A stretch of 64,000 bases of DNA. It comes from Solirubrobacterales bacterium. Its GTDB lineage: Bacteria; Actinomycetota; Thermoleophilia; Solirubrobacterales; JACPNS01. The notes below the pieces were generated by a model, which saw only the letters and a list, made by a program, of their open reading frames with translations, had not been told where the DNA came from and ran no database searches. Within the stretch, counting starts at the first letter, position 1; the number at the start of each line of letters is the position of its first letter. Where the stretch lies: NCBI GenBank assembly GCA_016185345.1, contig JACPNS010000016.1, positions 118,975-182,974 on the forward strand, in the 5' to 3' direction. The position numbers were made by a program, and so were the translations under genes. Positions 1 through 64,000 of the stretch are shown piece after piece.

Positions 1-325
1 GCTCGTCCACGCTGAAGCCCATCACCGAGACGATCAGCGGAGCCGGGAGCGTCGCGTACTCAGGAAGGTCCTCGTCCACAAATCGCACCAGCCCCTTGTT
101 GGGCAGGCCGATCGAATTGATCATTCCCTGGCCGAGTTCCCAGAGGCGCGGCGGCGGATTGCCCGCGCGTGGGTCGAGCGTGATCGTCTTGGAGACGTAC
201 GCAGAGAAAGGGAAGTTGCGATCGAACGCATCACCGAAAACGCGGCGCGCAGCAAGCGCGTCGTAGGTGCCGGATCCATTGACTATCGGGTGCTCGAGCT
301 GCATCCCGCAGAACTCAATCGCCAT
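1..325 (-). CDS. pyrD: Dihydroorotate dehydrogenase, catalytic subunit (N-terminal part, cut by window edge)
   Basis: Only the first 108 codons are present; the gene continues past position 1. The product should oxidise dihydroorotate to orotate in de novo pyrimidine synthesis. The translation starts [13 protein letters not shown] and carries the FMN-barrel signatures NGSGTYD, SKTITLDPRAGNPPPRLWE and GMINSIGLPNKG, typical of class 1B enzymes that use NAD through a PyrK partner. The ATG overlaps the stop of upstream pyrK by one base (TGATG), so translation is probably coupled. Class 1B is supported by that PyrK neighbour. Confidence 0.93.
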   Translation of the reverse strand, partial: MAIEFCGMQLEHPIVNGSGTYDALAARRVFGDAFDRNFPFSAYVSKTITLDPRAGNPPPRLWELGQGMINSIGLPNKGLVRFVDEDLPEYATLPAPLIVSVMGFSVDE

Positions 326-1154
326 CAGTGCGCCATTCCCGAGAGAATCGCCGTATCGAGCTGAGCTCCCTCAATCACAGGGCCGTCAACGCACAGCCTG
401 ATGTAGCCGTCCTTGGTCGGCACGACGCAGCCATAACAAGCACCAAAGCCGCATGCCATCCCCGACTCCATCGCCAGCTGCGAGGGCACGCCATGTTCTT
501 CGCAGAGGACTCGAATGGCTTCCAGCATCGCCGGCGGGCCGCACGCGTAAACGGTTGAGTCGGGCTGCGCCTCAAGCTGCGTGGCAACCAGCTCCGTGAC
601 GTAGCCCTGATGTCCGGCCGAGCCGTCTTCGGTCGCCAGCGAATGCTTGAGGTCGTAGAGCCCGGCGGCCGATGCGTGGGCGCTGGAGCGCATCCCGACG
701 AAAGTCGTGGCACGAACGCCGTCGAGATCGCGCAGCTCGTCGTCAAAGGCGACGATCGGCGCCAGGCCGATTCCGCCCGCGATCAACACCGGCCAGCGAT
801 CGGCCTCAAGCGCGAATCCGTTTCCGAAGGGACCAGCGATCAGAAGTTCGTCGCCCACTCCAACCGCCGTGAGGCGCTCGGTTCCCGGTCCGACGTCCTC
901 GAAGAGAAAGTCCAGAGCGACCCCGTCATCTGACTGGACGGCCCGCGCAAAGGACAGCGCTCGTGGCAGGTAGGGCCGACCGTCGGCACCCCCGCCCCAG
1001 CCTGCAGGCGTCATCAGCATGTAGAACTGGCCAGCCAGTGGCGCCGGCCCACCCCGGTCCAGGGCCGTGAGAGCCACGTAGGGACCAGCCTCACGCCGAT
1101 CGGTCACATGGACAACGCGGCGCCCAAATGGCGCCTGCGGCCGCGCAGGCGGGT

Positions 1155-1158
<4 letters not shown>
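325..1158 (-). CDS. pyrK: Dihydroorotate dehydrogenase electron transfer subunit PyrK
   Basis: This is the FAD and 2Fe-2S subunit that passes electrons from PyrD to NAD+. The 277-residue product has an N-terminal ferredoxin-reductase barrel, a nucleotide-binding stretch [12 protein letters not shown] near residue 124, YACGPPAML near 204, and a C-terminal iron-sulfur motif with Cys236, Cys241, Cys244 and Cys256 ([13 protein letters not shown], then LCVDGPV). Length and order are standard. The start overlaps the carB stop by 4 bases (ATGA), and the stop overlaps pyrD, so the gene sits inside one polycistronic pyr message. YgfZ-like or other ferredoxin reductases are less likely given this context. 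Confidence 0.95.
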
Positions 1159-4316
<3,158 letters not shown>

Positions 4317-5435
4317 CTATGCCATCTCCAGGAAGCGGTCGAAGAGGTAGAGCGCGTCGTGCGGTCCGGGGCCGGCCTCGGGGTGGTACTGAACCGTCGC
4401 GCCCGAGACGTCGCGGAGCAGAAGGCCTTCAACCGTGCGGTCGTAGAGGTTCACGTGGCTGAGTTCGGCGGCGCCAAAGTCGGTCTCCCAGCACACCGGC
4501 TCGTCGCCGAGCACTTTGCCCGATCCGTCGGGGGTCTGGACGGCGAAGCCGTGGTTCTGTGAAGTGATGTCGATCTTTCCTGTCTGGAGGTCTTTCACCG
4601 GGTGGTTTGCCCCGCGGTGGCCGAACTGGAGCTTGTAGGTCTCAAGGCCGATCGCGCGGCAGAGCAGCTGGTGGCCGAGGCAGATGCCGAAGACCGGCTT
4701 CTTCCCGATCAGCTGGCGGACGTTCTCGACCACGTAGTCGAGCGCGCCGGGGTCGCCGGGGCCATTGGCCAGGAAGAAAAAGTCTGGGTTGCGCGCAAGC
4801 AGCGCTTCTGCGGGCGTGTCGCAGGGATGCAGTTCGAGCTTCACGCCGCGAGCCACAAGGTTTTCGATGATCGAGCGTTTGATGCCCGTGTCGATCGCAA
4901 CTACGTGTGCCGCGCTGCCGTCACCGTGGATGATCGGCTCGTTGGGCGTGACCTCTTTGGCGAAGTCCGCGCCCTTCATGCTCGGCTCGGCTTCAATCGC
5001 GGCGCGGGCGTCTGCCTCGCTTACCGATCCGTCGAAGGTCCCGCCGCGCATCGCGCCCTTGTCGCGGATGTGGCGCACCAGCGATCGTGTGTTGACACCG
5101 GTGATTCCGGGGATTCCCTGATCGATCAACCACTGCTCCCAGGAGCCCTTGATGCCCGGAGAGCCCGCCGGAGCGATCTCGCGCATCACAACTGCACGAG
5201 CGTGCGGCGCATCGGATTCCATGAAGGCCTCGGCGACTCCGTAGTTGCCGACCATCGGATACGTGTAAGTGATGATCTGGCCGCGATAGCTGGGGTCGGT
5301 CAATGCCTCCTGGTAGCCCGACATCGAAGTGTTGAACACAACTTCGCCGGTCACCTGGGCAGCAGCGCCCGCGGCGAACCCGTCAAAGCGAGCGCCGTCT
5401 TCGAGCAATACGTAGGCGGGACGGCGATCGCTCAT
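4317..5435 (-). CDS. carA: Carbamoyl-phosphate synthase small subunit
   Basis: Glutamine amidotransferase subunit that supplies ammonia to CarB. The 372-residue product has the N-terminal CPSase_sm domain (VLLEDGARFDGFAAG, TGEVVFNTSMSGYQE, SYRGQIITYTYP) and a class I GATase domain with nucleophile elbow FGICLGHQLL and the catalytic His/Glu segment VQYHPEAGPGPHD. The start overlaps the end of pyrC by 4 bases and carB begins at the next base after the carA stop. This chain of overlaps supports one transcript and coupled translation. Confidence 0.97.
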   Translation of the reverse strand: MSDRRPAYVLLEDGARFDGFAAGAAAQVTGEVVFNTSMSGYQEALTDPSYRGQIITYTYPMVGNYGVAEAFMESDAPHARAVVMREIAPAGSPGIKGSWEQWLIDQGIPGITGVNTRSLVRHIRDKGAMRGGTFDGSVSEADARAAIEAEPSMKGADFAKEVTPNEPIIHGDGSAAHVVAIDTGIKRSIIENLVARGVKLELHPCDTPAEALLARNPDFFFLANGPGDPGALDYVVENVRQLIGKKPVFGICLGHQLLCRAIGLETYKLQFGHRGANHPVKDLQTGKIDITSQNHGFAVQTPDGSGKVLGDEPVCWETDFGAAELSHVNLYDRTVEGLLLRDVSGATVQYHPEAGPGPHDALYLFDRFLEMA

Positions 5436-6835
5436 GCTCCGACCTCCTGCATCGCAAAGCTGCGGGCGCGGAACGCGATGACTCCCGCGGCGACCGTCAT
5501 CAGGACGCGGCCACTCAGCTCGCGACCCGCGAAGCAGCTGTTTGACGAGCGGCTCGCGTAACCCTCTTCGCCAACCACCCAGGTCGCCTCAAGGTCCACA
5601 AGATTGAAGTTCGCCGGGGCGCCCTTCGAAACGGTCGGCGTGGGCAGCTCGAACAGCGCCGCCCCCTTCGTGAGTCGGTCGATCACAAGGCTCAAATCAA
5701 GGACTCCAGTTTTTACGAGGTCGGTGTAGACGACCGGGAATGAGGTTTCGAGTCCCGTGACGCCCATGGCGGCGAGTTCGAACGGGACTTCTTTTTCGTG
5801 CGCGGCGTGGGGCGCGTGGTCGGTGGCGATGATGTCCACCACCCCGCTCTTCAGCGCGGCGATCAAGGCCTGACGGTCCTCCTCGGTGCGCAGTGGCGGA
5901 TTCATTTTGAAGTTTGCGTCGGTGCCGTCGCCGATCGCTTCGTCGGTCAGGGTCAGGTGGTGCGGGGTGACCTCGGTGGTGATCTGAACGCCGCGCTCTT
6001 TGGCTGCAGCGACGGCTTCGATCGAGCCGACACATGAGAGGTGTTGCACGTGGATGCGGCCTCCCTCGTACTCGGCGAGCAGTGCGTCGCGAGCGATGTA
6101 CGTGCTTTCCGATACCGGCGGGTAGCCGGCAAGTCCGAGTCCAGCGCTGACGTGTCCTTCGTGCATCACGCCGCCGCGGGTCAAGGCCGGGTCTTCCTGA
6201 TGTAGCGCAAGCGGACGGCCAGCGAGTCGTTGGTACTGCAACGCCTGACGCATCAGGCCCGCGTCAACGATCGGCAGGCCGTCGTCGGTGAAGCAGATCG
6301 CTCCGGCCTCGGCGAGTTCGGCCATCTCGGAGAGCTGCTTGCCCTTCATGCCCTTGGTGACAGTGGCGCTGAAGGCCACAGGAATGTGGGCGTCTTCTTG
6401 GGCGCGCATACGCAGTGACTGGATCGCGCCCGGGCTGTCGATCGGCGGGTTGGTGTTGGCCATCGCAATGATCGCGGTGAATCCACCAGCGGCAGCCGAA
6501 CGGGTTCCTGACTCGAGATTCTCCTTGTACTCAAAGCCCGGCGTGCGCAGGTGGACGTGTGGGTCAATGAAACCCGGGAAGAGGTGCTTGCCAGATGCGT
6601 CGATCGTCTCGCCACCTTCAGGCGCGGTCAAGCCCTTGCCAATCTCGGCGATCTCGCCATCGCGGACGAGAACATCGAGCACCTCGTCGTGCCCGGCGCC
6701 TGGATCGACTACGCGCGCGCCCGTGACCAGCAACTCGGCGGGCCTGCCGCCGCGGAAGCTCAAGCATTCCTCGGCCGGCGGGCCGATCGGCTCTGGCGGC
6801 AGCGGCTCAATCAATTTCAGTTCTGGGCGCGTCAT
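5432..6835 (-). CDS. pyrC: Dihydroorotase
   Basis: Cyclises carbamoyl aspartate to dihydroorotate. The 467-residue protein is a class I amidohydrolase: metal ligands in DPHVHLRTPGFEYKENLESGT, IHVQHLSCVGS, and TDHAPHAAHEKE. A roughly 40-residue N-terminal extension rich in Pro and Glu precedes the usual start of the family, so the true start could be slightly downstream. The chosen ATG overlaps the pyrB stop by 4 bases, which favours it. Position between pyrB and carA is the usual pyr operon order. Allantoinase or hydantoinase is unlikely in this context. Confidence 0.96.
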   Translation of the reverse strand: MTRPELKLIEPLPPEPIGPPAEECLSFRGGRPAELLVTGARVVDPGAGHDEVLDVLVRDGEIAEIGKGLTAPEGGETIDASGKHLFPGFIDPHVHLRTPGFEYKENLESGTRSAAAGGFTAIIAMANTNPPIDSPGAIQSLRMRAQEDAHIPVAFSATVTKGMKGKQLSEMAELAEAGAICFTDDGLPIVDAGLMRQALQYQRLAGRPLALHQEDPALTRGGVMHEGHVSAGLGLAGYPPVSESTYIARDALLAEYEGGRIHVQHLSCVGSIEAVAAAKERGVQITTEVTPHHLTLTDEAIGDGTDANFKMNPPLRTEEDRQALIAALKSGVVDIIATDHAPHAAHEKEVPFELAAMGVTGLETSFPVVYTDLVKTGVLDLSLVIDRLTKGAALFELPTPTVSKGAPANFNLVDLEATWVVGEEGYASRSSNSCFAGRELSGRVLMTVAAGVIAFRARSFAMQEVGA

Positions 6836-7797
6836 GAGGTCAACTTCACTTCCTGGATTTGGGCGGACTGCTCTTTGGCAGCCCCGCCGTCGGGCCCGCG
6901 ACCGGCGAGCAACTCGTAGAAGACGGCCATGCGCACCGCAACGCCAGCGGCTACCTGCTCGGTGATCAAAGATTGCGGCGCATCGACGACATCGGGTGAG
7001 AGCTCGACGCCGCGGTTGACCGGGCCCGGATGCATCAACAACTGATTGGCGCCGAGCCGCTTGCCGTTGATCTGGAAGTAGCGCGCGTACTCGCGCACCG
7101 ATGGAATAAAGCTCTGCTCGTCGTTCATGCGCTCGTTCTGCATCCGCAGGACGTAGAGCACGTCGGCCTCGCTGGAGCCGTCAAGCGTGTAAGAAACTGT
7201 GCAGCCGAGCTTCTCGATCTCGCGAGGGATCAGCGTCGGCGGTCCGCAGACCGTGACCGACGCGCCGAGCGCCGTGAGCGCAAGGATGTTTGAGCGGGCG
7301 ACGCGGCTGTGCAAGACGTCGCCGATGATCCAGATGTTGCGGCCGTCGAGTTCGTTGAGGCGGCGGCGAAGTGTGAAGGCGTCAAGCAGAGCTTGGGTGG
7401 GGTGTTCGTGCTTTCCGTCGCCGGCGTTGATCACCGAGGCGTCGGTCCAGCGAGTGATCATCCCGGGCGCTCCCACGTGCGGGCTGCGTACGACGATCGC
7501 CGACGGTTTATAGGCAGAGAGCGTCTGAACGGTGTCGCGCAGCGACTCGCCCTTCTCCACGCTTGAACTGCTGGCCTGGATCGTGACCGTGTCGGCCGAG
7601 AGCCGCTTGGCTGCAAGGTCGAACGAAGACCGCGTGCGGGTCGAGTTCTCGAAGAAGAGATTGACGATCGTGCGGCCCGAGAGTGTCGGGAGTTTCTTGT
7701 TCTCGCGTTCAGAAAGCTGCGAGAGGCTCTCGGCGCGATCGAGCAGCCGTTCGATCGCTTCGCGCTCGAGCCCTGCGATTCCAATCAAATTCCGCAT
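6832..7797 (-). CDS. pyrB: Aspartate carbamoyltransferase catalytic subunit
   Basis: Condenses carbamoyl phosphate with aspartate, the committed pyrimidine step. The 321-residue protein has the carbamoyl-phosphate site FENSTRTRSSFDLAAKRL, the SVEKGESLRDTVQTL loop, the HPTQALLD motif and the MHPGPVNRGVE segment. No pyrI regulatory subunit gene is present nearby, as is usual for Gram-positives, where regulation is by PyrR. The start codon overlaps the pyrR stop and the end overlaps pyrC, so it belongs to the same message. Confidence 0.97.
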   Translation of the reverse strand: MRNLIGIAGLEREAIERLLDRAESLSQLSERENKKLPTLSGRTIVNLFFENSTRTRSSFDLAAKRLSADTVTIQASSSSVEKGESLRDTVQTLSAYKPSAIVVRSPHVGAPGMITRWTDASVINAGDGKHEHPTQALLDAFTLRRRLNELDGRNIWIIGDVLHSRVARSNILALTALGASVTVCGPPTLIPREIEKLGCTVSYTLDGSSEADVLYVLRMQNERMNDEQSFIPSVREYARYFQINGKRLGANQLLMHPGPVNRGVELSPDVVDAPQSLITEQVAAGVAVRMAVFYELLAGRGPDGGAAKEQSAQIQEVKLTS

Positions 7798-8384
7798 CAG
7801 CTGCTCACCGTCTGGGTAGTCGGAACGATGGCGATCTCATCCACCCCGTCCAACTCCTCGACGCGCACGTTCACGCGCTCGTCGCTGCTGGTCGGAAGGT
7901 TCTTGCCAACAAAGTCCGGTCGGATCGGAAGCTCGCGGTGTCCGCGATCTGCCAGCACCGCCAGCTGAACTGCCGGCGGGCGACCGAAGTCGAAGAGAGC
8001 GTCGATCGCGGCGCGGACCGTGCGGCCGGTGTAGAGCACGTCGTCCACCAGGACGATCACGTGCTCATCGATCGAGAAGTCGATGCTCGACGAATGGACG
8101 ACGGGCGCGCTCTCGCGCAGCTGGCCGATGTCGTCGCGATAGAAGGAGATGTCCAGCTCGCCCACGGGGATCTCGCGACCGTCGAAGTCCGCGATCTGGC
8201 CAGCGAGGCGCCGGGCAACTGGAACTCCGCGACGATGGATGCCAATCAACGCGAAGGGCCGGTCACCGTTCTTTTCGACGATCTCATGGGCGATGCGTAC
8301 AACTGTGCGCGAGAGATCGGCACGGTCGAATACGACCTTGGACGCGGATGCTCCAGCTCCCGAAGAGTTGGCGTCGTCTGGCAT
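7797..8384 (-). CDS. pyrR: PyrR, pyrimidine operon regulator / uracil phosphoribosyltransferase
   Basis: First gene of the pyr operon. The 195-residue protein is a type I phosphoribosyltransferase with IGIHRRGVPVARRLA near residue 47 and the PRPP-binding loop VILVDDVLYTGRTVRAA near residue 110. In this family PyrR binds a hairpin in pyr mRNA when UMP or UTP is high, and also has weak uracil phosphoribosyltransferase activity. A Ser/Ala-rich head of about 15 residues precedes the core. The ATG at 8384 follows AAGGAG after 4 nt, and a candidate PyrR-binding hairpin lies directly upstream. Confidence 0.96.
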   Translation of the reverse strand: MPDDANSSGAGASASKVVFDRADLSRTVVRIAHEIVEKNGDRPFALIGIHRRGVPVARRLAGQIADFDGREIPVGELDISFYRDDIGQLRESAPVVHSSSIDFSIDEHVIVLVDDVLYTGRTVRAAIDALFDFGRPPAVQLAVLADRGHRELPIRPDFVGKNLPTSSDERVNVRVEELDGVDEIAIVPTTQTVSS

Positions 8385-8388
8385 TTGG

Positions 8389-8411
8389 CTCCTTCTTGGC
8401 CTCTCGGACCA
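8389..8411 (-). promoter_or_regulatory. Candidate PyrR-binding hairpin next to the pyrR Shine-Dalgarno
   Basis: Read on the minus strand, 8411-8397 gives TGGTCCGAGAGGCCA, a TGG/CCA stem with an inner CC/GG pair around a GAGA loop. It is followed after 2 nt by the Shine-Dalgarno AAGGAG (8394-8389) and then the pyrR ATG. It resembles the PyrR consensus (UCC, a purine loop, GAGG) but is one base shorter in the loop. No terminator is visible between this hairpin and pyrR. If it is used, control would be at translation rather than by attenuation, as reported in mycobacteria. This is an inference. Confidence 0.5.
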
Positions 8412-8480
8412 GAGTTAAAGGGCAGTAGCTTGCTTGCAGAGCAGCCTAACACGAGATCGGGCTCAGCGTTCGGCTTGAAA

Positions 8481-9419
8481 TCAGTCTTCTTTGACCAAAA
8501 TGGGCTTTCCGCGCTCGGGAAATGGTAGTTCGACGACGTCGAAGTCGCGCGGGAGCTCAGTGTTCTCGAAAACTTCGCGCGCCTCGGCGCGCAGCTCTTT
8601 TCCGAGGTAGCGCCCAGATACGTGCGTGAGGCAGAGCATCTCCACTTCCGCGTCGCGCGCAGTTTCTGCGGCCTGCCGAGCAGTGCTGTGACTGGTCTCG
8701 GTGGCCCTGGCCGACTCCTCGTCGCCGAAAGTTGACTCGTGCACCAGAAGATCCGCGCCGCGAGCGGCCTCGACAACGGCATCGCATGGAGAGGTGTCGC
8801 CGGTGTAGACAATTGTGCGGCCGCGACGGTCTTCCCCGACAACTTGCTCCGCTCGCACGACGGTTCCATCGGCGACCGTGATTTCGCCGCCACGCTGAAG
8901 AACTCCAAAGTCTGGACCCGGCTGGACCCCTAGTTCTCGAGCGGCGGTCTCATTGAAGTGCCCGGGGCGATCGTGCTCGGCGAGCTTGAAGCCGAACGCC
9001 CGACCACGGTGAGCCACGTCGAATCCGCTCACGGTGTAGCCCTTGAACCCGAGTTCCTCGTGCGGCTGGAGTTCGTAGATGTCCACGTCAAACGGAAGCC
9101 GACCGATCAAGTTGTCCATGTCGTCGATCATCGCCTGCAATCCAGGAGGTCCGTAGATCGTCATCGGAACCTCTCGCCCGCGCAGTCCGAACGTCTTCAA
9201 CATCCCCGGAATGCCGAGAATGTGATCCGCGTGAAAGTGCGTCACGAATAGGTGTTCGATGTCGCTGAGGCCGACGGATTGGATCAGCTGACGTTGGGTC
9301 CCTTCGCCACAATCAAACAGCAACTGATCGCCGCCGTGTCGCAAAAGCAGCGACGCCAAGCCCCTGCGTGCGGTCGGAGTTGAGCCGGCTGTGCCTATGA
9401 AGACTGCCGAAAGGTTCAT
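8481..9419 (-). CDS. rnz: Ribonuclease Z (tRNA 3' endonuclease)
   Basis: Removes 3' trailers from pre-tRNAs. The 312-residue product begins MNLSAVFIGTAGSTPT, contains the zinc site THFHADHILGIPGM, and later YTGDTSPCDAVVEAA and LTHVSGRY, the standard RNase Z beta-lactamase fold. The frame is open to 9518, but the family normally starts at the residues chosen here, so ATG 9419 is preferred. It is divergent from the HD-GYP gene and 97 nt upstream of pyrR on the same strand; whether it is cotranscribed with pyr is not clear. Confidence 0.93.
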   Translation of the reverse strand: MNLSAVFIGTAGSTPTARRGLASLLLRHGGDQLLFDCGEGTQRQLIQSVGLSDIEHLFVTHFHADHILGIPGMLKTFGLRGREVPMTIYGPPGLQAMIDDMDNLIGRLPFDVDIYELQPHEELGFKGYTVSGFDVAHRGRAFGFKLAEHDRPGHFNETAARELGVQPGPDFGVLQRGGEITVADGTVVRAEQVVGEDRRGRTIVYTGDTSPCDAVVEAARGADLLVHESTFGDEESARATETSHSTARQAAETARDAEVEMLCLTHVSGRYLGKELRAEAREVFENTELPRDFDVVELPFPERGKPILVKED

Positions 9420-9476
9420 CGTCGGGACTCTAACCCGTTTGCAATTACCGAATTTTGCATCGGCTTTTCGCTCAAG

Positions 9477-11051
9477 ATGGCTGCCCGAACGCCCGAAACC
9501 TTTCGTATGCAATCGCAAGGACGCGACTCGCTACGCGCGCCCACAGGACGACTGGAACTCGGGGTAACGGGCACGGATGCCCGGCCGCCGCGTGTCATGC
9601 GCGCCTTCGCCATTTACATGGGGCTGGCCCTGATCCTCGCTGCGTTGATCATTCTGTATTTCGTTCGGCACAACGTAGAAGCCAACTCGACGCAGAAGGT
9701 TGCAGAGCACGCGAGTTTCGTTGCTTCGACCGCCGTTCCGAAAATCCTACCCGCGGGAGCATGGAATGAGCCGGTCAGGGGCAAAATTCTGGACAGGCTC
9801 GACCGCGCCGTAAAAGCCGACCTGCTCAACGACGGTGGCCTGCGCGTGAAGTTCTATTCGCCCGACGGAACCGTCGTCTACTCATCCGATCAGGGGCTGA
9901 TCGGGACCAAGACCAACGAGCTGAGCCGCATCGAGAGCGCAATGGACGGCCGCTTGAACGCCAAGGTCACAACTCTTGGCAACGAAGGCGGGTCCGGGAA
10001 GGACACCAAGGCAATTGAGGCGTACGCGGCAGTCACGTATCCGGGAGCATCATCTCCCGTCGGCGTCTTCGAGGTCTACAACGATTACGGCCAGGCAGCC
10101 GGCTCTATCCGCCAACAGGCACTACCACTGGCCGGCGCTGTGCTCCTGATCTTTCTCCTCTTGTACCTCGCACTGTTTCCGGTACTGCGCCGTACGACCC
10201 GCCAGCTTCAGTACTCCAACAATGAGCTGCGTCGGCGCGCGACAGACCTGAACGACAACCTTGTAGAACGCACGGCCATCGAGCAACGACTGCGCGAAAC
10301 GATCGAAGACCTTGAACGCTCGGAGAACTCACTCGAGCACGCGCAGGAAGAAACGATCATGCGCCTCTCGATGGCCGTCGAGCGCCGCGACCAGGAAACC
10401 GGCGACCACATTGAGCGCATGGGCCGCTATTGCACCCTGCTTGCCTCGAAGCTCGGTTGGAGCGACCAGAAGTGTGAGCTCTTGAGAATCGCCGCCCCGC
10501 TGCATGATGTCGGCAAGATCGCTATCCCCGATTCGATTCTGCTGAAGCCCGGCGCGCTTACGCCCGAGGAGCGCCTGGAGATCGAGAAGCATGCCGAGGT
10601 CGGCCACGAGATCCTCGCTGGCTCAGACTCTCCCCTACTTGACCTTGCTGCACGCATAGCGCTGAGCCACCACGAGCATTGGGACGGGAACGGCTACCCC
10701 AATGGCCTCGTCGGTGAAGAGATCCCGATCGAGGGCCGGGTTGCCGCAATCGCAGATGTTTTCGACGCGCTCACCAGTGACCGCGTCTACCGCCCCGCGA
10801 TGACCGTCGAGCGCTCGCTCGCGATCATGTCTGAGGGCCGCGCGTCGCAGTTTGACCCCGTCCTCCTGGACGTCTTCTTTGACTCGATCGTCGAGGTGCT
10901 TCTGATCCGCGACGGCCACGTCGAAGAGAAGCAGCAACAGCGCCAGGAGAACCTCGGACATCGCCGGCGTGCACGCCGCGCTGTGCCCACCGCGAGCAAC
11001 TTTGAGTCCGCCGAAGAAGACGGTGGCCAGGCACGCTCGATGGTAGGGTGA
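9477..11051 (+). CDS. Membrane-anchored HD-GYP domain protein (probable c-di-GMP phosphodiesterase)
   Basis: A 524-residue protein with a membrane helix at about 42-62, an extracytoplasmic stretch of about 150 residues, a second helix at about 216-236, a charged coiled-coil region to about 295, then an HD-GYP domain. Catalytic signatures are intact: HD at 343-344 (APLHDVGKIAIPDSIL) and HHEHWDGNGYPNGL at about 398-410. HD-GYP proteins usually hydrolyse cyclic di-GMP. The tail after about 480 is Arg/Gln-rich and looks disordered. A c-di-GMP role fits the tandem GGDEF protein at 24432-26660. The start could also be at 9507. Confidence 0.9.
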   Translation: MAARTPETFRMQSQGRDSLRAPTGRLELGVTGTDARPPRVMRAFAIYMGLALILAALIILYFVRHNVEANSTQKVAEHASFVASTAVPKILPAGAWNEPVRGKILDRLDRAVKADLLNDGGLRVKFYSPDGTVVYSSDQGLIGTKTNELSRIESAMDGRLNAKVTTLGNEGGSGKDTKAIEAYAAVTYPGASSPVGVFEVYNDYGQAAGSIRQQALPLAGAVLLIFLLLYLALFPVLRRTTRQLQYSNNELRRRATDLNDNLVERTAIEQRLRETIEDLERSENSLEHAQEETIMRLSMAVERRDQETGDHIERMGRYCTLLASKLGWSDQKCELLRIAAPLHDVGKIAIPDSILLKPGALTPEERLEIEKHAEVGHEILAGSDSPLLDLAARIALSHHEHWDGNGYPNGLVGEEIPIEGRVAAIADVFDALTSDRVYRPAMTVERSLAIMSEGRASQFDPVLLDVFFDSIVEVLLIRDGHVEEKQQQRQENLGHRRRARRAVPTASNFESAEEDGGQARSMVG

Positions 11052-11061
11052 GCCGCGTCTC

Positions 11062-11134
11062 GCGCCCGTAGCTCAGTGGATAGAGCGCTGCCCTCCGAAG
11101 GCAGAAGTCGCAGGTTCGAATCCCGCCGGGCGCA
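11062..11134 (+). tRNA. tRNA-Arg (anticodon CCG)
   Basis: A full cloverleaf can be drawn: acceptor GCGCCCG / CGGGCGC with discriminator A, D-arm GCTC...GAGC, anticodon stem CTGCC / GGCAG around loop CTCCGAA (anticodon CCG, reading CGG), variable region AAGTC, and T-loop TTCGAAT. The T-stem GCAGG / CCCGC has one A-C mismatch in the middle. CCA is not encoded (ACCT follows). It lies 10 nt after the HD-GYP stop and is followed by an intrinsic terminator. Confidence 0.96.
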
Positions 11135-11183
11135 CCTACGTACTCTCTCGGTTGTATCGAGACTCAAACTCTCTCGATTCCGC

Positions 11184-11221
11184 GCCCCCGGGTGTCTTTT
11201 CAGCATCGCGGGGGCATTTTT
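11184..11221 (+). terminator. Intrinsic terminator after tRNA-Arg
   Basis: GCCCCCG (11184-11190) pairs with CGGGGGC (11209-11215) across an 18-nt loop, followed by A and five T residues (11217-11221). The orientation fits termination of the tRNA transcript. It has no T-run on the other side, so it should not stop the convergent ZIP gene. Confidence 0.8.
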
Positions 11222-11227
11222 GGATCC

Positions 11228-11974
11228 TTAGCTGAACGCGCTGATCGCGTACGCAATACCGAATCCAAGCGTCGTGAGCAGTCCCGCGACCGCGCCGTTC
11301 ATCTTGAACGCCTCCGGCACCATCGTGTCGATCAGCATCGTCAAGAGGGCTCCGCCGGCGAACGCAAGGACGATCGCGACTGCCTCGTCGCTCGCGGAGT
11401 CGAAAACGGCAAAACCCAGCATCGATGAGATGCCCGAGATCAACGCCACGGCAGCCCACATGCCAAACAGCTTCGGTGCGCTCCAACCCGACTGCTTCAT
11501 TCCGCTGGTGGACCCGATCGCCTCTGGAAGGTTGGAAAGGAACACGGCGGCGACCATCGCAGCGCTCACCGTTTCGCCCCCGATCAACCCGAGCCCGATC
11601 ACGATCGACTCGGGAATGCCATCGAGGATCGTGCCGAACATGATCGCCTTCCCCTCTGAATCGTCACCGTGCGCCTTCGAGGACTTTCGATGCTTGCCTC
11701 CGGCGCGGTCGATCAACAGGTCGCCTGCGAAGAAGGCAAGGGCGCCGGCAGCCAGCCCGACAGCGACTGCCCAATTGCCGTCGGTGGTCGCGTTCGCTTC
11801 GTCAACGAGCTCGAACGCGACCGCGCTGATCAGCACGCCAGAGCCAAACGCCATGATTCCACCGAGCACCTTGCCCGGCATGTCCCAGAAATATGCGATC
11901 AGCGCGCCAATCAAGAGCGCTGCGCCGCCGACAAAACCCCAAAAGAACGCTGCGCCCATTCCGAGAGTCTCCAT
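11228..11974 (-). CDS. ZIP family metal transporter
   Basis: A 248-residue polytopic membrane protein, probably moving Zn2+ or another divalent metal into the cytoplasm. ZIP signatures are present: GTILDGIPESIVIGLGL in TM4 (metal-site Glu in the IPES segment) and VAAVFLSNLPEAIGSTSG in TM5. A His/Lys/Asp-rich cytoplasmic loop (GKHRKSSKAHGDDSEG) before TM4 is where ZIPs often bind metal. About seven or eight hydrophobic segments are visible. It faces the tRNA terminator at its 3' end. Metal specificity cannot be told from sequence. Confidence 0.88.
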   Translation of the reverse strand: METLGMGAAFFWGFVGGAALLIGALIAYFWDMPGKVLGGIMAFGSGVLISAVAFELVDEANATTDGNWAVAVGLAAGALAFFAGDLLIDRAGGKHRKSSKAHGDDSEGKAIMFGTILDGIPESIVIGLGLIGGETVSAAMVAAVFLSNLPEAIGSTSGMKQSGWSAPKLFGMWAAVALISGISSMLGFAVFDSASDEAVAIVLAFAGGALLTMLIDTMVPEAFKMNGAVAGLLTTLGFGIAYAISAFS

Positions 11975-12095
11975 CTGGCCCCGGCGGATCTTCCACTTTG
12001 CGGGATCTTCACGACTACTCCCGAGTTAGTTGCCGAATCGTCCGCGATCCGTCCTAGTCTCGGCTCTACTCGCTCGCCATTGGGGAATGCAACAC

Positions 12096-12485
12096 ATGCA
12101 CCGCATCGACAGCTCCCGCAGTATCCGAGCCTCAGCGCTCCAGTCTTTTGAAGGCCGTGAGTGCGTGGGCACGATCCCACCCGAGGTCTGCGAGCTCTGC
12201 TTCTCGGACCTCGTTCAGCCGGTTGATGCCAAGGCAAGCTCTGGCGGGAGTGTTCGTCTAACTCTTCGCTGCCCCGAGTGTCATCACGTGCGCGTCGGTG
12301 AATGCAGCTGGGAAGAGGCCCGTGAGTTCGGCCGCCACTTCGCGAAGGTCAAGGCGATCCTGCGCGGCCACTATGACGAGCTGGCCGACGAGAACTTCCG
12401 ACGCGAGCTTGACTGCCTCGTGCTGGCGCTGCACACGGACCTGATCGGTCCGGATGATTTTGCGCCGTACCGCTACTCGGGCTGA
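12096..12485 (+). CDS. Hypothetical protein with a four-cysteine zinc-ribbon-like motif
   Basis: I do not recognise this family. The product has CELC near residue 32 and CPEC near 61, spaced about 25 residues apart, so a zinc ribbon is likely. A charged helical region follows (CSWEEAREFGRHFAKVKAILRGHYDEL). The frame is open from 12030; ATG 12096 is preferred because GGGGA lies 9 nt upstream. Its 3' end overlaps the convergent DUF4349 gene by 13 bases. Confidence 0.6.
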   Translation: MHRIDSSRSIRASALQSFEGRECVGTIPPEVCELCFSDLVQPVDAKASSGGSVRLTLRCPECHHVRVGECSWEEAREFGRHFAKVKAILRGHYDELADENFRRELDCLVLALHTDLIGPDDFAPYRYSG

Positions 12486-13642
12486 ATAGCGGTCGCGGAC
12501 TCAATCGTTCGCTCGATACGCGAGCGCTTGAAGCGACGAGTCCCGAACCAGAGTGCTGCGCCGATCAGCGCGATCGGGATCAGGGCCGCGAGAACGATGA
12601 TGAGAGCCGCGGCGACAGCGGTAAGGATCTCGCCAGCCTTGTCGAAGGCCTTGGCGATCTCACCCTTGTCCTTGTTGGCCGCGGTCTTGTCGGCAAGGAT
12701 CGTCAAGGCGATCGGTACATAGTTCACGCGGGCGCGATTGGCCCTGACCTGGCGCGCGGCAGCGCGCTTGGCGGAGTTGGCCCTCGCGAGCTGGCGGCCA
12801 AGGGCGGCGCGTTGTGCCGGAGTTTCGGCGGCCTCGAGTTGGTTCCCGAGTCGATTTGCGCGTGCCGTCGTGCGGTCTAGCTGTCGATCGGCAGAGTTGA
12901 CTGCAGTTGTGATGTCCTCGCTTGACTGCGAGCGTGAACGGACGTGCGCGAGCTTGGAGATCGAAGCCAGAGCCGGCTTGTACTGGGCGGCCGGAATCAT
13001 CAGCGCGAACGTTGCGCGACCGCTATTGCCTTCTCCACCGCGCACGCGCGAAGAGGCGACGTAGCCGCCGTAGCGATCGACAATCGCGTTCACTCGATCC
13101 GACAGCCGTTCGATGTCCGCTCCGTCGGCGGCAAGCGTGAGTCGGGTGTCGCGTGCGATTTCTCGTGGAACCCTCGATGACGTGATTTCTTCCGGCACCA
13201 TTCCAGGAGCAGGCGCCGTTGAGGTTGCCGATTCGCCAGTCGCGACCCTTTGAACAAGGTCGGAACTGACCTGACCGCTCGCGGCGGAATCGTCCCCCTC
13301 GGTCGTCGGCGCCAAAGCACTCATCGGACCTGCGGACATGTCGGATGCGCTCAAAATCGCAACACTTGTGGCCCCTCCCATGAGGAAAAGCAAGGATGCA
13401 CCGACAAGCATCGGCTTGAGGATCGATCGTTCTCGCGGCCTGCGTTTTGCGGCGGCTTCTTGGGCACGCGCATCGAGAGCGGCAACCTCACCATGATTCG
13501 GAACCGGCCGCGCGTTGCGCACAAGTAGAGCAAAGTCGGTCAGCGCCGCGTCTTCCGGGCGCGCCTCTCCCCCGCCGCGAACGATTGCGTCGATCACGTC
13601 CAGCTCGTGCTGCTCGGTTTCGTTGATTCGCCTAGAGGACAT
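12473..13642 (-). CDS. DUF4349-domain membrane protein, coupled to an ECF sigma gene
   Basis: About 389 residues. The N-terminal 60 residues are charged and cytoplasmic (LDVIDAIVRGGGEARPED, LLVRNARPVPN), followed by one membrane helix (LVGASLLFLMGGATSVAIL), a Ser/Thr-rich linker, the DUF4349 region (RDTRLTLAADGADIERLSDRV, VDRYGGYVASSRV), a coiled coil of Arg/Ala-rich helices, and a C-terminal helix (LTAVAAALIIVLAALIPIAL). ATG 13642 overlaps the sigma stop by 11 bases, so the two are translationally coupled. That arrangement, plus a short cytoplasmic head before a helix, resembles an anti-sigma factor, though this is inference. An alternative ATG at 13657 is less likely. Confidence 0.82.
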   Translation of the reverse strand: MSSRRINETEQHELDVIDAIVRGGGEARPEDAALTDFALLVRNARPVPNHGEVAALDARAQEAAAKRRPRERSILKPMLVGASLLFLMGGATSVAILSASDMSAGPMSALAPTTEGDDSAASGQVSSDLVQRVATGESATSTAPAPGMVPEEITSSRVPREIARDTRLTLAADGADIERLSDRVNAIVDRYGGYVASSRVRGGEGNSGRATFALMIPAAQYKPALASISKLAHVRSRSQSSEDITTAVNSADRQLDRTTARANRLGNQLEAAETPAQRAALGRQLARANSAKRAAARQVRANRARVNYVPIALTILADKTAANKDKGEIAKAFDKAGEILTAVAAALIIVLAALIPIALIGAALWFGTRRFKRSRIERTIESATAIQPE

Positions 13643-13949
13643 TTTCCACACTTCCAATCTCTTCGCGCAGGCGCGTTATCGCGCGGTGCAGCTGGGTTCC
13701 GACGTTTGAGTTCGAGATGCCGAGCACGCGGGCGATCTGCCGGTTCTCCAGCCCGGCGAAGAACTTCAGCGCAACAAGCTCGCGGTCGCGCGCTTGAAGC
13801 CTGCTAATCGCTCCGGCGATCAGCAACTTGTCGTCGCTGCTGCGGTCACCGCTCTCCGCTCCCAAGAGTTCTGGCGCCAGCTCGAGGGCGGATTCACGCC
13901 CACTCCGACGAATCTCATCGACTGCCGCATTTCGCGCGATCGCAAACAA
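13632..13949 (-). CDS. ECF-type sigma factor, 5'-truncated or frameshifted
   Basis: The visible product has the end of region 2 (FAIARNAAVDEIRRS) and a complete region 4 with helix-turn-helix (LENRQIARVLGISNSNVGTQLHRAITRLREE). Upstream of the TTG at 13949 the same frame stays open for 27 codons and encodes further sigma sequence (RLAQAFEKAFRKR, SLFNPGRGDLRGW), but it meets TAA at 14031-14033 with no ATG, GTG or TTG in between. A plausible original start, ATG 14070 (MAESNVTTSD), is in another frame. Region 2.1 and much of 2.2, needed for core RNA polymerase binding, are therefore missing. It may be a decayed gene or a sequencing error. It overlaps the DUF4349 gene by 11 bases. Confidence 0.6.
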   Translation of the reverse strand: MFAIARNAAVDEIRRSGRESALELAPELLGAESGDRSSDDKLLIAGAISRLQARDRELVALKFFAGLENRQIARVLGISNSNVGTQLHRAITRLREEIGSVENVL

Positions 13950-14055
13950 CCACCCGCGCAGGTCGCCGCGACCGGGGTTGAAGAGTGATCGCTTCCTGAA
14001 GGCCTTCTCGAAGGCCTGCGCGAGGCGCCGTTAGGACTGGATCGCTCGTTGTCAC

Positions 14056-14080
14056 GTTTGATTCGGCCATCTGCGGGTAC
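14056..14080 (+). promoter_or_regulatory. SigB/SigF-type promoter upstream of the stress sigma gene
   Basis: GTTT (14056-14059), 15-nt spacer, GGGTAC (14075-14080). This matches the general-stress sigma promoter type (GTTT...GGGTA). A start site near 14087 would lie about 25 nt before the sigma coding region, which points to autoregulation. Confidence 0.6.
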
Positions 14081-14112
14081 TACGAGGTAACGAGTCGGGC
14101 GTCACAGAGAAT

Positions 14113-14949
14113 TTGAATAGGGTGAATGAAGCCCATCCGATTTGCGTGTGTATGTGTTCGAGCGTGCAGAACGATCCATTGACTCAGGAAAAACAAAACC
14201 CGTCCGTCCGCGCGGAGGAAGAGCTCGCTCTCTTGCGTCGCTACCGCCTGTCCGGCGATGACCATGCCCGTGACGAACTCGTCGCGAGAATGCTCCCATG
14301 GGTGCGGCGAATCGCCCAGCGGTACTCCAATCGCGGGATGGACCCCGATGACCTCGTTCAGGTCGGCTCGCTCGGACTGCTGAAGGCAATCGATCGCTTC
14401 GACTTCGATCGCGGCGTCCGCCTTACGACGTTCGCCGAGCCAAACGTCACCGGCGAAATCAAGCGCCATTTCCGTGATCACGGTTGGAGCGTGCGACCGC
14501 CGCGCGATCTTCAGGAGCTGAACGCCGAAGTGATGCGCACGATCGAGGTGCTCGCCGCCGAACTTCAACGTTCACCGACCATCGCCGAGATCGCCGCCTA
14601 CACGAACACGAGCGATGAACAAGTCCTCGAAGCGATGCATGCCGGCGCCGCCTACGACACGGCGCCGCTGATCAGCGATGACAACGAGGACGGCGGCCTG
14701 ATCGAGAGCAAGGCCCTCGCAACCAAGGATCCCGGCCTACGTCGCGCCGAGTTGCGCAACACGCTCGGCAGCAGCTTTTCCGAGCTGAACGATCGCGACA
14801 AAGAGATTCTCCACATGCGTTTCTTCGAGGATCTGACCCAGGCAGAGATCGCCAATCGCATCGGTGTTTCACAGATGCAGGTGTCGCGAATTCTTCGAGC
14901 CGCGTTGAACTCCGCGAGAAAACGGCTCAATTCAGGAGAAACTTCATGA
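14113..14949 (+). CDS. SigB/SigF/SigG-type general stress sigma factor
   Basis: A 278-residue group 3 sigma factor. Region 2 is RYSNRGMDPDDLVQVGSLGLLKAIDRFDFDRGVRLTTFAEPNVTGEIKRHFRDHGW with the usual SVRPPRDLQEL after it. Region 3 (RSPTIAEIAAYTNTSDEQVLEAM) and region 4 (LNDRDKEILHMRFFEDLTQAEIANRIGVSQMQVSRILRAAL) follow. In this family activity is set by partner switching: an RsbW-type kinase holds the sigma factor until dephosphorylated RsbV frees it. All those partners are encoded next door. The TTG at 14113 is the longest start; ATG 14152 or GTG 14164 are also possible, as no strong ribosome site decides. Promoters of the matching type flank it. Confidence 0.93.
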   Translation: MNRVNEAHPICVCMCSSVQNDPLTQEKQNPSVRAEEELALLRRYRLSGDDHARDELVARMLPWVRRIAQRYSNRGMDPDDLVQVGSLGLLKAIDRFDFDRGVRLTTFAEPNVTGEIKRHFRDHGWSVRPPRDLQELNAEVMRTIEVLAAELQRSPTIAEIAAYTNTSDEQVLEAMHAGAAYDTAPLISDDNEDGGLIESKALATKDPGLRRAELRNTLGSSFSELNDRDKEILHMRFFEDLTQAEIANRIGVSQMQVSRILRAALNSARKRLNSGETS

Positions 14950-15230
14950 GCGTGTTTGGCATCGAACGAGCTCGGGTAAACGCCGAGTGGTTGCAGCAGC
15001 CAGGTCGTTTTTTGGCTCTGCCGGAAAACGGTCCTCAGAGTGGCTCCGACGAGCAACGCAGTCAGCTCTTGCCGCAATCGCAGCGAACGGCCCGACGGCA
15101 CGCATCGGGCCGTTTCGCTATGCCGATAAGTTCGCAGTTTGTTTGCGTTCCCACCGGGGTATTCGCTACAGGTATGGTGGTCACCAATCGCGGTGTCCAC
15201 CGACCGGATTACGAGGCTTACAGCGGATGA
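14946..15230 (+). CDS. Doubtful 94-codon ORF bridging the sigma and rsbW genes
   Basis: The frame starts with an ATGA overlap on the sigma stop and ends with an ATGA overlap on the rsbW start, an arrangement that suggests coupling. Against it, third codon positions are much less GC-rich than in neighbouring genes, I see no recognisable motif, and the stretch holds two promoter matches and a long perfect hairpin. I think it is more likely a non-coding spacer, and list it because the overlaps are exact. Confidence 0.2.
   Translation: MSVFGIERARVNAEWLQQPGRFLALPENGPQSGSDEQRSQLLPQSQRTARRHASGRFAMPISSQFVCVPTGVFATGMVVTNRGVHRPDYEAYSG
14954..14979 (+). promoter_or_regulatory. SigB/SigF-type promoter just after the sigma stop codon
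   Basis: GTTT (14954-14957), 16-nt spacer, GGGTAA (14974-14979), beginning 5 nt after the sigma stop. A transcript starting near 14986 would run into the hairpin at 15082-15119, giving an RNA of about 130 nt, or read through into rsbW. Confidence 0.5.
15082..15119 (+). terminator. Long perfect hairpin, terminator-like
   Basis: AACGGCCCGA (15086-15095) pairs perfectly with TCGGGCCGTT (15105-15114) around a 9-nt loop; AGCG/CGCT extends it to 14 pairs with one bulged T. Only three T residues follow, so it is a weak intrinsic terminator at best. It separates the sigma gene from the promoter nearest rsbW. Confidence 0.55.
15137..15162 (+). promoter_or_regulatory. SigB/SigF-type promoter upstream of rsbW
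   Basis: GTTT (15137-15140), 16-nt spacer, GGGTAT (15157-15162), the best match in the window to the stress-sigma consensus. A start near 15170 leaves about 57 nt of leader before the rsbW ATG. It would place the kinase, its paralogue and the phosphatase under the sigma factor they control. Confidence 0.65.
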
Positions 15231-15673
15231 TTATGCGATCTACAGAGCGCCAGCAATCGCCCGACGCGAACGCGCTCCGACTACGAATGACCGCCCTGCC
15301 CGAGAACGTGATGCTCGTGCGCCAGGCACTTGACGGTGCAGCACGCGAACTGGGCGCGTCCACGGCAATCGTCGAGGATCTCAAACTTGCCGTCACCGAG
15401 GCATGTTCGAACGTCGTGAAATACGCCTATCGTGAATCCACCGGGGCGCTTGAAGTCACCCTTGACCCAGCAGATGCTGGATTCAGCATCGTTGTTCGCG
15501 ATGACGGCACCTGGCTCGAGCGGGCCGTCTCCGATGGCGAGGCCGGCGGACTTGGCATTCCGCTGATGGAGGCCGTCACACGGCGCTTCGAGATCACCTC
15601 CGACGCGAACGGCACGACAGTAAGGCTCGACTTTCCCCTCCGCCGTGAGAGCGCAGAGCCCCTCGATGCCTGA
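15227..15673 (+). CDS. rsbW: RsbW-like anti-sigma factor / serine kinase
   Basis: A 148-residue GHKL ATPase. The N box is LAVTEACSNVVKYAY (Glu and Asn in place), G1 is RDDGTW, and G2 is GGLGIPLMEAV. Such proteins bind the stress sigma factor and phosphorylate RsbV on a serine. G1 lacks the second glycine of DxGxG, which is seen in some members. The frame runs further upstream, but ATG 15227 (or ATG 15233) gives the normal family length, and GAGG lies about 14 nt before it. The next gene overlaps the stop by 8 nt. Confidence 0.88.
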   Translation: MIMRSTERQQSPDANALRLRMTALPENVMLVRQALDGAARELGASTAIVEDLKLAVTEACSNVVKYAYRESTGALEVTLDPADAGFSIVVRDDGTWLERAVSDGEAGGLGIPLMEAVTRRFEITSDANGTTVRLDFPLRRESAEPLDA

Positions 15674-16052
15674 ACAGGCAACGGCGGAGCACATCGTTGA
15701 CGTGTCAATCGGCGATCCCCGGTTTGCTGCTGCAGTGCTCGAACGGCTGGTGTCGGCTGCGGCCGCGCGCGCCGAGTTCCCTGTCGATCGGGTGATCAAC
15801 GCATTGACCGTCGTGGACGCACTGGTTTACGCCGCCGATTCGGTCCTCGGCGACGATCCACGCAACCTTCAGGTCACGATCGGCGAAGGCACGCTGGGCC
15901 TGCGGGTCGATCAGCTCGTGGATGGTCAAGCGGAGGCTATTCGCACCGCGGCGAGCGTCCCCAGCGTCGGCGATGTCTTCGAGCGCACAGCATCCTCCGT
16001 GACGATCGAAAATGACGGTACGCGCTCAGCGCTCGTCATTCTGCTCAAGTGA
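15666..16052 (+). CDS. Degenerate RsbW-like protein (no ATP-binding motifs)
   Basis: A 128-residue protein beginning MPEQATAEH. Its length and pattern (an N-terminal strand, the helix FPVDRVINALTVVDALVYAA where RsbW has its N box, a beta strand LQVTIGEGTLGLRVDQL, and a final strand RSALVILLK) follow the RsbW fold. The N-box Glu/Asn and the G1 and G2 glycines are absent. I infer a catalytically dead paralogue that might bind RsbV or the sigma factor without phosphorylating. ATG 15666 overlaps the rsbW stop by 8 nt, indicating coupling. Similarity is faint, so the family call is tentative. Confidence 0.65.
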   Translation: MPEQATAEHIVDVSIGDPRFAAAVLERLVSAAAARAEFPVDRVINALTVVDALVYAADSVLGDDPRNLQVTIGEGTLGLRVDQLVDGQAEAIRTAASVPSVGDVFERTASSVTIENDGTRSALVILLK

Positions 16053-16080
16053 CGCGAAGCCGCGAACGCCGGGCATCGCC

Positions 16081-18567
16081 ATGAAGTCACCCAACCACAA
16101 ACTCTGGACGATGATCGGCATCGGACTGGTCGTCGTCTCGAGCGCGATATCGATTGCGCTAGGACAGGACGTCCGGCTCGTCTCGATCCTCATCGTTCCG
16201 CCATTGGTAGCGGGGCTCAGCACCACGCCACGGTCGACCGCCCTGATCGCGGCGCTCTCAATGGCCGCCGCTATCGCGCTCGGCGCCCAACAGGTCAACG
16301 AGCTCTTCTCAACGGCACACACGCTGCGAGTGGCTGTCGTCGCCATGGCCTGCGCGCTGGCGGTTCAAACCGCGGTTCTGCGCGAGCGCGACCTGCGAAC
16401 CCGCAGACGCCTTGCACTGATCAACGCCTCGCGTGACCAGCTGGAGGCCGCATCGGGCGTCGAAGATGCGCTCGCAAGTTTGTGCCGCGCGGTGGTTTTC
16501 GCTGACTTCGCCGAGTTCGCGATCCTGGACGTCCAACTCCCGGACGGCAGCCAAATCCGCATCGTTGAGCGCGGCGAGGCCAGTGAGCAGCTACGGGTCA
16601 CCCCTCGAAACAAACCAACAGCCGCGAGCGAGTCGTACCAGCAGGAAGTGCAGCGCGGTGGTCCGCTCCTGCTCCGTGAGTCACCCGATGCTCTGGTCGA
16701 AGGCCTCTTCACCGGTGAAGACCTCGGTCGTTTCAAGCACATTCACATGATCATCAAGCAGGTCAGCGTCGGTGAGCTGCTCGCCGTCTACTTCTTCATT
16801 TGTCCCAATCCCAGGCCCGCTTGGGGAGAGGCCGAGGTCACGCAAGTTGCGTCACTCGCCCGCGCCGCCGCGCAACGCGCGCGCTCAGATCAACTGATCG
16901 ACCGCATCACCCACGCACAGCAGGAGCTGCGCGCCTCGCGAGACGAAGTCAGCGCAATCGTTGAGGGCATCGCGAGCGGGATCATTGCTCAGACGCCCGA
17001 TGGCAAGATCGTCTATGCCAATAGCGTCGCCGCCCGCATGCTCGACTGGGAGGACTCCGACTCGATGATCGGAGTCAACTTCGCCGATGTTCTCGAGCGC
17101 ATCATCCTGCGCAACGAGGAGGGCGTACCGATCGACGCATCCCAGGTTCCGAGCCGCCGCGCCCTGCGGGGCGAGGATCACCCGACCGAGCTGTTCCGAT
17201 ACATAGTCAAGTCGACGGGCGAGGAACTCTGGATGTTTGTCCGCTCGACGGCGATCTTCGACGACAGCGGCAAGCCCGCGCTGGCGATAGCCGTGATCGA
17301 GGACAACACCGCGCGCAAGCGCAACGAACTTTCAAACACCTTCCTCGCGGAAGCAAGCAAACTGCTCAGCGAGTCGCTCGATTTCGACAGCGCAGTGAAT
17401 GCGATCACGCGCGCCACCGTGCCGGGAATGTCCGATTGGTGCACCGTTGAACTCGCCGAACCCGGCGGAAAGATCGAAACGATCGCCGTCGCCCATGGAG
17501 ATCCTGAGCTCGAGTCCGCCGTCGAGCGATTCCGCACGGACTTTCCAATCTCAGAATCGGACGCTTTCGGGCCAGCCCACGTGATCCAGACCGGCCAGGC
17601 CGAGCTGTACGAGACGATGGACATGGAACGAATACGCGAAATCTACGCCGATGACGCCCGCGCCGAGGCCGTCCGAGGACTACTCCCAAGGACGTCGATG
17701 GTCGCACCGATCACCGTACACGGCAAGCCGATCGGATCGATCATGATGGCGATCAGCCGAGCGGGAGCCCGATACTCACAGTTCGATCTGGAAACCGCGA
17801 TCGAACTGGGCCGACGCGCCGGGATCGCGCTCGACAATGCGCGACTTCACACCGAGCGCATGCGCATGCTCTCCAGCCTGCAGAAGAGCCTTATTCCCGC
17901 CGAGCTTCCGCAACTCGACGGGATGGCGTTGTATGCCACTTTCCGGCCAGCCGAGCGCGACGCCGAAGTCGGCGGCGACTTCTACGACGCTTTCACCTTC
18001 GCGGACGGGAGCAGCGCACTTGTGATCGGCGACGTCTGCGGCAAGGGGCCCGAAGCGGCGGCTTTGACGGCGCTCGCACGCTACACGATCCGCGCGGCTG
18101 CAATGGACGAGACAGACCCCCAGGCGATTCTCACTCGATTGAACGACGCGCTACTCGAGCAGGTGACCGACGGGCGTTTTGTAACCGTCTCGCTCACTCG
18201 ACTCTCTCATGGGTACGACGGGCTGAAGATGGAAACTGTCTCTGCCGGTCATCCGCTCCCCCTCGTGGCCGGGAGTGCCCCCCCGCGTGCGGTCGGAGAG
18301 CCGGGAACGCTGCTTGGCGTGGTGCCCGACCCAGACCTCCCGAAGTCGCTTGATGTGCTGCTGCCAGCAGAGTCTCTCGTGCTTTATACGGACGGATTGT
18401 CTGCGGGACAGACGACCGACGACACGCTCTACGCATTGGAGCTACTCGGCGGCATCTCGCTGAACGGCGCCGATGACGGCGCGCAACTGATCAATCTCGC
18501 CGCGATAGCTCGCCAGTCAGAACCCAATCGCGACGACGTCGCGATCCTCGTGGCTCGCGCCGACTGA
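16081..18567 (+). CDS. RsbU/RsbP-like PP2C phosphatase with membrane, GAF and PAS sensor regions
   Basis: An 828-residue protein. Roughly residues 1-105 hold three or four membrane helices. A GAF-like region follows (about 125-290), then a short coiled coil, a PAS domain (about 300-420, EGIASGIIAQTPDGKIVYANSVAARML), a second GAF (about 430-590), and a SpoIIE/PP2C phosphatase. Phosphatase motifs include RPAERDAEVGGDFYDAF, IGDVCGKGPEAAALTA, SAGHPLPLV, LVLYTDGL and NRDDVAILV, keeping the metal-binding Asp residues. It should dephosphorylate RsbV-P and so release the sigma factor in response to a signal. ATG 16081 is preferred over an upstream start at 16012 that would overlap the previous gene. 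It lies 28 nt after the RsbW paralogue. Confidence 0.92.
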   Translation: MKSPNHKLWTMIGIGLVVVSSAISIALGQDVRLVSILIVPPLVAGLSTTPRSTALIAALSMAAAIALGAQQVNELFSTAHTLRVAVVAMACALAVQTAVLRERDLRTRRRLALINASRDQLEAASGVEDALASLCRAVVFADFAEFAILDVQLPDGSQIRIVERGEASEQLRVTPRNKPTAASESYQQEVQRGGPLLLRESPDALVEGLFTGEDLGRFKHIHMIIKQVSVGELLAVYFFICPNPRPAWGEAEVTQVASLARAAAQRARSDQLIDRITHAQQELRASRDEVSAIVEGIASGIIAQTPDGKIVYANSVAARMLDWEDSDSMIGVNFADVLERIILRNEEGVPIDASQVPSRRALRGEDHPTELFRYIVKSTGEELWMFVRSTAIFDDSGKPALAIAVIEDNTARKRNELSNTFLAEASKLLSESLDFDSAVNAITRATVPGMSDWCTVELAEPGGKIETIAVAHGDPELESAVERFRTDFPISESDAFGPAHVIQTGQAELYETMDMERIREIYADDARAEAVRGLLPRTSMVAPITVHGKPIGSIMMAISRAGARYSQFDLETAIELGRRAGIALDNARLHTERMRMLSSLQKSLIPAELPQLDGMALYATFRPAERDAEVGGDFYDAFTFADGSSALVIGDVCGKGPEAAALTALARYTIRAAAMDETDPQAILTRLNDALLEQVTDGRFVTVSLTRLSHGYDGLKMETVSAGHPLPLVAGSAPPRAVGEPGTLLGVVPDPDLPKSLDVLLPAESLVLYTDGLSAGQTTDDTLYALELLGGISLNGADDGAQLINLAAIARQSEPNRDDVAILVARAD

Positions 18568-18571
18568 GCGG

Positions 18572-18988
18572 CTAAATCGAGGCGACGACCTGCATGTGTT
18601 CGTCCATGCGAGTCAGTTCGAGAACGCGCTTTGCCGGCGAGTCACCGGTCACGATGAGTAGCTCGTAGCCACCCTCAGCGGCGGCACCGTTGGCGGCGAT
18701 CAGAACACGAAGCCCCGTCGAGTCCATGAAAGAGACGGCGGTCAGGTCTATTACGAGGCGCTCGCCCGAAGCTGGTGTAACGCCCTCCAGAGCTGACGTG
18801 AGCTGGTCCACAGTCGCAATGTCGAGCTCGCCGCGAAGGGCGACGATGTACGAACCGGGGTTCGTTTCAATCGAGATACTGAACTGGCCTTCTCGTTCCT
18901 CAGGAGCGTGCATGGCGCAAAAACTATCAGCGCGCAGGGCGTGCGTTTCGCTCTCGCGGAGATCGGGTAATTCCTGCTTGCTCACCAT
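18572..18988 (-). CDS. rsbV: RsbV-like anti-anti-sigma factor (STAS domain)
   Basis: A 138-residue protein with a STAS domain from about residue 35. The phosphorylatable serine is in FMDSTGLRVLIAA, as in RsbV/SpoIIAA. Dephosphorylated RsbV would bind the RsbW kinase and free the sigma factor. It is convergent with the phosphatase gene. The N-terminal 30 residues (MVSKQELPDLRES) are outside the domain, so ATG 18913 is a possible alternative. A weak promoter-like GTTT-N16-GCCTAT (19021-18996) would put the transcription start at the ATG of 18988, consistent with a leaderless message. Confidence 0.9.
   Translation of the reverse strand: MVSKQELPDLRESETHALRADSFCAMHAPEEREGQFSISIETNPGSYIVALRGELDIATVDQLTSALEGVTPASGERLVIDLTAVSFMDSTGLRVLIAANGAAAEGGYELLIVTGDSPAKRVLELTRMDEHMQVVASI
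18945..18970 (+). promoter_or_regulatory. SigB/SigF-type promoter reading out of rsbV towards a small ORF
   Basis: GTTT (18945-18948), 16-nt spacer, GGGTAA (18965-18970), lying inside rsbV on the opposite strand. A start near 18977 would give a 36-nt leader before the 49-codon ORF at 19013. Confidence 0.45.
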
Positions 18989-19012
18989 CGACCAAATAGG
19001 CGAGTGAAGCTG

Positions 19013-19162
19013 ATGTCAAACGCAATGGACGCCGTCATGATGGCTGCAGTCTTCATAGTTGCCGCCGCGGCGATCTACCTCTCTCTGGGCTTTGTCCTCA
19101 GACGGATCGATGCCCGGCACGAGCGGCGGTCATCCGAGATCCGGCGCAAGAACTCCGGGTAG
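19013..19162 (+). CDS. Small single-pass membrane protein (49 residues)
   Basis: The product starts MSNAMDAVMMAAVFIVAAAA, continuing IYLSLGFVL as one hydrophobic helix (about 7-29), then a basic tail (RRIDARHERRSSEIRRKNSG). This inside-positive pattern is that of a small membrane protein. Its tail overlaps the convergent rfbG gene by 33 nt. A stress-sigma promoter match ends 42 nt upstream. No strong Shine-Dalgarno is visible, and I do not recognise a family. A regulatory or membrane-stress role would be a guess. Confidence 0.45.
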   Translation: MSNAMDAVMMAAVFIVAAAAIYLSLGFVLRRIDARHERRSSEIRRKNSG

Positions 19163-20122
19163 AGCACGCTCATACCACTCCCAGGTGGCGGACAATCCTT
19201 CGGTCAGCGGCCAGGTCGGAGTCCAGCCGAGCCGTAGATCGATCAGGGTTGAGTCGAGATACTGGCGATCGATCTCGCCCTCGGGAATCCCGCGCCCCTG
19301 GATGTCCGGCTCGAGTGAGCTTCCGGCCACGTCGAGCATCGTGCGGACGATTTCAAGCACCGGCCACGGCCGACCGGCACCGGCGTTGAATGCCATTCCG
19401 ATGTTCGCGGGATCGCTCAAGCCGTCAGCAATCGTCAGGTACGCATCGACCGCGTCAGCGACGTAGACGAAGTCGCGCTCGGGCGAACCGTCGGATCGGA
19501 TGATCGGCGGCTGGCCGGCGTGAATCGCGCGCGCAAGCTCGGGAACAAGGCGTGAGAAATTGAAGTCGCCGCCACCGTAGACATTCGCCAGGCGGGTGAC
19601 TGCGACCGGGAGGCCGTAGGTCTCTGCGTATGAGCGCGCGACGAGATCGGCTGCAGCTTTAGAGGTGTCGTAAGGGAATGTCGGCTGGAGCTTCGCATCC
19701 TCGCGGTAAGGCAGATCTTCGTGTTGTCCGTAGGCCTTGTCGCTCGATGCAACAACAACGCGCTCGACCGTGGGCGCAAGCCGCGCGGCCTCGAGCAGGT
19801 TATAAGTGCCGCGAATGTTCGTCTCGAAGGTCGAGAGCGGCGAACGGTTTGCGACGGCCACGATCGCCTGCGCAGCCAGATGGAAGACCGTCGTAACCCC
19901 GTACTCGTTGAGCACGCGCAGGAGCGACTGGTGATCCGAGAGATCGCCGAGGGCCACGCTGCAGGCCGGCTCATCGTTCTCAAGCACGATCAAAGAATGC
20001 GCCGGGCGGTCGCGTCGCAGGATCACGACTTCCGCGCCCTCGGCGAGCAGGCGCTTGGTCAGGTGGCCGCCGATGAATCCGTAGGCGCCGGTTACGAAGG
20101 CGACCTCGCCGTTGCGCGTCAT
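19130..20122 (-). CDS. rfbG: NAD-dependent epimerase/dehydratase, probably CDP-glucose 4,6-dehydratase
   Basis: A 330-residue extended SDR enzyme. Rossmann motif VTGAYGFIGGHL at the N-terminus; catalytic Tyr/Lys in YDTSKAAADL; SSDKAYG is characteristic of the CDP-glucose dehydratase branch. It would convert CDP-glucose to CDP-4-keto-6-deoxyglucose. The upstream gene encodes the matching cytidylyltransferase and the two overlap by 4 bases (ATGA), which fixes the start at 20122 rather than at 20161. GDP-mannose dehydratase is a less likely reading. Confidence 0.87.
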   Translation of the reverse strand: MTRNGEVAFVTGAYGFIGGHLTKRLLAEGAEVVILRRDRPAHSLIVLENDEPACSVALGDLSDHQSLLRVLNEYGVTTVFHLAAQAIVAVANRSPLSTFETNIRGTYNLLEAARLAPTVERVVVASSDKAYGQHEDLPYREDAKLQPTFPYDTSKAAADLVARSYAETYGLPVAVTRLANVYGGGDFNFSRLVPELARAIHAGQPPIIRSDGSPERDFVYVADAVDAYLTIADGLSDPANIGMAFNAGAGRPWPVLEIVRTMLDVAGSSLEPDIQGRGIPEGEIDRQYLDSTLIDLRLGWTPTWPLTEGLSATWEWYERALPGVLAPDLG

Positions 20123-20874
20123 CGTGCGCCTTCGGTGGCCGCAGCGTGCGCGCCGAGCCATGGCGGTGTGCCGACTGCGCAGAGGCGGTTCAGTTCGATC
20201 GCGTCCTTGAAGGTGTCCATGCAGTCCCAGAAGCCGTCGTGTTTGAAGGCGTGCAGTTCGCCGGCGGCCGCGAGGTTCTCGAGCGGGCGCTGCTCAAACA
20301 CATCGTCGGGACCGACGAAATCGAGTGCGGCATCCTCGAGAAACATGAACCCTCCGTTGATCCAGTTCTCGAGCTTCGGCTTCTCGACGAATCCCGTGAC
20401 GCGGTCGTCTGCATCGAGGCGCGCCTCGCCCCACGGGCTGCGCGGGCGCACGACGGTGATTGTGGCGAGGCCCCCGTGCGCGCGGTGAAAGTCGAGCGAC
20501 GCTCCGAGGTCGATGTCTGCGACGCCGTCTGCGTAGGTCAGGGCAAAGGTTCCGCCGCGAAGACGATTACGAACGGCGTCAACGCGACCGCCGGTGGGAG
20601 TGTCCTCTGCAGTGTCGACGCACTCTGCCTTCCAGGCGCCTGACGCAACCTCCGGGAATCCGGAGACCGCGCCCGCAACCTGATCCGCCTGCCAGCCGGT
20701 CAGTAGCAGGAAATCGTCGAAGCCCTGGGCCGCGTAGAGCGCCATGACGTGCCAGAGAATCGGCACGCCGCCGACCGGCACGAGCGGCTTTGGCAGGTCT
20801 TCGTCGCCGCGCGAGATGCGTGTACCGCGGCCACCACAGAGAATGGCGACGCGCGGCAGGGGCTCAGCGTTCAT
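20119..20874 (-). CDS. rfbF: Glucose-1-phosphate cytidylyltransferase
   Basis: Makes CDP-glucose from CTP and glucose-1-phosphate. The 251-residue protein begins with the nucleotidyltransferase motif AILCGGRGTRISRGDEDLPKPLVPVGG, then LTYADGVADIDL, FVEKPKLENWINGGFMFLE and the family-typical C-terminal GFWDCMDTFKDAIELNRL. Family members are about 255 residues. It starts 12 nt after the sulfur-carrier gene stop, so it is probably cotranscribed with the riboswitch-controlled pair upstream, which is an unexpected grouping. Confidence 0.93.
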   Translation of the reverse strand: MNAEPLPRVAILCGGRGTRISRGDEDLPKPLVPVGGVPILWHVMALYAAQGFDDFLLLTGWQADQVAGAVSGFPEVASGAWKAECVDTAEDTPTGGRVDAVRNRLRGGTFALTYADGVADIDLGASLDFHRAHGGLATITVVRPRSPWGEARLDADDRVTGFVEKPKLENWINGGFMFLEDAALDFVGPDDVFEQRPLENLAAAGELHAFKHDGFWDCMDTFKDAIELNRLCAVGTPPWLGAHAAATEGAR

Positions 20875-20886
20875 GACAGCGCGGCT

Positions 20887-21165
20887 CTAGCAACCGCCGG
20901 CAACTGCCGGCAGAATCGTGACCTCGGCGCCATCGGCAACCGCAGTCTCGAGCCCGTCGCCGAAGCGAATGTCCTCGTCGGCGACGTAGACATTCACGAA
21001 GCGACGCAGCTCGCCATTCTCGCTGATGCGGTCCTTGAGATCGGGGAACTGTCCGTAGAGCGCGTCGAGCACCTCGGATACGGTGCCGCTGCTCTCTACT
21101 GAAACGGTCGCCTGGTTGTCTACGACGGGGCGCAACTGCGCCGGGATCTTGACTGTGACTGCCAT
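20887..21165 (-). CDS. MoaD/ThiS-family sulfur carrier protein ending in Gly-Gly-Cys
   Basis: A 92-residue ubiquitin-like protein. It has the beta-grasp pattern (VTVKIPAQLRPVVD, VSEVLDALYGQFPDLKDRI, FVNVYVADEDIRF, AEVTILPAVAGGC). Proteins of the CysO/MoaD group carry sulfur as a C-terminal Gly-Gly thiocarboxylate. Here one extra Cys follows the di-glycine, so a JAMM-type peptidase would have to trim it before activation. It lies 15 nt after the threonine-synthase-family gene, with TTAGGAGAA just upstream, and would be controlled by the SAM riboswitch. I saw no E1-like activator or JAMM peptidase in the window. A CysO- or MetO-like role is more likely than molybdopterin or thiamine synthesis. 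Confidence 0.88.
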   Translation of the reverse strand: MAVTVKIPAQLRPVVDNQATVSVESSGTVSEVLDALYGQFPDLKDRISENGELRRFVNVYVADEDIRFGDGLETAVADGAEVTILPAVAGGC

Positions 21166-21180
21166 GTGTGTTGCGTTCTC

Positions 21181-22413
21181 CTAAGCGGTTACTGGTGTCG
21201 GGACGAATTCATTGAATGCATCGACGGTCGGTTCGATCTCATACTTCTCGAACGTTCCGCGTGCCGCGTCGAGCGTCTTCAGGCCTTCGCCAGTGACATA
21301 CACAACCACGGTTTCATCGGGGTCGATCTCGCCACGTTCGGCAATTTTCTTGAGGCTCGCAACGGTCACTCCGCCAGCAGTCTCGGTGAAGACTCCGGTC
21401 GTGTGCGCGAGCAGCTTGATGCCATAACGGATCTCGTCGTCGGTGACCTGTTCGATCGTGCCGCCGGTTCCGCGCGCAACATCGAGCGCGTACGGGCCGT
21501 CGGCAGGGTTGCCGATTGCGAGCGACTTGGCGATCGTGTCGGGCTTGACCGGCTTGCAGAAGTCAACGCCTTCGTCGAACGCGTTCGCGACCGGGTTGCA
21601 GCCGGTTGCCTGCGCGCCATGGAAGACCGGCGTCTTGCCTTCGACGATCGCAAGGTCGATCCACTCGTTGAAGCCCTTGTAGAGCTTCGTGAACAGCGAG
21701 CCCGATGCAATCGGCGAGACGATGCGGTCCGGAAGCTTCCAGCCGAGTTGCTCCATCGCCTCGTAGGCGAGCGTCTTTGAGCCCTCGCTGTAGTACGGCC
21801 TCATGTTGATGTTCACAAAGGCCCAGTCGTATTCGGCAGACAGCTCGGTGCAAAGACGGTTGACATCGTCGTAATTGCCCTTGACGCCGACGAGCTCGGT
21901 GCCGTACACGCCGGTCGCGAGGATCTTCTGCTCTTCAAGATCGGTCGGAATGAAGACGTAACTGTCCAGGCCCGCTGCGGCGGCGTGCGCTGCAACGGCG
22001 TTGGCGAGGTTTCCAGTGGAGGCGCAGGCGATCACTTCGTAGCCCAGCTCCTGAGCTTTGGCCATCGCGACGCTCACTACGCGGTCCTTGAAGGAGTGCG
22101 TGGGGTTTGACGCCTCGTTCTTCACGTAGACGTTCTTCAAGCCGCCCAGGTACTCGCCCAGTCGCGGAGCGTGGATCAGCGGTGAGAGCCCGGTGGCCAG
22201 GCGCGACTTCGGGCGCTCGGTGAACGGGAGAAACTCGGAGTAACGCCAGATGCTCTGCGGACCAGACTGAATGGTTCGCTTCGCCTCCTCGACGTCCAGC
22301 CCTGAGTAGTCGTACACGACCTCAAGCGGGCCGAAGCACTCGCTGCATACAAACAGCGCCTCGAGCGGATACTTCTTGCCACATTCCTTACATTTGAGCG
22401 CATCTACAGCCAT
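21181..22413 (-). CDS. thrC: Threonine synthase-family PLP enzyme (possible O-phosphohomoserine-dependent homocysteine synthase)
   Basis: A 410-residue fold-type II PLP enzyme. The N-terminus has a four-Cys zinc ribbon (CKECGKKYPLEALFVCSEC). The PLP lysine is in NPTHSFKDRV, and CASTGNLANAVAAHAAAAGL binds the cofactor phosphate. By sequence it is threonine synthase, which acts on O-phosphohomoserine. Two facts suggest another or additional role: its leader carries a SAM-I riboswitch, and the next gene encodes a sulfur carrier. Both would fit homocysteine synthesis from O-phosphohomoserine. Neither hom nor thrB is adjacent. ATG 22413 follows AGAGG after 6 nt. Confidence 0.9.
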   Translation of the reverse strand: MAVDALKCKECGKKYPLEALFVCSECFGPLEVVYDYSGLDVEEAKRTIQSGPQSIWRYSEFLPFTERPKSRLATGLSPLIHAPRLGEYLGGLKNVYVKNEASNPTHSFKDRVVSVAMAKAQELGYEVIACASTGNLANAVAAHAAAAGLDSYVFIPTDLEEQKILATGVYGTELVGVKGNYDDVNRLCTELSAEYDWAFVNINMRPYYSEGSKTLAYEAMEQLGWKLPDRIVSPIASGSLFTKLYKGFNEWIDLAIVEGKTPVFHGAQATGCNPVANAFDEGVDFCKPVKPDTIAKSLAIGNPADGPYALDVARGTGGTIEQVTDDEIRYGIKLLAHTTGVFTETAGGVTVASLKKIAERGEIDPDETVVVYVTGEGLKTLDAARGTFEKYEIEPTVDAFNEFVPTPVTA

Positions 22414-22444
22414 TTGAAACCTCTATTCACTTGCGTCCTTAACG

Positions 22445-22475
22445 AAAAAACCCTCGACCGGATGGGCCGAAGGTT
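22445..22475 (-). terminator. Intrinsic terminator of the SAM-I riboswitch
   Basis: On the minus strand CCTTCGGCC (22473-22465) pairs with GGTCGAGG (22459-22452), with one bulged T and one G-U pair, followed by a run of six T (22450-22445). It lies between the aptamer and the thrC start and is the likely expression platform: SAM binding would favour this stem and stop transcription. Confidence 0.82.
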
Positions 22476-22494
22476 CACAAGGTGAGTCTTCGTC

Positions 22495-22613
22495 CACATC
22501 TCCAGCCGACGAGTCGGCTCTGGAATTGGCACCTTTTGCAGCTAAGTCAATAAAGACTGATGCAATGGTTGCCGGAGTGTCATAGGGCCAGTCCCTCAAC
22601 TCCTCTGGATGCG
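22495..22613 (-). ncRNA. SAM-I (S-box) riboswitch aptamer
   Basis: On the minus strand the conserved S-box core is present: CCAGAGGAGTTGAGGGACTG, then GGCCCTATGACACTCCGGCA followed by ACC, then AAGGTGCCAATTCCAGAG, a GCCGAC/GTCGGC stem, and GGAGATG. P1 forms between CGCATC (22613-22608) and GATGTG (22500-22495). The kink-turn and J-region bases of SAM-I are recognisable, unlike SAM-IV. It is followed by an intrinsic terminator and the threonine-synthase-family gene, so that operon should be switched off when S-adenosylmethionine is abundant. Confidence 0.93.
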
Positions 22614-22674
22614 TACAGCTATGTAGATCGATTGTAGCTTGCGCGGGGCGGGAAAGCGTCCTACGTTGGATTCA

Positions 22675-23325
22675 GTGCCATTCAAGGATCGAAAGCACGC
22701 TGGGCATGAGCTTTCCGAATCAGCAGAACTACAGGACCTAGGAAACCCTGTAATCGTCGCGTTACCGCGCGGCGCAGTTTCTGTTGCGCTGGAAATCGCT
22801 CGCAGGCTCGACGCACCACTAGCCGTGATGCCAGTCGAGGAAATTGCCACGCCCGGCAAGCCCGAGTACGTGGTTGGGGCAGTTGCTGAGAATGCGATCC
22901 ATGTGATCGACGCAGACGCACTAGCGGCGCTCGGCGTCACCGAAGATTCGCTTGCCGTGCGAGTCGCCGAAGCGACAGCCCGCATCGCGCGGCTTTCAAA
23001 GTTGTACCGGGGGGAAGATCACAACACGGCGGACGTCGCCGGTCGACCTGTTGTCGTCGTTGACGACGGGTCGGCCACGGCGCCGGCGCTGGAAGCAGTC
23101 GCGGTTGCGCTGGCGCGCTACAAGCCCGATTCGATCTATCTGGTCACCCCTGCGCCGCCTGACGACACGATTCAGGGCTACTGCAAGGTGATCAGCGTCG
23201 ACCGCGGGCCTGATGACGCAGATGGCATGGCATTGATCGGGCCCTGGTACGACGACCGCGCCGCTCCGAGCGACGAAGAGGCCGCCGAGATCGTCCACGA
23301 ATACACCGCTGCCCGCGCCCATTAG
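22675..23325 (+). CDS. Putative phosphoribosyltransferase-family protein
   Basis: A 216-residue type I PRTase-like protein: VIVALPRGAVSVALEIARRL, then VVGAVAEN and a PRPP-loop-like VVVVDDGSATAPALEA. The loop lacks the usual TG after the acidic pair (ATAPA instead of ATGAT), so activity is uncertain. GTG 22675 gives the usual family start (PFKDRKHAGHEL); the frame continues to 22639. It is divergent from the riboswitch operon. Relatives occur in actinobacteria as a stress-associated family of unknown substrate. Confidence 0.72.
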   Translation: MPFKDRKHAGHELSESAELQDLGNPVIVALPRGAVSVALEIARRLDAPLAVMPVEEIATPGKPEYVVGAVAENAIHVIDADALAALGVTEDSLAVRVAEATARIARLSKLYRGEDHNTADVAGRPVVVVDDGSATAPALEAVAVALARYKPDSIYLVTPAPPDDTIQGYCKVISVDRGPDDADGMALIGPWYDDRAAPSDEEAAEIVHEYTAARAH

Positions 23326-23427
23326 TCCGGGCCAGACGTTGCAACCAACAGGTAAGCCTCGTACCTGCCGATAAAATGGCTGCACCATGGCTCTTTCCAC
23401 GACAATTGACGAACCTCCGAGTCCGGC

Positions 23428-24435
23428 ATGGCGCGTATTCGCAACATGCCAGGACGGATTCGCCGTCGTGGAACTTCCGCTTCGGTAGAAGACCTCGTAC
23501 CCGAGATCAACGTTGAGCCCCGCGTCGAGCTGATCGAGCACGGCGGGATCCGTTGGTACAACATCGAGAAGCCCGGCCCCGCTGAAGAAGCGTGGCTCCA
23601 CGAGCACTTCGACTTCCACGAACTCGACCACGAGGACGTTCGTTCGCGCAACCAGCGCCCGAAGATCGACGAGTACGACGACTACCTCTTCATCGTGCTC
23701 CATCTTGCGATGTTCGACAAGCGCGTTGGCCGTTTGAACGCAGCTGAGCTGGACATCTTCATCGGCCCGGACTACGTGATCACGATCCCGAACGAGACGT
23801 TGAAGCCCGTCGAATACCTGTTCGAGCGCTGCAAGAGCCACGAGGAGACGCGTGAGCAGCGCATGGGTCAGGGCACTGGCTTCTTGCTCTACACAATCGT
23901 TGACGACGCGTTCGCGAGCTTCTTCCCGATGCTGCGCAAGATCGGTTTGAAGCTCGACTCGATCGAAGAGGACATCTTCATTGAGGAAGAGTCTCGCGGC
24001 GTCGTCCGCGACATCTCCAACGTCAAGCAGGAGATCATCAACTTCCGCAAGATCATTCGGCCGCAGCGCGCCGTGCTGCGTGACCTTGAGCGCGTCAAGG
24101 CTCGATTCCTCGCCGAGGACCTCGAGATCTACTTCGAAGACATCGTGGACGCCTCCGAACGCATGTGGGACATGCTCGAGAACTACAAGGAAGTTGTCGA
24201 GGCACTCGAGGCCACGAACGAATCGGTCATCAGCCACAACGTGAACGATGTGCTGCGAGTCCTGACGATCTTTTCTGTCTTCTTCCTGCCGCTGACGCTG
24301 ATCAGCGGAATCTTTGGAATGAACAACCTGATCCCGGGGCAAGGCACCGCGCTCGGGTTCTGGCTCGTGCTTGGCGGAATGATCGCCGTAGTCGGCTCGA
24401 TGGCGTTCTACTTCCGCAAGCGCGGCTGGCTCTAA
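23428..24435 (+). CDS. corA: CorA-family Mg2+/Co2+ transporter
   Basis: A 335-residue protein with a large acidic cytoplasmic domain, long helices (about 160-275) and two C-terminal membrane helices. The selectivity-filter signature GMN is in GIFGMNNLIPG, between TM1 (VFFLPLTLISGI) and TM2 (FWLVLGGMIAVVGSMAFYF). CorA pentamers import magnesium or cobalt. The Arg-rich start (MARIRNMPGRIRRRG) and weak ribosome site make the exact start uncertain; the next ATG is 18 nt on. Its TAA overlaps the stop of the convergent GGDEF gene. Confidence 0.93.
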   Translation: MARIRNMPGRIRRRGTSASVEDLVPEINVEPRVELIEHGGIRWYNIEKPGPAEEAWLHEHFDFHELDHEDVRSRNQRPKIDEYDDYLFIVLHLAMFDKRVGRLNAAELDIFIGPDYVITIPNETLKPVEYLFERCKSHEETREQRMGQGTGFLLYTIVDDAFASFFPMLRKIGLKLDSIEEDIFIEEESRGVVRDISNVKQEIINFRKIIRPQRAVLRDLERVKARFLAEDLEIYFEDIVDASERMWDMLENYKEVVEALEATNESVISHNVNDVLRVLTIFSVFFLPLTLISGIFGMNNLIPGQGTALGFWLVLGGMIAVVGSMAFYFRKRGWL

Positions 24436-26660
24436 CCCGCGAGCGCCTGGTCTGGACCGAGGCGTGGCGGGCGGTTTGCTGCTTCTGCGTCTTGCGGCGC
24501 GACCGAGACCGCATCCTTGCCGGCGTCCTTGCTCGTCCTGAGCGCGAGGTCGGCGGCGACCACGATGTCCTTCCAGCCATCGACGTGTTCCCACGTGGCG
24601 TATCCCATCGAAAGCGTGACGTTCGGCTCACAGAGAACGTTCCAGTCCACTGAGCCGATCGCAGCGCGGGCCTTGGCGGCGGTGCGCATGACGCTCGCGG
24701 CGTCGCCCTCTTCGATGATCACGGCAAACTCATCTCCGCCGATACGGCAGACCGTTACTTCATCGCCGATCGCGCCATCAAGCACTGCCGCGATCATCCG
24801 CAGCACCTCGTCGCCGGCCTTGTGGCCGCCGGACGAGTTGATCGTCTTGAAGTTGTCGACGTCGGCGAGGATCAATCCGCCGCCGTTGTAACCGGCTCCG
24901 TCGGCGTTACGAGGAAGCTCAGACTTCTCCGCAAGACTGCGTTCGAAGACCCGGCGATTGGCGAGCTTGGTCAACGCGTCAACGCGCGAGAGCTCCAAGG
25001 CCTCCCGCTCAGCTGCATCAGCACGCACGCGGTTGTAACGAAGGAGCGCAGCAATCACAAGCACCTCGCCGACAATCACGGACACGCCCGTGAAGTTCGC
25101 GGTCTGAACGTTGACCAGAAGAGTCGCGATGAGGATGCCCATCATCGCGCCGGTGCGCAGCGCCGCGTCGCGCGCGGAGAGCGCGTACGCGGCATGCGCG
25201 ACCACCAGGTAAGCGAGCGGCAGAATCGGCGTCGCGGCCCCGCCAGTCGCGTAGATCGCGGGTGCCGCGAGCAACACGGCCAATGTGTTGCTGAGGTTCT
25301 CGGCAACTCGCCTGCGCTCACCTGAAACCAAACCGAGTGCGCCTGCAACGGCAATGCAGATGCCCGACAGCGCCAATGCCAGGCGCGGGTGCACAGCCGC
25401 GCTATCACTGAATGCGGCTCCAGCGGCGATCATCGCTGCGGCCATCAGCCAGGCGATTGACGCGGCAGGAGCGGCGCCCGTCATGAGCGCTTCGAGACGC
25501 GAGCCTTGGTCTGCGGGCTCGTCGGAAAGTGAGCGGCCACCGGACGTGCCTGGCGTGGGTAGCCGCGGCGGGAGTGCCGCCTTGCTGTCGTACATTCGCG
25601 CATCGGCGACCTGCATCAGGTCATCGAGGGTGCGGCCATCTTGCGGATACACGGCCGTACCGATGCTTGCCGAGAGGTCAAACGCCGGCCTCTCAGTCTT
25701 TGCCCCCTGCTCGGTCAGGGCAATTGCGAACTCCGACTCAAACTCTTTCATGCGCTCGATGTCTGCGTCAGCAACGAGCACGGCGAACTCATCGCCCCCG
25801 ACGCGCGCGACTTGGTCCCCTCTGCCCGAGCAACGCAGCAGCGCGTCTGCCGTGCGGCGGATCAGCTGATCGCCGCCTGCGTGCCCGAAGACCGTGTTCG
25901 CCGCCTTGAGCCCATTGACATCAACGAACGCGACGCCGAGACGGCCGTCGGTTTCAGCGGCCTGCCCGACCGAGCGCTGAAGCTCATCGGCAAAGGTGTG
26001 GAGGTTTGCGACGCCGGTCAGCGGGTCGGTGAGCGCAAGCTCGCGCGCGCGCAGCTCGGCCTGTTGCGTGATGTGGCGGTGCCGGGCGATCAGAACGACC
26101 ATTGCCCACAGGACTGCAGTCATCACAAGTGCGCGCGGCAGGAAGCCCGACTGCGCCAGATCTGAGAAGTCGTAGAAGAACGGCGCCCACATGGCGATCG
26201 TTCCAAGCGCGACCAGGCGAGCGGCGTGCACCGGCGCCATGAAGTAGGCGCAGTAGAACATCCAGTTCGCAAACAGCCCGATGTCTGCCGAGTAAGCGCC
26301 GCCGGTGGTCGCGACCAGTGCTGCGGTCGCGACCCATCCGGAGACAACGACGAACTCTTCGGCGATACGGAAGGCGCGCCCGGAAAGGCGTGGGCCAACG
26401 AACAAGCACAGCAACGCCATCGTTGCAGTGACGGCCAAATACGCGTAGAACGCGGGCCGCGACATCGTCGCGCCGGCCGGGCCGTACTGCTGAACAGCAC
26501 CGATCGTCGCCTGGACCGCCCAGAGAACCGCACCGGTGATTGACCGGTTGCGGATGTCGGGATCGATCGTCATGCGACGCCTGAGCGCGGCCTGACCGCC
26601 GGAGTACTGCGGAGTCGCCGGCGTGGCCTCGAGGCTGGTGTTGTCGTAGGGCTTGTTCAT
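24432..26660 (-). CDS. Membrane protein with two membrane-GGDEF modules (probable diguanylate cyclase)
   Basis: About 742 residues from ATG 26660, which follows AAGGA; the frame is open to 26804, so starts at 26690 or 26723 are possible. The protein repeats one plan: five or six membrane helices then a GGDEF domain, followed by five or six more helices and a second GGDEF domain. Both active sites are intact: VGGDEF at about 287-292 after LTDPLTGVAN, and IGGDEF at about 640-645 after VDALTKLANRR. Neither has a canonical RxxD inhibitory site. It likely makes cyclic di-GMP. The hydrophobic parts have no recognised sensor name. Confidence 0.9.
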   Translation of the reverse strand: MNKPYDNTSLEATPATPQYSGGQAALRRRMTIDPDIRNRSITGAVLWAVQATIGAVQQYGPAGATMSRPAFYAYLAVTATMALLCLFVGPRLSGRAFRIAEEFVVVSGWVATAALVATTGGAYSADIGLFANWMFYCAYFMAPVHAARLVALGTIAMWAPFFYDFSDLAQSGFLPRALVMTAVLWAMVVLIARHRHITQQAELRARELALTDPLTGVANLHTFADELQRSVGQAAETDGRLGVAFVDVNGLKAANTVFGHAGGDQLIRRTADALLRCSGRGDQVARVGGDEFAVLVADADIERMKEFESEFAIALTEQGAKTERPAFDLSASIGTAVYPQDGRTLDDLMQVADARMYDSKAALPPRLPTPGTSGGRSLSDEPADQGSRLEALMTGAAPAASIAWLMAAAMIAAGAAFSDSAAVHPRLALALSGICIAVAGALGLVSGERRRVAENLSNTLAVLLAAPAIYATGGAATPILPLAYLVVAHAAYALSARDAALRTGAMMGILIATLLVNVQTANFTGVSVIVGEVLVIAALLRYNRVRADAAEREALELSRVDALTKLANRRVFERSLAEKSELPRNADGAGYNGGGLILADVDNFKTINSSGGHKAGDEVLRMIAAVLDGAIGDEVTVCRIGGDEFAVIIEEGDAASVMRTAAKARAAIGSVDWNVLCEPNVTLSMGYATWEHVDGWKDIVVAADLALRTSKDAGKDAVSVAPQDAEAANRPPRLGPDQALAG

Positions 26661-26741
26661 TCCATCCTTGGAATTCGTTGATCTCTTCATCGGCATTTCG
26701 TATACGAAAAGAGCACGGTTCATACATCTGTCTAGACGTCC

Positions 26742-26757
26742 GTTATGGGGCCATAAC
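26742..26757. promoter_or_regulatory. Operator-like inverted repeat between divergent genes
   Basis: GTTATGG-GG-CCATAAC is a 7-bp perfect dyad with a 2-nt centre, overlapping a second short repeat (ATGGGG...CCCCAT). It lies between the likely starts of the GGDEF gene and the sugar epimerase gene. It could bind a dimeric regulator. No protein is assigned. Confidence 0.35.
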
Positions 26758-26886
26758 CCCATCGGCAAGCGGTTTGCGGGGTGTATAGAACTTCTGTTGC
26801 CCAAGATTCAGCGCGTGTTAACCGCCCAGCAGAAGGGCGCGTCCAGACGCGATTGGATCTGCAGATATTCGGCTAGAGTCGCGCGC

Positions 26887-27432
26887 ATGTCAGACGCCGT
26901 AGACGCAGCATCAAGGATCGACGGAGTTGTCCTGAACGAGCTAGTTGTGCACGGCGACCATCGCGGTCGCGTGTTCGAAGGTTGGCGGGATTCATGGACC
27001 CCCTTCACGGTCAAGCAGCTCACCGAGGGCCGCGCGCAGGCTGGCGTGATGAAGGGGCTTCACCTTCATTACATACAGTGGGACTACTGGCGCGTCGTCA
27101 CGGGAAAGATGTTCGTCGGGCTCTATGACGCCCGTCCAGATTCTCCGACGCGCGGCGTCAGCACCAGCTTCATCATGAGCCCCGAGACGCCGAGCGCACT
27201 TTCGATTCCGCCAGGAGTCGCCCACGGCTACTACGCCGTCGAGGACCTCGAAATGATCTATCTGCTCAGCGAGGTCTACGACCCCGATGACGAGTTCGGC
27301 GTTCGAGCGGACAGTGTCGGAATCGACTGGCCGCACGTCGTTGCCGGCACTGAGCCGTTGATCAGCGAACGCGACATCAACTTGCCGACCGCCGAGGAGT
27401 TCGTGTTTGCTCCGCCTGCAGGTGCCGCGTGA
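26887..27432 (+). CDS. dTDP-4-dehydrorhamnose 3,5-epimerase-like cupin
   Basis: A 181-residue RmlC-family cupin. Family features: MKGLHLHYIQWDYWRVVTGK with the base histidine, FVGLYDARPDSPT, SIPPGVAHGYYAVEDLEMIYLLSEVYDP, and the C-terminal GIDWP. It should epimerise a nucleotide-linked 4-keto-6-deoxysugar, perhaps a product of the rfbF/rfbG pair, though those are 4 kb away and on CDP. The usual dTDP partner genes rmlA, rmlB and rmlD are absent here. ATG 26887 gives the normal length; longer starts run into the upstream spacer. The HIT gene overlaps its end by 4 bases. Confidence 0.82.
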   Translation: MSDAVDAASRIDGVVLNELVVHGDHRGRVFEGWRDSWTPFTVKQLTEGRAQAGVMKGLHLHYIQWDYWRVVTGKMFVGLYDARPDSPTRGVSTSFIMSPETPSALSIPPGVAHGYYAVEDLEMIYLLSEVYDPDDEFGVRADSVGIDWPHVVAGTEPLISERDINLPTAEEFVFAPPAGAA

Positions 27433-27944
27433 GCCCCAAGGATCGCCTCTGGGCGCCTTGGCGCATGCAATACGTCGAACATCACGGCCCGGACACCTCC
27501 GAGGGCAAGACCGGATGCATCTTCTGCGACTTCCCAGCTGAGGAGAACGATGAGAAGAATCTGATCGCGCATCGCGGCGAGCTTGCCTACGTGATCCTGA
27601 ATGGATTTCCGTACAACAACGGCCATGTGATGGTCGTGCCGTACGAGCACAACTCGAAGCTGCACGAGCTTCCGGCCGAGACAGCCCAGGAGATCACGGA
27701 GCTGACGCAGTTTTCGTTGAAGGTGCTCGACGGGCTCTACAGCCCAGGCGGATTCAACGTCGGGATCAATCAGGGCGACGCCGCGGGAGCGGGGATCGGC
27801 GCGCACCTGCATCAGCACATCGTTCCTCGCTGGGTTGGTGACACGAACTTCATGCCGGTAGTGGCGGATGTGAGAGTTTTGCCTGAGGCGCTTTCGGGGT
27901 CTTACGAGAAGATCTCGGCCGGCTTCAAAGCGGCGCTGGCATAG
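27429..27944 (+). CDS. HIT-family nucleotide hydrolase/phosphorylase
   Basis: A 171-residue protein. It starts LWAPWRMQYVEHHG and has the zinc-ribbon-like CIFCDFPAE, YPYNNGHVMVVPYEH-type strand (FPYNNGHVMVVPYEH) and the catalytic histidine triad GAHLHQHIVPRW. This N-terminal pattern is typical of actinobacterial diadenosine tetraphosphate phosphorylase/hydrolase-like HIT proteins. The GTG start overlaps the epimerase stop by 4 bases. Substrate is not resolved. Confidence 0.9.
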   Translation: MSPKDRLWAPWRMQYVEHHGPDTSEGKTGCIFCDFPAEENDEKNLIAHRGELAYVILNGFPYNNGHVMVVPYEHNSKLHELPAETAQEITELTQFSLKVLDGLYSPGGFNVGINQGDAAGAGIGAHLHQHIVPRWVGDTNFMPVVADVRVLPEALSGSYEKISAGFKAALA

Positions 27945-28028
27945 TCACCGTCGCGGCCGCTGCCAACTCAGGGCACCGATAGGATTCGGCCCGTTCGTTC
28001 CCCCACCGCTTTCACGAAGGTGTCTCAC

Positions 28029-29402
28029 ATGCCAGTCGATCAATCCGTGTTCAAGGCCTACGACGTTCGAGGCACATACCCGGACCAGATGAACGAGGAG
28101 CTTGCCTACAAGATCGGGCGAGCGATCACGGAGTTCTTGGCCGATGAATCGGGCAAACCTGCGTCTGAACTTTCGGTCGCCGTTGGCCGCGACATGCGCC
28201 TCTCAGCGCCCGACATGATGGATTCATACATCAAGGGCATTACCGACGGCGGCGCAGACGTGCTGAGCGTCGGCCAGGTCGGCACCGAGGTCCTCTATTG
28301 GATCGTCAACCACCGCGGCCTCGACGGCGGCGCGATGGTCACGGCCAGCCACAACCCCGCCGCCTACACCGGAGCCAAGCTCGTGCGTGCGAAGTCGCTG
28401 CCACTCTCTGGTGATTCCGGAATTGGCGAGATTCGTGATCTCGTGGTTGCAGACAACTTCGGCGGTGCGGTGGACACCCCGGGCGTGGTCGTCGAGGAAG
28501 ACGTCATGGCTGAGTTCCAGCTTCACGCACTCGGATTCATCAACCCCGAGGCAGTCAAGCCGATCAAGGTCGTCGCGGACGGCGGAAATGGAATGGCCGG
28601 CCCGATGGTTGGCCCGGTGCTCGACGAGCTCCCGGTCGTTGATCTGAAGACCTTTTACTGGACCCCCGACGGCAACTTCCCGGACCACGAGCCGAACCCG
28701 CTCCTCCCTGAGAACCGCGAGTTCATCATCGAAACCGTCAAGTCCGAGGGCGCGCAGCTGGGGATTGCCTGGGATGGCGACGCAGACCGCTGCTTTTTCA
28801 TTGACGAGCACGGTCGTTTCGTGGACGGCGACTTCCTTACGGCGATGCTCGCCAAATCGCTGCTCAAGAAGTTCCCCGGCGAGACGATCCTTTACGACGT
28901 GCGCGCATCCCGCGCAGTCGCAGACACCGTGCTTCGCGCCGGCGGACGCCCGGTGATCAACCGCGTCGGTCACGCCTTCTTCAAGACGCGCATGCACGAG
29001 AACGGCGCGCTCTTTGGCGGCGAAGTCTCTGGTCACTACTACTTCCGCGACTTCGGCTGCATCGACAGCGGCACGTTGCCGGCGCTGCTGATCCTTGAGT
29101 TGATCGGCGAGACCGGCCGCACGATGGGCGACATGCTCGACGAGTACCGCGCGAAGTACTTCATCACCGGCGAGATCAACTCGACAGTGGATGACGCACA
29201 GGCCGTGATGGACGCGATCGAAAAGAAGTACAGCGACGGCGAGATCATGAAGCTCGACGGAATCAACGTGGACTTCGAGGACTGGCACTTCAACGTGCGC
29301 GCCTCGAACACCGAGCCGCTGCTGCGCCTGAACCTCGAAGCCTTTGACGAGGCGACGATGGAGGCCAAGCGCGACGAGCTGCTTGCGTTGATCCGCGCCT
29401 AA
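28029..29402 (+). CDS. manB: Phosphomannomutase/phosphoglucomutase
   Basis: A 457-residue alpha-D-phosphohexomutase that interconverts hexose 1- and 6-phosphates. Motifs in order: FKAYDVRGTYPDQ, the phosphoserine loop VTASHNPAAYTGAKL, the metal loop WDGDADRCFFID, GGEVSGHYYFRDF (sugar specificity), and RASNTEPLLRLNLEA (phosphate binding). All are intact. ATG 28029 is preferred to GTG 28020, with GAAGG 9-13 nt upstream. It could feed glucose-1-phosphate to the CDP-glucose pathway or mannose-1-phosphate to glycans. The MBL gene overlaps its stop by one base. Confidence 0.95.
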   Translation: MPVDQSVFKAYDVRGTYPDQMNEELAYKIGRAITEFLADESGKPASELSVAVGRDMRLSAPDMMDSYIKGITDGGADVLSVGQVGTEVLYWIVNHRGLDGGAMVTASHNPAAYTGAKLVRAKSLPLSGDSGIGEIRDLVVADNFGGAVDTPGVVVEEDVMAEFQLHALGFINPEAVKPIKVVADGGNGMAGPMVGPVLDELPVVDLKTFYWTPDGNFPDHEPNPLLPENREFIIETVKSEGAQLGIAWDGDADRCFFIDEHGRFVDGDFLTAMLAKSLLKKFPGETILYDVRASRAVADTVLRAGGRPVINRVGHAFFKTRMHENGALFGGEVSGHYYFRDFGCIDSGTLPALLILELIGETGRTMGDMLDEYRAKYFITGEINSTVDDAQAVMDAIEKKYSDGEIMKLDGINVDFEDWHFNVRASNTEPLLRLNLEAFDEATMEAKRDELLALIRA

Positions 29403-30421
29403 TGGTCGATCGCGACAATCCAGAACTGAAGCCGCTCTTCGAGCGCATGGAATCCGAAGGGATTCACATGTTCGAGATCCCCACTCCGTTTGCCGTCGGT
29501 CCGGTCAACTGTTATCTGATCGAGGATGACCCACTGACGATCTTTGATCCAGGGCCGAACTCTGGCGAGGCGATTGAAGCGCTTGTTGTTGGTCTGCGCG
29601 CGCGTGGCCACGAACTGGCCGATCTCGAGCGGATCGTGGTGACCCACCAACACATCGACCACCAGGGCCTCGTTCAGGTCGTGCAACACGCCTCCGGCGC
29701 CGAGGTCGTGTGCCTCGACAAGTGCAAGCCGTGGATCGAGAGCTTCAACGAAGAATCAAGCGCGACCGATCGCTGGGCGAGCGGGATGCTCGTTCAACAC
29801 GGCGTCGGCGAAGAGGTCGCTGTGGCGCTCCGCGCAGTGGCCAAGGCATTCCGTGGCTGGGGCTGCGAGTCGCCCGTCGATCGCATCCTTGCGGCTGGCG
29901 AGTTCCTGGAGTTTCGCGACCGCAAGCTTGAGGTTTTCCATCGCCCCGGCCACTCAAGTAGCGACACAGTGTTCTGGAACGCCGAGACCAGCACGCTGCT
30001 GGCGGCAGACCACTTGATCAAGCACATCTCTTCGAACCCGTTGCTCGAGCGCCCAGCCGTCGACGGCGACCCGCGCCCGCAGGAGCTAGTGCTCTACATC
30101 GAATCGCTGAAGAAGACTCGCCAGATGCCCGCGACCATGACGCTGAGCGGCCACGGAGAGCCGATCATCGATCACGCGAACTTGATTGACGAACGCTTCG
30201 CCTCCACAGACAAACGCGTCGAGAAGCTTCACAAGATGCTCGTCGACGGCGGGCCGCAGAGCGCCCACGAGCTCGCGCGTGGCACCTGGGGCAATATCGC
30301 TGTGACTCAGGCCTTCCTGACACTAAGCGAGGTTCTCGGAAACCTCGACATCCTCGAGAACGCCGGCCGCGTCGCCGCCACCGAGACCGACGGCGTGATC
30401 AAGTACTCGGTCGCCGCGTAA
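29402..30421 (+). CDS. Metallo-beta-lactamase-fold hydrolase
   Basis: A 339-residue protein. The metal motif VVTHQHIDHQGL, the later VFHRPGHSSSD and the LAADHLIKH segment define the MBL fold. A C-terminal helical domain (about 240-339, LHKMLVDGGPQSAHELARGTW) resembles the winged-helix tail of LACTB2-like hydrolases. The substrate is unknown. TAATG overlap with the mutase gene indicates coupled translation. Relatives are often annotated hydroxyacylglutathione hydrolase-like, but nothing here proves that. Confidence 0.88.
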   Translation: MVDRDNPELKPLFERMESEGIHMFEIPTPFAVGPVNCYLIEDDPLTIFDPGPNSGEAIEALVVGLRARGHELADLERIVVTHQHIDHQGLVQVVQHASGAEVVCLDKCKPWIESFNEESSATDRWASGMLVQHGVGEEVAVALRAVAKAFRGWGCESPVDRILAAGEFLEFRDRKLEVFHRPGHSSSDTVFWNAETSTLLAADHLIKHISSNPLLERPAVDGDPRPQELVLYIESLKKTRQMPATMTLSGHGEPIIDHANLIDERFASTDKRVEKLHKMLVDGGPQSAHELARGTWGNIAVTQAFLTLSEVLGNLDILENAGRVAATETDGVIKYSVAA

Positions 30422-30451
30422 CCCGCCTGGCGGGACCGTGTCTTAGACACA

Positions 30452-31441
30452 ATGGCGCTCTTCTCTCGTAGAAAGAAAAAGGCTCTCACCAAGCTTACGG
30501 TTGATAAACCCGGGGCGAAGCTGCGCATGTTGTTGATCGTCAATCCGTACGCGACGACGGTTTCTGGGCGGCTTAAGAATGTCGTCGTGTACGCGCTGCA
30601 ATCTCGCTATGAGATCGAAGTGATCGACACTCGCGAGCGCAACCACGCGACGGAGATCGTGGCCGATGCGCTCGGTCGAAACACCTACGACGTCGTCTGC
30701 TCGTTTGGGGGCGACGGCACTGCCAACGAAGTGATCAACGGAATGATCGGCTCTGAGGTTCCCTTCACCTTTTTGCCGGGAGGTATGACCAACGTGATCG
30801 GCCGGGTGATCGGCATTCCGAACGACATCGTGGATGCCACGGAGCACCTGTTGACGCTGGCCGACCACTTCGAGCCGCGCAAGGTTGACCTCGGTGACGC
30901 AAACGGACGCAAGTTCATTTTTGCTGCCGGGGCTGGCCTGGATGCGGAGATCGTCCACGCCTGCGAGTCGAAGCCCTCCTTCAAGAAGCGCTTTGGGCAG
31001 AACTACTACGCGGTTTCCGCGGTGCGGGTCTTTGCCAAGCACATCTTCATGCGCACGCGCTTGAACGTGATCGCCGATGGCCTTGAGACACGGGCAATCG
31101 TCGCGATCGCTCAGAACGCCAGGCCCTTCACGTACTTCGGCGATCGTGAGATCGACCTGTCAGAGACCGCCGGCCTCGAAAACCGCTCTCTGGCGCTGAC
31201 GGTGCTTGATCGCGCAAATCCGCTGGACTTCGCGCCGCTCGCCACCCGCCTTCTGACGCCGAGCACCGACCTCGCAGACAACCGCCACATCAAACTCGTC
31301 CCTGAGTTTCAGCGCGCGGTGATCACCAAGCGCAAGCCGGATGGTCCGAAGATCGCGCTGCAGGCTGATGGTGATTACATCGGCGAGTACGACGAGATTG
31401 TTTTCACAGCGTTGCCTGCCGCGCTCAACGTGATCGCCTGA
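30452..31441 (+). CDS. Diacylglycerol/lipid kinase family protein
   Basis: A 329-residue DagK-type enzyme. VNPYATTVSGRLKNVV at the N-terminus and the nucleotide site FGGDGTANEVINGM followed by LPGGMTNVIGRVIGIP are diagnostic. It should phosphorylate diacylglycerol or a related lipid at the membrane. A perfect dyad GTGTCT-T-AGACAC (30438-30450) sits immediately before the ATG and could be an operator or a start-site structure. The first 25 residues are strongly basic. Confidence 0.9.
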   Translation: MALFSRRKKKALTKLTVDKPGAKLRMLLIVNPYATTVSGRLKNVVVYALQSRYEIEVIDTRERNHATEIVADALGRNTYDVVCSFGGDGTANEVINGMIGSEVPFTFLPGGMTNVIGRVIGIPNDIVDATEHLLTLADHFEPRKVDLGDANGRKFIFAAGAGLDAEIVHACESKPSFKKRFGQNYYAVSAVRVFAKHIFMRTRLNVIADGLETRAIVAIAQNARPFTYFGDREIDLSETAGLENRSLALTVLDRANPLDFAPLATRLLTPSTDLADNRHIKLVPEFQRAVITKRKPDGPKIALQADGDYIGEYDEIVFTALPAALNVIA

Positions 31442-31445
31442 CGCC

Positions 31446-32258
31446 TCATGCCACCGGGCCTCCGGGCATCTTGCGCGCCGGTGCCACGCCGAGATCCAGC
31501 GAGCGGTCAAACAGCCATTTGCCTCCCTCGCGCTTCATGACGAACTCGCGAAACACCCATCCGCCGCTGCCGTCCGACTGCAATCCATAGAGCGTGGCGG
31601 TTTCGCCCTTGGCCTCCCCGCCGACGATGTCTGTCCGCGGCAACTTGCTTGCTGCCACCGCGAGGAACGGCACTGCCCCTTCGCATGTTCCACCACTATG
31701 GCTTTCCGGGAGCATTTTGCCGATCAATGCTTTACCTGCTGCCGTTGACAACGCGCACACTCGCGTTCCATCGCCGTCGCTGAGTGCGCTGCTGTAATCG
31801 CGGTAGGCCGTGAGCGGCGCGCTGGGAGCGACGTCGTCCAACTGTTGGTCCCCTGCGAGCATCCACGCCTCGTCGGCTGCACGACGCTCCAGGCTCACCT
31901 TAGTCCGCACGTCCGCTCCGAGGTACGTCGAGTGGGCGATCAAAGTCGCGTTGTTGCCCTTCACCTTCACCTTGTCGATCGATTTCGTTCGAAGGTCTGG
32001 ATCGGCACGGAACCCCTCGCCCACTTCCTTGACCACCGCCGGGCAGTCAGACCCGAAGAGCTGGACCGACGCTGCGAGCTTGTTCTTGAAATCGCTCGAC
32101 ATCGATCTGCATGCGGCTGGGTCTCCCTTCGCTAGCTGCGCCTCCACCTCCGAGTAGACCGCCTTGGGGCTGCTTGAACCACTCTGCGAGTCGTCACTCA
32201 ACGATCCGCAGCCGGAGAGCGCCAAGACGAACGCGACCAATATTGAAGAGCGAACCAC
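31446..32258 (-). CDS. Putative lipoprotein of unknown function
   Basis: A 270-residue protein with a signal peptide and lipobox LSGC at about residue 17, then a Ser/Asp-rich linker. The mature part seems to hold two similar halves of about 110 residues, each with a VYSEVEAQLAKGDPAACRSMSS-like helix (compare YRDYSSALSDGDGTRVCALSTA) followed by beta strands, which recalls NTF2-like lipoproteins such as DUF4878. It is probably anchored to the outer face of the membrane. Its start is 2 nt after the stop of the DHFR-like gene. Confidence 0.78.
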   Translation of the reverse strand: MVRSSILVAFVLALSGCGSLSDDSQSGSSSPKAVYSEVEAQLAKGDPAACRSMSSDFKNKLAASVQLFGSDCPAVVKEVGEGFRADPDLRTKSIDKVKVKGNNATLIAHSTYLGADVRTKVSLERRAADEAWMLAGDQQLDDVAPSAPLTAYRDYSSALSDGDGTRVCALSTAAGKALIGKMLPESHSGGTCEGAVPFLAVAASKLPRTDIVGGEAKGETATLYGLQSDGSGGWVFREFVMKREGGKWLFDRSLDLGVAPARKMPGGPVA

Positions 32259-32260
32259 AA

Positions 32261-32791
32261 TTAGCGGCGAACGAGGTACTTCGTCTGCACGAACCCCGCT
32301 GGGAGCGTTTTCGTGTACTCCAGCTCCAGATCGACGTCTGTAATCAGCTCGCCAAACAGTCGCGCGCCGCTGCCGATCAGTACCGGTGCGAAAGTGAGGG
32401 TAAGGCTGTCGACCAATCCCAGTCGAATGAAGTTCTGGATCGTTGCTCCGCCATCCACGTAAGCCTTCGTGAATCCTGCCGCGCCGAAGGCTTCGAGCAC
32501 GGAATCGACGTCGCGATGAACGCTCACGTCATCGCGCTCGACCGTGCTCGGATCCAGCGTCGTGCTCAGCACAAAGACAGGCTTGGTGTAGAACCACTCA
32601 TCCATCGCAGCCACGATCTCGTAGGTCGAGCGGCCCATGATCAGGGCATCGATCCCCGCCGCAAATTCCTCGTAGCCAGTCTCTTCAAACGGAAGACCGC
32701 GCTCGGTCAACCACTTCAGGTCGCCATCGGGGCGCGCGATGAAGCCGTCAAGGCTGACGCCGATGAACACGTGCCCAGAAAACTCAGCCAC
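32261..32791 (-). CDS. Dihydrofolate reductase-family (RibD C-terminal-like) protein
   Basis: A 176-residue protein. It has VFIGVSLDGFIARPDGDLKWL at the N-terminus, IMGRSTYEIV, PVFVLSTTL, AYVDGGATIQNFI and the C-terminal GARLFGEL. These mark the RibD_C/DHFR-like fold that binds NADPH. The true substrate is not evident; such orphans are often annotated as dihydrofolate reductase. It starts 2 nt after the rel stop, in the same run of genes. Confidence 0.88.
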   Translation of the reverse strand: MAEFSGHVFIGVSLDGFIARPDGDLKWLTERGLPFEETGYEEFAAGIDALIMGRSTYEIVAAMDEWFYTKPVFVLSTTLDPSTVERDDVSVHRDVDSVLEAFGAAGFTKAYVDGGATIQNFIRLGLVDSLTLTFAPVLIGSGARLFGELITDVDLELEYTKTLPAGFVQTKYLVRR

Positions 32792-32793
32792 AG

Positions 32794-35115
32794 CTAGTTA
32801 CCCGGCGTGACTCGGTAGGCGTCGAAGACCTTCTCGACCTGGCGCACGCGCTGAACACATGCCTTCAGTGTGCCCGCGTCGGGAACTTCCACGACGAAGC
32901 GGTCCCGAACCATCGGCGGATTCGTGACACAGCGAGCCTCAATGATGTTCACACCTGCTTCAGAAAAGGCTCGAGATAGGTCCTCAAGCAGGCGGGGTCG
33001 GTCCCATGCTGATACCTCAAGCTCGGCTCGGAAGGAGGCGCTGTTTGAGCCCTCCCATTCCACCTTCACGAACCGCTCGGGGTTCTTTGCCAGCTGGAGC
33101 GCGTTGGGACAGTCCTCGCGATGGACTGTGATTCCGCGGCCCAGCGACACGTAACCGACGATCGGGTCGCCAGCGACGGGTCGGCAGCACTTGGCCATTC
33201 GCACCATGACATCTTTTGCTCCGTCAACAGTGATGCCGAAGGTGCCGCTCGTGTGAACGGGCTTGGGCGCTGAAGGCTCTTTGCGGTCGGAGATCGGGGC
33301 GTCGTCGACCGCGGCCTCGCCGGCCTTCAAGCGGTTCATGATCTTGTCGATCACCATTTCCGGGCGGATTTTGCCCTGGCCGATGGCGATGTAGAACTCT
33401 TCTGATTTGCGGAAACCGACTTCGCGCATAACCTCGGCGAGCATCGCGCTGCCGCTGATCTTCTGCGCGGGCAGGCCCTTCTTGCGCATGCCCTCCTGCA
33501 AGAGATCGCGACCGCGGTGCTCTGATCCCTCGCGCTGTTCGCGCTTGAGGAATGCACGGATCTTGTTGCGCGCGCGGGTGGTCTTGACCAGCGCGAGCCA
33601 GTCGCGCGACGGTCCGCGCTCTTGCTTGCTGGTCAGGATCTCGACGATGTCGCCGCTTTGAAGCTTGTAGTGCAGCGGCACGATCTTGCCGTTGACCTTC
33701 GCGCCGACGGTGCGGTGGCCAACGTCTGTGTGAACTTCGTAGGCAAAGTCCAGCGGGGTCGCGCCGGCGGCGAGCGACTTGACCTCGCCCTTGGGCGTGA
33801 AGACGAAGACATCGTCATCAAAAAGGTCGATTTTGAGGTTCTTGACGAACTCTGTGCCGTCGCCATCGTCGGAGTTGTTTCCGACCAGGCGCTGGACCCA
33901 GTCCTGGTTGGCGTCGGTGCCGAAGCGACCGACCCCAGCCTCGCCGTATCCGCGGTTCTTGTAGACCCAGTGGGCCGCAACTCCGTACTCGGCGATGTCG
34001 TGCATCTCGCGCGTACGGATCTGGATTTCCAGGGGCCGACCTTCCGGCCCGATCACCGTGGTGTGGAGCGCTTGGTACAGGTTGCTCTTGGGCATCGCGA
34101 TGAAGTCCTTGAAGCGGCCCGGCAGCGGCTTCCAGATGCTGTGGACGATGCCGACGGCGCCGTAACAGTCCTTGACGTCATCAACAATCACGCGCATGGC
34201 CGTGAGGTCGAAGATCTCGTTGAACTCGCGGCCCTTCTTGGTCATCTTCACGTAGATCGAGTAGAAGTGCTTGGCCCGGCCGGTGATCAGCGAGCTGATG
34301 CCGCTGTCGGCGAGCTGTCCCGCGAGGTAGTCGCCGGCTTCTTCGACGTATTCCTCGCGCTCGTCCCGTTGTTGCGAGACGAGAGCCTTGATCTCGGCGT
34401 ATTTCCGCGGGTGCAATGTGGCGAACGCGAGGTCCTCAAGCTCCCATTTGATCGCGTGGATACCAAGGCGGTGCGCAAGCGGGGCGAAGATGTCGAGCGT
34501 TTCGCGGGACTTCTCGATCTGCTTCTGTTTGGGCATCGCGCCGATCGTGCGCATGTTGTGCAGGCGGTCGGCGAGCTTGATCAGGATGACCCTGATGTCG
34601 TCGGCCATCGCAACCATCATCTTGCGGTAGTTCTCGGCCTGCGCCTCGTCGCGCGATGTGAAGGTGATTCCGGTCAGTTTTGTGACGCCGTCAACCAGGC
34701 CAGCGATTTCCTGGCCGAAGTGGTCGCGGATCTCGACGAGTGTGGTTGAGGTGTCTTCGACGGTGTCGTGGAGCAGCGCGGCGCACAGCGTTGCCGTGTC
34801 CAGGCGCATGCCGACACAGATCTTTGCGACCTCGACCGGGTGGACGACGAAGTCCTCTCCCGTGCGGCGAACCTGCTTGTCGTGGCGGCCGGCTGCGAAC
34901 TCGAAGGCCATCTCGACCATCTCGATGTCGATCGGCTCGATGCTTTCGAGCGAGTGCTCGTCGATGACCGTGAGGAGCTCGTCAAACTTTGCCCGCGTGT
35001 CCACGCCGACCTGAAAGGCCGTAAGCGCAGCACCGTTCGAGGCGCCGCTCATGGTGCCCTCAGCGGTGCTCGTAGCTACCGCTCCCTCGGATTTGCGCTC
35101 AATTGGCGAAGCCAT
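32794..35115 (-). CDS. rel: Rel: bifunctional (p)ppGpp synthetase/hydrolase
   Basis: A 773-residue RelA/SpoT homologue. Hydrolase HD domain with LLHDTVEDTSTT and KLADRLHNMRT, synthetase domain with FSIYVKMTKKGREFNEIFDLTAMRVIV-type segment, TGS domain (VFTPKGEVKSLAAGATPLDFAYEVHTDVG), a zinc-finger/RIS region (MAKCCRPVAGDPIVGYVSLGRGITVH) and an ACT domain to the end. All parts look intact, so both making and degrading the stringent alarmone is expected. ATG 35115 follows AGAGG and overlaps recJ by 40 nt; ATG 35052 would avoid the overlap. Confidence 0.96.
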   Translation of the reverse strand: MASPIERKSEGAVATSTAEGTMSGASNGAALTAFQVGVDTRAKFDELLTVIDEHSLESIEPIDIEMVEMAFEFAAGRHDKQVRRTGEDFVVHPVEVAKICVGMRLDTATLCAALLHDTVEDTSTTLVEIRDHFGQEIAGLVDGVTKLTGITFTSRDEAQAENYRKMMVAMADDIRVILIKLADRLHNMRTIGAMPKQKQIEKSRETLDIFAPLAHRLGIHAIKWELEDLAFATLHPRKYAEIKALVSQQRDEREEYVEEAGDYLAGQLADSGISSLITGRAKHFYSIYVKMTKKGREFNEIFDLTAMRVIVDDVKDCYGAVGIVHSIWKPLPGRFKDFIAMPKSNLYQALHTTVIGPEGRPLEIQIRTREMHDIAEYGVAAHWVYKNRGYGEAGVGRFGTDANQDWVQRLVGNNSDDGDGTEFVKNLKIDLFDDDVFVFTPKGEVKSLAAGATPLDFAYEVHTDVGHRTVGAKVNGKIVPLHYKLQSGDIVEILTSKQERGPSRDWLALVKTTRARNKIRAFLKREQREGSEHRGRDLLQEGMRKKGLPAQKISGSAMLAEVMREVGFRKSEEFYIAIGQGKIRPEMVIDKIMNRLKAGEAAVDDAPISDRKEPSAPKPVHTSGTFGITVDGAKDVMVRMAKCCRPVAGDPIVGYVSLGRGITVHREDCPNALQLAKNPERFVKVEWEGSNSASFRAELEVSAWDRPRLLEDLSRAFSEAGVNIIEARCVTNPPMVRDRFVVEVPDAGTLKACVQRVRQVEKVFDAYRVTPGN

Positions 35116-37553
35116 TGCTTTGATTCCTCTCGGTATTCACTATACGAGCGGAACGTGAAAGACAGTTCGAGGTCGGTTTTTGGCGAATCCTCTGCATGAA
35201 TTGATTCGACATCCGCGCCGGATCGCTGAACTCGCACAACCGAGAGTTCTTCGAGCGCGCGAACGGCGCGACCGGCGATTCGGGCGCTGGGCATGCGCAG
35301 GCGCAGGTCTTCGAGCAGGGACTCGGCCGGGTCTGTCGCAGCTTTGATCAGGCGAAATACTTTGACCACGTGTTCACGCGAGAGCAGTAGATCTGCCTCG
35401 CGGGCAGCGACCGAGCGGGCGACAGACTCACTCCACGCGAACACGGTGTGCGCTGCTGAAAATCCCGCGAGCGCCGGGGCTGGCGGTGGCTCGGCCATTA
35501 CGACGTGATCGAAGTTCCCGGCTGCGAGCGCGGGATCGTCGAATGCGAGCACCTGCAGCCCTGCAAGCTCTGGCTTGATCTCTCGGATCCCGATGACCGA
35601 GCCGCGCCATGCGACGGGGTCATTGACCGCGAGCACAATAGAACTCGCGCCGTCAGCGAGATAGGCGAGGACCGCGAAGGGCTCCTCCCCTCTGCGGTCA
35701 TCAACCCGTGCCTGATCGAGCGGATCGCCCGGGACCGGCGGCGCGTCGCTGATCGCAGCGGAAAACTCGCTGTGCCAATCGGCGAAGCGGATCGACTCGT
35801 GATCGAGCATCGCGCAAAGAACGGCCTGAGCCTCTTCGCGACCGTTGTATTCGTTTCGTTGCAGTTCGACCACCAGGTCAACCGGTCGCGGCGGATCGGG
35901 CGTTTCGATCGCGTGCTCCTGACGAAACGCGACCACGGCAGTCCGGGTGCCGCCGCCGGCAATCGAAAGCTTGAAATGTTGTCCCGTCTTGCCCAGATTG
36001 GCCACGGAAACAAGATCGGCTCCTGCAATCAGGATGCGCGGCTCGGGGTTCTCGGCGCCAAACGGTCCGAGCGCCTCGATCGCACCGATCGCGTTGAGAT
36101 TCACGTCGGCGGGTCCGGCGACGGCGTCCACGCTGAGGCGAGCCCGCAGGTCGTCAACTGTCAGGTTCTCGGCGGCGTGGGCGACGAACTTTGACTTGAA
36201 CCGCTCGAGGTTTCCGGCGTCGAGTTCAAGCCCTGCTGCGGCTCGGTGCCCGCCAAACCGAACGAGGAGATCGGCGCACGCTGCCAATCCACCGTGGAGG
36301 TCATAGACACCCCCGCTGCGGCCTGAACCTGCTGCGACCGCACCCTCGATCGCCAGCGCGACGGTTGGGCGGTGAAAACGTTCGGCGATGTGGCCGGCGA
36401 CGATTCCGAGCACCCCGGGGTGCCAGTCCTGCCCTGCGACGACGATCGCGAACTGGTCGCGCTGCTCGCGGGCCTGCGACTCGGCCTCGAAGAGAATCTC
36501 CTGTTCGACCTCGCGGCGCTTCATGTTGGCCGATCCGAGCTGACCAGCGAGCTCTGCCGCGCGGGCGTCGTTGGACGTGAGCATCAGCTCGACCGCCGGC
36601 TCGGCCGAGTGCATACGCCCGACCGCGTTGATCCGCGGCCCGAGCGCAAAACCAAAGCTCTGCGCGCCGATCTTCAGCTGATCTACGCCGGCGACCAGCA
36701 TCAGCTCGCGCAGCCCCGGGCGTTGGGTGCGGCGCATCTGCTCAAGCCCAGCGCGAACGAGCGCGCGGTTTTCGCCGCGCAGCGGGACCACGTCGCAGAC
36801 CGTTGCCAGCGCAACAAGTGCGAGGTCTTCGTCGAGGCCGGCTGGATCGGCTCCGGCGCGCTCGGCAACCAGCGCTGCCAGCTTGTGAGTGGTCGCGGCC
36901 GCGCAAAGAAATGGTGTTGGGTAGTCGCCCATCGCCGGGTGCACGATCGGCGCGTCGGGCAGTTCATCGCCAACTGTGTGGTGATCGCAGATGACCAGGT
37001 CCATACCCAGTTCGCGGGCATGTGCCACCTCGGCGACAGATCCAATGCCGCAGTCGACGGCAATGACGAGTCCGACATCGTCGTTGGCCAGCCGCTCGAG
37101 CGACGCTCGCGAGAGACCGTATCCATCCTCGAAGCGACTCGGTACATGCCACGTGACATCCGCCCCGAGCCCAGCGAGGGCGCGTACGAGGATTGCCGTC
37201 GAGCAAACGCCATCGACGTCATAGTCACCGTGGACCGCGATCCGCGTTCCGCTGCGCAGGTGCGCAGCGATCGCGTCCGCGGCTTCTGGGCCGCCGGGGA
37301 TCAGTTCGGGTGCGTGGATCTCGCCGCCGCATATCCACTCGCGCGCGGCGCCGGGACTGCCGATGCCACGTCGCGCAAGCGTTTGGGCGGCGAGCGGGTG
37401 CAGTCCGAGCTGAGATCGCAGTACCGCCACTTCTGCACCCGAGCAAGGCGGGATGTCGATCACCGGTTCACGAGGCGCGATGTCGAGAGGTAGCGCGCTC
37501 GTGCGCGCGGCTTCGATCTCTGCTGTCATCGCGGCGGCGGTTTCCACGCTCAT
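35076..37553 (-). CDS. recJ: Single-stranded-DNA-specific exonuclease RecJ (long form)
   Basis: A 825-residue DHH-family 5'-3' exonuclease for recombination and mismatch repair. Motifs: GDYDVDGVCSTAIL, VDCGIGSVAEV, CDHHTVGDELP and, in the DHHA1 part, GRSGGVYDLHGGLAACADLLVRFGGHRAAAG. Core RecJ proteins are about 570-600 residues; the extra 220 or so C-terminal residues include what looks like a RecJ_C-type extension ending in a winged-helix-like segment (KVFRLIKAATDPAESLLEDL). It overlaps rel by 40 nt, so the pair is probably cotranslated. The start is uncertain within the first 10 codons (alternative ATG at codon 9). Confidence 0.94.
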   Translation of the reverse strand: MSVETAAAMTAEIEAARTSALPLDIAPREPVIDIPPCSGAEVAVLRSQLGLHPLAAQTLARRGIGSPGAAREWICGGEIHAPELIPGGPEAADAIAAHLRSGTRIAVHGDYDVDGVCSTAILVRALAGLGADVTWHVPSRFEDGYGLSRASLERLANDDVGLVIAVDCGIGSVAEVAHARELGMDLVICDHHTVGDELPDAPIVHPAMGDYPTPFLCAAATTHKLAALVAERAGADPAGLDEDLALVALATVCDVVPLRGENRALVRAGLEQMRRTQRPGLRELMLVAGVDQLKIGAQSFGFALGPRINAVGRMHSAEPAVELMLTSNDARAAELAGQLGSANMKRREVEQEILFEAESQAREQRDQFAIVVAGQDWHPGVLGIVAGHIAERFHRPTVALAIEGAVAAGSGRSGGVYDLHGGLAACADLLVRFGGHRAAAGLELDAGNLERFKSKFVAHAAENLTVDDLRARLSVDAVAGPADVNLNAIGAIEALGPFGAENPEPRILIAGADLVSVANLGKTGQHFKLSIAGGGTRTAVVAFRQEHAIETPDPPRPVDLVVELQRNEYNGREEAQAVLCAMLDHESIRFADWHSEFSAAISDAPPVPGDPLDQARVDDRRGEEPFAVLAYLADGASSIVLAVNDPVAWRGSVIGIREIKPELAGLQVLAFDDPALAAGNFDHVVMAEPPPAPALAGFSAAHTVFAWSESVARSVAAREADLLLSREHVVKVFRLIKAATDPAESLLEDLRLRMPSARIAGRAVRALEELSVVRVQRSGADVESIHAEDSPKTDLELSFTFRSYSEYREESKQWLRQLSANPRER

Positions 37554-37584
37554 GGAAACAGCCTACGGAGGGTGGTCGACAGAG

Positions 37585-37860
37585 CTAGACGGCTTCTTTT
37601 TCGGCGGCCTCTTGGCGCATACCGATGAAGTAAGAAATTCCAAGGCCGATTCCGGCACCCGGGATGGCGATGATCGCCTGAATCAGGTCCGTGTCATCAC
37701 GACCAGGGACAGAAAATCCATTGACGATGAAGCCAAAGATCACGGCGCCAGCGATCGCTGCGGCGAACGCTCCGACGATCCCGCCCCAGAACTTTTCCGG
37801 CAGATAGACGGCGAAGTGCCAAATGGCCAGAGCCATCAATACCCATGAAAGTGCGGCCAT
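37585..37860 (-). CDS. Small membrane protein, possibly GlsB/YeaQ/YmgE-like
   Basis: A 91-residue protein with three hydrophobic segments: VLMALAIWHFAVYL, WGGIVGAFAAAIAGAVIFGFI and IIAIPGAGIGLGISYFIG. The glycine pattern GGIVGAF and GAGIG recalls transglycosylase-associated YeaQ/YmgE proteins, but the match is loose. It sits between secDF (14 nt) and recJ (31 nt) in a run of minus-strand genes, so it is likely cotranscribed. Function unknown. Confidence 0.7.
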   Translation of the reverse strand: MAALSWVLMALAIWHFAVYLPEKFWGGIVGAFAAAIAGAVIFGFIVNGFSVPGRDDTDLIQAIIAIPGAGIGLGISYFIGMRQEAAEKEAV

Positions 37861-37874
37861 TCCTGCAGTCCCCT

Positions 37875-40715
37875 CTAACGCCCGTGCTTACGCTTGGCGC
37901 GCGCGGCGCGGCGCTCGGCTTTGGTCTCTGGGCGCTTGACAGCGCCGCCCGGTGCGGCGCCATTTCCAGCTCCAGCCGGCACCGCGCCTTGAAATTCGTC
38001 TTCGGACGAGTTCGCATCCGGTTCGTCGACCACGGTGATGTCCGCCGACTGCTCTTCTTGGAGCGCCCTTCCAGTGCTCGAATGGACTGCGACTCCACCG
38101 ATTGTCTCGATTGCGAACGGCGGCATGACGCCGTTGTTTTCTTCGAGAATCCGGTGGTTGCGCTGCTGGAAAATCGGCTCGCGTTCCTTCGAGTGCGTCA
38201 GAACCGGCGCGGCGATGAAGATCGATGAATAGGTACCAGAGATCGTTCCGATCAGCAGTGCTACGGCGAAGGCCTGCAGAGTCTCGCCGCCGAAGAGCAG
38301 CAACGCGAGGACCGGTAGCGCAGTACAGAGCGAGGTTGCAAGCGAACGCGTGAGGACTTCACTCATCGAGCGGTTGACGATCTGGCTGAAGGAAGCACGA
38401 GGCATACGCGGCATGTTCTCGCGTACACGGTCGAACACGATAATCGTGTCATAGAGCGAGAATCCGAGAATGGTCAGCAAGGCGGCAACCGTCGCACTGG
38501 AGACCTCCAAGCCCAGCAACGCATAAACACCAAGGGTTATCAGGATGTCGTGCGTCAGCGCGATCAGCAGCGGCACCGCGAACTTGATGCCGAAGCGCAA
38601 CGCAACATAGCCGCCGATCACGAACAGCGAGAAGATGATTGCCGTCAGCGCGCTCCTGGCAATCACGGAACCGAAGGTCGGACCGACCGCGGAGACGACG
38701 AACTGCGTGTCCGCTTCGCTGCTGGCACGGATCTTGAACCGCTCCTCCATATTCCTCTGGATCAACGAGATATCGCGCTGTTCACTGATCTGATCGCTGG
38801 AAATCTGGAACGCGTTGGGACCGAGAGTCTTGTCGTTTGTGATGCGCTGGATCTTTGCGTCCCCGGCGCCGGCCTCGGAGACGATCGCTCGGATCTGGCT
38901 TTCTGTCGCTGGCTTGTCCAATCCAACGACGATCTTCGTGCCGCCCGTGAAGTCGATGCCGAGGTTCAGCCCCAGGCCGGCAACTGCAAAAGCACCGGCC
39001 ACGAGGATCGTTCCGGACATCGCGAAAAAGAATTTTGACCTGCCCATGAAGTCGAAGCGCCAGCGCTGACGGTGCTGATCGACATCTTGGACGCCCAGCG
39101 CCGATGGCCTGGAAAGGCCGCGCCAGTTGGAGAGCACGCCAAGAATTGCCGAGGTGACGACGACGGCAGTGAAGAGCGAGACAATCGTTCCCAGGCCGAG
39201 GGCCGCAGCGAATCCGCGCACGCCCGCGGTGGCAAGAACGAAGAGGATGAACGCCGTGATGATCGTGACGACGTTGGCGTCGAGAATTGTCGAGAAGCCC
39301 TTCGCATAGCCGGTAGAAATCGCCGATTTCATCGACTTTCCGGCACGGACTTCTTCTTTGATGCGTTCGAAGATGACGATGTTGGCGTCGGCCGCAACAG
39401 AGAGCGTGAGGACGAGACCTGCAATTCCCGGAAGCGTGAAGGTGAAGCCGAGGAACTTCGTCAGGGCGAAGAAGAAGATCGCGTAGAAGATCAGCGCGAT
39501 GCCGGCGATGATTCCGAGGATGCGGTAGAACGCAAGCAGGAAGAGGAAGACGAACGCGAAGCCAACGGCAGCCGCAATCAAGGCCTGGTCGAGCGCGGCC
39601 TTACCGAGCGATGCTGAAACGGTCGTCTGTGACTGAAGTTCGAGTTGGACGGGCAGCGCGCCGAGATCGATCTGGCGCGCGATGCGAGTCGCTTCCTTCT
39701 GGGTGAGGCCGGTGATCTGCGCCTTGCCACCGGCAATTCCCTGGCTCAGTGATGCGTCGTTCGGATCGATACTGGCGAGCGAGACAACCTTGCCGTCGAG
39801 CACGATTGCGAAGCGGTGACCGTTCTTGCGTCCGATCGATGGTTCAGCCTGGCCTTCCGTGAAGAGCTGGGAGGTGACGTTCTGGAAGATCTTGCCGCCT
39901 TTGCCGCTGAAGCTGAGGTCGACAGCGGGTCCGCCTCCACCGGTGCCGTTCTGGCCGACCGTGGCGCTCTTCACCTCGTCGCCGCTCATCGCGACGCGGT
40001 CCTTCAACACGAACCACTGGATGCTCTTGCCATTCCCGAGTGGATCGTAAGAGACGACCACGTAGCCCTTGGGCACCACAAAAATCTCGGAATCCTTGGG
40101 TTGCTCACCTTCGAGCGGCTTGTTTTCCTTGGTCAGCTGGTTGTCGGCAGCGAGCAGGTCCGCTTTGGTCAGTTCGGGGCCTGCAATCAGCTTGTTGCCC
40201 TTCTCGGTACTGAAGAGGTAGTACTTGTCGCGACCGGTCTTACCCGGCTTCTGGTCGGAGGCGAGCCTAACTGCGTCGTACTGCTTGCTGAAGCCTCTGT
40301 TGTTGGAAGAGTTCTCGTCGGTCGTCGACTTCGACTGCCCCGGCTTGCCGACGACGTTCTGTTCCCACTTGTAGAAGTACATCTGTGCCGTCGAACCGAC
40401 GAGCGACTTCGCCGCCTCGGGGTCGTCGACGTCGGGAAGTGAGACTGTGATCAGCTCACTGCCGGTGGCCTGGACCTCGGCTTCAGTGACGCCAAGTGAG
40501 TTGACGCGCTCATTGATCACCTTGATGGCGTTCTGTAGTTCGCGATCGGTCGGCTGACGGTCGGCGTTGGTGGGCGAGGCCTTGTAGGTCAGCTCGATGC
40601 CACCGGCGAGGTCAAGTCCAAGGCGGCTCGGCTTGGACACGATCACGAATGTCGCGGCAGCCAAAAGCAAGCCGACAAGCCCAATGACGATCAGATTTCT
40701 CTTACGTGAAGCCAT
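37875..40715 (-). CDS. secDF: SecD-SecF fusion, protein translocase accessory subunit
   Basis: A 946-residue fused SecDF that uses the proton gradient to pull proteins across the membrane after SecYEG. SecD half: N-terminal helix, LGLDLAGGIELTY, a large P1 domain, and the TM block with ITGLTQKEATRIARQIDLGALPVQL, SLGKAALDQALIAAAVGF and DANIVIFERIKEE. A linker leads to the SecF half with GLGLNLGIDFTGGTKI and DTIIVFDRVRENM. A basic Ala/Pro/Arg tail of about 60 residues closes it. Both halves are intact. It lies 36 nt after the PAS gene, on the same strand. Confidence 0.95.
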   Translation of the reverse strand: MASRKRNLIVIGLVGLLLAAATFVIVSKPSRLGLDLAGGIELTYKASPTNADRQPTDRELQNAIKVINERVNSLGVTEAEVQATGSELITVSLPDVDDPEAAKSLVGSTAQMYFYKWEQNVVGKPGQSKSTTDENSSNNRGFSKQYDAVRLASDQKPGKTGRDKYYLFSTEKGNKLIAGPELTKADLLAADNQLTKENKPLEGEQPKDSEIFVVPKGYVVVSYDPLGNGKSIQWFVLKDRVAMSGDEVKSATVGQNGTGGGGPAVDLSFSGKGGKIFQNVTSQLFTEGQAEPSIGRKNGHRFAIVLDGKVVSLASIDPNDASLSQGIAGGKAQITGLTQKEATRIARQIDLGALPVQLELQSQTTVSASLGKAALDQALIAAAVGFAFVFLFLLAFYRILGIIAGIALIFYAIFFFALTKFLGFTFTLPGIAGLVLTLSVAADANIVIFERIKEEVRAGKSMKSAISTGYAKGFSTILDANVVTIITAFILFVLATAGVRGFAAALGLGTIVSLFTAVVVTSAILGVLSNWRGLSRPSALGVQDVDQHRQRWRFDFMGRSKFFFAMSGTILVAGAFAVAGLGLNLGIDFTGGTKIVVGLDKPATESQIRAIVSEAGAGDAKIQRITNDKTLGPNAFQISSDQISEQRDISLIQRNMEERFKIRASSEADTQFVVSAVGPTFGSVIARSALTAIIFSLFVIGGYVALRFGIKFAVPLLIALTHDILITLGVYALLGLEVSSATVAALLTILGFSLYDTIIVFDRVRENMPRMPRASFSQIVNRSMSEVLTRSLATSLCTALPVLALLLFGGETLQAFAVALLIGTISGTYSSIFIAAPVLTHSKEREPIFQQRNHRILEENNGVMPPFAIETIGGVAVHSSTGRALQEEQSADITVVDEPDANSSEDEFQGAVPAGAGNGAAPGGAVKRPETKAERRAARAKRKHGR

Positions 40716-40751
40716 AGAAAAGGTGCGTGCGTCGAAGTCTTTTGCGTGCGC

Positions 40752-41198
40752 TCAGCCCTCAGGAGTGAGAACGAGAAGCATCCCCCCGTCTTCGTCGTAC
40801 GCGGGGAATATATCGGCAACGGCGCGGGCTTCTAAATCACCCTCTGCGCGTACGGTCACGTCGTGACCTATCGAGCGCACTCCCCATTCGAGCGTCGTGT
40901 CGATTGGATCGTCGCTCTGCAAGAACTCAAGACCCAGCACATCGCGCACCGGACGGCCGAAAACATCGACATCCGTCAGGCCGGTGAGCTCGTATGAACC
41001 GCGACCGCATCCGATGATTCGCGCCTCTTGGTCACAGACAAAGAACGCGGCGCCGGAGGCGGGGTAATAGTCGTCTAGGAGTTCAAAGACAAAGCCGTAG
41101 CCGCATTTGTCGCAGCCTCTGGGGCGCGCCGTGAAGCCGGCGTTACGGTCTCCGTGGTTTGAACGTTTTCCGCACTGCGGGCAGATAAAGATGGGCAT
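40752..41198 (-). CDS. Zinc-ribbon plus PAS domain protein
   Basis: A 148-residue protein. Residues 1-36 hold CPQC and CDKC pairs ([25 protein letters not shown]), a rubredoxin-like zinc ribbon. Residues 40-148 read as a single PAS domain (YYPASGAAFFVCDQEARIIGCG, ELTGLTDVDVFGRPVRDVLGL). No output domain follows, so it may act by binding a partner. The frame is open to 41678 but the zinc ribbon defines ATG 41198. This start overlaps the divergent photolyase start by 8 nt, so a leaderless message is likely. A link to light or redox is only suggested by that neighbour. Confidence 0.8.
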   Translation of the reverse strand: MPIFICPQCGKRSNHGDRNAGFTARPRGCDKCGYGFVFELLDDYYPASGAAFFVCDQEARIIGCGRGSYELTGLTDVDVFGRPVRDVLGLEFLQSDDPIDTTLEWGVRSIGHDVTVRAEGDLEARAVADIFPAYDEDGGMLLVLTPEG

Positions 41199-42573
41199 CA
41201 GAAGTCTGAAAACGAGATTAGACAACGAACCGCTCTCCCCTTCCAGGGATCGCCACCTGAATAGCCGCACAACACGCGAAGGCCCGGCCATACATTGGAT
41301 GAGTCGCGACCAGCGCGTGCGTGACAACCATGGCTTGTTGCTGGCATCTGAGCTCGGGACACACGTGCACGTTGTCTTCTGCCTGCTCGACCGGTGCGGC
41401 GCCGCATCGCAGCGGCACTTCAAGTTCATGCTCGACGGGCTCGAGCAGGTCGAAAGAGACTTGAGGGAACTCGGAATTCCCTTCTCACTTCTGCTGGGCG
41501 ACGCCGCGATCACGCTTCCGTCGTTCGCGGCGTCGATCGGCGCCGGGGCCGTAACTTGCGACTTCTCTCCGCTTGCGCCGTCGAGACGCCGGCGCAGTTT
41601 CTTGGCCAAGTCGCTGGAGATGCCGCTTGTCGAGGTCGACTCGCGGAACATCGTGCCGGCCTGGGTCGCCGCTGACAAGCACGTATATGCGGCGTTTCAT
41701 CTCAGAAGCCGACACGCGAAAATGCTGCCCGAGTATCTCCTCGAGATACCGCAGCTCGAACGCCAGAGTGGCGAGTGCGAGCCGGTCGATTGGGAAGCGG
41801 CGCGGGAGTTCGTGAAAGCCGATCACCACGGTCCCGAGATTAAGATCGCTTCTGGTGAGTCGGCCGCGCGGATCGCGCTCGATGACTTCATCGCAACGCG
41901 GCTCGAGGGTTACGCCGAGCGCCGCGGTCGACCTGACGTCGATCAGCAGTCGCGGCTCTCGCCCTACCTGCACTTCGGTCAGCTCTCATGCCAACGCGCC
42001 GTGCTCGACGTGAAGGCGTCCGGGGCACCGCCCGAGGACATCGCCGAGTTCGTAGACGAAGCAGTGACCTGGCGTGAGCTCTCCGACAACTTCTGTCTCT
42101 ACGTGGATGGCTATGCGAGCGCGAAGGGATTTCCCAACTGGGGCCGGAAGACACTGGACGCGCACGCCGCGGATGCTCGCGACGTCGTTTACGACTTTGA
42201 CGCCTTCGAGCAGGCAGACACCCACGACGTTCTCTGGAACGCGGCGCAGCTGGAGATGGTCCGCACCGGCCGCATGCACAACTACATGCGCATGTACTGG
42301 GCAAAGAAGATCCTCGAGTGGAGTGAATCGCCCGACGAAGCTGCACGGATCGCGGTGCTGCTCAACGACCGCTACGAGCTCGACGGGCGCGATCCCAACG
42401 GGTATGCAGGGGTCGCCTGGGCAATCGGCGGCGTTCACGATCGGCCGTGGATGGAGCGCTCCGTCTACGGGAAGGTTCGGTACATGAACGAGAACGGCGC
42501 TCGGCGCAAGTTCGACGTGGATGCGTACATCAGACGCGTCGCGCCTGAGCTGCTCGACCCCCAGCTGTTCTAG
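41191..42573 (+). CDS. phr: Class II CPD photolyase (deoxyribodipyrimidine photo-lyase)
   Basis: A 460-residue flavoprotein that splits cyclobutane pyrimidine dimers with light. Class II features: [97 protein letters not shown] and [21 protein letters not shown]. These include the FAD-binding and Trp electron-relay segments. The start at ATG 41191 is the only one near the usual family start. It shares its stop (CTAG) with the convergent ruvB. Confidence 0.95.
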
Positions 42574-43589
42574 AAAAGTCCGGCGTCGGTCGGGATCGGA
42601 AGTTCGAGGTGCTCAAACGCAGCTCGGGTTGCGATGCGGCCACGGGGGGTGCGCTGGAGCAGCCCTTGGCCGAGCAGGTAGGGCTCGATGACCTCTTCGA
42701 TCGTGTCCTCGGCCTCGCCGAGCGAGGCGGCGACAGTGGACAGGCCCACCGGGCCGCCGCCGAACTTGACGCAGATCGTTTCCAGCAGTATGCGGTCGAG
42801 GCGGTCGAGACCCTCGTGGTCGACTTCGAAGGTGTTGAGCGCGTCGGCTGCAACCTGCTCGGTGATCTCACCGTCGGCGCGGACGTCGGCGTAATCGCGG
42901 ACGCGGTTAAGCAGGCGGTTGGCGATTCGTGGGGTCCCGCGTGAGCGCCGGGCTATCTCGATGGCCCCGGCCGGATCGAGCGGGCAGCCGAGAATCTCTG
43001 AAGAACGGGTGACGATCGCAGCGAGATCATCGGCGTCGTAGTGCTCAAGGCGGTGGAACACGCCGAAGCGGTCGCGCAGCGGCGTGGTGAGCAACCCCGT
43101 GCGCGTGGTCGCGCCGATCAGGGTGAACGGCGGAAGGTCAAGGGTTACGACCCGAGCGCCAGCGCCCTGGCCGACGGTGATCGGCAACTTGCGGTCTTCC
43201 ATGGCGGGATAGAAAGTCTCTTCGAGGGCGCGCGGGAGCCGGTGAATCTCGTCGACGAAGAAGACGGAATTGGGCTCAAGTGCGGTGAGGAACGCTGCGA
43301 CGTCGCCCTTTTTCTCGAGCGCAGGGCCCGCCGTCATCACAAACGGAACGTCCAGCTCATCGGCGACGATCTGGGCGAGCGAGGTCTTGCCAAGCCCTGG
43401 CGGTCCGGCGAAGAGCACGTGATCAAGCGGCTGCTCTCGCTTGCGCGCGGCCTCGATGACGATTCGAAGCTGCTCTTTGACTTTGTCCTGGCCGACGAAC
43501 TCGTCGATGCGGCGCGGGCGCAGCGAGACGTCGAGATCGTCAGGCAACTCGGCCGGGGCAATCGATGCCGATCGAATTGGTGCTGACAT
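42570..43589 (-). CDS. ruvB: Holliday junction branch migration helicase RuvB
   Basis: A 339-residue AAA+ motor. Walker [16 protein letters not shown], Walker [11 protein letters not shown], sensor [19 protein letters not shown] and arginine-finger region, and a winged-helix C-terminus ([33 protein letters not shown]). RuvB hexamers drive branch migration with RuvA and RuvC. TGATG overlap with ruvA fixes the start. The usual ruvC-ruvA-ruvB order is conserved. Confidence 0.97.
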
Positions 43590-44170
43590 CAGACTGCGAC
43601 CCCACGGAGCGCAGAAGCAATCAATTCTTCGGTCGACTCGCCCGATGCCTCGACGAGCATCGCCTCGGCCTGCGCCAGCGAGTATCCAAGGCCAAGCAGT
43701 CCGTCGCGCGCGAGCAGAACCGGGTCGTCGGAGCGGGCCGCAGTGCGCAGAACTGTCGGCGCGCCGGAAGGGATGACCTTGTCCCGCAGCTCGACGACCA
43801 GGCGCTCTGCGGTGCGCTTGCCGATGCCGGGAACTTTCTGGAAGGTCTCGTGGTCGCCGGTGACAAGCGCCGCCTCGACCTCGGGAACGGTCATTGAGCT
43901 GAGCACGGCCAGCGCAACCTTGGGACCTACACCACTCACACCCGTGAGCAGGCCGAAGACGTCGCGTTCTTCACCGGTTGCGAATCCGTAGAGCTGCATT
44001 GCGTCTTCGCGCACGACCATGGTGGCCAGTAGCGAGGCTCTGGTGCCGACCGGTGCGACTTCTTCAAGGGTGCTCCCGGAGACGCTGAGCATGTAGCCCA
44101 CTCCCCCTGCCTCGATCACGACGTGGCCTGCGCCCTTGTGCATGACTTCTCCTGAAACTGATGCGATCAA
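43589..44170 (-). CDS. ruvA: Holliday junction DNA helicase RuvA
   Basis: A 193-residue protein that binds Holliday junctions and loads RuvB. OB-fold start [28 protein letters not shown], then helix-hairpin-helix pairs ([39 protein letters not shown]) and a C-terminal domain III ([16 protein letters not shown]). The frame is open to 44398, but a TTG at 44170 gives the family start (MIASV...) and forms a TTGA overlap with the ruvC stop. I therefore choose TTG. Confidence 0.94.
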
Positions 44171-44664
44171 GACGCGGCTCCGATCGCGCTCATAAGTGGC
44201 GCGCTGTTGAGATGACAGATGCCGACGGCGAGAGCGTCGGCGGCGTGGTCGGGCGGGACTGGCCCGGCAAGATCGAGCAGCGCCGTGACCATCGTCTGAA
44301 CTTGCTCCTTGCCGGCGCCGCCACTTCCGCAAACGGCCAACTTGATCTGCTGCGGCGTGTACGAATCGACTCGAACGCCACGCCTGCCTGCCTCGCAAAC
44401 AACCGCGCCACGCGCCTGCCCCACCGAAAACGCAGACTCGACATTCTTACCGAAGTAGATCGACTCGATCGCCATGGCGTCGGGGCTGTATTTCACGAGC
44501 AGATCTTCGATCTGGTCAGCGATCAGCGCCAGGCGCAGCTCAAGTGGTTGAGCGGATTCAGTCCTGATCACTCCGCCGTCCAGCGCAAGCAGCGCAGAAC
44601 CGCGGCTCTCGACTATGCCGAACCCGGTGTTGGCCACGCCTGGATCGATGCCGATGACGACCAT
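44167..44664 (-). CDS. ruvC: Crossover junction endodeoxyribonuclease RuvC
   Basis: A 165-residue RNase H-fold resolvase. Catalytic acid positions are visible in IGIDPGVANTGFGIV (Asp), MAIESIYF (Glu), and DHAADALAVGICH (Asp pair). QARGAVVCEAGRRGV and QIKLAVCGSGGAGKEQVQ are typical. It cuts Holliday junctions during recombination. First gene of the ruvCAB run, with no gene immediately upstream on the same strand. Confidence 0.96.
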   Translation of the reverse strand: MVVIGIDPGVANTGFGIVESRGSALLALDGGVIRTESAQPLELRLALIADQIEDLLVKYSPDAMAIESIYFGKNVESAFSVGQARGAVVCEAGRRGVRVDSYTPQQIKLAVCGSGGAGKEQVQTMVTALLDLAGPVPPDHAADALAVGICHLNSAPLMSAIGAAS

Positions 44665-44712
44665 CTAGATGTATTCCCGATACGAACGCATGTTCCTACC
44701 GTGGATTTTGCG

Positions 44713-44880
44713 TCACCGCTCGGATGGCTTGAATCCCGGACACTTCACGACCGGGACTGGCGGGTACTTCGGGTAGCGCTTGTCCTCGCGCGAGAGTTTG
44801 CAGAAGAGGAACACCGAGCCACGGGTGTTCGGGTTCAGCTTTGCGTGTACGCAGGTGTCGCAGAGCCCAAATCGCGTCAT
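44713..44880 (-). CDS. Small four-cysteine protein of unknown function
   Basis: A 55-residue protein, MTRFGLCDTCVHAKLNPN..., with cysteines in CDTC, FC and KCPG, which suggests a small zinc-binding fold. ATG 44880 is preferred because the upstream ATG at 44913 would overlap the divergent yebC. It is not part of the ruv run in spacing (48 nt before ruvC). Similar short actinobacterial proteins are annotated hypothetical. Confidence 0.6.
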   Translation of the reverse strand: MTRFGLCDTCVHAKLNPNTRGSVFLFCKLSREDKRYPKYPPVPVVKCPGFKPSER

Positions 44881-44901
44881 CGGTCGTAAACTACCCACCT
44901 T

Positions 44902-45651
44902 ATGTCTGGACACTCAAAATGGTCGTCGATCAAACACAAGAAGGGCGCAGCCGACAAGAAGCGCGGCGCGCTGTTCACAAAGCTTGCACGCGGGATCACG
45001 ATCGCGGCGCGCGACGGCGCTGATCCCGCCGGAAACGCGGCGCTCGCCCTGGCCATTCAAAAGGCCAAGGACAACTCCATGCCCAAGGACAACATCGAGC
45101 GCGCGGTCGCCAAGGGCGCTGGCACCGACAAGGATGCCGCCGCCGTCGAGGAAGTTGTGTACGAGGGGTATGGCCCGGCCGGAGTCGCGCTGCTGATCCA
45201 CTGCTACACCGACAATCGCAATCGCACCGGCGCAGATGTTCGAAGCATTCTCACCAAAAACGGTGGATCGTTGGGCGAGCCTGGATCGGTTTCGTACGTG
45301 TTCGAAAAGAAGGGCTCGGTGGTGATTGAGGCCGCCAACGCATCCGAGGAGGACCTGATGGTCGCGATCGACGCCGGAGCCGAGGACATCGTCGAGGACG
45401 GCGATCACTTCGAGGTCGTTTCAGACCCTCACGATCTCGCGGCGGTACGCGCGGCGATCGAGGATGCCGGAATCGCCGTCGCCTCGGCCGACGTGATCCA
45501 ACGCCCGAAGACGCGCGTTGAAGTTGAAGACAAGGACGCCGCCAAGGTCTTCCGCGTGATCGAGCTTCTCGACGACAACGACGACGTCAACGACGTCGCC
45601 GCGAACTTCGAAGTGTCGGACGCCGCCCTCGAGGAGCTGGCTGCCAGTTAG
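44902..45651 (+). CDS. yebC: YebC/PmpR/TACO1-family protein
   Basis: A 249-residue member of the YebC family. MSGHSKWSSIKHKKGAADKKRGALFTKLA is the signature N-terminus; NAALALAIQKAKDNSMPKDNIERA and YEGYGPAGVALLIHCYTDNRNRTGADVRSILTKNGG follow. Family members act as DNA-binding regulators or, in recent work, as translation factors for proline-rich stretches. Location beside ruvCAB is common in bacteria. Its TAG overlaps the convergent SDR stop by 4 nt. Confidence 0.96.
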   Translation: MSGHSKWSSIKHKKGAADKKRGALFTKLARGITIAARDGADPAGNAALALAIQKAKDNSMPKDNIERAVAKGAGTDKDAAAVEEVVYEGYGPAGVALLIHCYTDNRNRTGADVRSILTKNGGSLGEPGSVSYVFEKKGSVVIEAANASEEDLMVAIDAGAEDIVEDGDHFEVVSDPHDLAAVRAAIEDAGIAVASADVIQRPKTRVEVEDKDAAKVFRVIELLDDNDDVNDVAANFEVSDAALEELAAS

Positions 45652-46472
45652 TTCTTGATGCGGGCCTTCTTGGCCTGCATCGCGGCGAAGCGGCCGCTGA
45701 TTCGGATGCTGGTGTTGGGGGTGAGCTTGTAGCCGAGGATCAAGAGATGGGCAAACCAGGGCAGCGTGACGACGCGCTTGCGCTTCACGACGCCGTCGAG
45801 CAGCTGCTTCACACCTTTGTCCAGCCCCACGACTCCGCCGGGGATGCTGTCCTTCGCCTTGGTTTTGTCAAATCCCGTTGCGCGTGAGTTCTCGTAGATG
45901 CCGGTGTCAATGAAGCCCGGGCAGAGCGCCGTGACGTAAACGCCCTTCGACTGCGCCTCAACGCGCAACGAGTCGCACATGCCGACGACGCCGAACTTGA
46001 CAGTGCTGTACGGCGCGAGCAACGGGGCCGGCGTGAGTCCAGCCAGCGAAGCGGTATTCACGATGTGCCCGTGGCCCTGCTTGACCATGTGCCTGTAGGC
46101 AGCCGAGGTGCCGTAGGCCACGCCCTTGAGGTTGATGTCGATGATTGCGTCCCAGTCCTCGATCGGGATCTCCTCGACGTAGCCCTGGACGGCGATTCCA
46201 GCGTTGTTGAAGATGTAATCGAGGCGGCCGTGCTTCTCGACTGTCGAGTCGACCAGCGCGGTGACGGCGGAGCTGTCGCGAACGTCAAGCTGGTGCGCTT
46301 CTGCGTTGCCGCCGATCTCGGCGACGACCTTCTCGAGGCCGGCCACGTCCACGTCTGCTGCAACGACCGTGCCGCCGGCTTTCCCGATCTCCTTGGCAAA
46401 TCCCATGCCCAAGCCAGAGGCGGCGCCAGTGATGATCGCGATCTTGTCTTTGAAGGTTGCTTCGTAGCTCAT
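45648..46472 (-). CDS. Short-chain dehydrogenase/reductase
   Basis: A 274-residue classical SDR. NAD(P)-binding TGAASGLGMGFAKEIG, NNAGIAV, and catalytic Ser-Tyr-Lys in NTASLAGL...YSTVKFGVVG. Asp at the end of beta-2 (VVAADVDV) suggests NAD rather than NADP. Substrate unknown. A basic C-terminal stretch (VKRKRVVTLPWFAHLLI) may associate with the membrane. The ATG overlaps the start of a doubtful 71-codon ORF on the other strand. Confidence 0.9.
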   Translation of the reverse strand: MSYEATFKDKIAIITGAASGLGMGFAKEIGKAGGTVVAADVDVAGLEKVVAEIGGNAEAHQLDVRDSSAVTALVDSTVEKHGRLDYIFNNAGIAVQGYVEEIPIEDWDAIIDINLKGVAYGTSAAYRHMVKQGHGHIVNTASLAGLTPAPLLAPYSTVKFGVVGMCDSLRVEAQSKGVYVTALCPGFIDTGIYENSRATGFDKTKAKDSIPGGVVGLDKGVKQLLDGVVKRKRVVTLPWFAHLLILGYKLTPNTSIRISGRFAAMQAKKARIKN

Positions 46473-46686
46473 GGCGCGGAAGGTTACGTCAATTGATGTC
46501 GAGATTGGCGACGTGTGGCTGCCTTACAGAGGAAATGGAACGGTCGTCCGCGACCCGCCGCTTCGACTGCCGGGACGGATCGTGGTCACCGGCGGTCGAG
46601 CGGTCGCGCCAAGTCTCTCGGATGGACTGGCACGCAGCCGGCGACTGCGCGCACAACTACGCCAATACGCCCGCGAGCGGCCCTAG
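46471..46686 (+). CDS. Doubtful 71-codon ORF filling the SDR/aminopeptidase gap
   Basis: The frame begins with a CATG shared with the SDR start and ends with a CTAG shared with the M29 aminopeptidase stop. The product (MARKVTSIDVEIGDVWLPYR..., basic C-terminus) has no recognised motif. The region also has to hold the SDR promoter, which argues against it, although codon use is not unreasonable. Confidence 0.3.
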   Translation: MARKVTSIDVEIGDVWLPYRGNGTVVRDPPLRLPGRIVVTGGRAVAPSLSDGLARSRRLRAQLRQYARERP

Positions 46687-47786
46687 ACGACGAAATTGCC
46701 GTCCTTCTGCATCAGCTCGCCGTCAACATGAATCGTTCCGCCCTGGCGGAGGTCGCAGACCATGTCCCAGTGAATCGCTGAGTCGTTGACCCCACCGCTC
46801 TCCGGGTAACTCATGCCGACTGCCATGTGAACCGTACCGCCGATCTTCTCGTCGAGCAGGATCTCCTTGGTGCCGGTGGTGATGCCGTAGTTGGTGCCGA
46901 TGCCGAGCTCGCCCAGCGTGCGCGCGCCTTCGTCGGTGTCGAGCATCTCGAGCAGGAAGTCCTCGCCCTGTTCGGCCGAGGCGTCGGTGACCTTGCCGTC
47001 TTCGAACTTGAACTTGACGCCGCTGACCTCTCGTCCGCCGTATGTCGCCGGGAAGCTGAAGGCGACTTCGCCGTTCACGCTGTCCTCGATCGGTCCGGTG
47101 AAGAACTCTCCGTCGGGCATGTTGTGCGTGCCGACGCAGGGAATGAATGTGCGGCCGGCGATGCCGAGCTTGATGTCGGTGCCGGGGGCCTGGATATGCA
47201 CTTCTTCTTTGCCTTGGATCCACTCGGCGAGGCGCTTGACGGTGTCTGACTGGCGCTGCCAGGCGGTCAGCGGGTCGGGGTCGTCGGCAAGGCAGGCGCT
47301 GTAGAAGAAGTCCTCGTACTCGGAGAGGGACAGCCCGGCCTCTGAGGCGTAGGCCTGGGTCGGGAAGAGCGTGAGCGACCAGCGGTAGTCGCCCGAGGCC
47401 GATCGCTGCATCGACGCATCCATCAACGGCTTGCGGGCCTTGCTGACGATGCCCTGCTTGGCCGGGTCCACACTGCTCAGGGCGCGCGTGTTGGTGTCGG
47501 CCATGATCACGATGCGGTTGTCTATGTGCTCTGCCACCCATTGGGCCGTCGGCGGGATCCACGCGAGCTGCTCGTCATTGGCGTACTTGTAGAAGGCGGG
47601 CGCCTGCTCAGAAAGCGAGAGCTGCACGATCGGCAGGCCGCCGGCCTTGAGCACCTCTTCGTAGACCGCCTGCACCAGTGGTTCTGCGACGACCTCGGAC
47701 TGGATCACGCAGGTCTCGCCCGGCTTCACGCCGGTCGAGTAGTTGACAAGGATCTGGGCAAGTGCTTCTACGCGTGGGTCTCTCAT
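46683..47786 (-). CDS. M29-family aminopeptidase
   Basis: A 367-residue AmpS/AmpT-type metallo-aminopeptidase. The start (RVEALAQILVNYSTGVKPGETCVIQ) and C-terminal metal-ligand segments (SFPATYGGREVSGVKFKFEDGKV, GTNYGITTGTKEILLDEKIGGTVHMAVG, DSAIHWDMVCDLRQGG) are typical of M29 enzymes, which use two metal ions to remove N-terminal residues. It overlaps the end of pdxT by 4 bases, so it would be translated after pdxST. Confidence 0.93.
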   Translation of the reverse strand: MRDPRVEALAQILVNYSTGVKPGETCVIQSEVVAEPLVQAVYEEVLKAGGLPIVQLSLSEQAPAFYKYANDEQLAWIPPTAQWVAEHIDNRIVIMADTNTRALSSVDPAKQGIVSKARKPLMDASMQRSASGDYRWSLTLFPTQAYASEAGLSLSEYEDFFYSACLADDPDPLTAWQRQSDTVKRLAEWIQGKEEVHIQAPGTDIKLGIAGRTFIPCVGTHNMPDGEFFTGPIEDSVNGEVAFSFPATYGGREVSGVKFKFEDGKVTDASAEQGEDFLLEMLDTDEGARTLGELGIGTNYGITTGTKEILLDEKIGGTVHMAVGMSYPESGGVNDSAIHWDMVCDLRQGGTIHVDGELMQKDGNFVV

Positions 47787-48358
47787 GCTGCTCTTTCGAG
47801 GTTGAATTTGAGTTTCAGAAAGTTGTCGTGAATCCTTGCATCCCGGGTCAACTCAGGATGAAAGGTGTACGCCGTGATCGATCCAGACCGGACGCCGATC
47901 GGCTCGTCGCCGCGTTCTGCGATCACAGCTGCGTTGCCGACACGGATGATCTTCGGCGCGCGGATGAAAACTCCGTGAAACGGCTCCCCTTCGACCGTCA
48001 CCTCGTCCTCGAAGCTGTGAGTCTGCGCGCCGTATGCATTGCGCACGCAGGTTATGTCGAGCAGGCCGAGGTGAGCATCGTCGAGGATGATTGCTCCGGC
48101 GCAGGTCGCAAGCACAGGGGCTCCCCCGCGGATGAACTCACTCAACGGCCCGGCCAGTCCCTCACGCTCGATCCCGCGCATCATCGTGGTTGATTCGCCT
48201 CCAGGCAAAATCATTCCATCCAGTCCATCGATGTCGCGAGGGGTGCGCACCTCGCGCGTCTCGGCGCCGCGCAGGCGCAGATGTTTCACATGCGCGGCAA
48301 CGCCACCCTGAAGGGCGAGGACGCCGATCAGGCGGGGCTTACCAGCCGCGGCCAGCAA
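47783..48358 (-). CDS. pdxT: Pyridoxal 5'-phosphate synthase glutaminase subunit PdxT
   Basis: A 191-residue class I glutaminase that supplies ammonia to Pdx[28 protein letters not shown], the nucleophile elbow [10 protein letters not shown], and the His/Glu of FHPELT are present. The start is probably TTG 48358, which overlaps pdxS by 20 nt. Pdx subunits form a 12:12 complex making PLP from ribose 5-phosphate and glyceraldehyde 3-phosphate. This cofactor serves enzymes such as the PLP enzyme at 21181. Confidence 0.94.
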
Positions 48359-49235
48359 GCAGCTCCGACTCGTCTAGCTTGCGACTCTCGAGACTGTCCA
48401 TCGCAGCGCCCAGGCCCTCTGACGCTGCCAGCACGCGCTCTGGATCTGCGAAGTGAGTCGTGGCCTCGACGACTGCCGCGGCGCGCTTCTCGGGGTCCGA
48501 TGACTTGAAGATTCCTGAACCGACGAACACGCCCTCGGCACCGAGCTGCATCATCAATGCGGCGTCTGCCGGAGTGGCGATCCCGCCGGCGACGAACAGC
48601 ACGACCGGAAGCGAACCCGTCAGCGCGACTTCGCGCACGATGCCGAGCGGGGCGCGCAGGTCTTTGGCCGCGGCAGCGAGCTCGTTCTCGTCAAGCACAG
48701 AAAGCTTCTTGATGTCGCCTCGGATCTGGCGGATGTGGCGCACCGCTTCGACCACGTCGCCGGTCCCGGCCTCGCCCTTGGAGCGAATCATCGCGGCGCC
48801 CTCACTGATACGGCGCAGCGCCTCACCGAGATTGGTCGCGCCGCAGACGAACGGGACCTTGAAGTCCCACTTGTCGATGTGGTTGACCTCGTCGGCCGGC
48901 GTCAGCACCTCGGACTCATCGACGTAGTCAACCTCAAGGGATTCGAGGACCTGGGCCTCGACAAAGTGGCCGATGCGGGCCTTGGCCATCACGGGGATCG
49001 TCACGCATTCCTGAATGCCACGGATCATCTCCGGGGCACTCATGCGAGCGACGCCGCCGTCGCGGCGGATGTCGCTGGGGACGCGCTCAAGCGCCATAAC
49101 GGCTGACGCACCTGCGGCCTCGGCGATCTTGGCCTGCTCGGCGTCAACCACATCCATGATCACGCCGCCGCGGAGCATCTCCGCCATACCGGTCTTCACT
49201 GCAAAAGTTGCTTCACGCGTCGATTCATCAGTCAT
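48339..49235 (-). CDS. pdxS: Pyridoxal 5'-phosphate synthase subunit PdxS
   Basis: A 298-residue TIM-barrel PLP synthase. [96 protein letters not shown] and [31 protein letters not shown] are highly conserved and contain the catalytic lysines. The frame extends to 49346, but ATG 49235 gives the family start. The divergent ureohydrolase starts 47 nt away. Confidence 0.97.
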
Positions 49236-49281
49236 GAGGGTGAGCTTAGTTGGGGGCCGCCTGCGCCCGTATGATTCGACG

Positions 49282-50250
49282 ATGATCGATCCGCTCGAAC
49301 GCTGGCGCGAATACGGAGAGAAGCCTGATTTTGCGGGACTTCTCACCTACGGGGGCGTTCCGTACACGCAGGACCCGTCCGAACTGGTCGGATTTGACGT
49401 CGCGATCGTCGGCGCGCCGACCGACGATCTTGTGAGCGATCGGCCTGGGACGCGATTTGCGCCACGAGCGATTCGCGCCGCGAGCTGCCCTCCCGGGCCA
49501 CACATGGAGGCGAAGGTAGACGCCTTCGACGTTCTGAAGGTCGTTGACTACGGCGATGCCGCCGTGCTTCCGGCCGACTGGGAGCGCACGCACGCTGCGA
49601 TCACCAAGACCGTCTCCGAGGTTCTGAGTGCCGGAGCCATCCCGATCGTCCTCGGCGGCGACCACTCGATCGTCGAGCCGGACATCCGTTCCTGCGCGGC
49701 AAAGCACGGCCCCGTCGGACTGATCCACTTTGACACTCACACCGACACCGGCAAGGATGTCTTCGGCGTCGAGGTCAGCCACGGGACGCCGATGTATCGC
49801 CTCGTCGAAGAGGGCGCGATCGACGCCAAGCGCTACGTGCAGATCGGCTTGCGAGGCTATTGGCCCGGAGACGAGGAATTCTATTGGCAGGCCGAAAAAG
49901 GAATCACAGCAATCCCGATGCACGAGATTCAGCGCGACGGCATCGAAGCAGCAGTTGCTCGCGCCATTGAAGTTGTTGGCGATGGACCAGTCTTCGTGAG
50001 CGTCGATATCGACGTACTCGACCCGGCGTTTGCACCCGGCACCGGCACGCCCGGGCCCGGCGGCATGACTTCGAACGACCTGCTTCAGGCTTGCCGCGCG
50101 GTTGCCTCGAGCGTCGAACTGGTCGGGGCGGATCTTGTGGAGATCATCCCGACGCTGGTCGGCTCAGCAGACATCACGGCCCTGGTCGGCGACCGCGTGG
50201 TGCGCGAGCTCTTGACAGGCGTAGCTATTTGTCGCTCAGCTTCTGCTTGA
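49282..50250 (+). CDS. Ureohydrolase family protein (agmatinase-like)
   Basis: A 322-residue manganese ureohydrolase. Metal motifs: [15 protein letters not shown] (usually DAHxD), and [24 protein letters not shown]. All the metal-binding Asp and His appear. Such enzymes hydrolyse agmatine, guanidinobutyrate or similar guanidino compounds to urea. Which one is not clear. ATG 49282 fits the family start ([12 protein letters not shown]). Its end overlaps the convergent GH3 gene by 26 nt. Confidence 0.9.
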
Positions 50251-51328
50251 GCGCGACGATGCGTTCCACGCCCGGTTCTAGCTGCGCACGCGTGACGCGG
50301 CCTGACTTGACGTCGCGCAGCAGGCGACTGCGCGCCGACATTGCACGGCCGTAGGCCTGGCCCCAGAGCAGCACATCCACGCCCGCCTGCAGCGCCGTGC
50401 GCGAAGTGTTGGCGCCGGGACCGAATTGCGGCGTGTCGAGCGCATCAGTGATCGTGAGCCCCCTGAAGCCGGTCTCGGCGAGCATTGTGTAGGCGCCCCT
50501 CTCGAGTGAGGCCGGTCGATCGAATCCGAGTTTGGAATAGCGCGAGCTCGACATCATTACGAAGGTGGGTGTGGCAGGGCACTGCCGATAGGGCTCGTTG
50601 TCTGCATCGATAAGTGCACGTGAGGCATCGATGTCGACGTCGTTGAAGTCGGTGTCCGCACCGGCGCGGCCGAGGCCCGGGAAGTGCTTGAACGTCGCGG
50701 CCACCCCGCCCTTCTCGTTGCCCTCAGCAAAGGCGCACGTGGCGTTGGCCGTGACTTGCGCGCTACTTGAATAGGCGCGGTTGCCAAGGAACGAGTTTCT
50801 GACTTTTGGCACATCAACCACCGGCGCGAGGTTTACGTTGAAGCCGTATTTCTTCAGCGCGCGGCCCGTCGCGAGGCCTTGATTCATGCCGGTGCGGGCT
50901 GGGTCGGAATTGCGCCCCATCGATGCCGGCGTGCGGGTCGGGGGGATCGAAGGAAGTCGCTGGACGATCCCGCCCTCCTGATCAGTCATAACGAACGGCG
51001 GCGGCATTCCCCCTGCCTCTGCCCACGCCCGAAGCTTGTTGATTGCGCGACGCGCAACGGCCGGCGTCGGCATATTGTTCGTGAACAACACCACTCCGCC
51101 GATGCGACCGGACCTGACCGCTCGCAGCACTGACCTCGGCGGCGTAGTGCCGACGTAACCAGTGGTGATGCGCTGTCCGATCAGCTGCGCTGTCGTGAGC
51201 TTTTTCGTTGCCGCGTCGGCGACCGCTGCTGGAGCCGTCTTCTCAGTTCCGCCGCTGATCAGCGCCACGGCAGCGATCACTGCACCAATGAGCAAAAGCG
51301 CGACCGTTGTCACGCCAAAGCGGGTCAT
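50225..51328 (-). CDS. Glycoside hydrolase family 3, probable beta-N-acetylhexosaminidase (NagZ-like)
   Basis: A 367-residue protein with an N-terminal membrane helix (VTTVALLLIGAVIAAVALI), so it is likely an exported, membrane-tethered enzyme rather than the cytosolic NagZ. FVMTDQEGGIVQRLPSIPP, KHFPGLGRAGADTDFN and the nucleophile segment LTITDALDTPQFG are characteristic. Substrate would be N-acetylglucosamine residues of peptidoglycan fragments. The neighbouring RpiR regulator fits a sugar-recycling role. Confidence 0.9.
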   Translation of the reverse strand: MTRFGVTTVALLLIGAVIAAVALISGGTEKTAPAAVADAATKKLTTAQLIGQRITTGYVGTTPPRSVLRAVRSGRIGGVVLFTNNMPTPAVARRAINKLRAWAEAGGMPPPFVMTDQEGGIVQRLPSIPPTRTPASMGRNSDPARTGMNQGLATGRALKKYGFNVNLAPVVDVPKVRNSFLGNRAYSSSAQVTANATCAFAEGNEKGGVAATFKHFPGLGRAGADTDFNDVDIDASRALIDADNEPYRQCPATPTFVMMSSSRYSKLGFDRPASLERGAYTMLAETGFRGLTITDALDTPQFGPGANTSRTALQAGVDVLLWGQAYGRAMSARSRLLRDVKSGRVTRAQLEPGVERIVALKQKLSDK

Positions 51329-51349
51329 CGCTTCAAACTACAGGAGTTC

Positions 51350-52303
51350 CTACTTGCCGCGGTAGGCACGAATGCGCCCACCGTAAACATCACTGTTGCT
51401 CGCGTAGAGCTCGTTCACGAGTCCCTGCACCACGGTCAGCAGCCCGGTGTGCGAACGAACGAAGGACGGACTGGTGGACGAGTAGTAGATGTGATGCGTT
51501 GAAAGCTTTGCGATCTCGCTCATCGAGGCGTCGGTGATGCTGATTGAACGGGCGCCGCGTGTGTTGGCGAGGCGCATCGCGCGGGTGACGATCGTGTGCG
51601 GACGCCCTGCGCAGAAAGCGATGACAAGCGAGTCCTCTTCGATGCGAGCGACGCGGTTGATCGAGTCCTGGGACGGGCTGGCGATCAGCTCGCAACGGTG
51701 CTCGAGCAGCATCAGCATGTGGCGCATGTAGGAAGCGAAGAAGGCCATCTGGTCAGTTCCGACCACGAGAATGTTGCGCGAGGTGGTGATCGCCGCGACT
51801 GCGGCGTCAAAGCTCGCGCGGTCCATGCGGCGCGCAGTCTCCTCGATGTTGATCTGATCGGCGGCCACGACCGACTCGGCCGGAGTCGGGTTCAGGCCGA
51901 AGAGCGATCCGTTCGTGCCCGTCTCCTGTTCGCGGCGGGTTGCGCGGTATTCCTCACGTGCCGCGGTCTGCAGTTCGGGGAATCCCTCAAAGCCAAGTGC
52001 CTGGCTGAAGCGAACGACGGTGGATGAAGAGGTCTGGACCTGCGCAGCGAGCTGCTCGGCGGTCTGAAATGCAGACTCCTCGAGGTGGTCGATGATGTAG
52101 AGAGCGACATCACGTTGGGCGCGCGAACAGCCCTCAAGCTTGTCTCGGATCAGCGCGCTCAGAGTCAGCGGCTCGGCTTCGGCGGTGGCTTTGCCGGCCG
52201 GCGTGGAGGTCTTGCCCGCCTTGATCGGCGAGTCAGCCTTCGCTGCAGTTTTGTTGGTGACAGTTTTGGTGGCCGGCTTTTCGGCGAGGGCGGCTTTGCT
52301 CAT
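51350..52303 (-). CDS. RpiR/MurR-family transcriptional regulator with an Ala/Lys-rich head
   Basis: A 317-residue regulator. Residues 1-45 are an unusual Ala/Lys/Thr-rich tail (MSKAALAEKPATKTV..., histone-like in composition) that may bind DNA non-specifically. An HTH_6 domain follows (GCSRAQRDVALYIIDHL, TAEQLAAQVQTSSSTVVRFSQALGFEGF) and then an SIS domain (ILVVGTDQMAFFASYM, LVIAFCAGRPHTIVTRAM) that senses a phosphosugar. It lies 21 nt upstream of the GH3 gene on the same strand, suggesting control of amino-sugar use. Confidence 0.9.
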   Translation of the reverse strand: MSKAALAEKPATKTVTNKTAAKADSPIKAGKTSTPAGKATAEAEPLTLSALIRDKLEGCSRAQRDVALYIIDHLEESAFQTAEQLAAQVQTSSSTVVRFSQALGFEGFPELQTAAREEYRATRREQETGTNGSLFGLNPTPAESVVAADQINIEETARRMDRASFDAAVAAITTSRNILVVGTDQMAFFASYMRHMLMLLEHRCELIASPSQDSINRVARIEEDSLVIAFCAGRPHTIVTRAMRLANTRGARSISITDASMSEIAKLSTHHIYYSSTSPSFVRSHTGLLTVVQGLVNELYASNSDVYGGRIRAYRGK

Positions 52304-52458
52304 GTGGCGGTTTTTCGCCTTTGAGCGGGTTTCCCCTTCTCAAGATCCCGTAAATGCCGCACTAGAACATTCGTCCACAACTTGGACGATGTATTGCGCA
52401 TATCGAAGGTAAATCGCGGCTACAGCTACCCATAAGTGATTGGGTTGAAGAATGCATC

Positions 52459-52487
52459 TTGACAACGCGCTCAGGAACCCTTTAGCT
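52459..52487 (+). promoter_or_regulatory. Sigma-70-type promoter candidate for the giant repeat-protein gene
   Basis: TTGACA (52459-52464), 17-nt spacer, TTAGCT (52482-52487). The -35 is perfect and the -10 weak. Transcription from near 52494 would give a leader of about 118 nt. Nothing else in the 308-nt gap between the RpiR gene and the giant gene is recognisable besides this and the structured leader. Confidence 0.5.
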
Positions 52488-52494
52488 GCATCAA

Positions 52495-52611
52495 CGTTGT
52501 ACCGATGCAAGCCCTATCCCCGCGTGTGCGGGCAGGGCGGCGTGCAGACCACCGGACTTCGGTGATGCCGTTCGAGTACAGAACGAATATCTAAGGACTG
52601 CCATCCCCCGC
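52495..52611 (+). other. Structured 5' leader with two hairpins, riboswitch-like
   Basis: Hairpin 1: GCCCT (52511-52515) with AGGGC (52534-52538), inner CCCGC with GCGGG around GTGT. Hairpin 2: GGCGT (52539-52543) with ATGCC (52565-52569), inner CACCG with CGGTG around GACTT. Each is preceded by, or starts with, TGCAAGCC or TGCAGACC. AAGGA (52593-52597) is the nearest Shine-Dalgarno, 14 nt from the ATG, which is long. The architecture recalls small riboswitches, and a loose likeness to c-di-GMP-I exists, but the core consensus does not match convincingly. Confidence 0.4.
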
Positions 52612-55600
52612 ATGAGTTCACTTTTGTCTCGCTTTGGGTCGATCCATCGATCAGTCGGAAAATTCGTCGTGCTCGCGTTCTCGCTGCTCGTCTTCGCCAT
52701 CGCGCTGACCGGCTCGGCCTCGGCCGACCTTGACACCTTCACGACCGGCGACGGTCACGAGGGCGCTGTGACGGTTTCGACCAACTCCGTGCTCAACTAC
52801 TCAGCACCGCTCAACGCGGCGGCCTCGGCCGGCGCGACCAGCCTCACGACAGGCACCGGTCAGACCGGCGCAGTCGGTACGGCCACCACGACCGGCTCCG
52901 CCGCGCAGACTCAGTTCGAGGCAAATCGTCTCGCGCTCGTCATCCAGTCCTCCAACTACTCGGGGCCCGGCGCCACAAGCGGATCCCAGGCCGACATCGA
53001 TCTTTCGACGAGCGCAACGGGACAGTGGGAGCTCGCGAAGATCAGCAGCGTCACCGGTTCTATCGCGGCGGGAATGACAGTCAATTTCGTCAATCCGCTC
53101 GTCAACTCATACGCGTCGACCGGAGCGCAGATCGTGGCGATTCCGGAGTTCACGACGGTTCAGGTGAACAGCAGCCGCGCTTGGAGTGCGAACCCGTGGA
53201 ACGGCACCAACGGTGGCATCACAGGATTCCTCGCCAACGGAACCGTCAACCTCACCAACACTGCAAGCTCGATCAACGCTGACGGCGACGGCTTCCGCGG
53301 CGGACTGACCTACAACGGCAGCGCAACTGCCTGCACCCAGCTAGATGGCACGGTCGGCGGCGGCAAGGGCGAGGGCATCGTCTCTGGCGTTTACCCCGGA
53401 AGCGCCACCAGCTACGCCTCGCGCGGCAACGTCGCAAACGGTGGCGGTGGCGGTGTGTGCGAAAACTCGGGCGGCGGCGGCGGCGGAAACGGCGGCCAGG
53501 GCGGAATTGGCGGTGCGTCCTACGACGGGAGCCGCAACGTCGGCGGACTCGGCGGAACCAAGCTCAACTACTCAGCTTTTGACCGCGCGATCTTCGGTGG
53601 CGGTGGCGGCGCCGGAGACGAGAACAACGACAACGGTGGAGAAGGCGGCGACGGTGGCGGCCTCGTCTTTGTTCGTGCCAACGCTCTCACCGGCTCTGGC
53701 GTGCTTTCTGCCAACGGGGCGGCTGGCGCAAACTCAGCTGCGATCGGGTCCAGCGATGGCGCCGGTGGTGGCGGCGCGGGCGGTGTCGTCTACGCGCGCT
53801 TCAACACGACCGCAGCGTGCAACCTTGCTTCAGTGCGGGGCGGCGCGGGCGGAAACGAGCAGTCCACAGGCGGCGTCCACGGTCCTGGTGGCGGTGGCGC
53901 AGGCGGACGCCTCGTGCTCCAGAGCTCCGGCGGTACCTGCCCGACCAACGTCGGCAACGGCACCGGCGGCATCACGACTGTGGGGAACAACAACCGTGGA
54001 TCTGGTCCGACCAGTAGCACCGACGCGACATCTTCTGGCGCGACCGAGGCCGTCAGCGGCGGCGGCGGACTGAGTGCGCCTACGGCCACGGTCAGCACGC
54101 CGGCCAACGGCGCATACGTGAACAGCGCAACGCCGACGATCAGCGGAACGTCGAGCATGACGCTCGGCACGATCCGCGTGACGATTGATGGCGCCTACGT
54201 CGGCTCAGTCACAACGGCAGCAAACGGTGACTGGAGCTACACACCCGGTTCGGCCCTGACCGCCGGATCCCACACCTACACAGTTCGCCCGGTCTACTAC
54301 GGCATCGCCGGAGCAGCAACCGGATCGCGCACGTTGATCGTTGACACGGTGGCACCAACCGTTGCGATCAGCGGTCTCACCTCGCCCACCGCATCCGGCG
54401 CAAGCCAGACCGCGACGATCACGCGCAGCGACAACGTTGCCGTCACCTCGCAGACCTGCCAGCTCGACGCAGGCGCCGCAACTGCATGCACCACCTCTTA
54501 CGCGACTGGCGCACTGTCGGCCGGCTCGCACACGATCACGGTCATCGCGAACGACGCTGCTGGAAGCTCCACGACGCAGACGGCAACGATCATTGTTGAC
54601 CAGACCGCGCCGACCGTCGCGATCAGCGGTCAGTCGACCCCGACTGCTTCGACCGCCAGTCAGTCCCTCACGATCACGGCAGCCGACAACGTCGCGCTCG
54701 CCACGGTGACCTGCCGCGTGGACAGCGGCGCCAACACCTCCTGCATCGGCGGCACGTACGCCACCGGAGCTCTCACGGCCGGGTCGCACACGATCACGGT
54801 GATCGCGACCGACACCGTCGGAAACGCAACCACACAGACGGCGACGATCGTTGTTGACCAGACCGCTCCGACGGTCACCGTCAGCGGCCTGACCTCGCCG
54901 ACGAACTCGACGGCCAGCCAGACGGCGACGATCACGGCAGCCGACAACGTTGCGCTCGCCACGGTGACCTGCCGCGTTGACAGCGGCGCCACGACTTCAT
55001 GCATCGGCGGCACCTACGCAACCGGCACGCTCGCCGCCGGATCCCACACGATCACGGTGATCGCGACCGACACAAGCGGCAACCAGACGACTCAGACCGC
55101 CACGGTCGTGGTGGACACCACCGCCCCAACGCTCGCGATCAGCGGCCAGACCACCCCGACTGCTTCGAGCACAAGCCAGAACCTCACGATCACCTCCGCA
55201 GACAACGTCGCGCTTGCCACGGTGACCTGCCGCGTTGACAGCGGCGCCACAACTTCATGCATCGGCGGCAGCTACGCAACCGGAACCCTGGCCGCTGGAT
55301 CACACACGATCACCGCGATCGCGACCGACACCGCCGGGAACTCGACCACGCAGACCGCGACGATCGTGATCGACCAGACCCCGCCGAGCGTTGCCATCAG
55401 CGGACTGACCTCGCCGACCGCGTCCGGAGCGAGCCAGACCGCAACGATCACGCGAAGCGACAACATCGCGATCGCAACCCAGACCTGCCGGCTCGACAGC
55501 GGCGCAACGACTGCTTGCACCACGTCGTACGCGACAGGCGCCCTGAGCAACGGATCCCACACGATCACGGTCATCGCGACCGACACCAGCGGCAACGCCA

Positions 55601-58600
55601 CCACGCAGACCGCAACGATCGTTGTGGACCAGACCGCGCCGACCGTCTCGATCGGCGGACAGACCTCCCCCACCAGCTCGACCGCCAGCCAGTCGCTCAC
55701 GATCACTGCGGCAGACAACCTCGCACTGACCACCGTGACCTGCCGCGTTGACAGCGGCGCGACGACATCTTGCATCGGCGGCACCTACGCAACGGGCACG
55801 CTTACAGCCGGCTCGCACACCGTGACCGTCATAGCGACCGACAGCGTCGGCAACACCACAACACAGACCGCGACGATCGTTGTTGACCAGACCTCACCGA
55901 CCGTCACGATCAGTGGTCAGACGACGCCTACGTCATCGGGCGCCAGCCAGACACTGACGATCGCGACGAGCGACAACGTTGCGCTCAGCACGGTCACCTG
56001 CCGCGTGGACAGCGGCGCAACCACCTCTTGCATCGGTGGCACGTACGCCACCGGCGCGCTTGCGGCCGGCTCACACACGATCACCGTGATCGCCACCGAC
56101 ACCGTCGGAAACGCGACCACCCAGACAGCGACGATCGTGGTCGATCAGACAGCGCCCGCGGTCACGATCAGCGGAGTCACATCGCCCACCCGCTTCACGA
56201 CCAGCCAGACGGCGACGATTGCTGCGAGCGACAACGTCGCGATCGCCTCGCAGACCTGCCGCCTGAACAGCGGAACGCCAGCTGCCTGCACCACGTCCTT
56301 CGCGACCGGCGTCCTGACGGTCGGCACAAACACGATCACCGTCGTCGCAGCCGACACCAGCGGAAACGTCACGACCCAGACCGCGACAATCTTCGTTGAT
56401 CAGACCGCACCGAGCGTCGCGATCAGCGGCCTCACCTCGCCGACCAATTCGACCGCGAGCCAGACCGCAACGATCGCCGCAAGTGACAACGTCGCGATCG
56501 CAAGCCAGACCTGTCGCCTGGACTCCGGCGCAAACACGGCCTGCACCACTTCCTACGCAACTGGCGTGATGACCGCCGGCACCCACACGATCACCGTCGT
56601 CGCAACTGACACGGCCGGAAACGTCACGACCCAGACGGCCACGATCGTTGTTGACACCACGGTCCCGACCCTGTCGATCTCTGGCCTGACCACTCCGACC
56701 AACTCGACTGCAAGCCAGACCGCAACGATCACCGCGGGTGACAACCTCGCACTCAGCACCGTCACCTGCCGCGTTGACAGCGGCGCGACTACTTCTTGCA
56801 TCGGCGGCACGTACGCCACCGGCACGCTGAGCGCCGGTACCCACACGCTGACCGCGATCGCAACCGACACCGCGGGCAACCAGACGACCCAGACGGCCAC
56901 GATCGTGGTCGATCAGACCAACCCGACCCTTTCGATCAGCGGCCTCACCTCCCCGACGAGCTCGAGCTCGAGCCAGACGGCGACGATCACCGCCGCCGAC
57001 AACGTCGCCCTCAGCACCGTCACCTGCCGCGTTGACAGCGGCGCAACGACTTCCTGCATCGGCGGCACGTACGCCACCGGAACTCTGACTGCCGGCTCGC
57101 ACACGATCACCGTGATCGCGACCGACACCAGCGGCAACCAGACGACGCAGACGGCGACCATCGTTGTGGACCAGACCGCGCCGAACGTTGCAATCAGCGG
57201 ACTGACGACGCCGACGAACTCAACCGCGAGCCAGACGGCAACGATCACCGCCAGCGACAACGTCGCCCTCGCCAGCCAGACCTGCCGCCTCGACTCGGGC
57301 GCCAACACCGCCTGCACGACCTCATTTGCCACCGGCGCGCTGACCGCCGGTACCCACACGATCACCGTGATCGCCACCGACACCGTCGGAAACAGCACGA
57401 CCCAGACGGCGACGATCGTCGTTGACCAGACCCTCCCGACCGTCGCGATCAGCGGCCTGACTTCTCCGACGAACTCCGGTGCCAGCCAGACGGCGACGAT
57501 CACGGCGACCGACAACGTCGCGATCGCCTCGCAGACCTGCAGGCTCGACAGCGGCGCGAACACCGCCTGCACGACCTCATTTGCCACCGGCGCGCTGAGC
57601 GCAGGTACGCACACGATCACTGTCATCGCGACCGACACCGCCGGCAATCAGCGCACGCAAACGGCGACGATCGTCGTTGACCAGACGGCGCCGAGCCTCG
57701 CGATCAGCGGCCTCACCAGCCCGACCAACTCCACTTCGAGCCAGACGGCGACGATCACGGCGAGCGACAACATCGCTCTCAGCACCGTCACCTGCCGCGT
57801 CGACAGCGGCGCCACAACTTCATGCATCGGCGGCACCTACGCAACCGGAACTCTGACCGCCGGATCGCACACGATCACTGTGATCGCGACCGACACCAGC
57901 GGCAACCAGACCACTCAGACCGCCACGGTCGTGGTGGACACGAGCTCACCAGTCGTGACGATCACCCCGCCGACCTCGCCGACGGCATCGAGCGCCAGCC
58001 AGAACATCGCCTTCACCGCGACCGACAACGGAACGATCACTCTCGTCGAGTGCAGGATCGACTCCGGCTCGTTCGCGCCGTGCACCTCCCCGTTCGCGAC
58101 CGGCACGCTGACCGCCGGAAGCCACACCGTCTATGTGCGCGCAACCGACAACGCGGCAAACCAGACCACGCAGTCCGTGACGATCGTCGTTGACCAGACC
58201 GGCCCGGCCGTGACGATCAGCGGACTGATCAGCCCGCGCAACTCGACCGCCAGCCAGACCGCGAGTATCGGAGCGACCGACAACGTCGCCGTCGCCACAG
58301 TCACATGCTCGATCGACGGCGGTGCCTCAACTTCATGCATCGGCGGCAGCTACGCCACCGGCACTCTCGCGGCCGGCTCGCATACGGTTTCAGTAACAGC
58401 AACCGACACGAGCGGCAACGCCACGACGCAGACCGCGACGATCGTGATCGACCTGACCGCGCCCTCGGTCGCGATCACTGGTCTGACGAGCCCGACCAGG
58501 TTCACGACGAGCCAGACGGCCGCGATCACGACGACAGACAACGTCGCGATCGCCTCGCAGACCTGCAGGCTCAACAGCGGAACGCCCGCGGCCTGCACCA

Positions 58601-61600
58601 CCTCCTTCGCGACCGGCGTCCTGACCGTCGGCACGAACACCGTCACCGTCGTTGCGACCGACACGGCCGGCAACCAGACCACGCAGAGTGCGACGATCAT
58701 CGTGGATCAGACGAACCCGACGGTTTCGATCAGCGGTCAGACCACGCCGACAGCCGCGAGCGCCAGCCAGAACCTCACGATCACTGCGGCGGACAACGTC
58801 GCGCTGAGCACGGTCACCTGCCGCGTTGACAGCGGGGCAAACACCTCATGCATCGACGGCACCTACGCCACCGGCACCCTGACCGCCGGATCCCACACGA
58901 TCACCGTGATCGCGACCGACACAGCCGCAAACCAGACGACGCAGACAGCGACGATCGTTGTCGACCAGACGTCGCCGAGCGTCGCGATCAGCGGTCTGAC
59001 CAGCCCGACCAGCTCTTCAGCAAGCCAGACGGCGACGATCGCCGCAAGCGACAACATTGCGATCGCCAGCCAGACCTGCAGGCTCGACAGCGGCAGCGCC
59101 GTCGCCTGCACCACCAGCTTTGCCACCGGCGCCCTCGCAGCTGGCTCACACACGATCACGGTTGTTGCCACCGACACGAGCGGGAACGTCACAACGCAGA
59201 CAGCGACGATCATCGTTGATCAGACCGCGCCGTCGGTCGCCATCACGGGGATCACCTCGCCGACCGCGTCGGGCGCAAGCCAGACCGCGACGATCACGGC
59301 ATCCGACAACGTCGCGATCGCGAGCCAGACCTGCCGCCTCGACAGCGGCAGCGCAACGGCCTGCACCACTTCCTTCGCCACAGGCGCGCTGACGGCCGGC
59401 TCGCACACGATCACCGTCGTCGCCACCGACACGAGCGGAAACGTCACCACGCAGACGGCGACGATCATCGTTGACCAGTCGGCACCGAGCGTCGCGATCA
59501 GCGGACTCTCATCGCCGACTAACTCGACCGCGAGCCAGACCGCGACAATCGCGACGAGCGACAACGTCGCCCTCGCAAGCCAGACCTGCAGGCTCGATTC
59601 CGGCGCAATCACCGCATGCACCACCTCTTACGCGACCGGCACGCTGACCGCCGGCTCGCACACGATCACGGTCATCGCGACCGACACCTCCGGCAACAGC
59701 ACGACTCAGACGGCGACCATCGTCGTCGATCAGGCTGCGCCGACAGTCACGATCAGCGGCCTCACCTCACCGACCAGGTTCACGACAAGCCAGACGGCAA
59801 CGATCGCCGCCAGCGACAACGTTGCGATCGCGAGCCAGACCTGCAGGCTGGACAGCGGTCCGATCACCGGGTGCACGACTTCGTACTCAACAGGCGTGCT
59901 CACCGCCGGTAGCCACACCATCACCGTCGCCGCAACCGACACCGCCGGGAACGTCGCCACTCAGACGGCGACGATCGTCGTCGATCTGACTGCGCCGGCG
60001 CTTTCGATCAGCGGCGTGACATCTCCGACAGCTTCGGGCGCGAGCCAGACGGCGACGATCACGGCGGGCGACAACCTGGCGCTGAGCACCGTCACATGCC
60101 GCGTTGACAGCGGCGCAACCACTTCATGCATCGGCGGCAGCTACGCCACCGGCGCGCTTTCTGCCGGCAGCCACACGATCACGGCGATCGCGACCGACAC
60201 GGCCGGCAACCAGACGACTCAGACGGCAACAAGCATCGTGGATCAGACGGCACCGAGCGTGGCGATCAGCGGACTCACCAGCCCGACCAATTCTTCTACC
60301 AGCCAGAACGCCACGATCGCGGCGAGCGACAACATCGCAATCGCGACTCAGACCTGCGGGCTCGACAGCGGAGCCAACACGGCCTGCACCACCTCCTTCG
60401 CCACCGGCGCGCTGACGGCCGGCAGCCACACGATCACGGTCATCGCGACCGACACCAGCGGAAACGTCACGACGCAGACGGCAACGATCGTCGTGGACCA
60501 GACGGCCCCGAGCATTTCGATCAGCGGCCTGACTTCTCCGACGCGCTTCACGACGAGCCAGACGGCGACGATCACGCGTAGCGACAACGTCGCGATCGCA
60601 TCCCAGACCTGCCGTCTGAACAGCGGCACGCCATTGGCATGCACGACCTCATTTGCGACCGGAACCTTGACCGTCGGCACGAACACGATCACCGTCGTCG
60701 CAACAGACACCAGCGGCAACGTCACCACCCAGACCGCGACGATCGTCGTTGACCAGACCTCCCCGAGCGTCGCCATCACAGGTCTGACCTCGCCGACCTC
60801 TTCGGGCGCGAGCCAGACGGCGACGATCACCGCGAGCGACAACATTGCAATCGCGACTCAGACCTGCCGCCTCGACTCGGGCGCCAACACCGCATGCACG
60901 ACTTCATACGCAACTGGCGCGCTGACGGCCGGCTCGCACACGATCACCGTGATCGCGACCGACACCAGTGGAAACGTCACGACGCAGACCGCGACGATCG
61001 TCGTTGACCAGACTGCCCCAAGCGTTTCAATCAGCGGCCTGACCACGCCGACCAACTCGACCGCCAGCCAGACGGCGACGATCACCAGGAGCGACAACGT
61101 CGCGATCGCCAGCCAGACATGCCGCCTCGACAGCGGCGCGACGACTCCATGCACCACCTCTTACGCGACCGGCGTGCTTTCGCCGGGCTCGCACACGATC
61201 ACGGTCGTCGCGATCGACACGAGCGGAAACTCAACGACTCAGACGGCGACGATCGTTGTCGATCAGACGGCCCCGACCGTCGCAATCAGTGGCCTGACCG
61301 CGCCGACCAACTCGACCGCCAGCCAGACGGCGACGATCACGCGTAGCGACAACATCGCAATCGCAACTCAGACCTGCAGGCTCGACAGTGGAGCAGCAAC
61401 CCCGTGCACCACCTCCTACGCCACAGGCACTCTCGCCGAGGGCTCACACACGATCACGGTCGTCGTGACTGACACCGCCGGCAACACAACGACGCAGACC
61501 GCGACGATCGTCGTCGACACGACGCTCCCGCCGGCCCCAACCGTCACGCGCGTCGCGCCGACATCAAGCCCGACCAGCTCAACCAGCGCTCAGGTGACCT

Positions 61601-64000
61601 TCTCTGCCAACGAGCCCGGCGGAACGCTCCGCTGCTCGATCGACGGCGGCGCATTCTCGACTTGCGCGAGCAGCCCGCTGAACTTCACTTCTCTGGCCGA
61701 TGGACCGCACAGCGTCGCTGTCGAACAGGTTGACGCCGCCGGAAACACAGGCTCCGTCGCCTCTGTCGCCTGGACCGTTGACACGACCCCGCCGCCGGCC
61801 CCGACCGTCACGCGCACTTCACCCAACAGCAGCCCGACCAGCTCGACCGATGCCGAGATCGCCTTCTCTGCAAACGAGCCCGGCGGCACGCTTGAGTGCT
61901 CGGTTGACGGCGGCTCCTTCACCACTTGCGCGAGCAGTCCCGTCATCCTCAGTGGCCTCGCAGATGGCAGCCACACCTTCGCCGTGCGCCAGATCGATGC
62001 CGCTGGCAACCCCGGCACCGCATCGACCGTCAGTTGGACCGTTGACACGGCCGCACCGAGCGCGCCGAGCGTCAGCTCCAACCGCACCGGCACGGTCAGC
62101 GAATCAACCGCAACGATCACCTACAGCGCCAGTGAATCTGGCGGCACGCTCGAGTGCTCGCTCGATGGCGGCGTCTTCGCAACCTGCACAAGCAGCCCGA
62201 TCAGCCTCACCGGCCTGACCGACGGACCGCACACCTACTCAGTGCGTCAGCGCGACGACGCAGGCAACGTCGACTCAGCCGCCACAGTGGCCTGGGTCGT
62301 GGACCTCACCGCCCCGAACGCCCCGACGATCACTTCGCCGACTGGCTCGCCGCACTACAGCGCGACGGGCACCCCGATCTTCAGCGGCAGCGGCGAGGCC
62401 AACAGCACGATCAACCTCTACGACGGCGCAACGCTGATCGGCACGACCACCGCTGACGCAAGCGGCGACTGGACGATCACCAGCGACCTGCTCAGCGACG
62501 GTTCGCACGCGATCACCGCCACTTCGACCGACTCTGCCGCAAACAGCAGCAGCGCCTCAGCAGTCACAAGCGTCGTCGTTGACACGGCCACGCCGACGGT
62601 TGCGATCACCGCACCGGCAACCGGCACGTTCATCAATACACCGGCCGCGACGGTCAGCTTCAGCGTCACCGACGCAAACACAGGTTCAACCAACTGCCAG
62701 ATCGACGGCGGCGCGTTCGCCCCGTGCACGAGCGGCTTCTCGACACCCGCGCTCAGCAACGGCTCGCACACGATCACGGTCCAGCACACGGACCTCGCGG
62801 GCAACACTGGAAGCTCAAGCACAACCTTCACCGTTGACAACGCGACCCCGACCGTCGCGATCTCCAGCCCGGCCGCATTCGAGCACGTCAGCACCGCGAT
62901 CAACACGATCAACTTCACCGTGACCGACGACAACCCGTCGGCGAGCTCGTCCTGCAGCGTGGACGGCAACGCGCCCGTCACATGCTCAGACCCGTTCGAG
63001 ACTGCGGCATTGAGCGACGGAAGCCACACCGTCACAGTCAGCCACACCGATTCCGCTGGCAACACCGGAAGCGCGGCAGTGACGTTCACGGTTGACACCC
63101 AGGCCCCCGGCGCGCCGACGATCACGGACGCTCCCGCGGACCCGATCGCCAGCAACGAAGCTGACTTCACCTTCACCGGCGCCGAATCAGGCGGCGCATT
63201 CGAGTGCTCACTCGACGGAGCAACGTTCGCTCCGTGCAGCAGCCCGGCGAACTACCCCGGACTCACCGACGACGACCACGAGTTCCGCGTGCGTCAGGTC
63301 GACGAGGCCGGCAACGCGGGCGCGATCGCAACGCACAGCTGGACTGTCGACACAACGGCGCCAGACGCCCCGACCCTCAATGGTCCCAGCGCCAACACGA
63401 ACAACCCTGAATCAACCGTCAGCTTCGCGGGAAGCCCCGACACCGTGGAGTTGCGCTGCAGCTTTGACGGCGGCGCCTCTGCAACCTGCCCGACTTCTCC
63501 GCTCTCACTGGGCGAACTGCCGGACGGCAACTACAGCTTCACGGTTGAGGCCTTCGACGCCGCAGGAAACTCGTCAACGAGCACGATCGGTTGGACCGTT
63601 GACACCGTCGCCCCCGGCGCACCTTCGATCACCGCCGGTCCCGTCGGATCGGTGCCCTCGCCCGACGCAACATTCGAGTTCACCGGCGCCGAGAGCGGCG
63701 GAATCTACCGCTGCAGCATCGACTCGCTGCCCGCGGTCAACTGCGCCTCACCTCACGACGCAACCGGCCTCGCTGACGGCACCTACACCTTCCACGTCCG
63801 TCAGGTCGACGCCGCAGGCAACGCCGGGCCGATGGCCAGCCGCACGTGGACGATCGACACGACGCCGCCAGCCGCTCCGACCGTGACCGGACCGAGCAGC
63901 CCGTCGGGCCAGACTTCTGCCTTGATCGACTTCAGCGCGAGCGAGCCCGGCCTGACCTTCCAGTGCGAGGTCGACAGCGGCGGATACTCCCCGTGCACCG
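52612..64000 (+). CDS. Giant secreted Ig-like repeat protein, C-terminus beyond window
   Basis: The frame is open from ATG 52612 to the window end (3,796 codons). I confirmed phase at 54601, 58201, 60241, 62041, 63601 and 63961. A signal peptide (MSSLLSRFGSIHRSVGK, then VVLAFSLLVFAIALTGSASA) opens it. Residues about 30-480 form a beta-rich, Gly-rich region (GGGGGVCENSGGGG and similar). One Ig-like domain follows (about 489-576), then 28 units of 85/86 residues, then at least ten diverged Ig-like domains. Nearly every repeat carries a Cys pair in a CxxDxGxxxxC-like loop, probably a disulfide. The likely role is a surface adhesin or matrix protein, inferred from architecture only. No anchoring signal is visible because the end is missing. 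Confidence 0.93.
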   Translation, partial: MSSLLSRFGSIHRSVGKFVVLAFSLLVFAIALTGSASADLDTFTTGDGHEGAVTVSTNSVLNYSAPLNAAASAGATSLTTGTGQTGAVGTATTTGSAAQTQFEANRLALVIQSSNYSGPGATSGSQADIDLSTSATGQWELAKISSVTGSIAAGMTVNFVNPLVNSYASTGAQIVAIPEFTTVQVNSSRAWSANPWNGTNGGITGFLANGTVNLTNTASSINADGDGFRGGLTYNGSATACTQLDGTVGGGKGEGIVSGVYPGSATSYASRGNVANGGGGGVCENSGGGGGGNGGQGGIGGASYDGSRNVGGLGGTKLNYSAFDRAIFGGGGGAGDENNDNGGEGGDGGGLVFVRANALTGSGVLSANGAAGANSAAIGSSDGAGGGGAGGVVYARFNTTAACNLASVRGGAGGNEQSTGGVHGPGGGGAGGRLVLQSSGGTCPTNVGNGTGGITTVGNNNRGSGPTSSTDATSSGATEAVSGGGGLSAPTATVSTPANGAYVNSATPTISGTSSMTLGTIRVTIDGAYVGSVTTAANGDWSYTPGSALTAGSHTYTVRPVYYGIAGAATGSRTLIVDTVAPTVAISGLTSPTASGASQTATITRSDNVAVTSQTCQLDAGAATACTTSYATGALSAGSHTITVIANDAAGSSTTQTATIIVDQTAPTVAISGQSTPTASTASQSLTITAADNVALATVTCRVDSGANTSCIGGTYATGALTAGSHTITVIATDTVGNATTQTATIVVDQTAPTVTVSGLTSPTNSTASQTATITAADNVALATVTCRVDSGATTSCIGGTYATGTLAAGSHTITVIATDTSGNQTTQTATVVVDTTAPTLAISGQTTPTASSTSQNLTITSADNVALATVTCRVDSGATTSCIGGSYATGTLAAGSHTITAIATDTAGNSTTQTATIVIDQTPPSVAISGLTSPTASGASQTATITRSDNIAIATQTCRLDSGATTACTTSYATGALSNGSHTITVIATDTSGNATTQTATIVVDQTAPTVSIGGQTSPTSSTASQSLTITAADNLALTTVTCRVDSGATTSCIGGTYATGTLTAGSHTVTVIATDSVGNTTTQTATIVVDQTSPTVTISGQTTPTSSGASQTLTIATSDNVALSTVTCRVDSGATTSCIGGTYATGALAAGSHTITVIATDTVGNATTQTATIVVDQTAPAVTISGVTSPTRFTTSQTATIAASDNVAIASQTCRLNSGTPAACTTSFATGVLTVGTNTITVVAADTSGNVTTQTATIFVDQTAPSVAISGLTSPTNSTASQTATIAASDNVAIASQTCRLDSGANTACTTSYATGVMTAGTHTITVVATDTAGNVTTQTATIVVDTTVPTLSISGLTTPTNSTASQTATITAGDNLALSTVTCRVDSGATTSCIGGTYATGTLSAGTHTLTAIATDTAGNQTTQTATIVVDQTNPTLSISGLTSPTSSSSSQTATITAADNVALSTVTCRVDSGATTSCIGGTYATGTLTAGSHTITVIATDTSGNQTTQTATIVVDQTAPNVAISGLTTPTNSTASQTATITASDNVALASQTCRLDSGANTACTTSFATGALTAGTHTITVIATDTVGNSTTQTATIVVDQTLPTVAISGLTSPTNSGASQTATITATDNVAIASQTCRLDSGANTACTTSFATGALSAGTHTITVIATDTAGNQRTQTATIVVDQTAPSLAISGLTSPTNSTSSQTATITASDNIALSTVTCRVDSGATTSCIGGTYATGTLTAGSHTITVIATDTSGNQTTQTATVVVDTSSPVVTITPPTSPTASSASQNIAFTATDNGTITLVECRIDSGSFAPCTSPFATGTLTAGSHTVYVRATDNAANQTTQSVTIVVDQTGPAVTISGLISPRNSTASQTASIGATDNVAVATVTCSIDGGASTSCIGGSYATGTLAAGSHTVSVTATDTSGNATTQTATIVIDLTAPSVAITGLTSPTRFTTSQTAAITTTDNVAIASQTCRLNSGTPAACTTSFATGVLTVGTNTVTVVATDTAGNQTTQSATIIVDQTNPTVSISGQTTPTAASASQNLTITAADNVALSTVTCRVDSGANTSCIDGTYATGTLTAGSHTITVIATDTAANQTTQTATIVVDQTSPSVAISGLTSPTSSSASQTATIAASDNIAIASQTCRLDSGSAVACTTSFATGALAAGSHTITVVATDTSGNVTTQTATIIVDQTAPSVAITGITSPTASGASQTATITASDNVAIASQTCRLDSGSATACTTSFATGALTAGSHTITVVATDTSGNVTTQTATIIVDQSAPSVAISGLSSPTNSTASQTATIATSDNVALASQTCRLDSGAITACTTSYATGTLTAGSHTITVIATDTSGNSTTQTATIVVDQAAPTVTISGLTSPTRFTTSQTATIAASDNVAIASQTCRLDSGPITGCTTSYSTGVLTAGSHTITVAATDTAGNVATQTATIVVDLTAPALSISGVTSPTASGASQTATITAGDNLALSTVTCRVDSGATTSCIGGSYATGALSAGSHTITAIATDTAGNQTTQTATSIVDQTAPSVAISGLTSPTNSSTSQNATIAASDNIAIATQTCGLDSGANTACTTSFATGALTAGSHTITVIATDTSGNVTTQTATIVVDQTAPSISISGLTSPTRFTTSQTATITRSDNVAIASQTCRLNSGTPLACTTSFATGTLTVGTNTITVVATDTSGNVTTQTATIVVDQTSPSVAITGLTSPTSSGASQTATITASDNIAIATQTCRLDSGANTACTTSYATGALTAGSHTITVIATDTSGNVTTQTATIVVDQTAPSVSISGLTTPTNSTASQTATITRSDNVAIASQTCRLDSGATTPCTTSYATGVLSPGSHTITVVAIDTSGNSTTQTATIVVDQTAPTVAISGLTAPTNSTASQTATITRSDNIAIATQTCRLDSGAATPCTTSYATGTLAEGSHTITVVVTDTAGNTTTQTATIVVDTTLPPAPTVTRVAPTSSPTSSTSAQVTFSANEPGGTLRCSIDGGAFSTCASSPLNFTSLADGPHSVAVEQVDAAGNTGSVASVAWTVDTTPPPAPTVTRTSPNSSPTSSTDAEIAFSANEPGGTLECSVDGGSFTTCASSPVILSGLADGSHTFAVRQIDAAGNPGTASTVSWTVDTAAPSAPSVSSNRTGTVSESTATITYSASESGGTLECSLDGGVFATCTSSPISLTGLTDGPHTYSVRQRDDAGNVDSAATVAWVVDLTAPNAPTITSPTGSPHYSATGTPIFSGSGEANSTINLYDGATLIGTTTADASGDWTITSDLLSDGSHAITATSTDSAANSSSASAVTSVVVDTATPTVAITAPATGTFINTPAATVSFSVTDANTGSTNCQIDGGAFAPCTSGFSTPALSNGSHTITVQHTDLAGNTGSSSTTFTVDNATPTVAISSPAAFEHVSTAINTINFTVTDDNPSASSSCSVDGNAPVTCSDPFETAALSDGSHTVTVSHTDSAGNTGSAAVTFTVDTQAPGAPTITDAPADPIASNEADFTFTGAESGGAFECSLDGATFAPCSSPANYPGLTDDDHEFRVRQVDEAGNAGAIATHSWTVDTTAPDAPTLNGPSANTNNPESTVSFAGSPDTVELRCSFDGGASATCPTSPLSLGELPDGNYSFTVEAFDAAGNSSTSTIGWTVDTVAPGAPSITAGPVGSVPSPDATFEFTGAESGGIYRCSIDSLPAVNCASPHDATGLADGTYTFHVRQVDAAGNAGPMASRTWTIDTTPPAAPTVTGPSSPSGQTSALIDFSASEPGLTFQCEVDSGGYSPCT
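53440..53945 (+). repeat. Glycine-rich region of the giant protein
   Basis: Coding for long runs of Gly with Asn, Ala and Ser (GGGGGG, GGAGGN, GGEGGDGGGLVF, GGGGAGGRLVL). This resembles the Gly-rich beta-roll or beta-helix segments of other large bacterial surface proteins. Two conserved Cys are near 53460 and 53817. The GC-rich triplet bias is a local compositional feature of the gene, not a mobile element. Confidence 0.7.
54340..61512 (+). repeat. 28 tandem Ig-like units of 255 or 258 bp
   Basis: Unit boundaries taken at V-D-Q/T-x-A-P run 54340, 54595, 54853, 55111, 55369, 55624, 55882, 56140, 56395, 56650, 56908, 57166, 57421, 57676, 57934, 58189, 58447, 58702, 58960, 59215, 59470, 59725, 59980, 60238, 60493, 60748, 61003, 61258. 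Eleven units are 86 codons (core CRVDSGATTSCIGGTYATG) and seventeen are 85 (core CRLDSGANTACTTSYATG). The sum, 11x258 + 17x255 = 7173, equals the span exactly, so there are no other indels. Confidence 0.92.
61513..64000 (+). repeat. Diverged Ig-like domain array after the main repeats
   Basis: About ten domains of 82-92 residues, each opening VDTxxP or IDTTPP and most carrying a CSxDGGxFxxC pair (for example LRCSIDGGAFSTC, LECSVDGGSFTTC, YRCSIDSLPAVNC). One of them (about 62308-62580) lacks the Cys pair and has GEANSTINLYDGATLIG instead. Unlike the upstream units these vary in length and sequence. The last is cut at 64000. Confidence 0.85.

Follow-up and report, generated by a model that had tools for sequence, protein, structure and literature searches.

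A predicted Ca2+- and disulfide-stapled Ig stalk in a giant fibrillar-adhesin-like protein from a Thermoleophilaceae-related actinobacterium

What sort of protein is built around 28 consecutive repeats of nearly identical length, and by what history did these repeats come to differ so much in sequence and so little in size? The question is raised by a giant gene at the end of a 64,000-nucleotide stretch of DNA (the whole of which is called the window below) from the 2.43 Mb, 22-contig genome of a Thermoleophilaceae-related actinobacterium. We favor, with a probability of about 70%, a secreted fibrillar-adhesin-like protein whose function we infer: an Ig stalk stapled by Ca2+ and disulfides, with the N-domain as its tip, a basic tail as its anchor and a burst as the origin of its array. 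According to this model, a rod of ~47 Ig-like domains would hold an AgmC_N-type N-domain off the cell. A Ca2+ site of SiiE type I would stiffen the rod wherever two domains meet, and a hairpin disulfide would do so within every array unit; a Pro-rich linker together with a strongly basic C-terminal domain would probably keep the protein in the cell wall without a sortase. The 28-unit block itself would stem from a tandem burst in which a single founder Ig unit was amplified, roughly when the species split from its sister; since then, the units would have diverged under purifying selection and without homogenisation.

Anatomy and genomic setting of the giant gene

The open frame (52612..63999+, forward strand) meets no stop codon up to the end of the window; the full gene runs beyond position 64000 to C16:186189 and encodes 4867 aa, with a mature mass of ~474 kDa, ~47 Ig-like domains and 42 C-x9-C pairs along its length (Table 1). 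A giant surface-type protein with an Ig-like stalk had been proposed in the original prediction, and this anatomy supports it: the product is very large and secreted, carries a long Ig-like stalk and is presumably located at the surface. Fibrillar adhesins combine a stalk of known repeat domains, an adhesive domain that is normally distal and a surface anchor (PMC8286594). Pfam Big_13 covers the stalk of the present protein in 30 stretches (E 2e-164), which supplies the known repeat domains, and the N-domain, the candidate for the distal domain, is matched by NCBIfam NF047640 alone, a Pfam search of it having given no match.

Table 1. Annotated features of the 64,000-nucleotide window (positions are those of the window)
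Feature	Position	Strand	Basis or remark
tRNA gene	11062-11134	+	RF00005
SAM riboswitch	22493-22615	-	RF00162, 81 bits
RpiR-family regulator with SIS domain and GH3 (NagZ-like) gene	50225-52303	-	upstream of the giant gene and divergent from it
Signal peptide (aa 1-38, ...SASA/DLDTF)	52612..52725	+	inspection of translation; orthologue with same start region
N-terminal domain of AgmC_N type, rich in Gly (HMM match aa 24-449); probably the tip	52681..53958	+	NCBIfam NF047640
First Ig-like domain, without Cys, common to orthologue	54106..54336	+	
28 Ig-like units in tandem, 17 of them with 85 and 11 with 86 codons; C-x9-C and three invariant Asp in every unit	54337..61509	+	TRF, translation split; AF2 of units 26-27
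Three units (88, 88, 86 aa) of the type amplified 31-fold in congener G001	61510..62295	+	tree
Start of conserved C-terminal Ig array	62296..64000	+	continues outside the window to C16:186189

The match of the N-domain to NF047640 scores 327.8 bits against a curated cut-off of 275 and extends over model positions 6-407 of 412, and two shuffles of the domain, keeping either the overall or the local composition, gave 0 hits with this model. The likeness to AgmC-type proteins thus consists of an N-terminal domain that passes the curated cut-off with a nearly full-length match, which now places a domain of this type in an actinobacterial genus; in the present material, however, it was confined to this one genus when 399 genomes from the class and 396 from the phylum, the latter representing 237 genera, were sampled. 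A PDB profile search with the N-domain returned nothing, and no relatives turned up in viral contigs and plasmids. This putative tip, of which the AF2 model built from two sequences reached a pLDDT of only 34, may bind a ligand. The name AgmC refers to adventurous gliding motility, and it could be imagined that the protein acts in gliding or as a social-surface factor, as the score above the curated cut-off would have it. Nevertheless, the host is an actinobacterium and the family name reflects annotation and not mechanism (a literature search for AgmC found no paper on it), so we hold this role to be extremely improbable.

At its other end, the protein passes from the Ig array into a Pro-rich linker and then into a basic tail of 230 aa (net charge +31, pI 10.4); the stalk is strongly acidic (pI ~4.1). 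The tail matched no Pfam family over the cut-off, anchor families included, and among 61 genomes it was present in only three, all belonging to this genus. No LPXTG motif was seen in the C-terminus and no sortase gene (PF04203) was found in the genome; anchoring of the protein by linker and tail is what the model predicts.

A paralogue of 2474 aa with an N-domain of the same kind, also over the NF047640 cut-off, lies directly downstream of the giant gene. The same gene pair is present in a congener, the MAG JAEMSX010000005.1 ('Thermoleophilaceae bacterium isolate SupBloom_Metag_045', hereafter G001), which was picked up via the N-domain and was the sole return of a single-sequence N-domain scan of genome contigs. 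The GH3 gene also precedes the giant-gene orthologue there. The original prediction had missed four elements: the Asp residues of the predicted Ca2+ site, the match of the N-domain to AgmC_N, the paralogue that follows the gene and the fact that the sister species has another central array.

Predicted fold, cysteine pair and candidate Ca2+ site

For structure prediction, AF2 was given two adjacent units (26-27) in an alignment that held a further 56 unit pairs, taken from the window and from locus L023. The resulting model has a mean pLDDT of 95.9 and is all-beta, with 12 strands of at least three residues over both units. The best PDB matches obtained with Foldseek were the SiiE domains BIg50-52 (2yn3; TM 0.72, E 2e-9), followed by matches that include GhpA fragments and SraP; SraP and SiiE were recovered with a sequence profile as well. 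On the evidence of this model, the stalk would be a SiiE-like Ig rod. Matches to the T9SS sortase PorU, PG_M23_Pgp6 and Ig_like_BLP2 were dismissed as lying below the cut-off and being repeat-driven; OmpL47 'beta-barrel' matches did exceed the cut-off, but we discarded a barrel, as the units take up an Ig fold in the model.

The two Cys are present without exception in the 28 array units and stand exactly 10 residues apart. In the model, C38 is on the strand formed by residues 33-40 and C48 comes directly after residues 46-47; if residue 40 pairs with 46, residue 38 pairs with 48, which would set the two Cys opposite each other in a beta-hairpin. Their proximity is deduced from this strand registry, and a hairpin disulfide inside each array unit is therefore probable. 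Across the genus, 241 Ig units were tallied, of which 183 have both Cys, 45 neither, nine only one (six of them in a single protein) and four a gap; because units within an array are not independent, this tally is support and not a count of events. The disulfide-stabilised fiber that had been suggested from the sequence alone thus gains in plausibility, both from the cross-strand registry in a model of pLDDT 96, where the two Cys appear close to each other within the Ig fold, and from the fact that the Cys are gained or lost as a pair. The same suggestion had called a conserved Cys pair unusual for such repeats: its conservation holds throughout the array, and its rarity holds only in part, given its presence in 183 of the 241 genus units.

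Three further positions, D3, D32 and D74, are invariant in all 28 units, and the matching positions of the G001 array read D, E and D in 31 of 31 units. In SiiE, each domain junction has a type I Ca2+ site, to which domain n-1 contributes one Asp and domain n contributes two (PMC5466336). HMMER aligned two of the three Asp positions to SiiE Asp residues, and the remaining one, Asp 32, may be the equivalent of the third. From the alignment with SiiE, type I-like Ca2+ binding is predicted at the junctions between units.

The giant Ca2+-binding adhesin SiiE of Salmonella enterica is accordingly the closest known system that we can name by structural match, and it shares the giant Ig-like rod, the fold of BIg50-52 and, with the above proviso for D32, the triad of type I Asp. 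In contrast to SiiE, every array unit here carries C-x9-C, the protein is actinobacterial with other N- and C-terminal regions, and a signal peptide stands in place of the T1SS export of which SiiE is a substrate. The ligand-binding region of SraP (4m00/4m03) and GhpA of Aureispira (9flw) have stalk modules that are alike in fold, in the case of SraP in sequence too, but their whole architectures differ from that of the present protein.

Two other loci of the source genome may be recorded here. In L036 (G000:C3:384000-397500), a further Ig array, the Cys of the pair are jointly substituted (GTLQGSLDGAAYATVT); its reading frame apparently falls into two ORFs, one of 2333 and one of 718 aa, owing to a frameshift or an assembly error. 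L038 (G000:C8:99000-107000) encodes a 976-aa protein whose Ig units have only the first Cys of the pair (ECKVDNGSFTTVT).

Divergence and history of the 28 units

TRF placed an array with a 255-bp period and 28.0 copies at 54358-61518, and splitting of the translation gave 28 consecutive units of 85 (type A) or 86 (type B) codons in the order ABBBABBAABBAABABABAAAABAAAAA. This bears out the earlier count of units and their lengths, as well as the observation that the array has a single indel, one residue long and immediately behind the second Cys (C-T-T-S versus C-I-G-G-T). Adjacent units are 72% identical in amino acids, and DNA identity between units averages 73% (range 58-85%). The unit count is unlikely to be an assembly artefact, because the longest exact repeat is only 41 bp.

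These figures bear on the view that the protein is of the periscope type, that is, that the array changes its unit number at the present time by recombination between near-identical repeats and so regulates the projection of the tip. Periscope proteins (Sgo_0707, SasG, Rib) do have a like layout, with a repetitive folded stalk leading from an N-terminal domain to a C-terminal wall region, and the 72% identity of adjacent units lies above the <50% usual in multidomain proteins (PMC8201768). Neighboring SHIRT domains, however, are 82-100% identical in protein (PMC8201768), whereas the present repeats, with a mean DNA identity of 73%, a maximum of 85% and no exact repeat beyond 41 bp, are not highly identical in DNA and are too diverged for an easy change of length. 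Recent duplication has left no trace in the array, no sortase gene was found, and between species the array differs in kind and not merely in number. We therefore consider a periscope-type protein quite unlikely.

Between units, the median dN is 0.21 and the median dS 0.79, with a minimum dS of 0.41; the dN/dS of ~0.28, which the original prediction had proposed to determine, supports purifying selection. Neighboring units are no more alike than distant ones. Third positions showed neither a correlation with distance nor a segmental signal, the left and right halves of the unit correlate at -0.03 in these positions, and the scatter of fourfold differences between units is not above binomial. 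Duplication of higher order, involving several units at once, was tested and found no support. Such a pattern points to units that arose from one founder in a burst and have diverged independently ever since, so that they would be old copies.

The original prediction had offered two alternative causes for the uniform length of the units. One was ongoing gene conversion, which would keep the units alike and equal in length; it can draw on the PHI test over all sites (P 0.002) and on the difference between A and B units, which is concentrated in codons 33-56 and hardly visible in the rest of the unit, as though the segment with the Cys hairpin had been swapped as a cassette at an early stage. 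On third positions, however, PHI gives P 0.18, and the half-to-half correlation near zero, the missing neighbor effect and a dS that never falls below 0.41 all speak against it; furthermore, the A/B block can be accounted for by one early change in the founder before the burst. Gene conversion in recent times is thus largely refuted, and as an ongoing process we give it very little credence. Fine-scale shuffling in the more distant past, which too would erase left-right agreement, may still have occurred.

The other cause was a strong length constraint. When the C-terminal Ig domains are compared between the two orthologues, there are 2 gap events in 1368 columns at a fourfold divergence of 1.13. 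With a summed star length of ~1150 codon-units for the array, ~1.5 indels are therefore expected at the same rate, and one or two are seen. The length strictness of the array equals the indel rate elsewhere in the protein and is ordinary for it.

The central array in congeners

The orthologue in G001 is 82% identical in the N-domain and 71% in the C-terminal array and tail, with two gap columns in each, and where the window gene has its 28 units, it carries 31 units, each 86 or 88 aa long. The G001 array contains an exact repeat of 101 bp, which makes the number of its units less certain than in the window. Related genes in two further congeners differ again: the G002 gene, whose N-domain is nearer to that of the downstream paralogue, continues with a distinct type of unit (85 aa), and in G003 a tail of the same type is preceded by units of 84 aa that are different once more. 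Both are incomplete at contig ends or frame-broken, and the clean orthologous comparison is that between the window genome (G000) and G001. The G002 homologue (L022, G002:C30) has its frame broken inside the repeats (frames of 896 and 1569 aa), by error or a real break, and runs off the contig.

What is new here is the apparent replacement of the entire central array in a sister species, with both ends conserved. Periscope-type adhesins are understood as having near-identical repeats that change in number; here we find old and about equally diverged copies, and sister species that use different repeats. We see an even chance that the stalk is renewed in this manner, the ends being kept and the middle rebuilt in each species by a burst of a different founder Ig unit. 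Fourfold divergence is 0.97 (0.83-1.16) between units and 1.13 (0.94-1.38) between orthologues, so that unit divergence is about equal to species divergence.

Obviously, both bursts might instead have preceded the species split, with each species losing one array later on. The overlap of the two divergence intervals agrees with this, and for this reason bursts near the split and reciprocal loss are not separable with certainty; moreover, the window species keeps three units of the other type, the third of which (86 aa) pairs in the tree with unit 31, the last one, of G001 (support 100/99). A search of G001, on the other hand, detected no unit closer than 46% to the 28-unit type, and the two retained 88-aa units fall outside the amplified group of G001 (weak support), which makes us regard reciprocal loss as rather unlikely.

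If stalk renewal by bursts of different founders is true, the exposed shaft would be diversified and its mechanics kept, as the similar lengths of the middle region (2735 aa in the window gene and 2874 aa in the G001 orthologue) and the same Asp/Cys pattern in the two complete genes would suggest; two genes are too few for a claim of length selection. Should the same hold in more genomes, it would become testable whether selection acts on the length and stiffness of the stalk and not on its sequence, and the two predicted staples, Ca2+ and the Cys of the hairpin, would outlast each array replacement.

A side observation concerns the downstream paralogue (L012:6288-13712, on G000:C16, outside the window). 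Its N-domain is 62% identical to that of G002 and 45% to its G001 counterpart, and outside the N-domain most blocks are 54-83% identical to G001; an exchange of the N-domain is possible.
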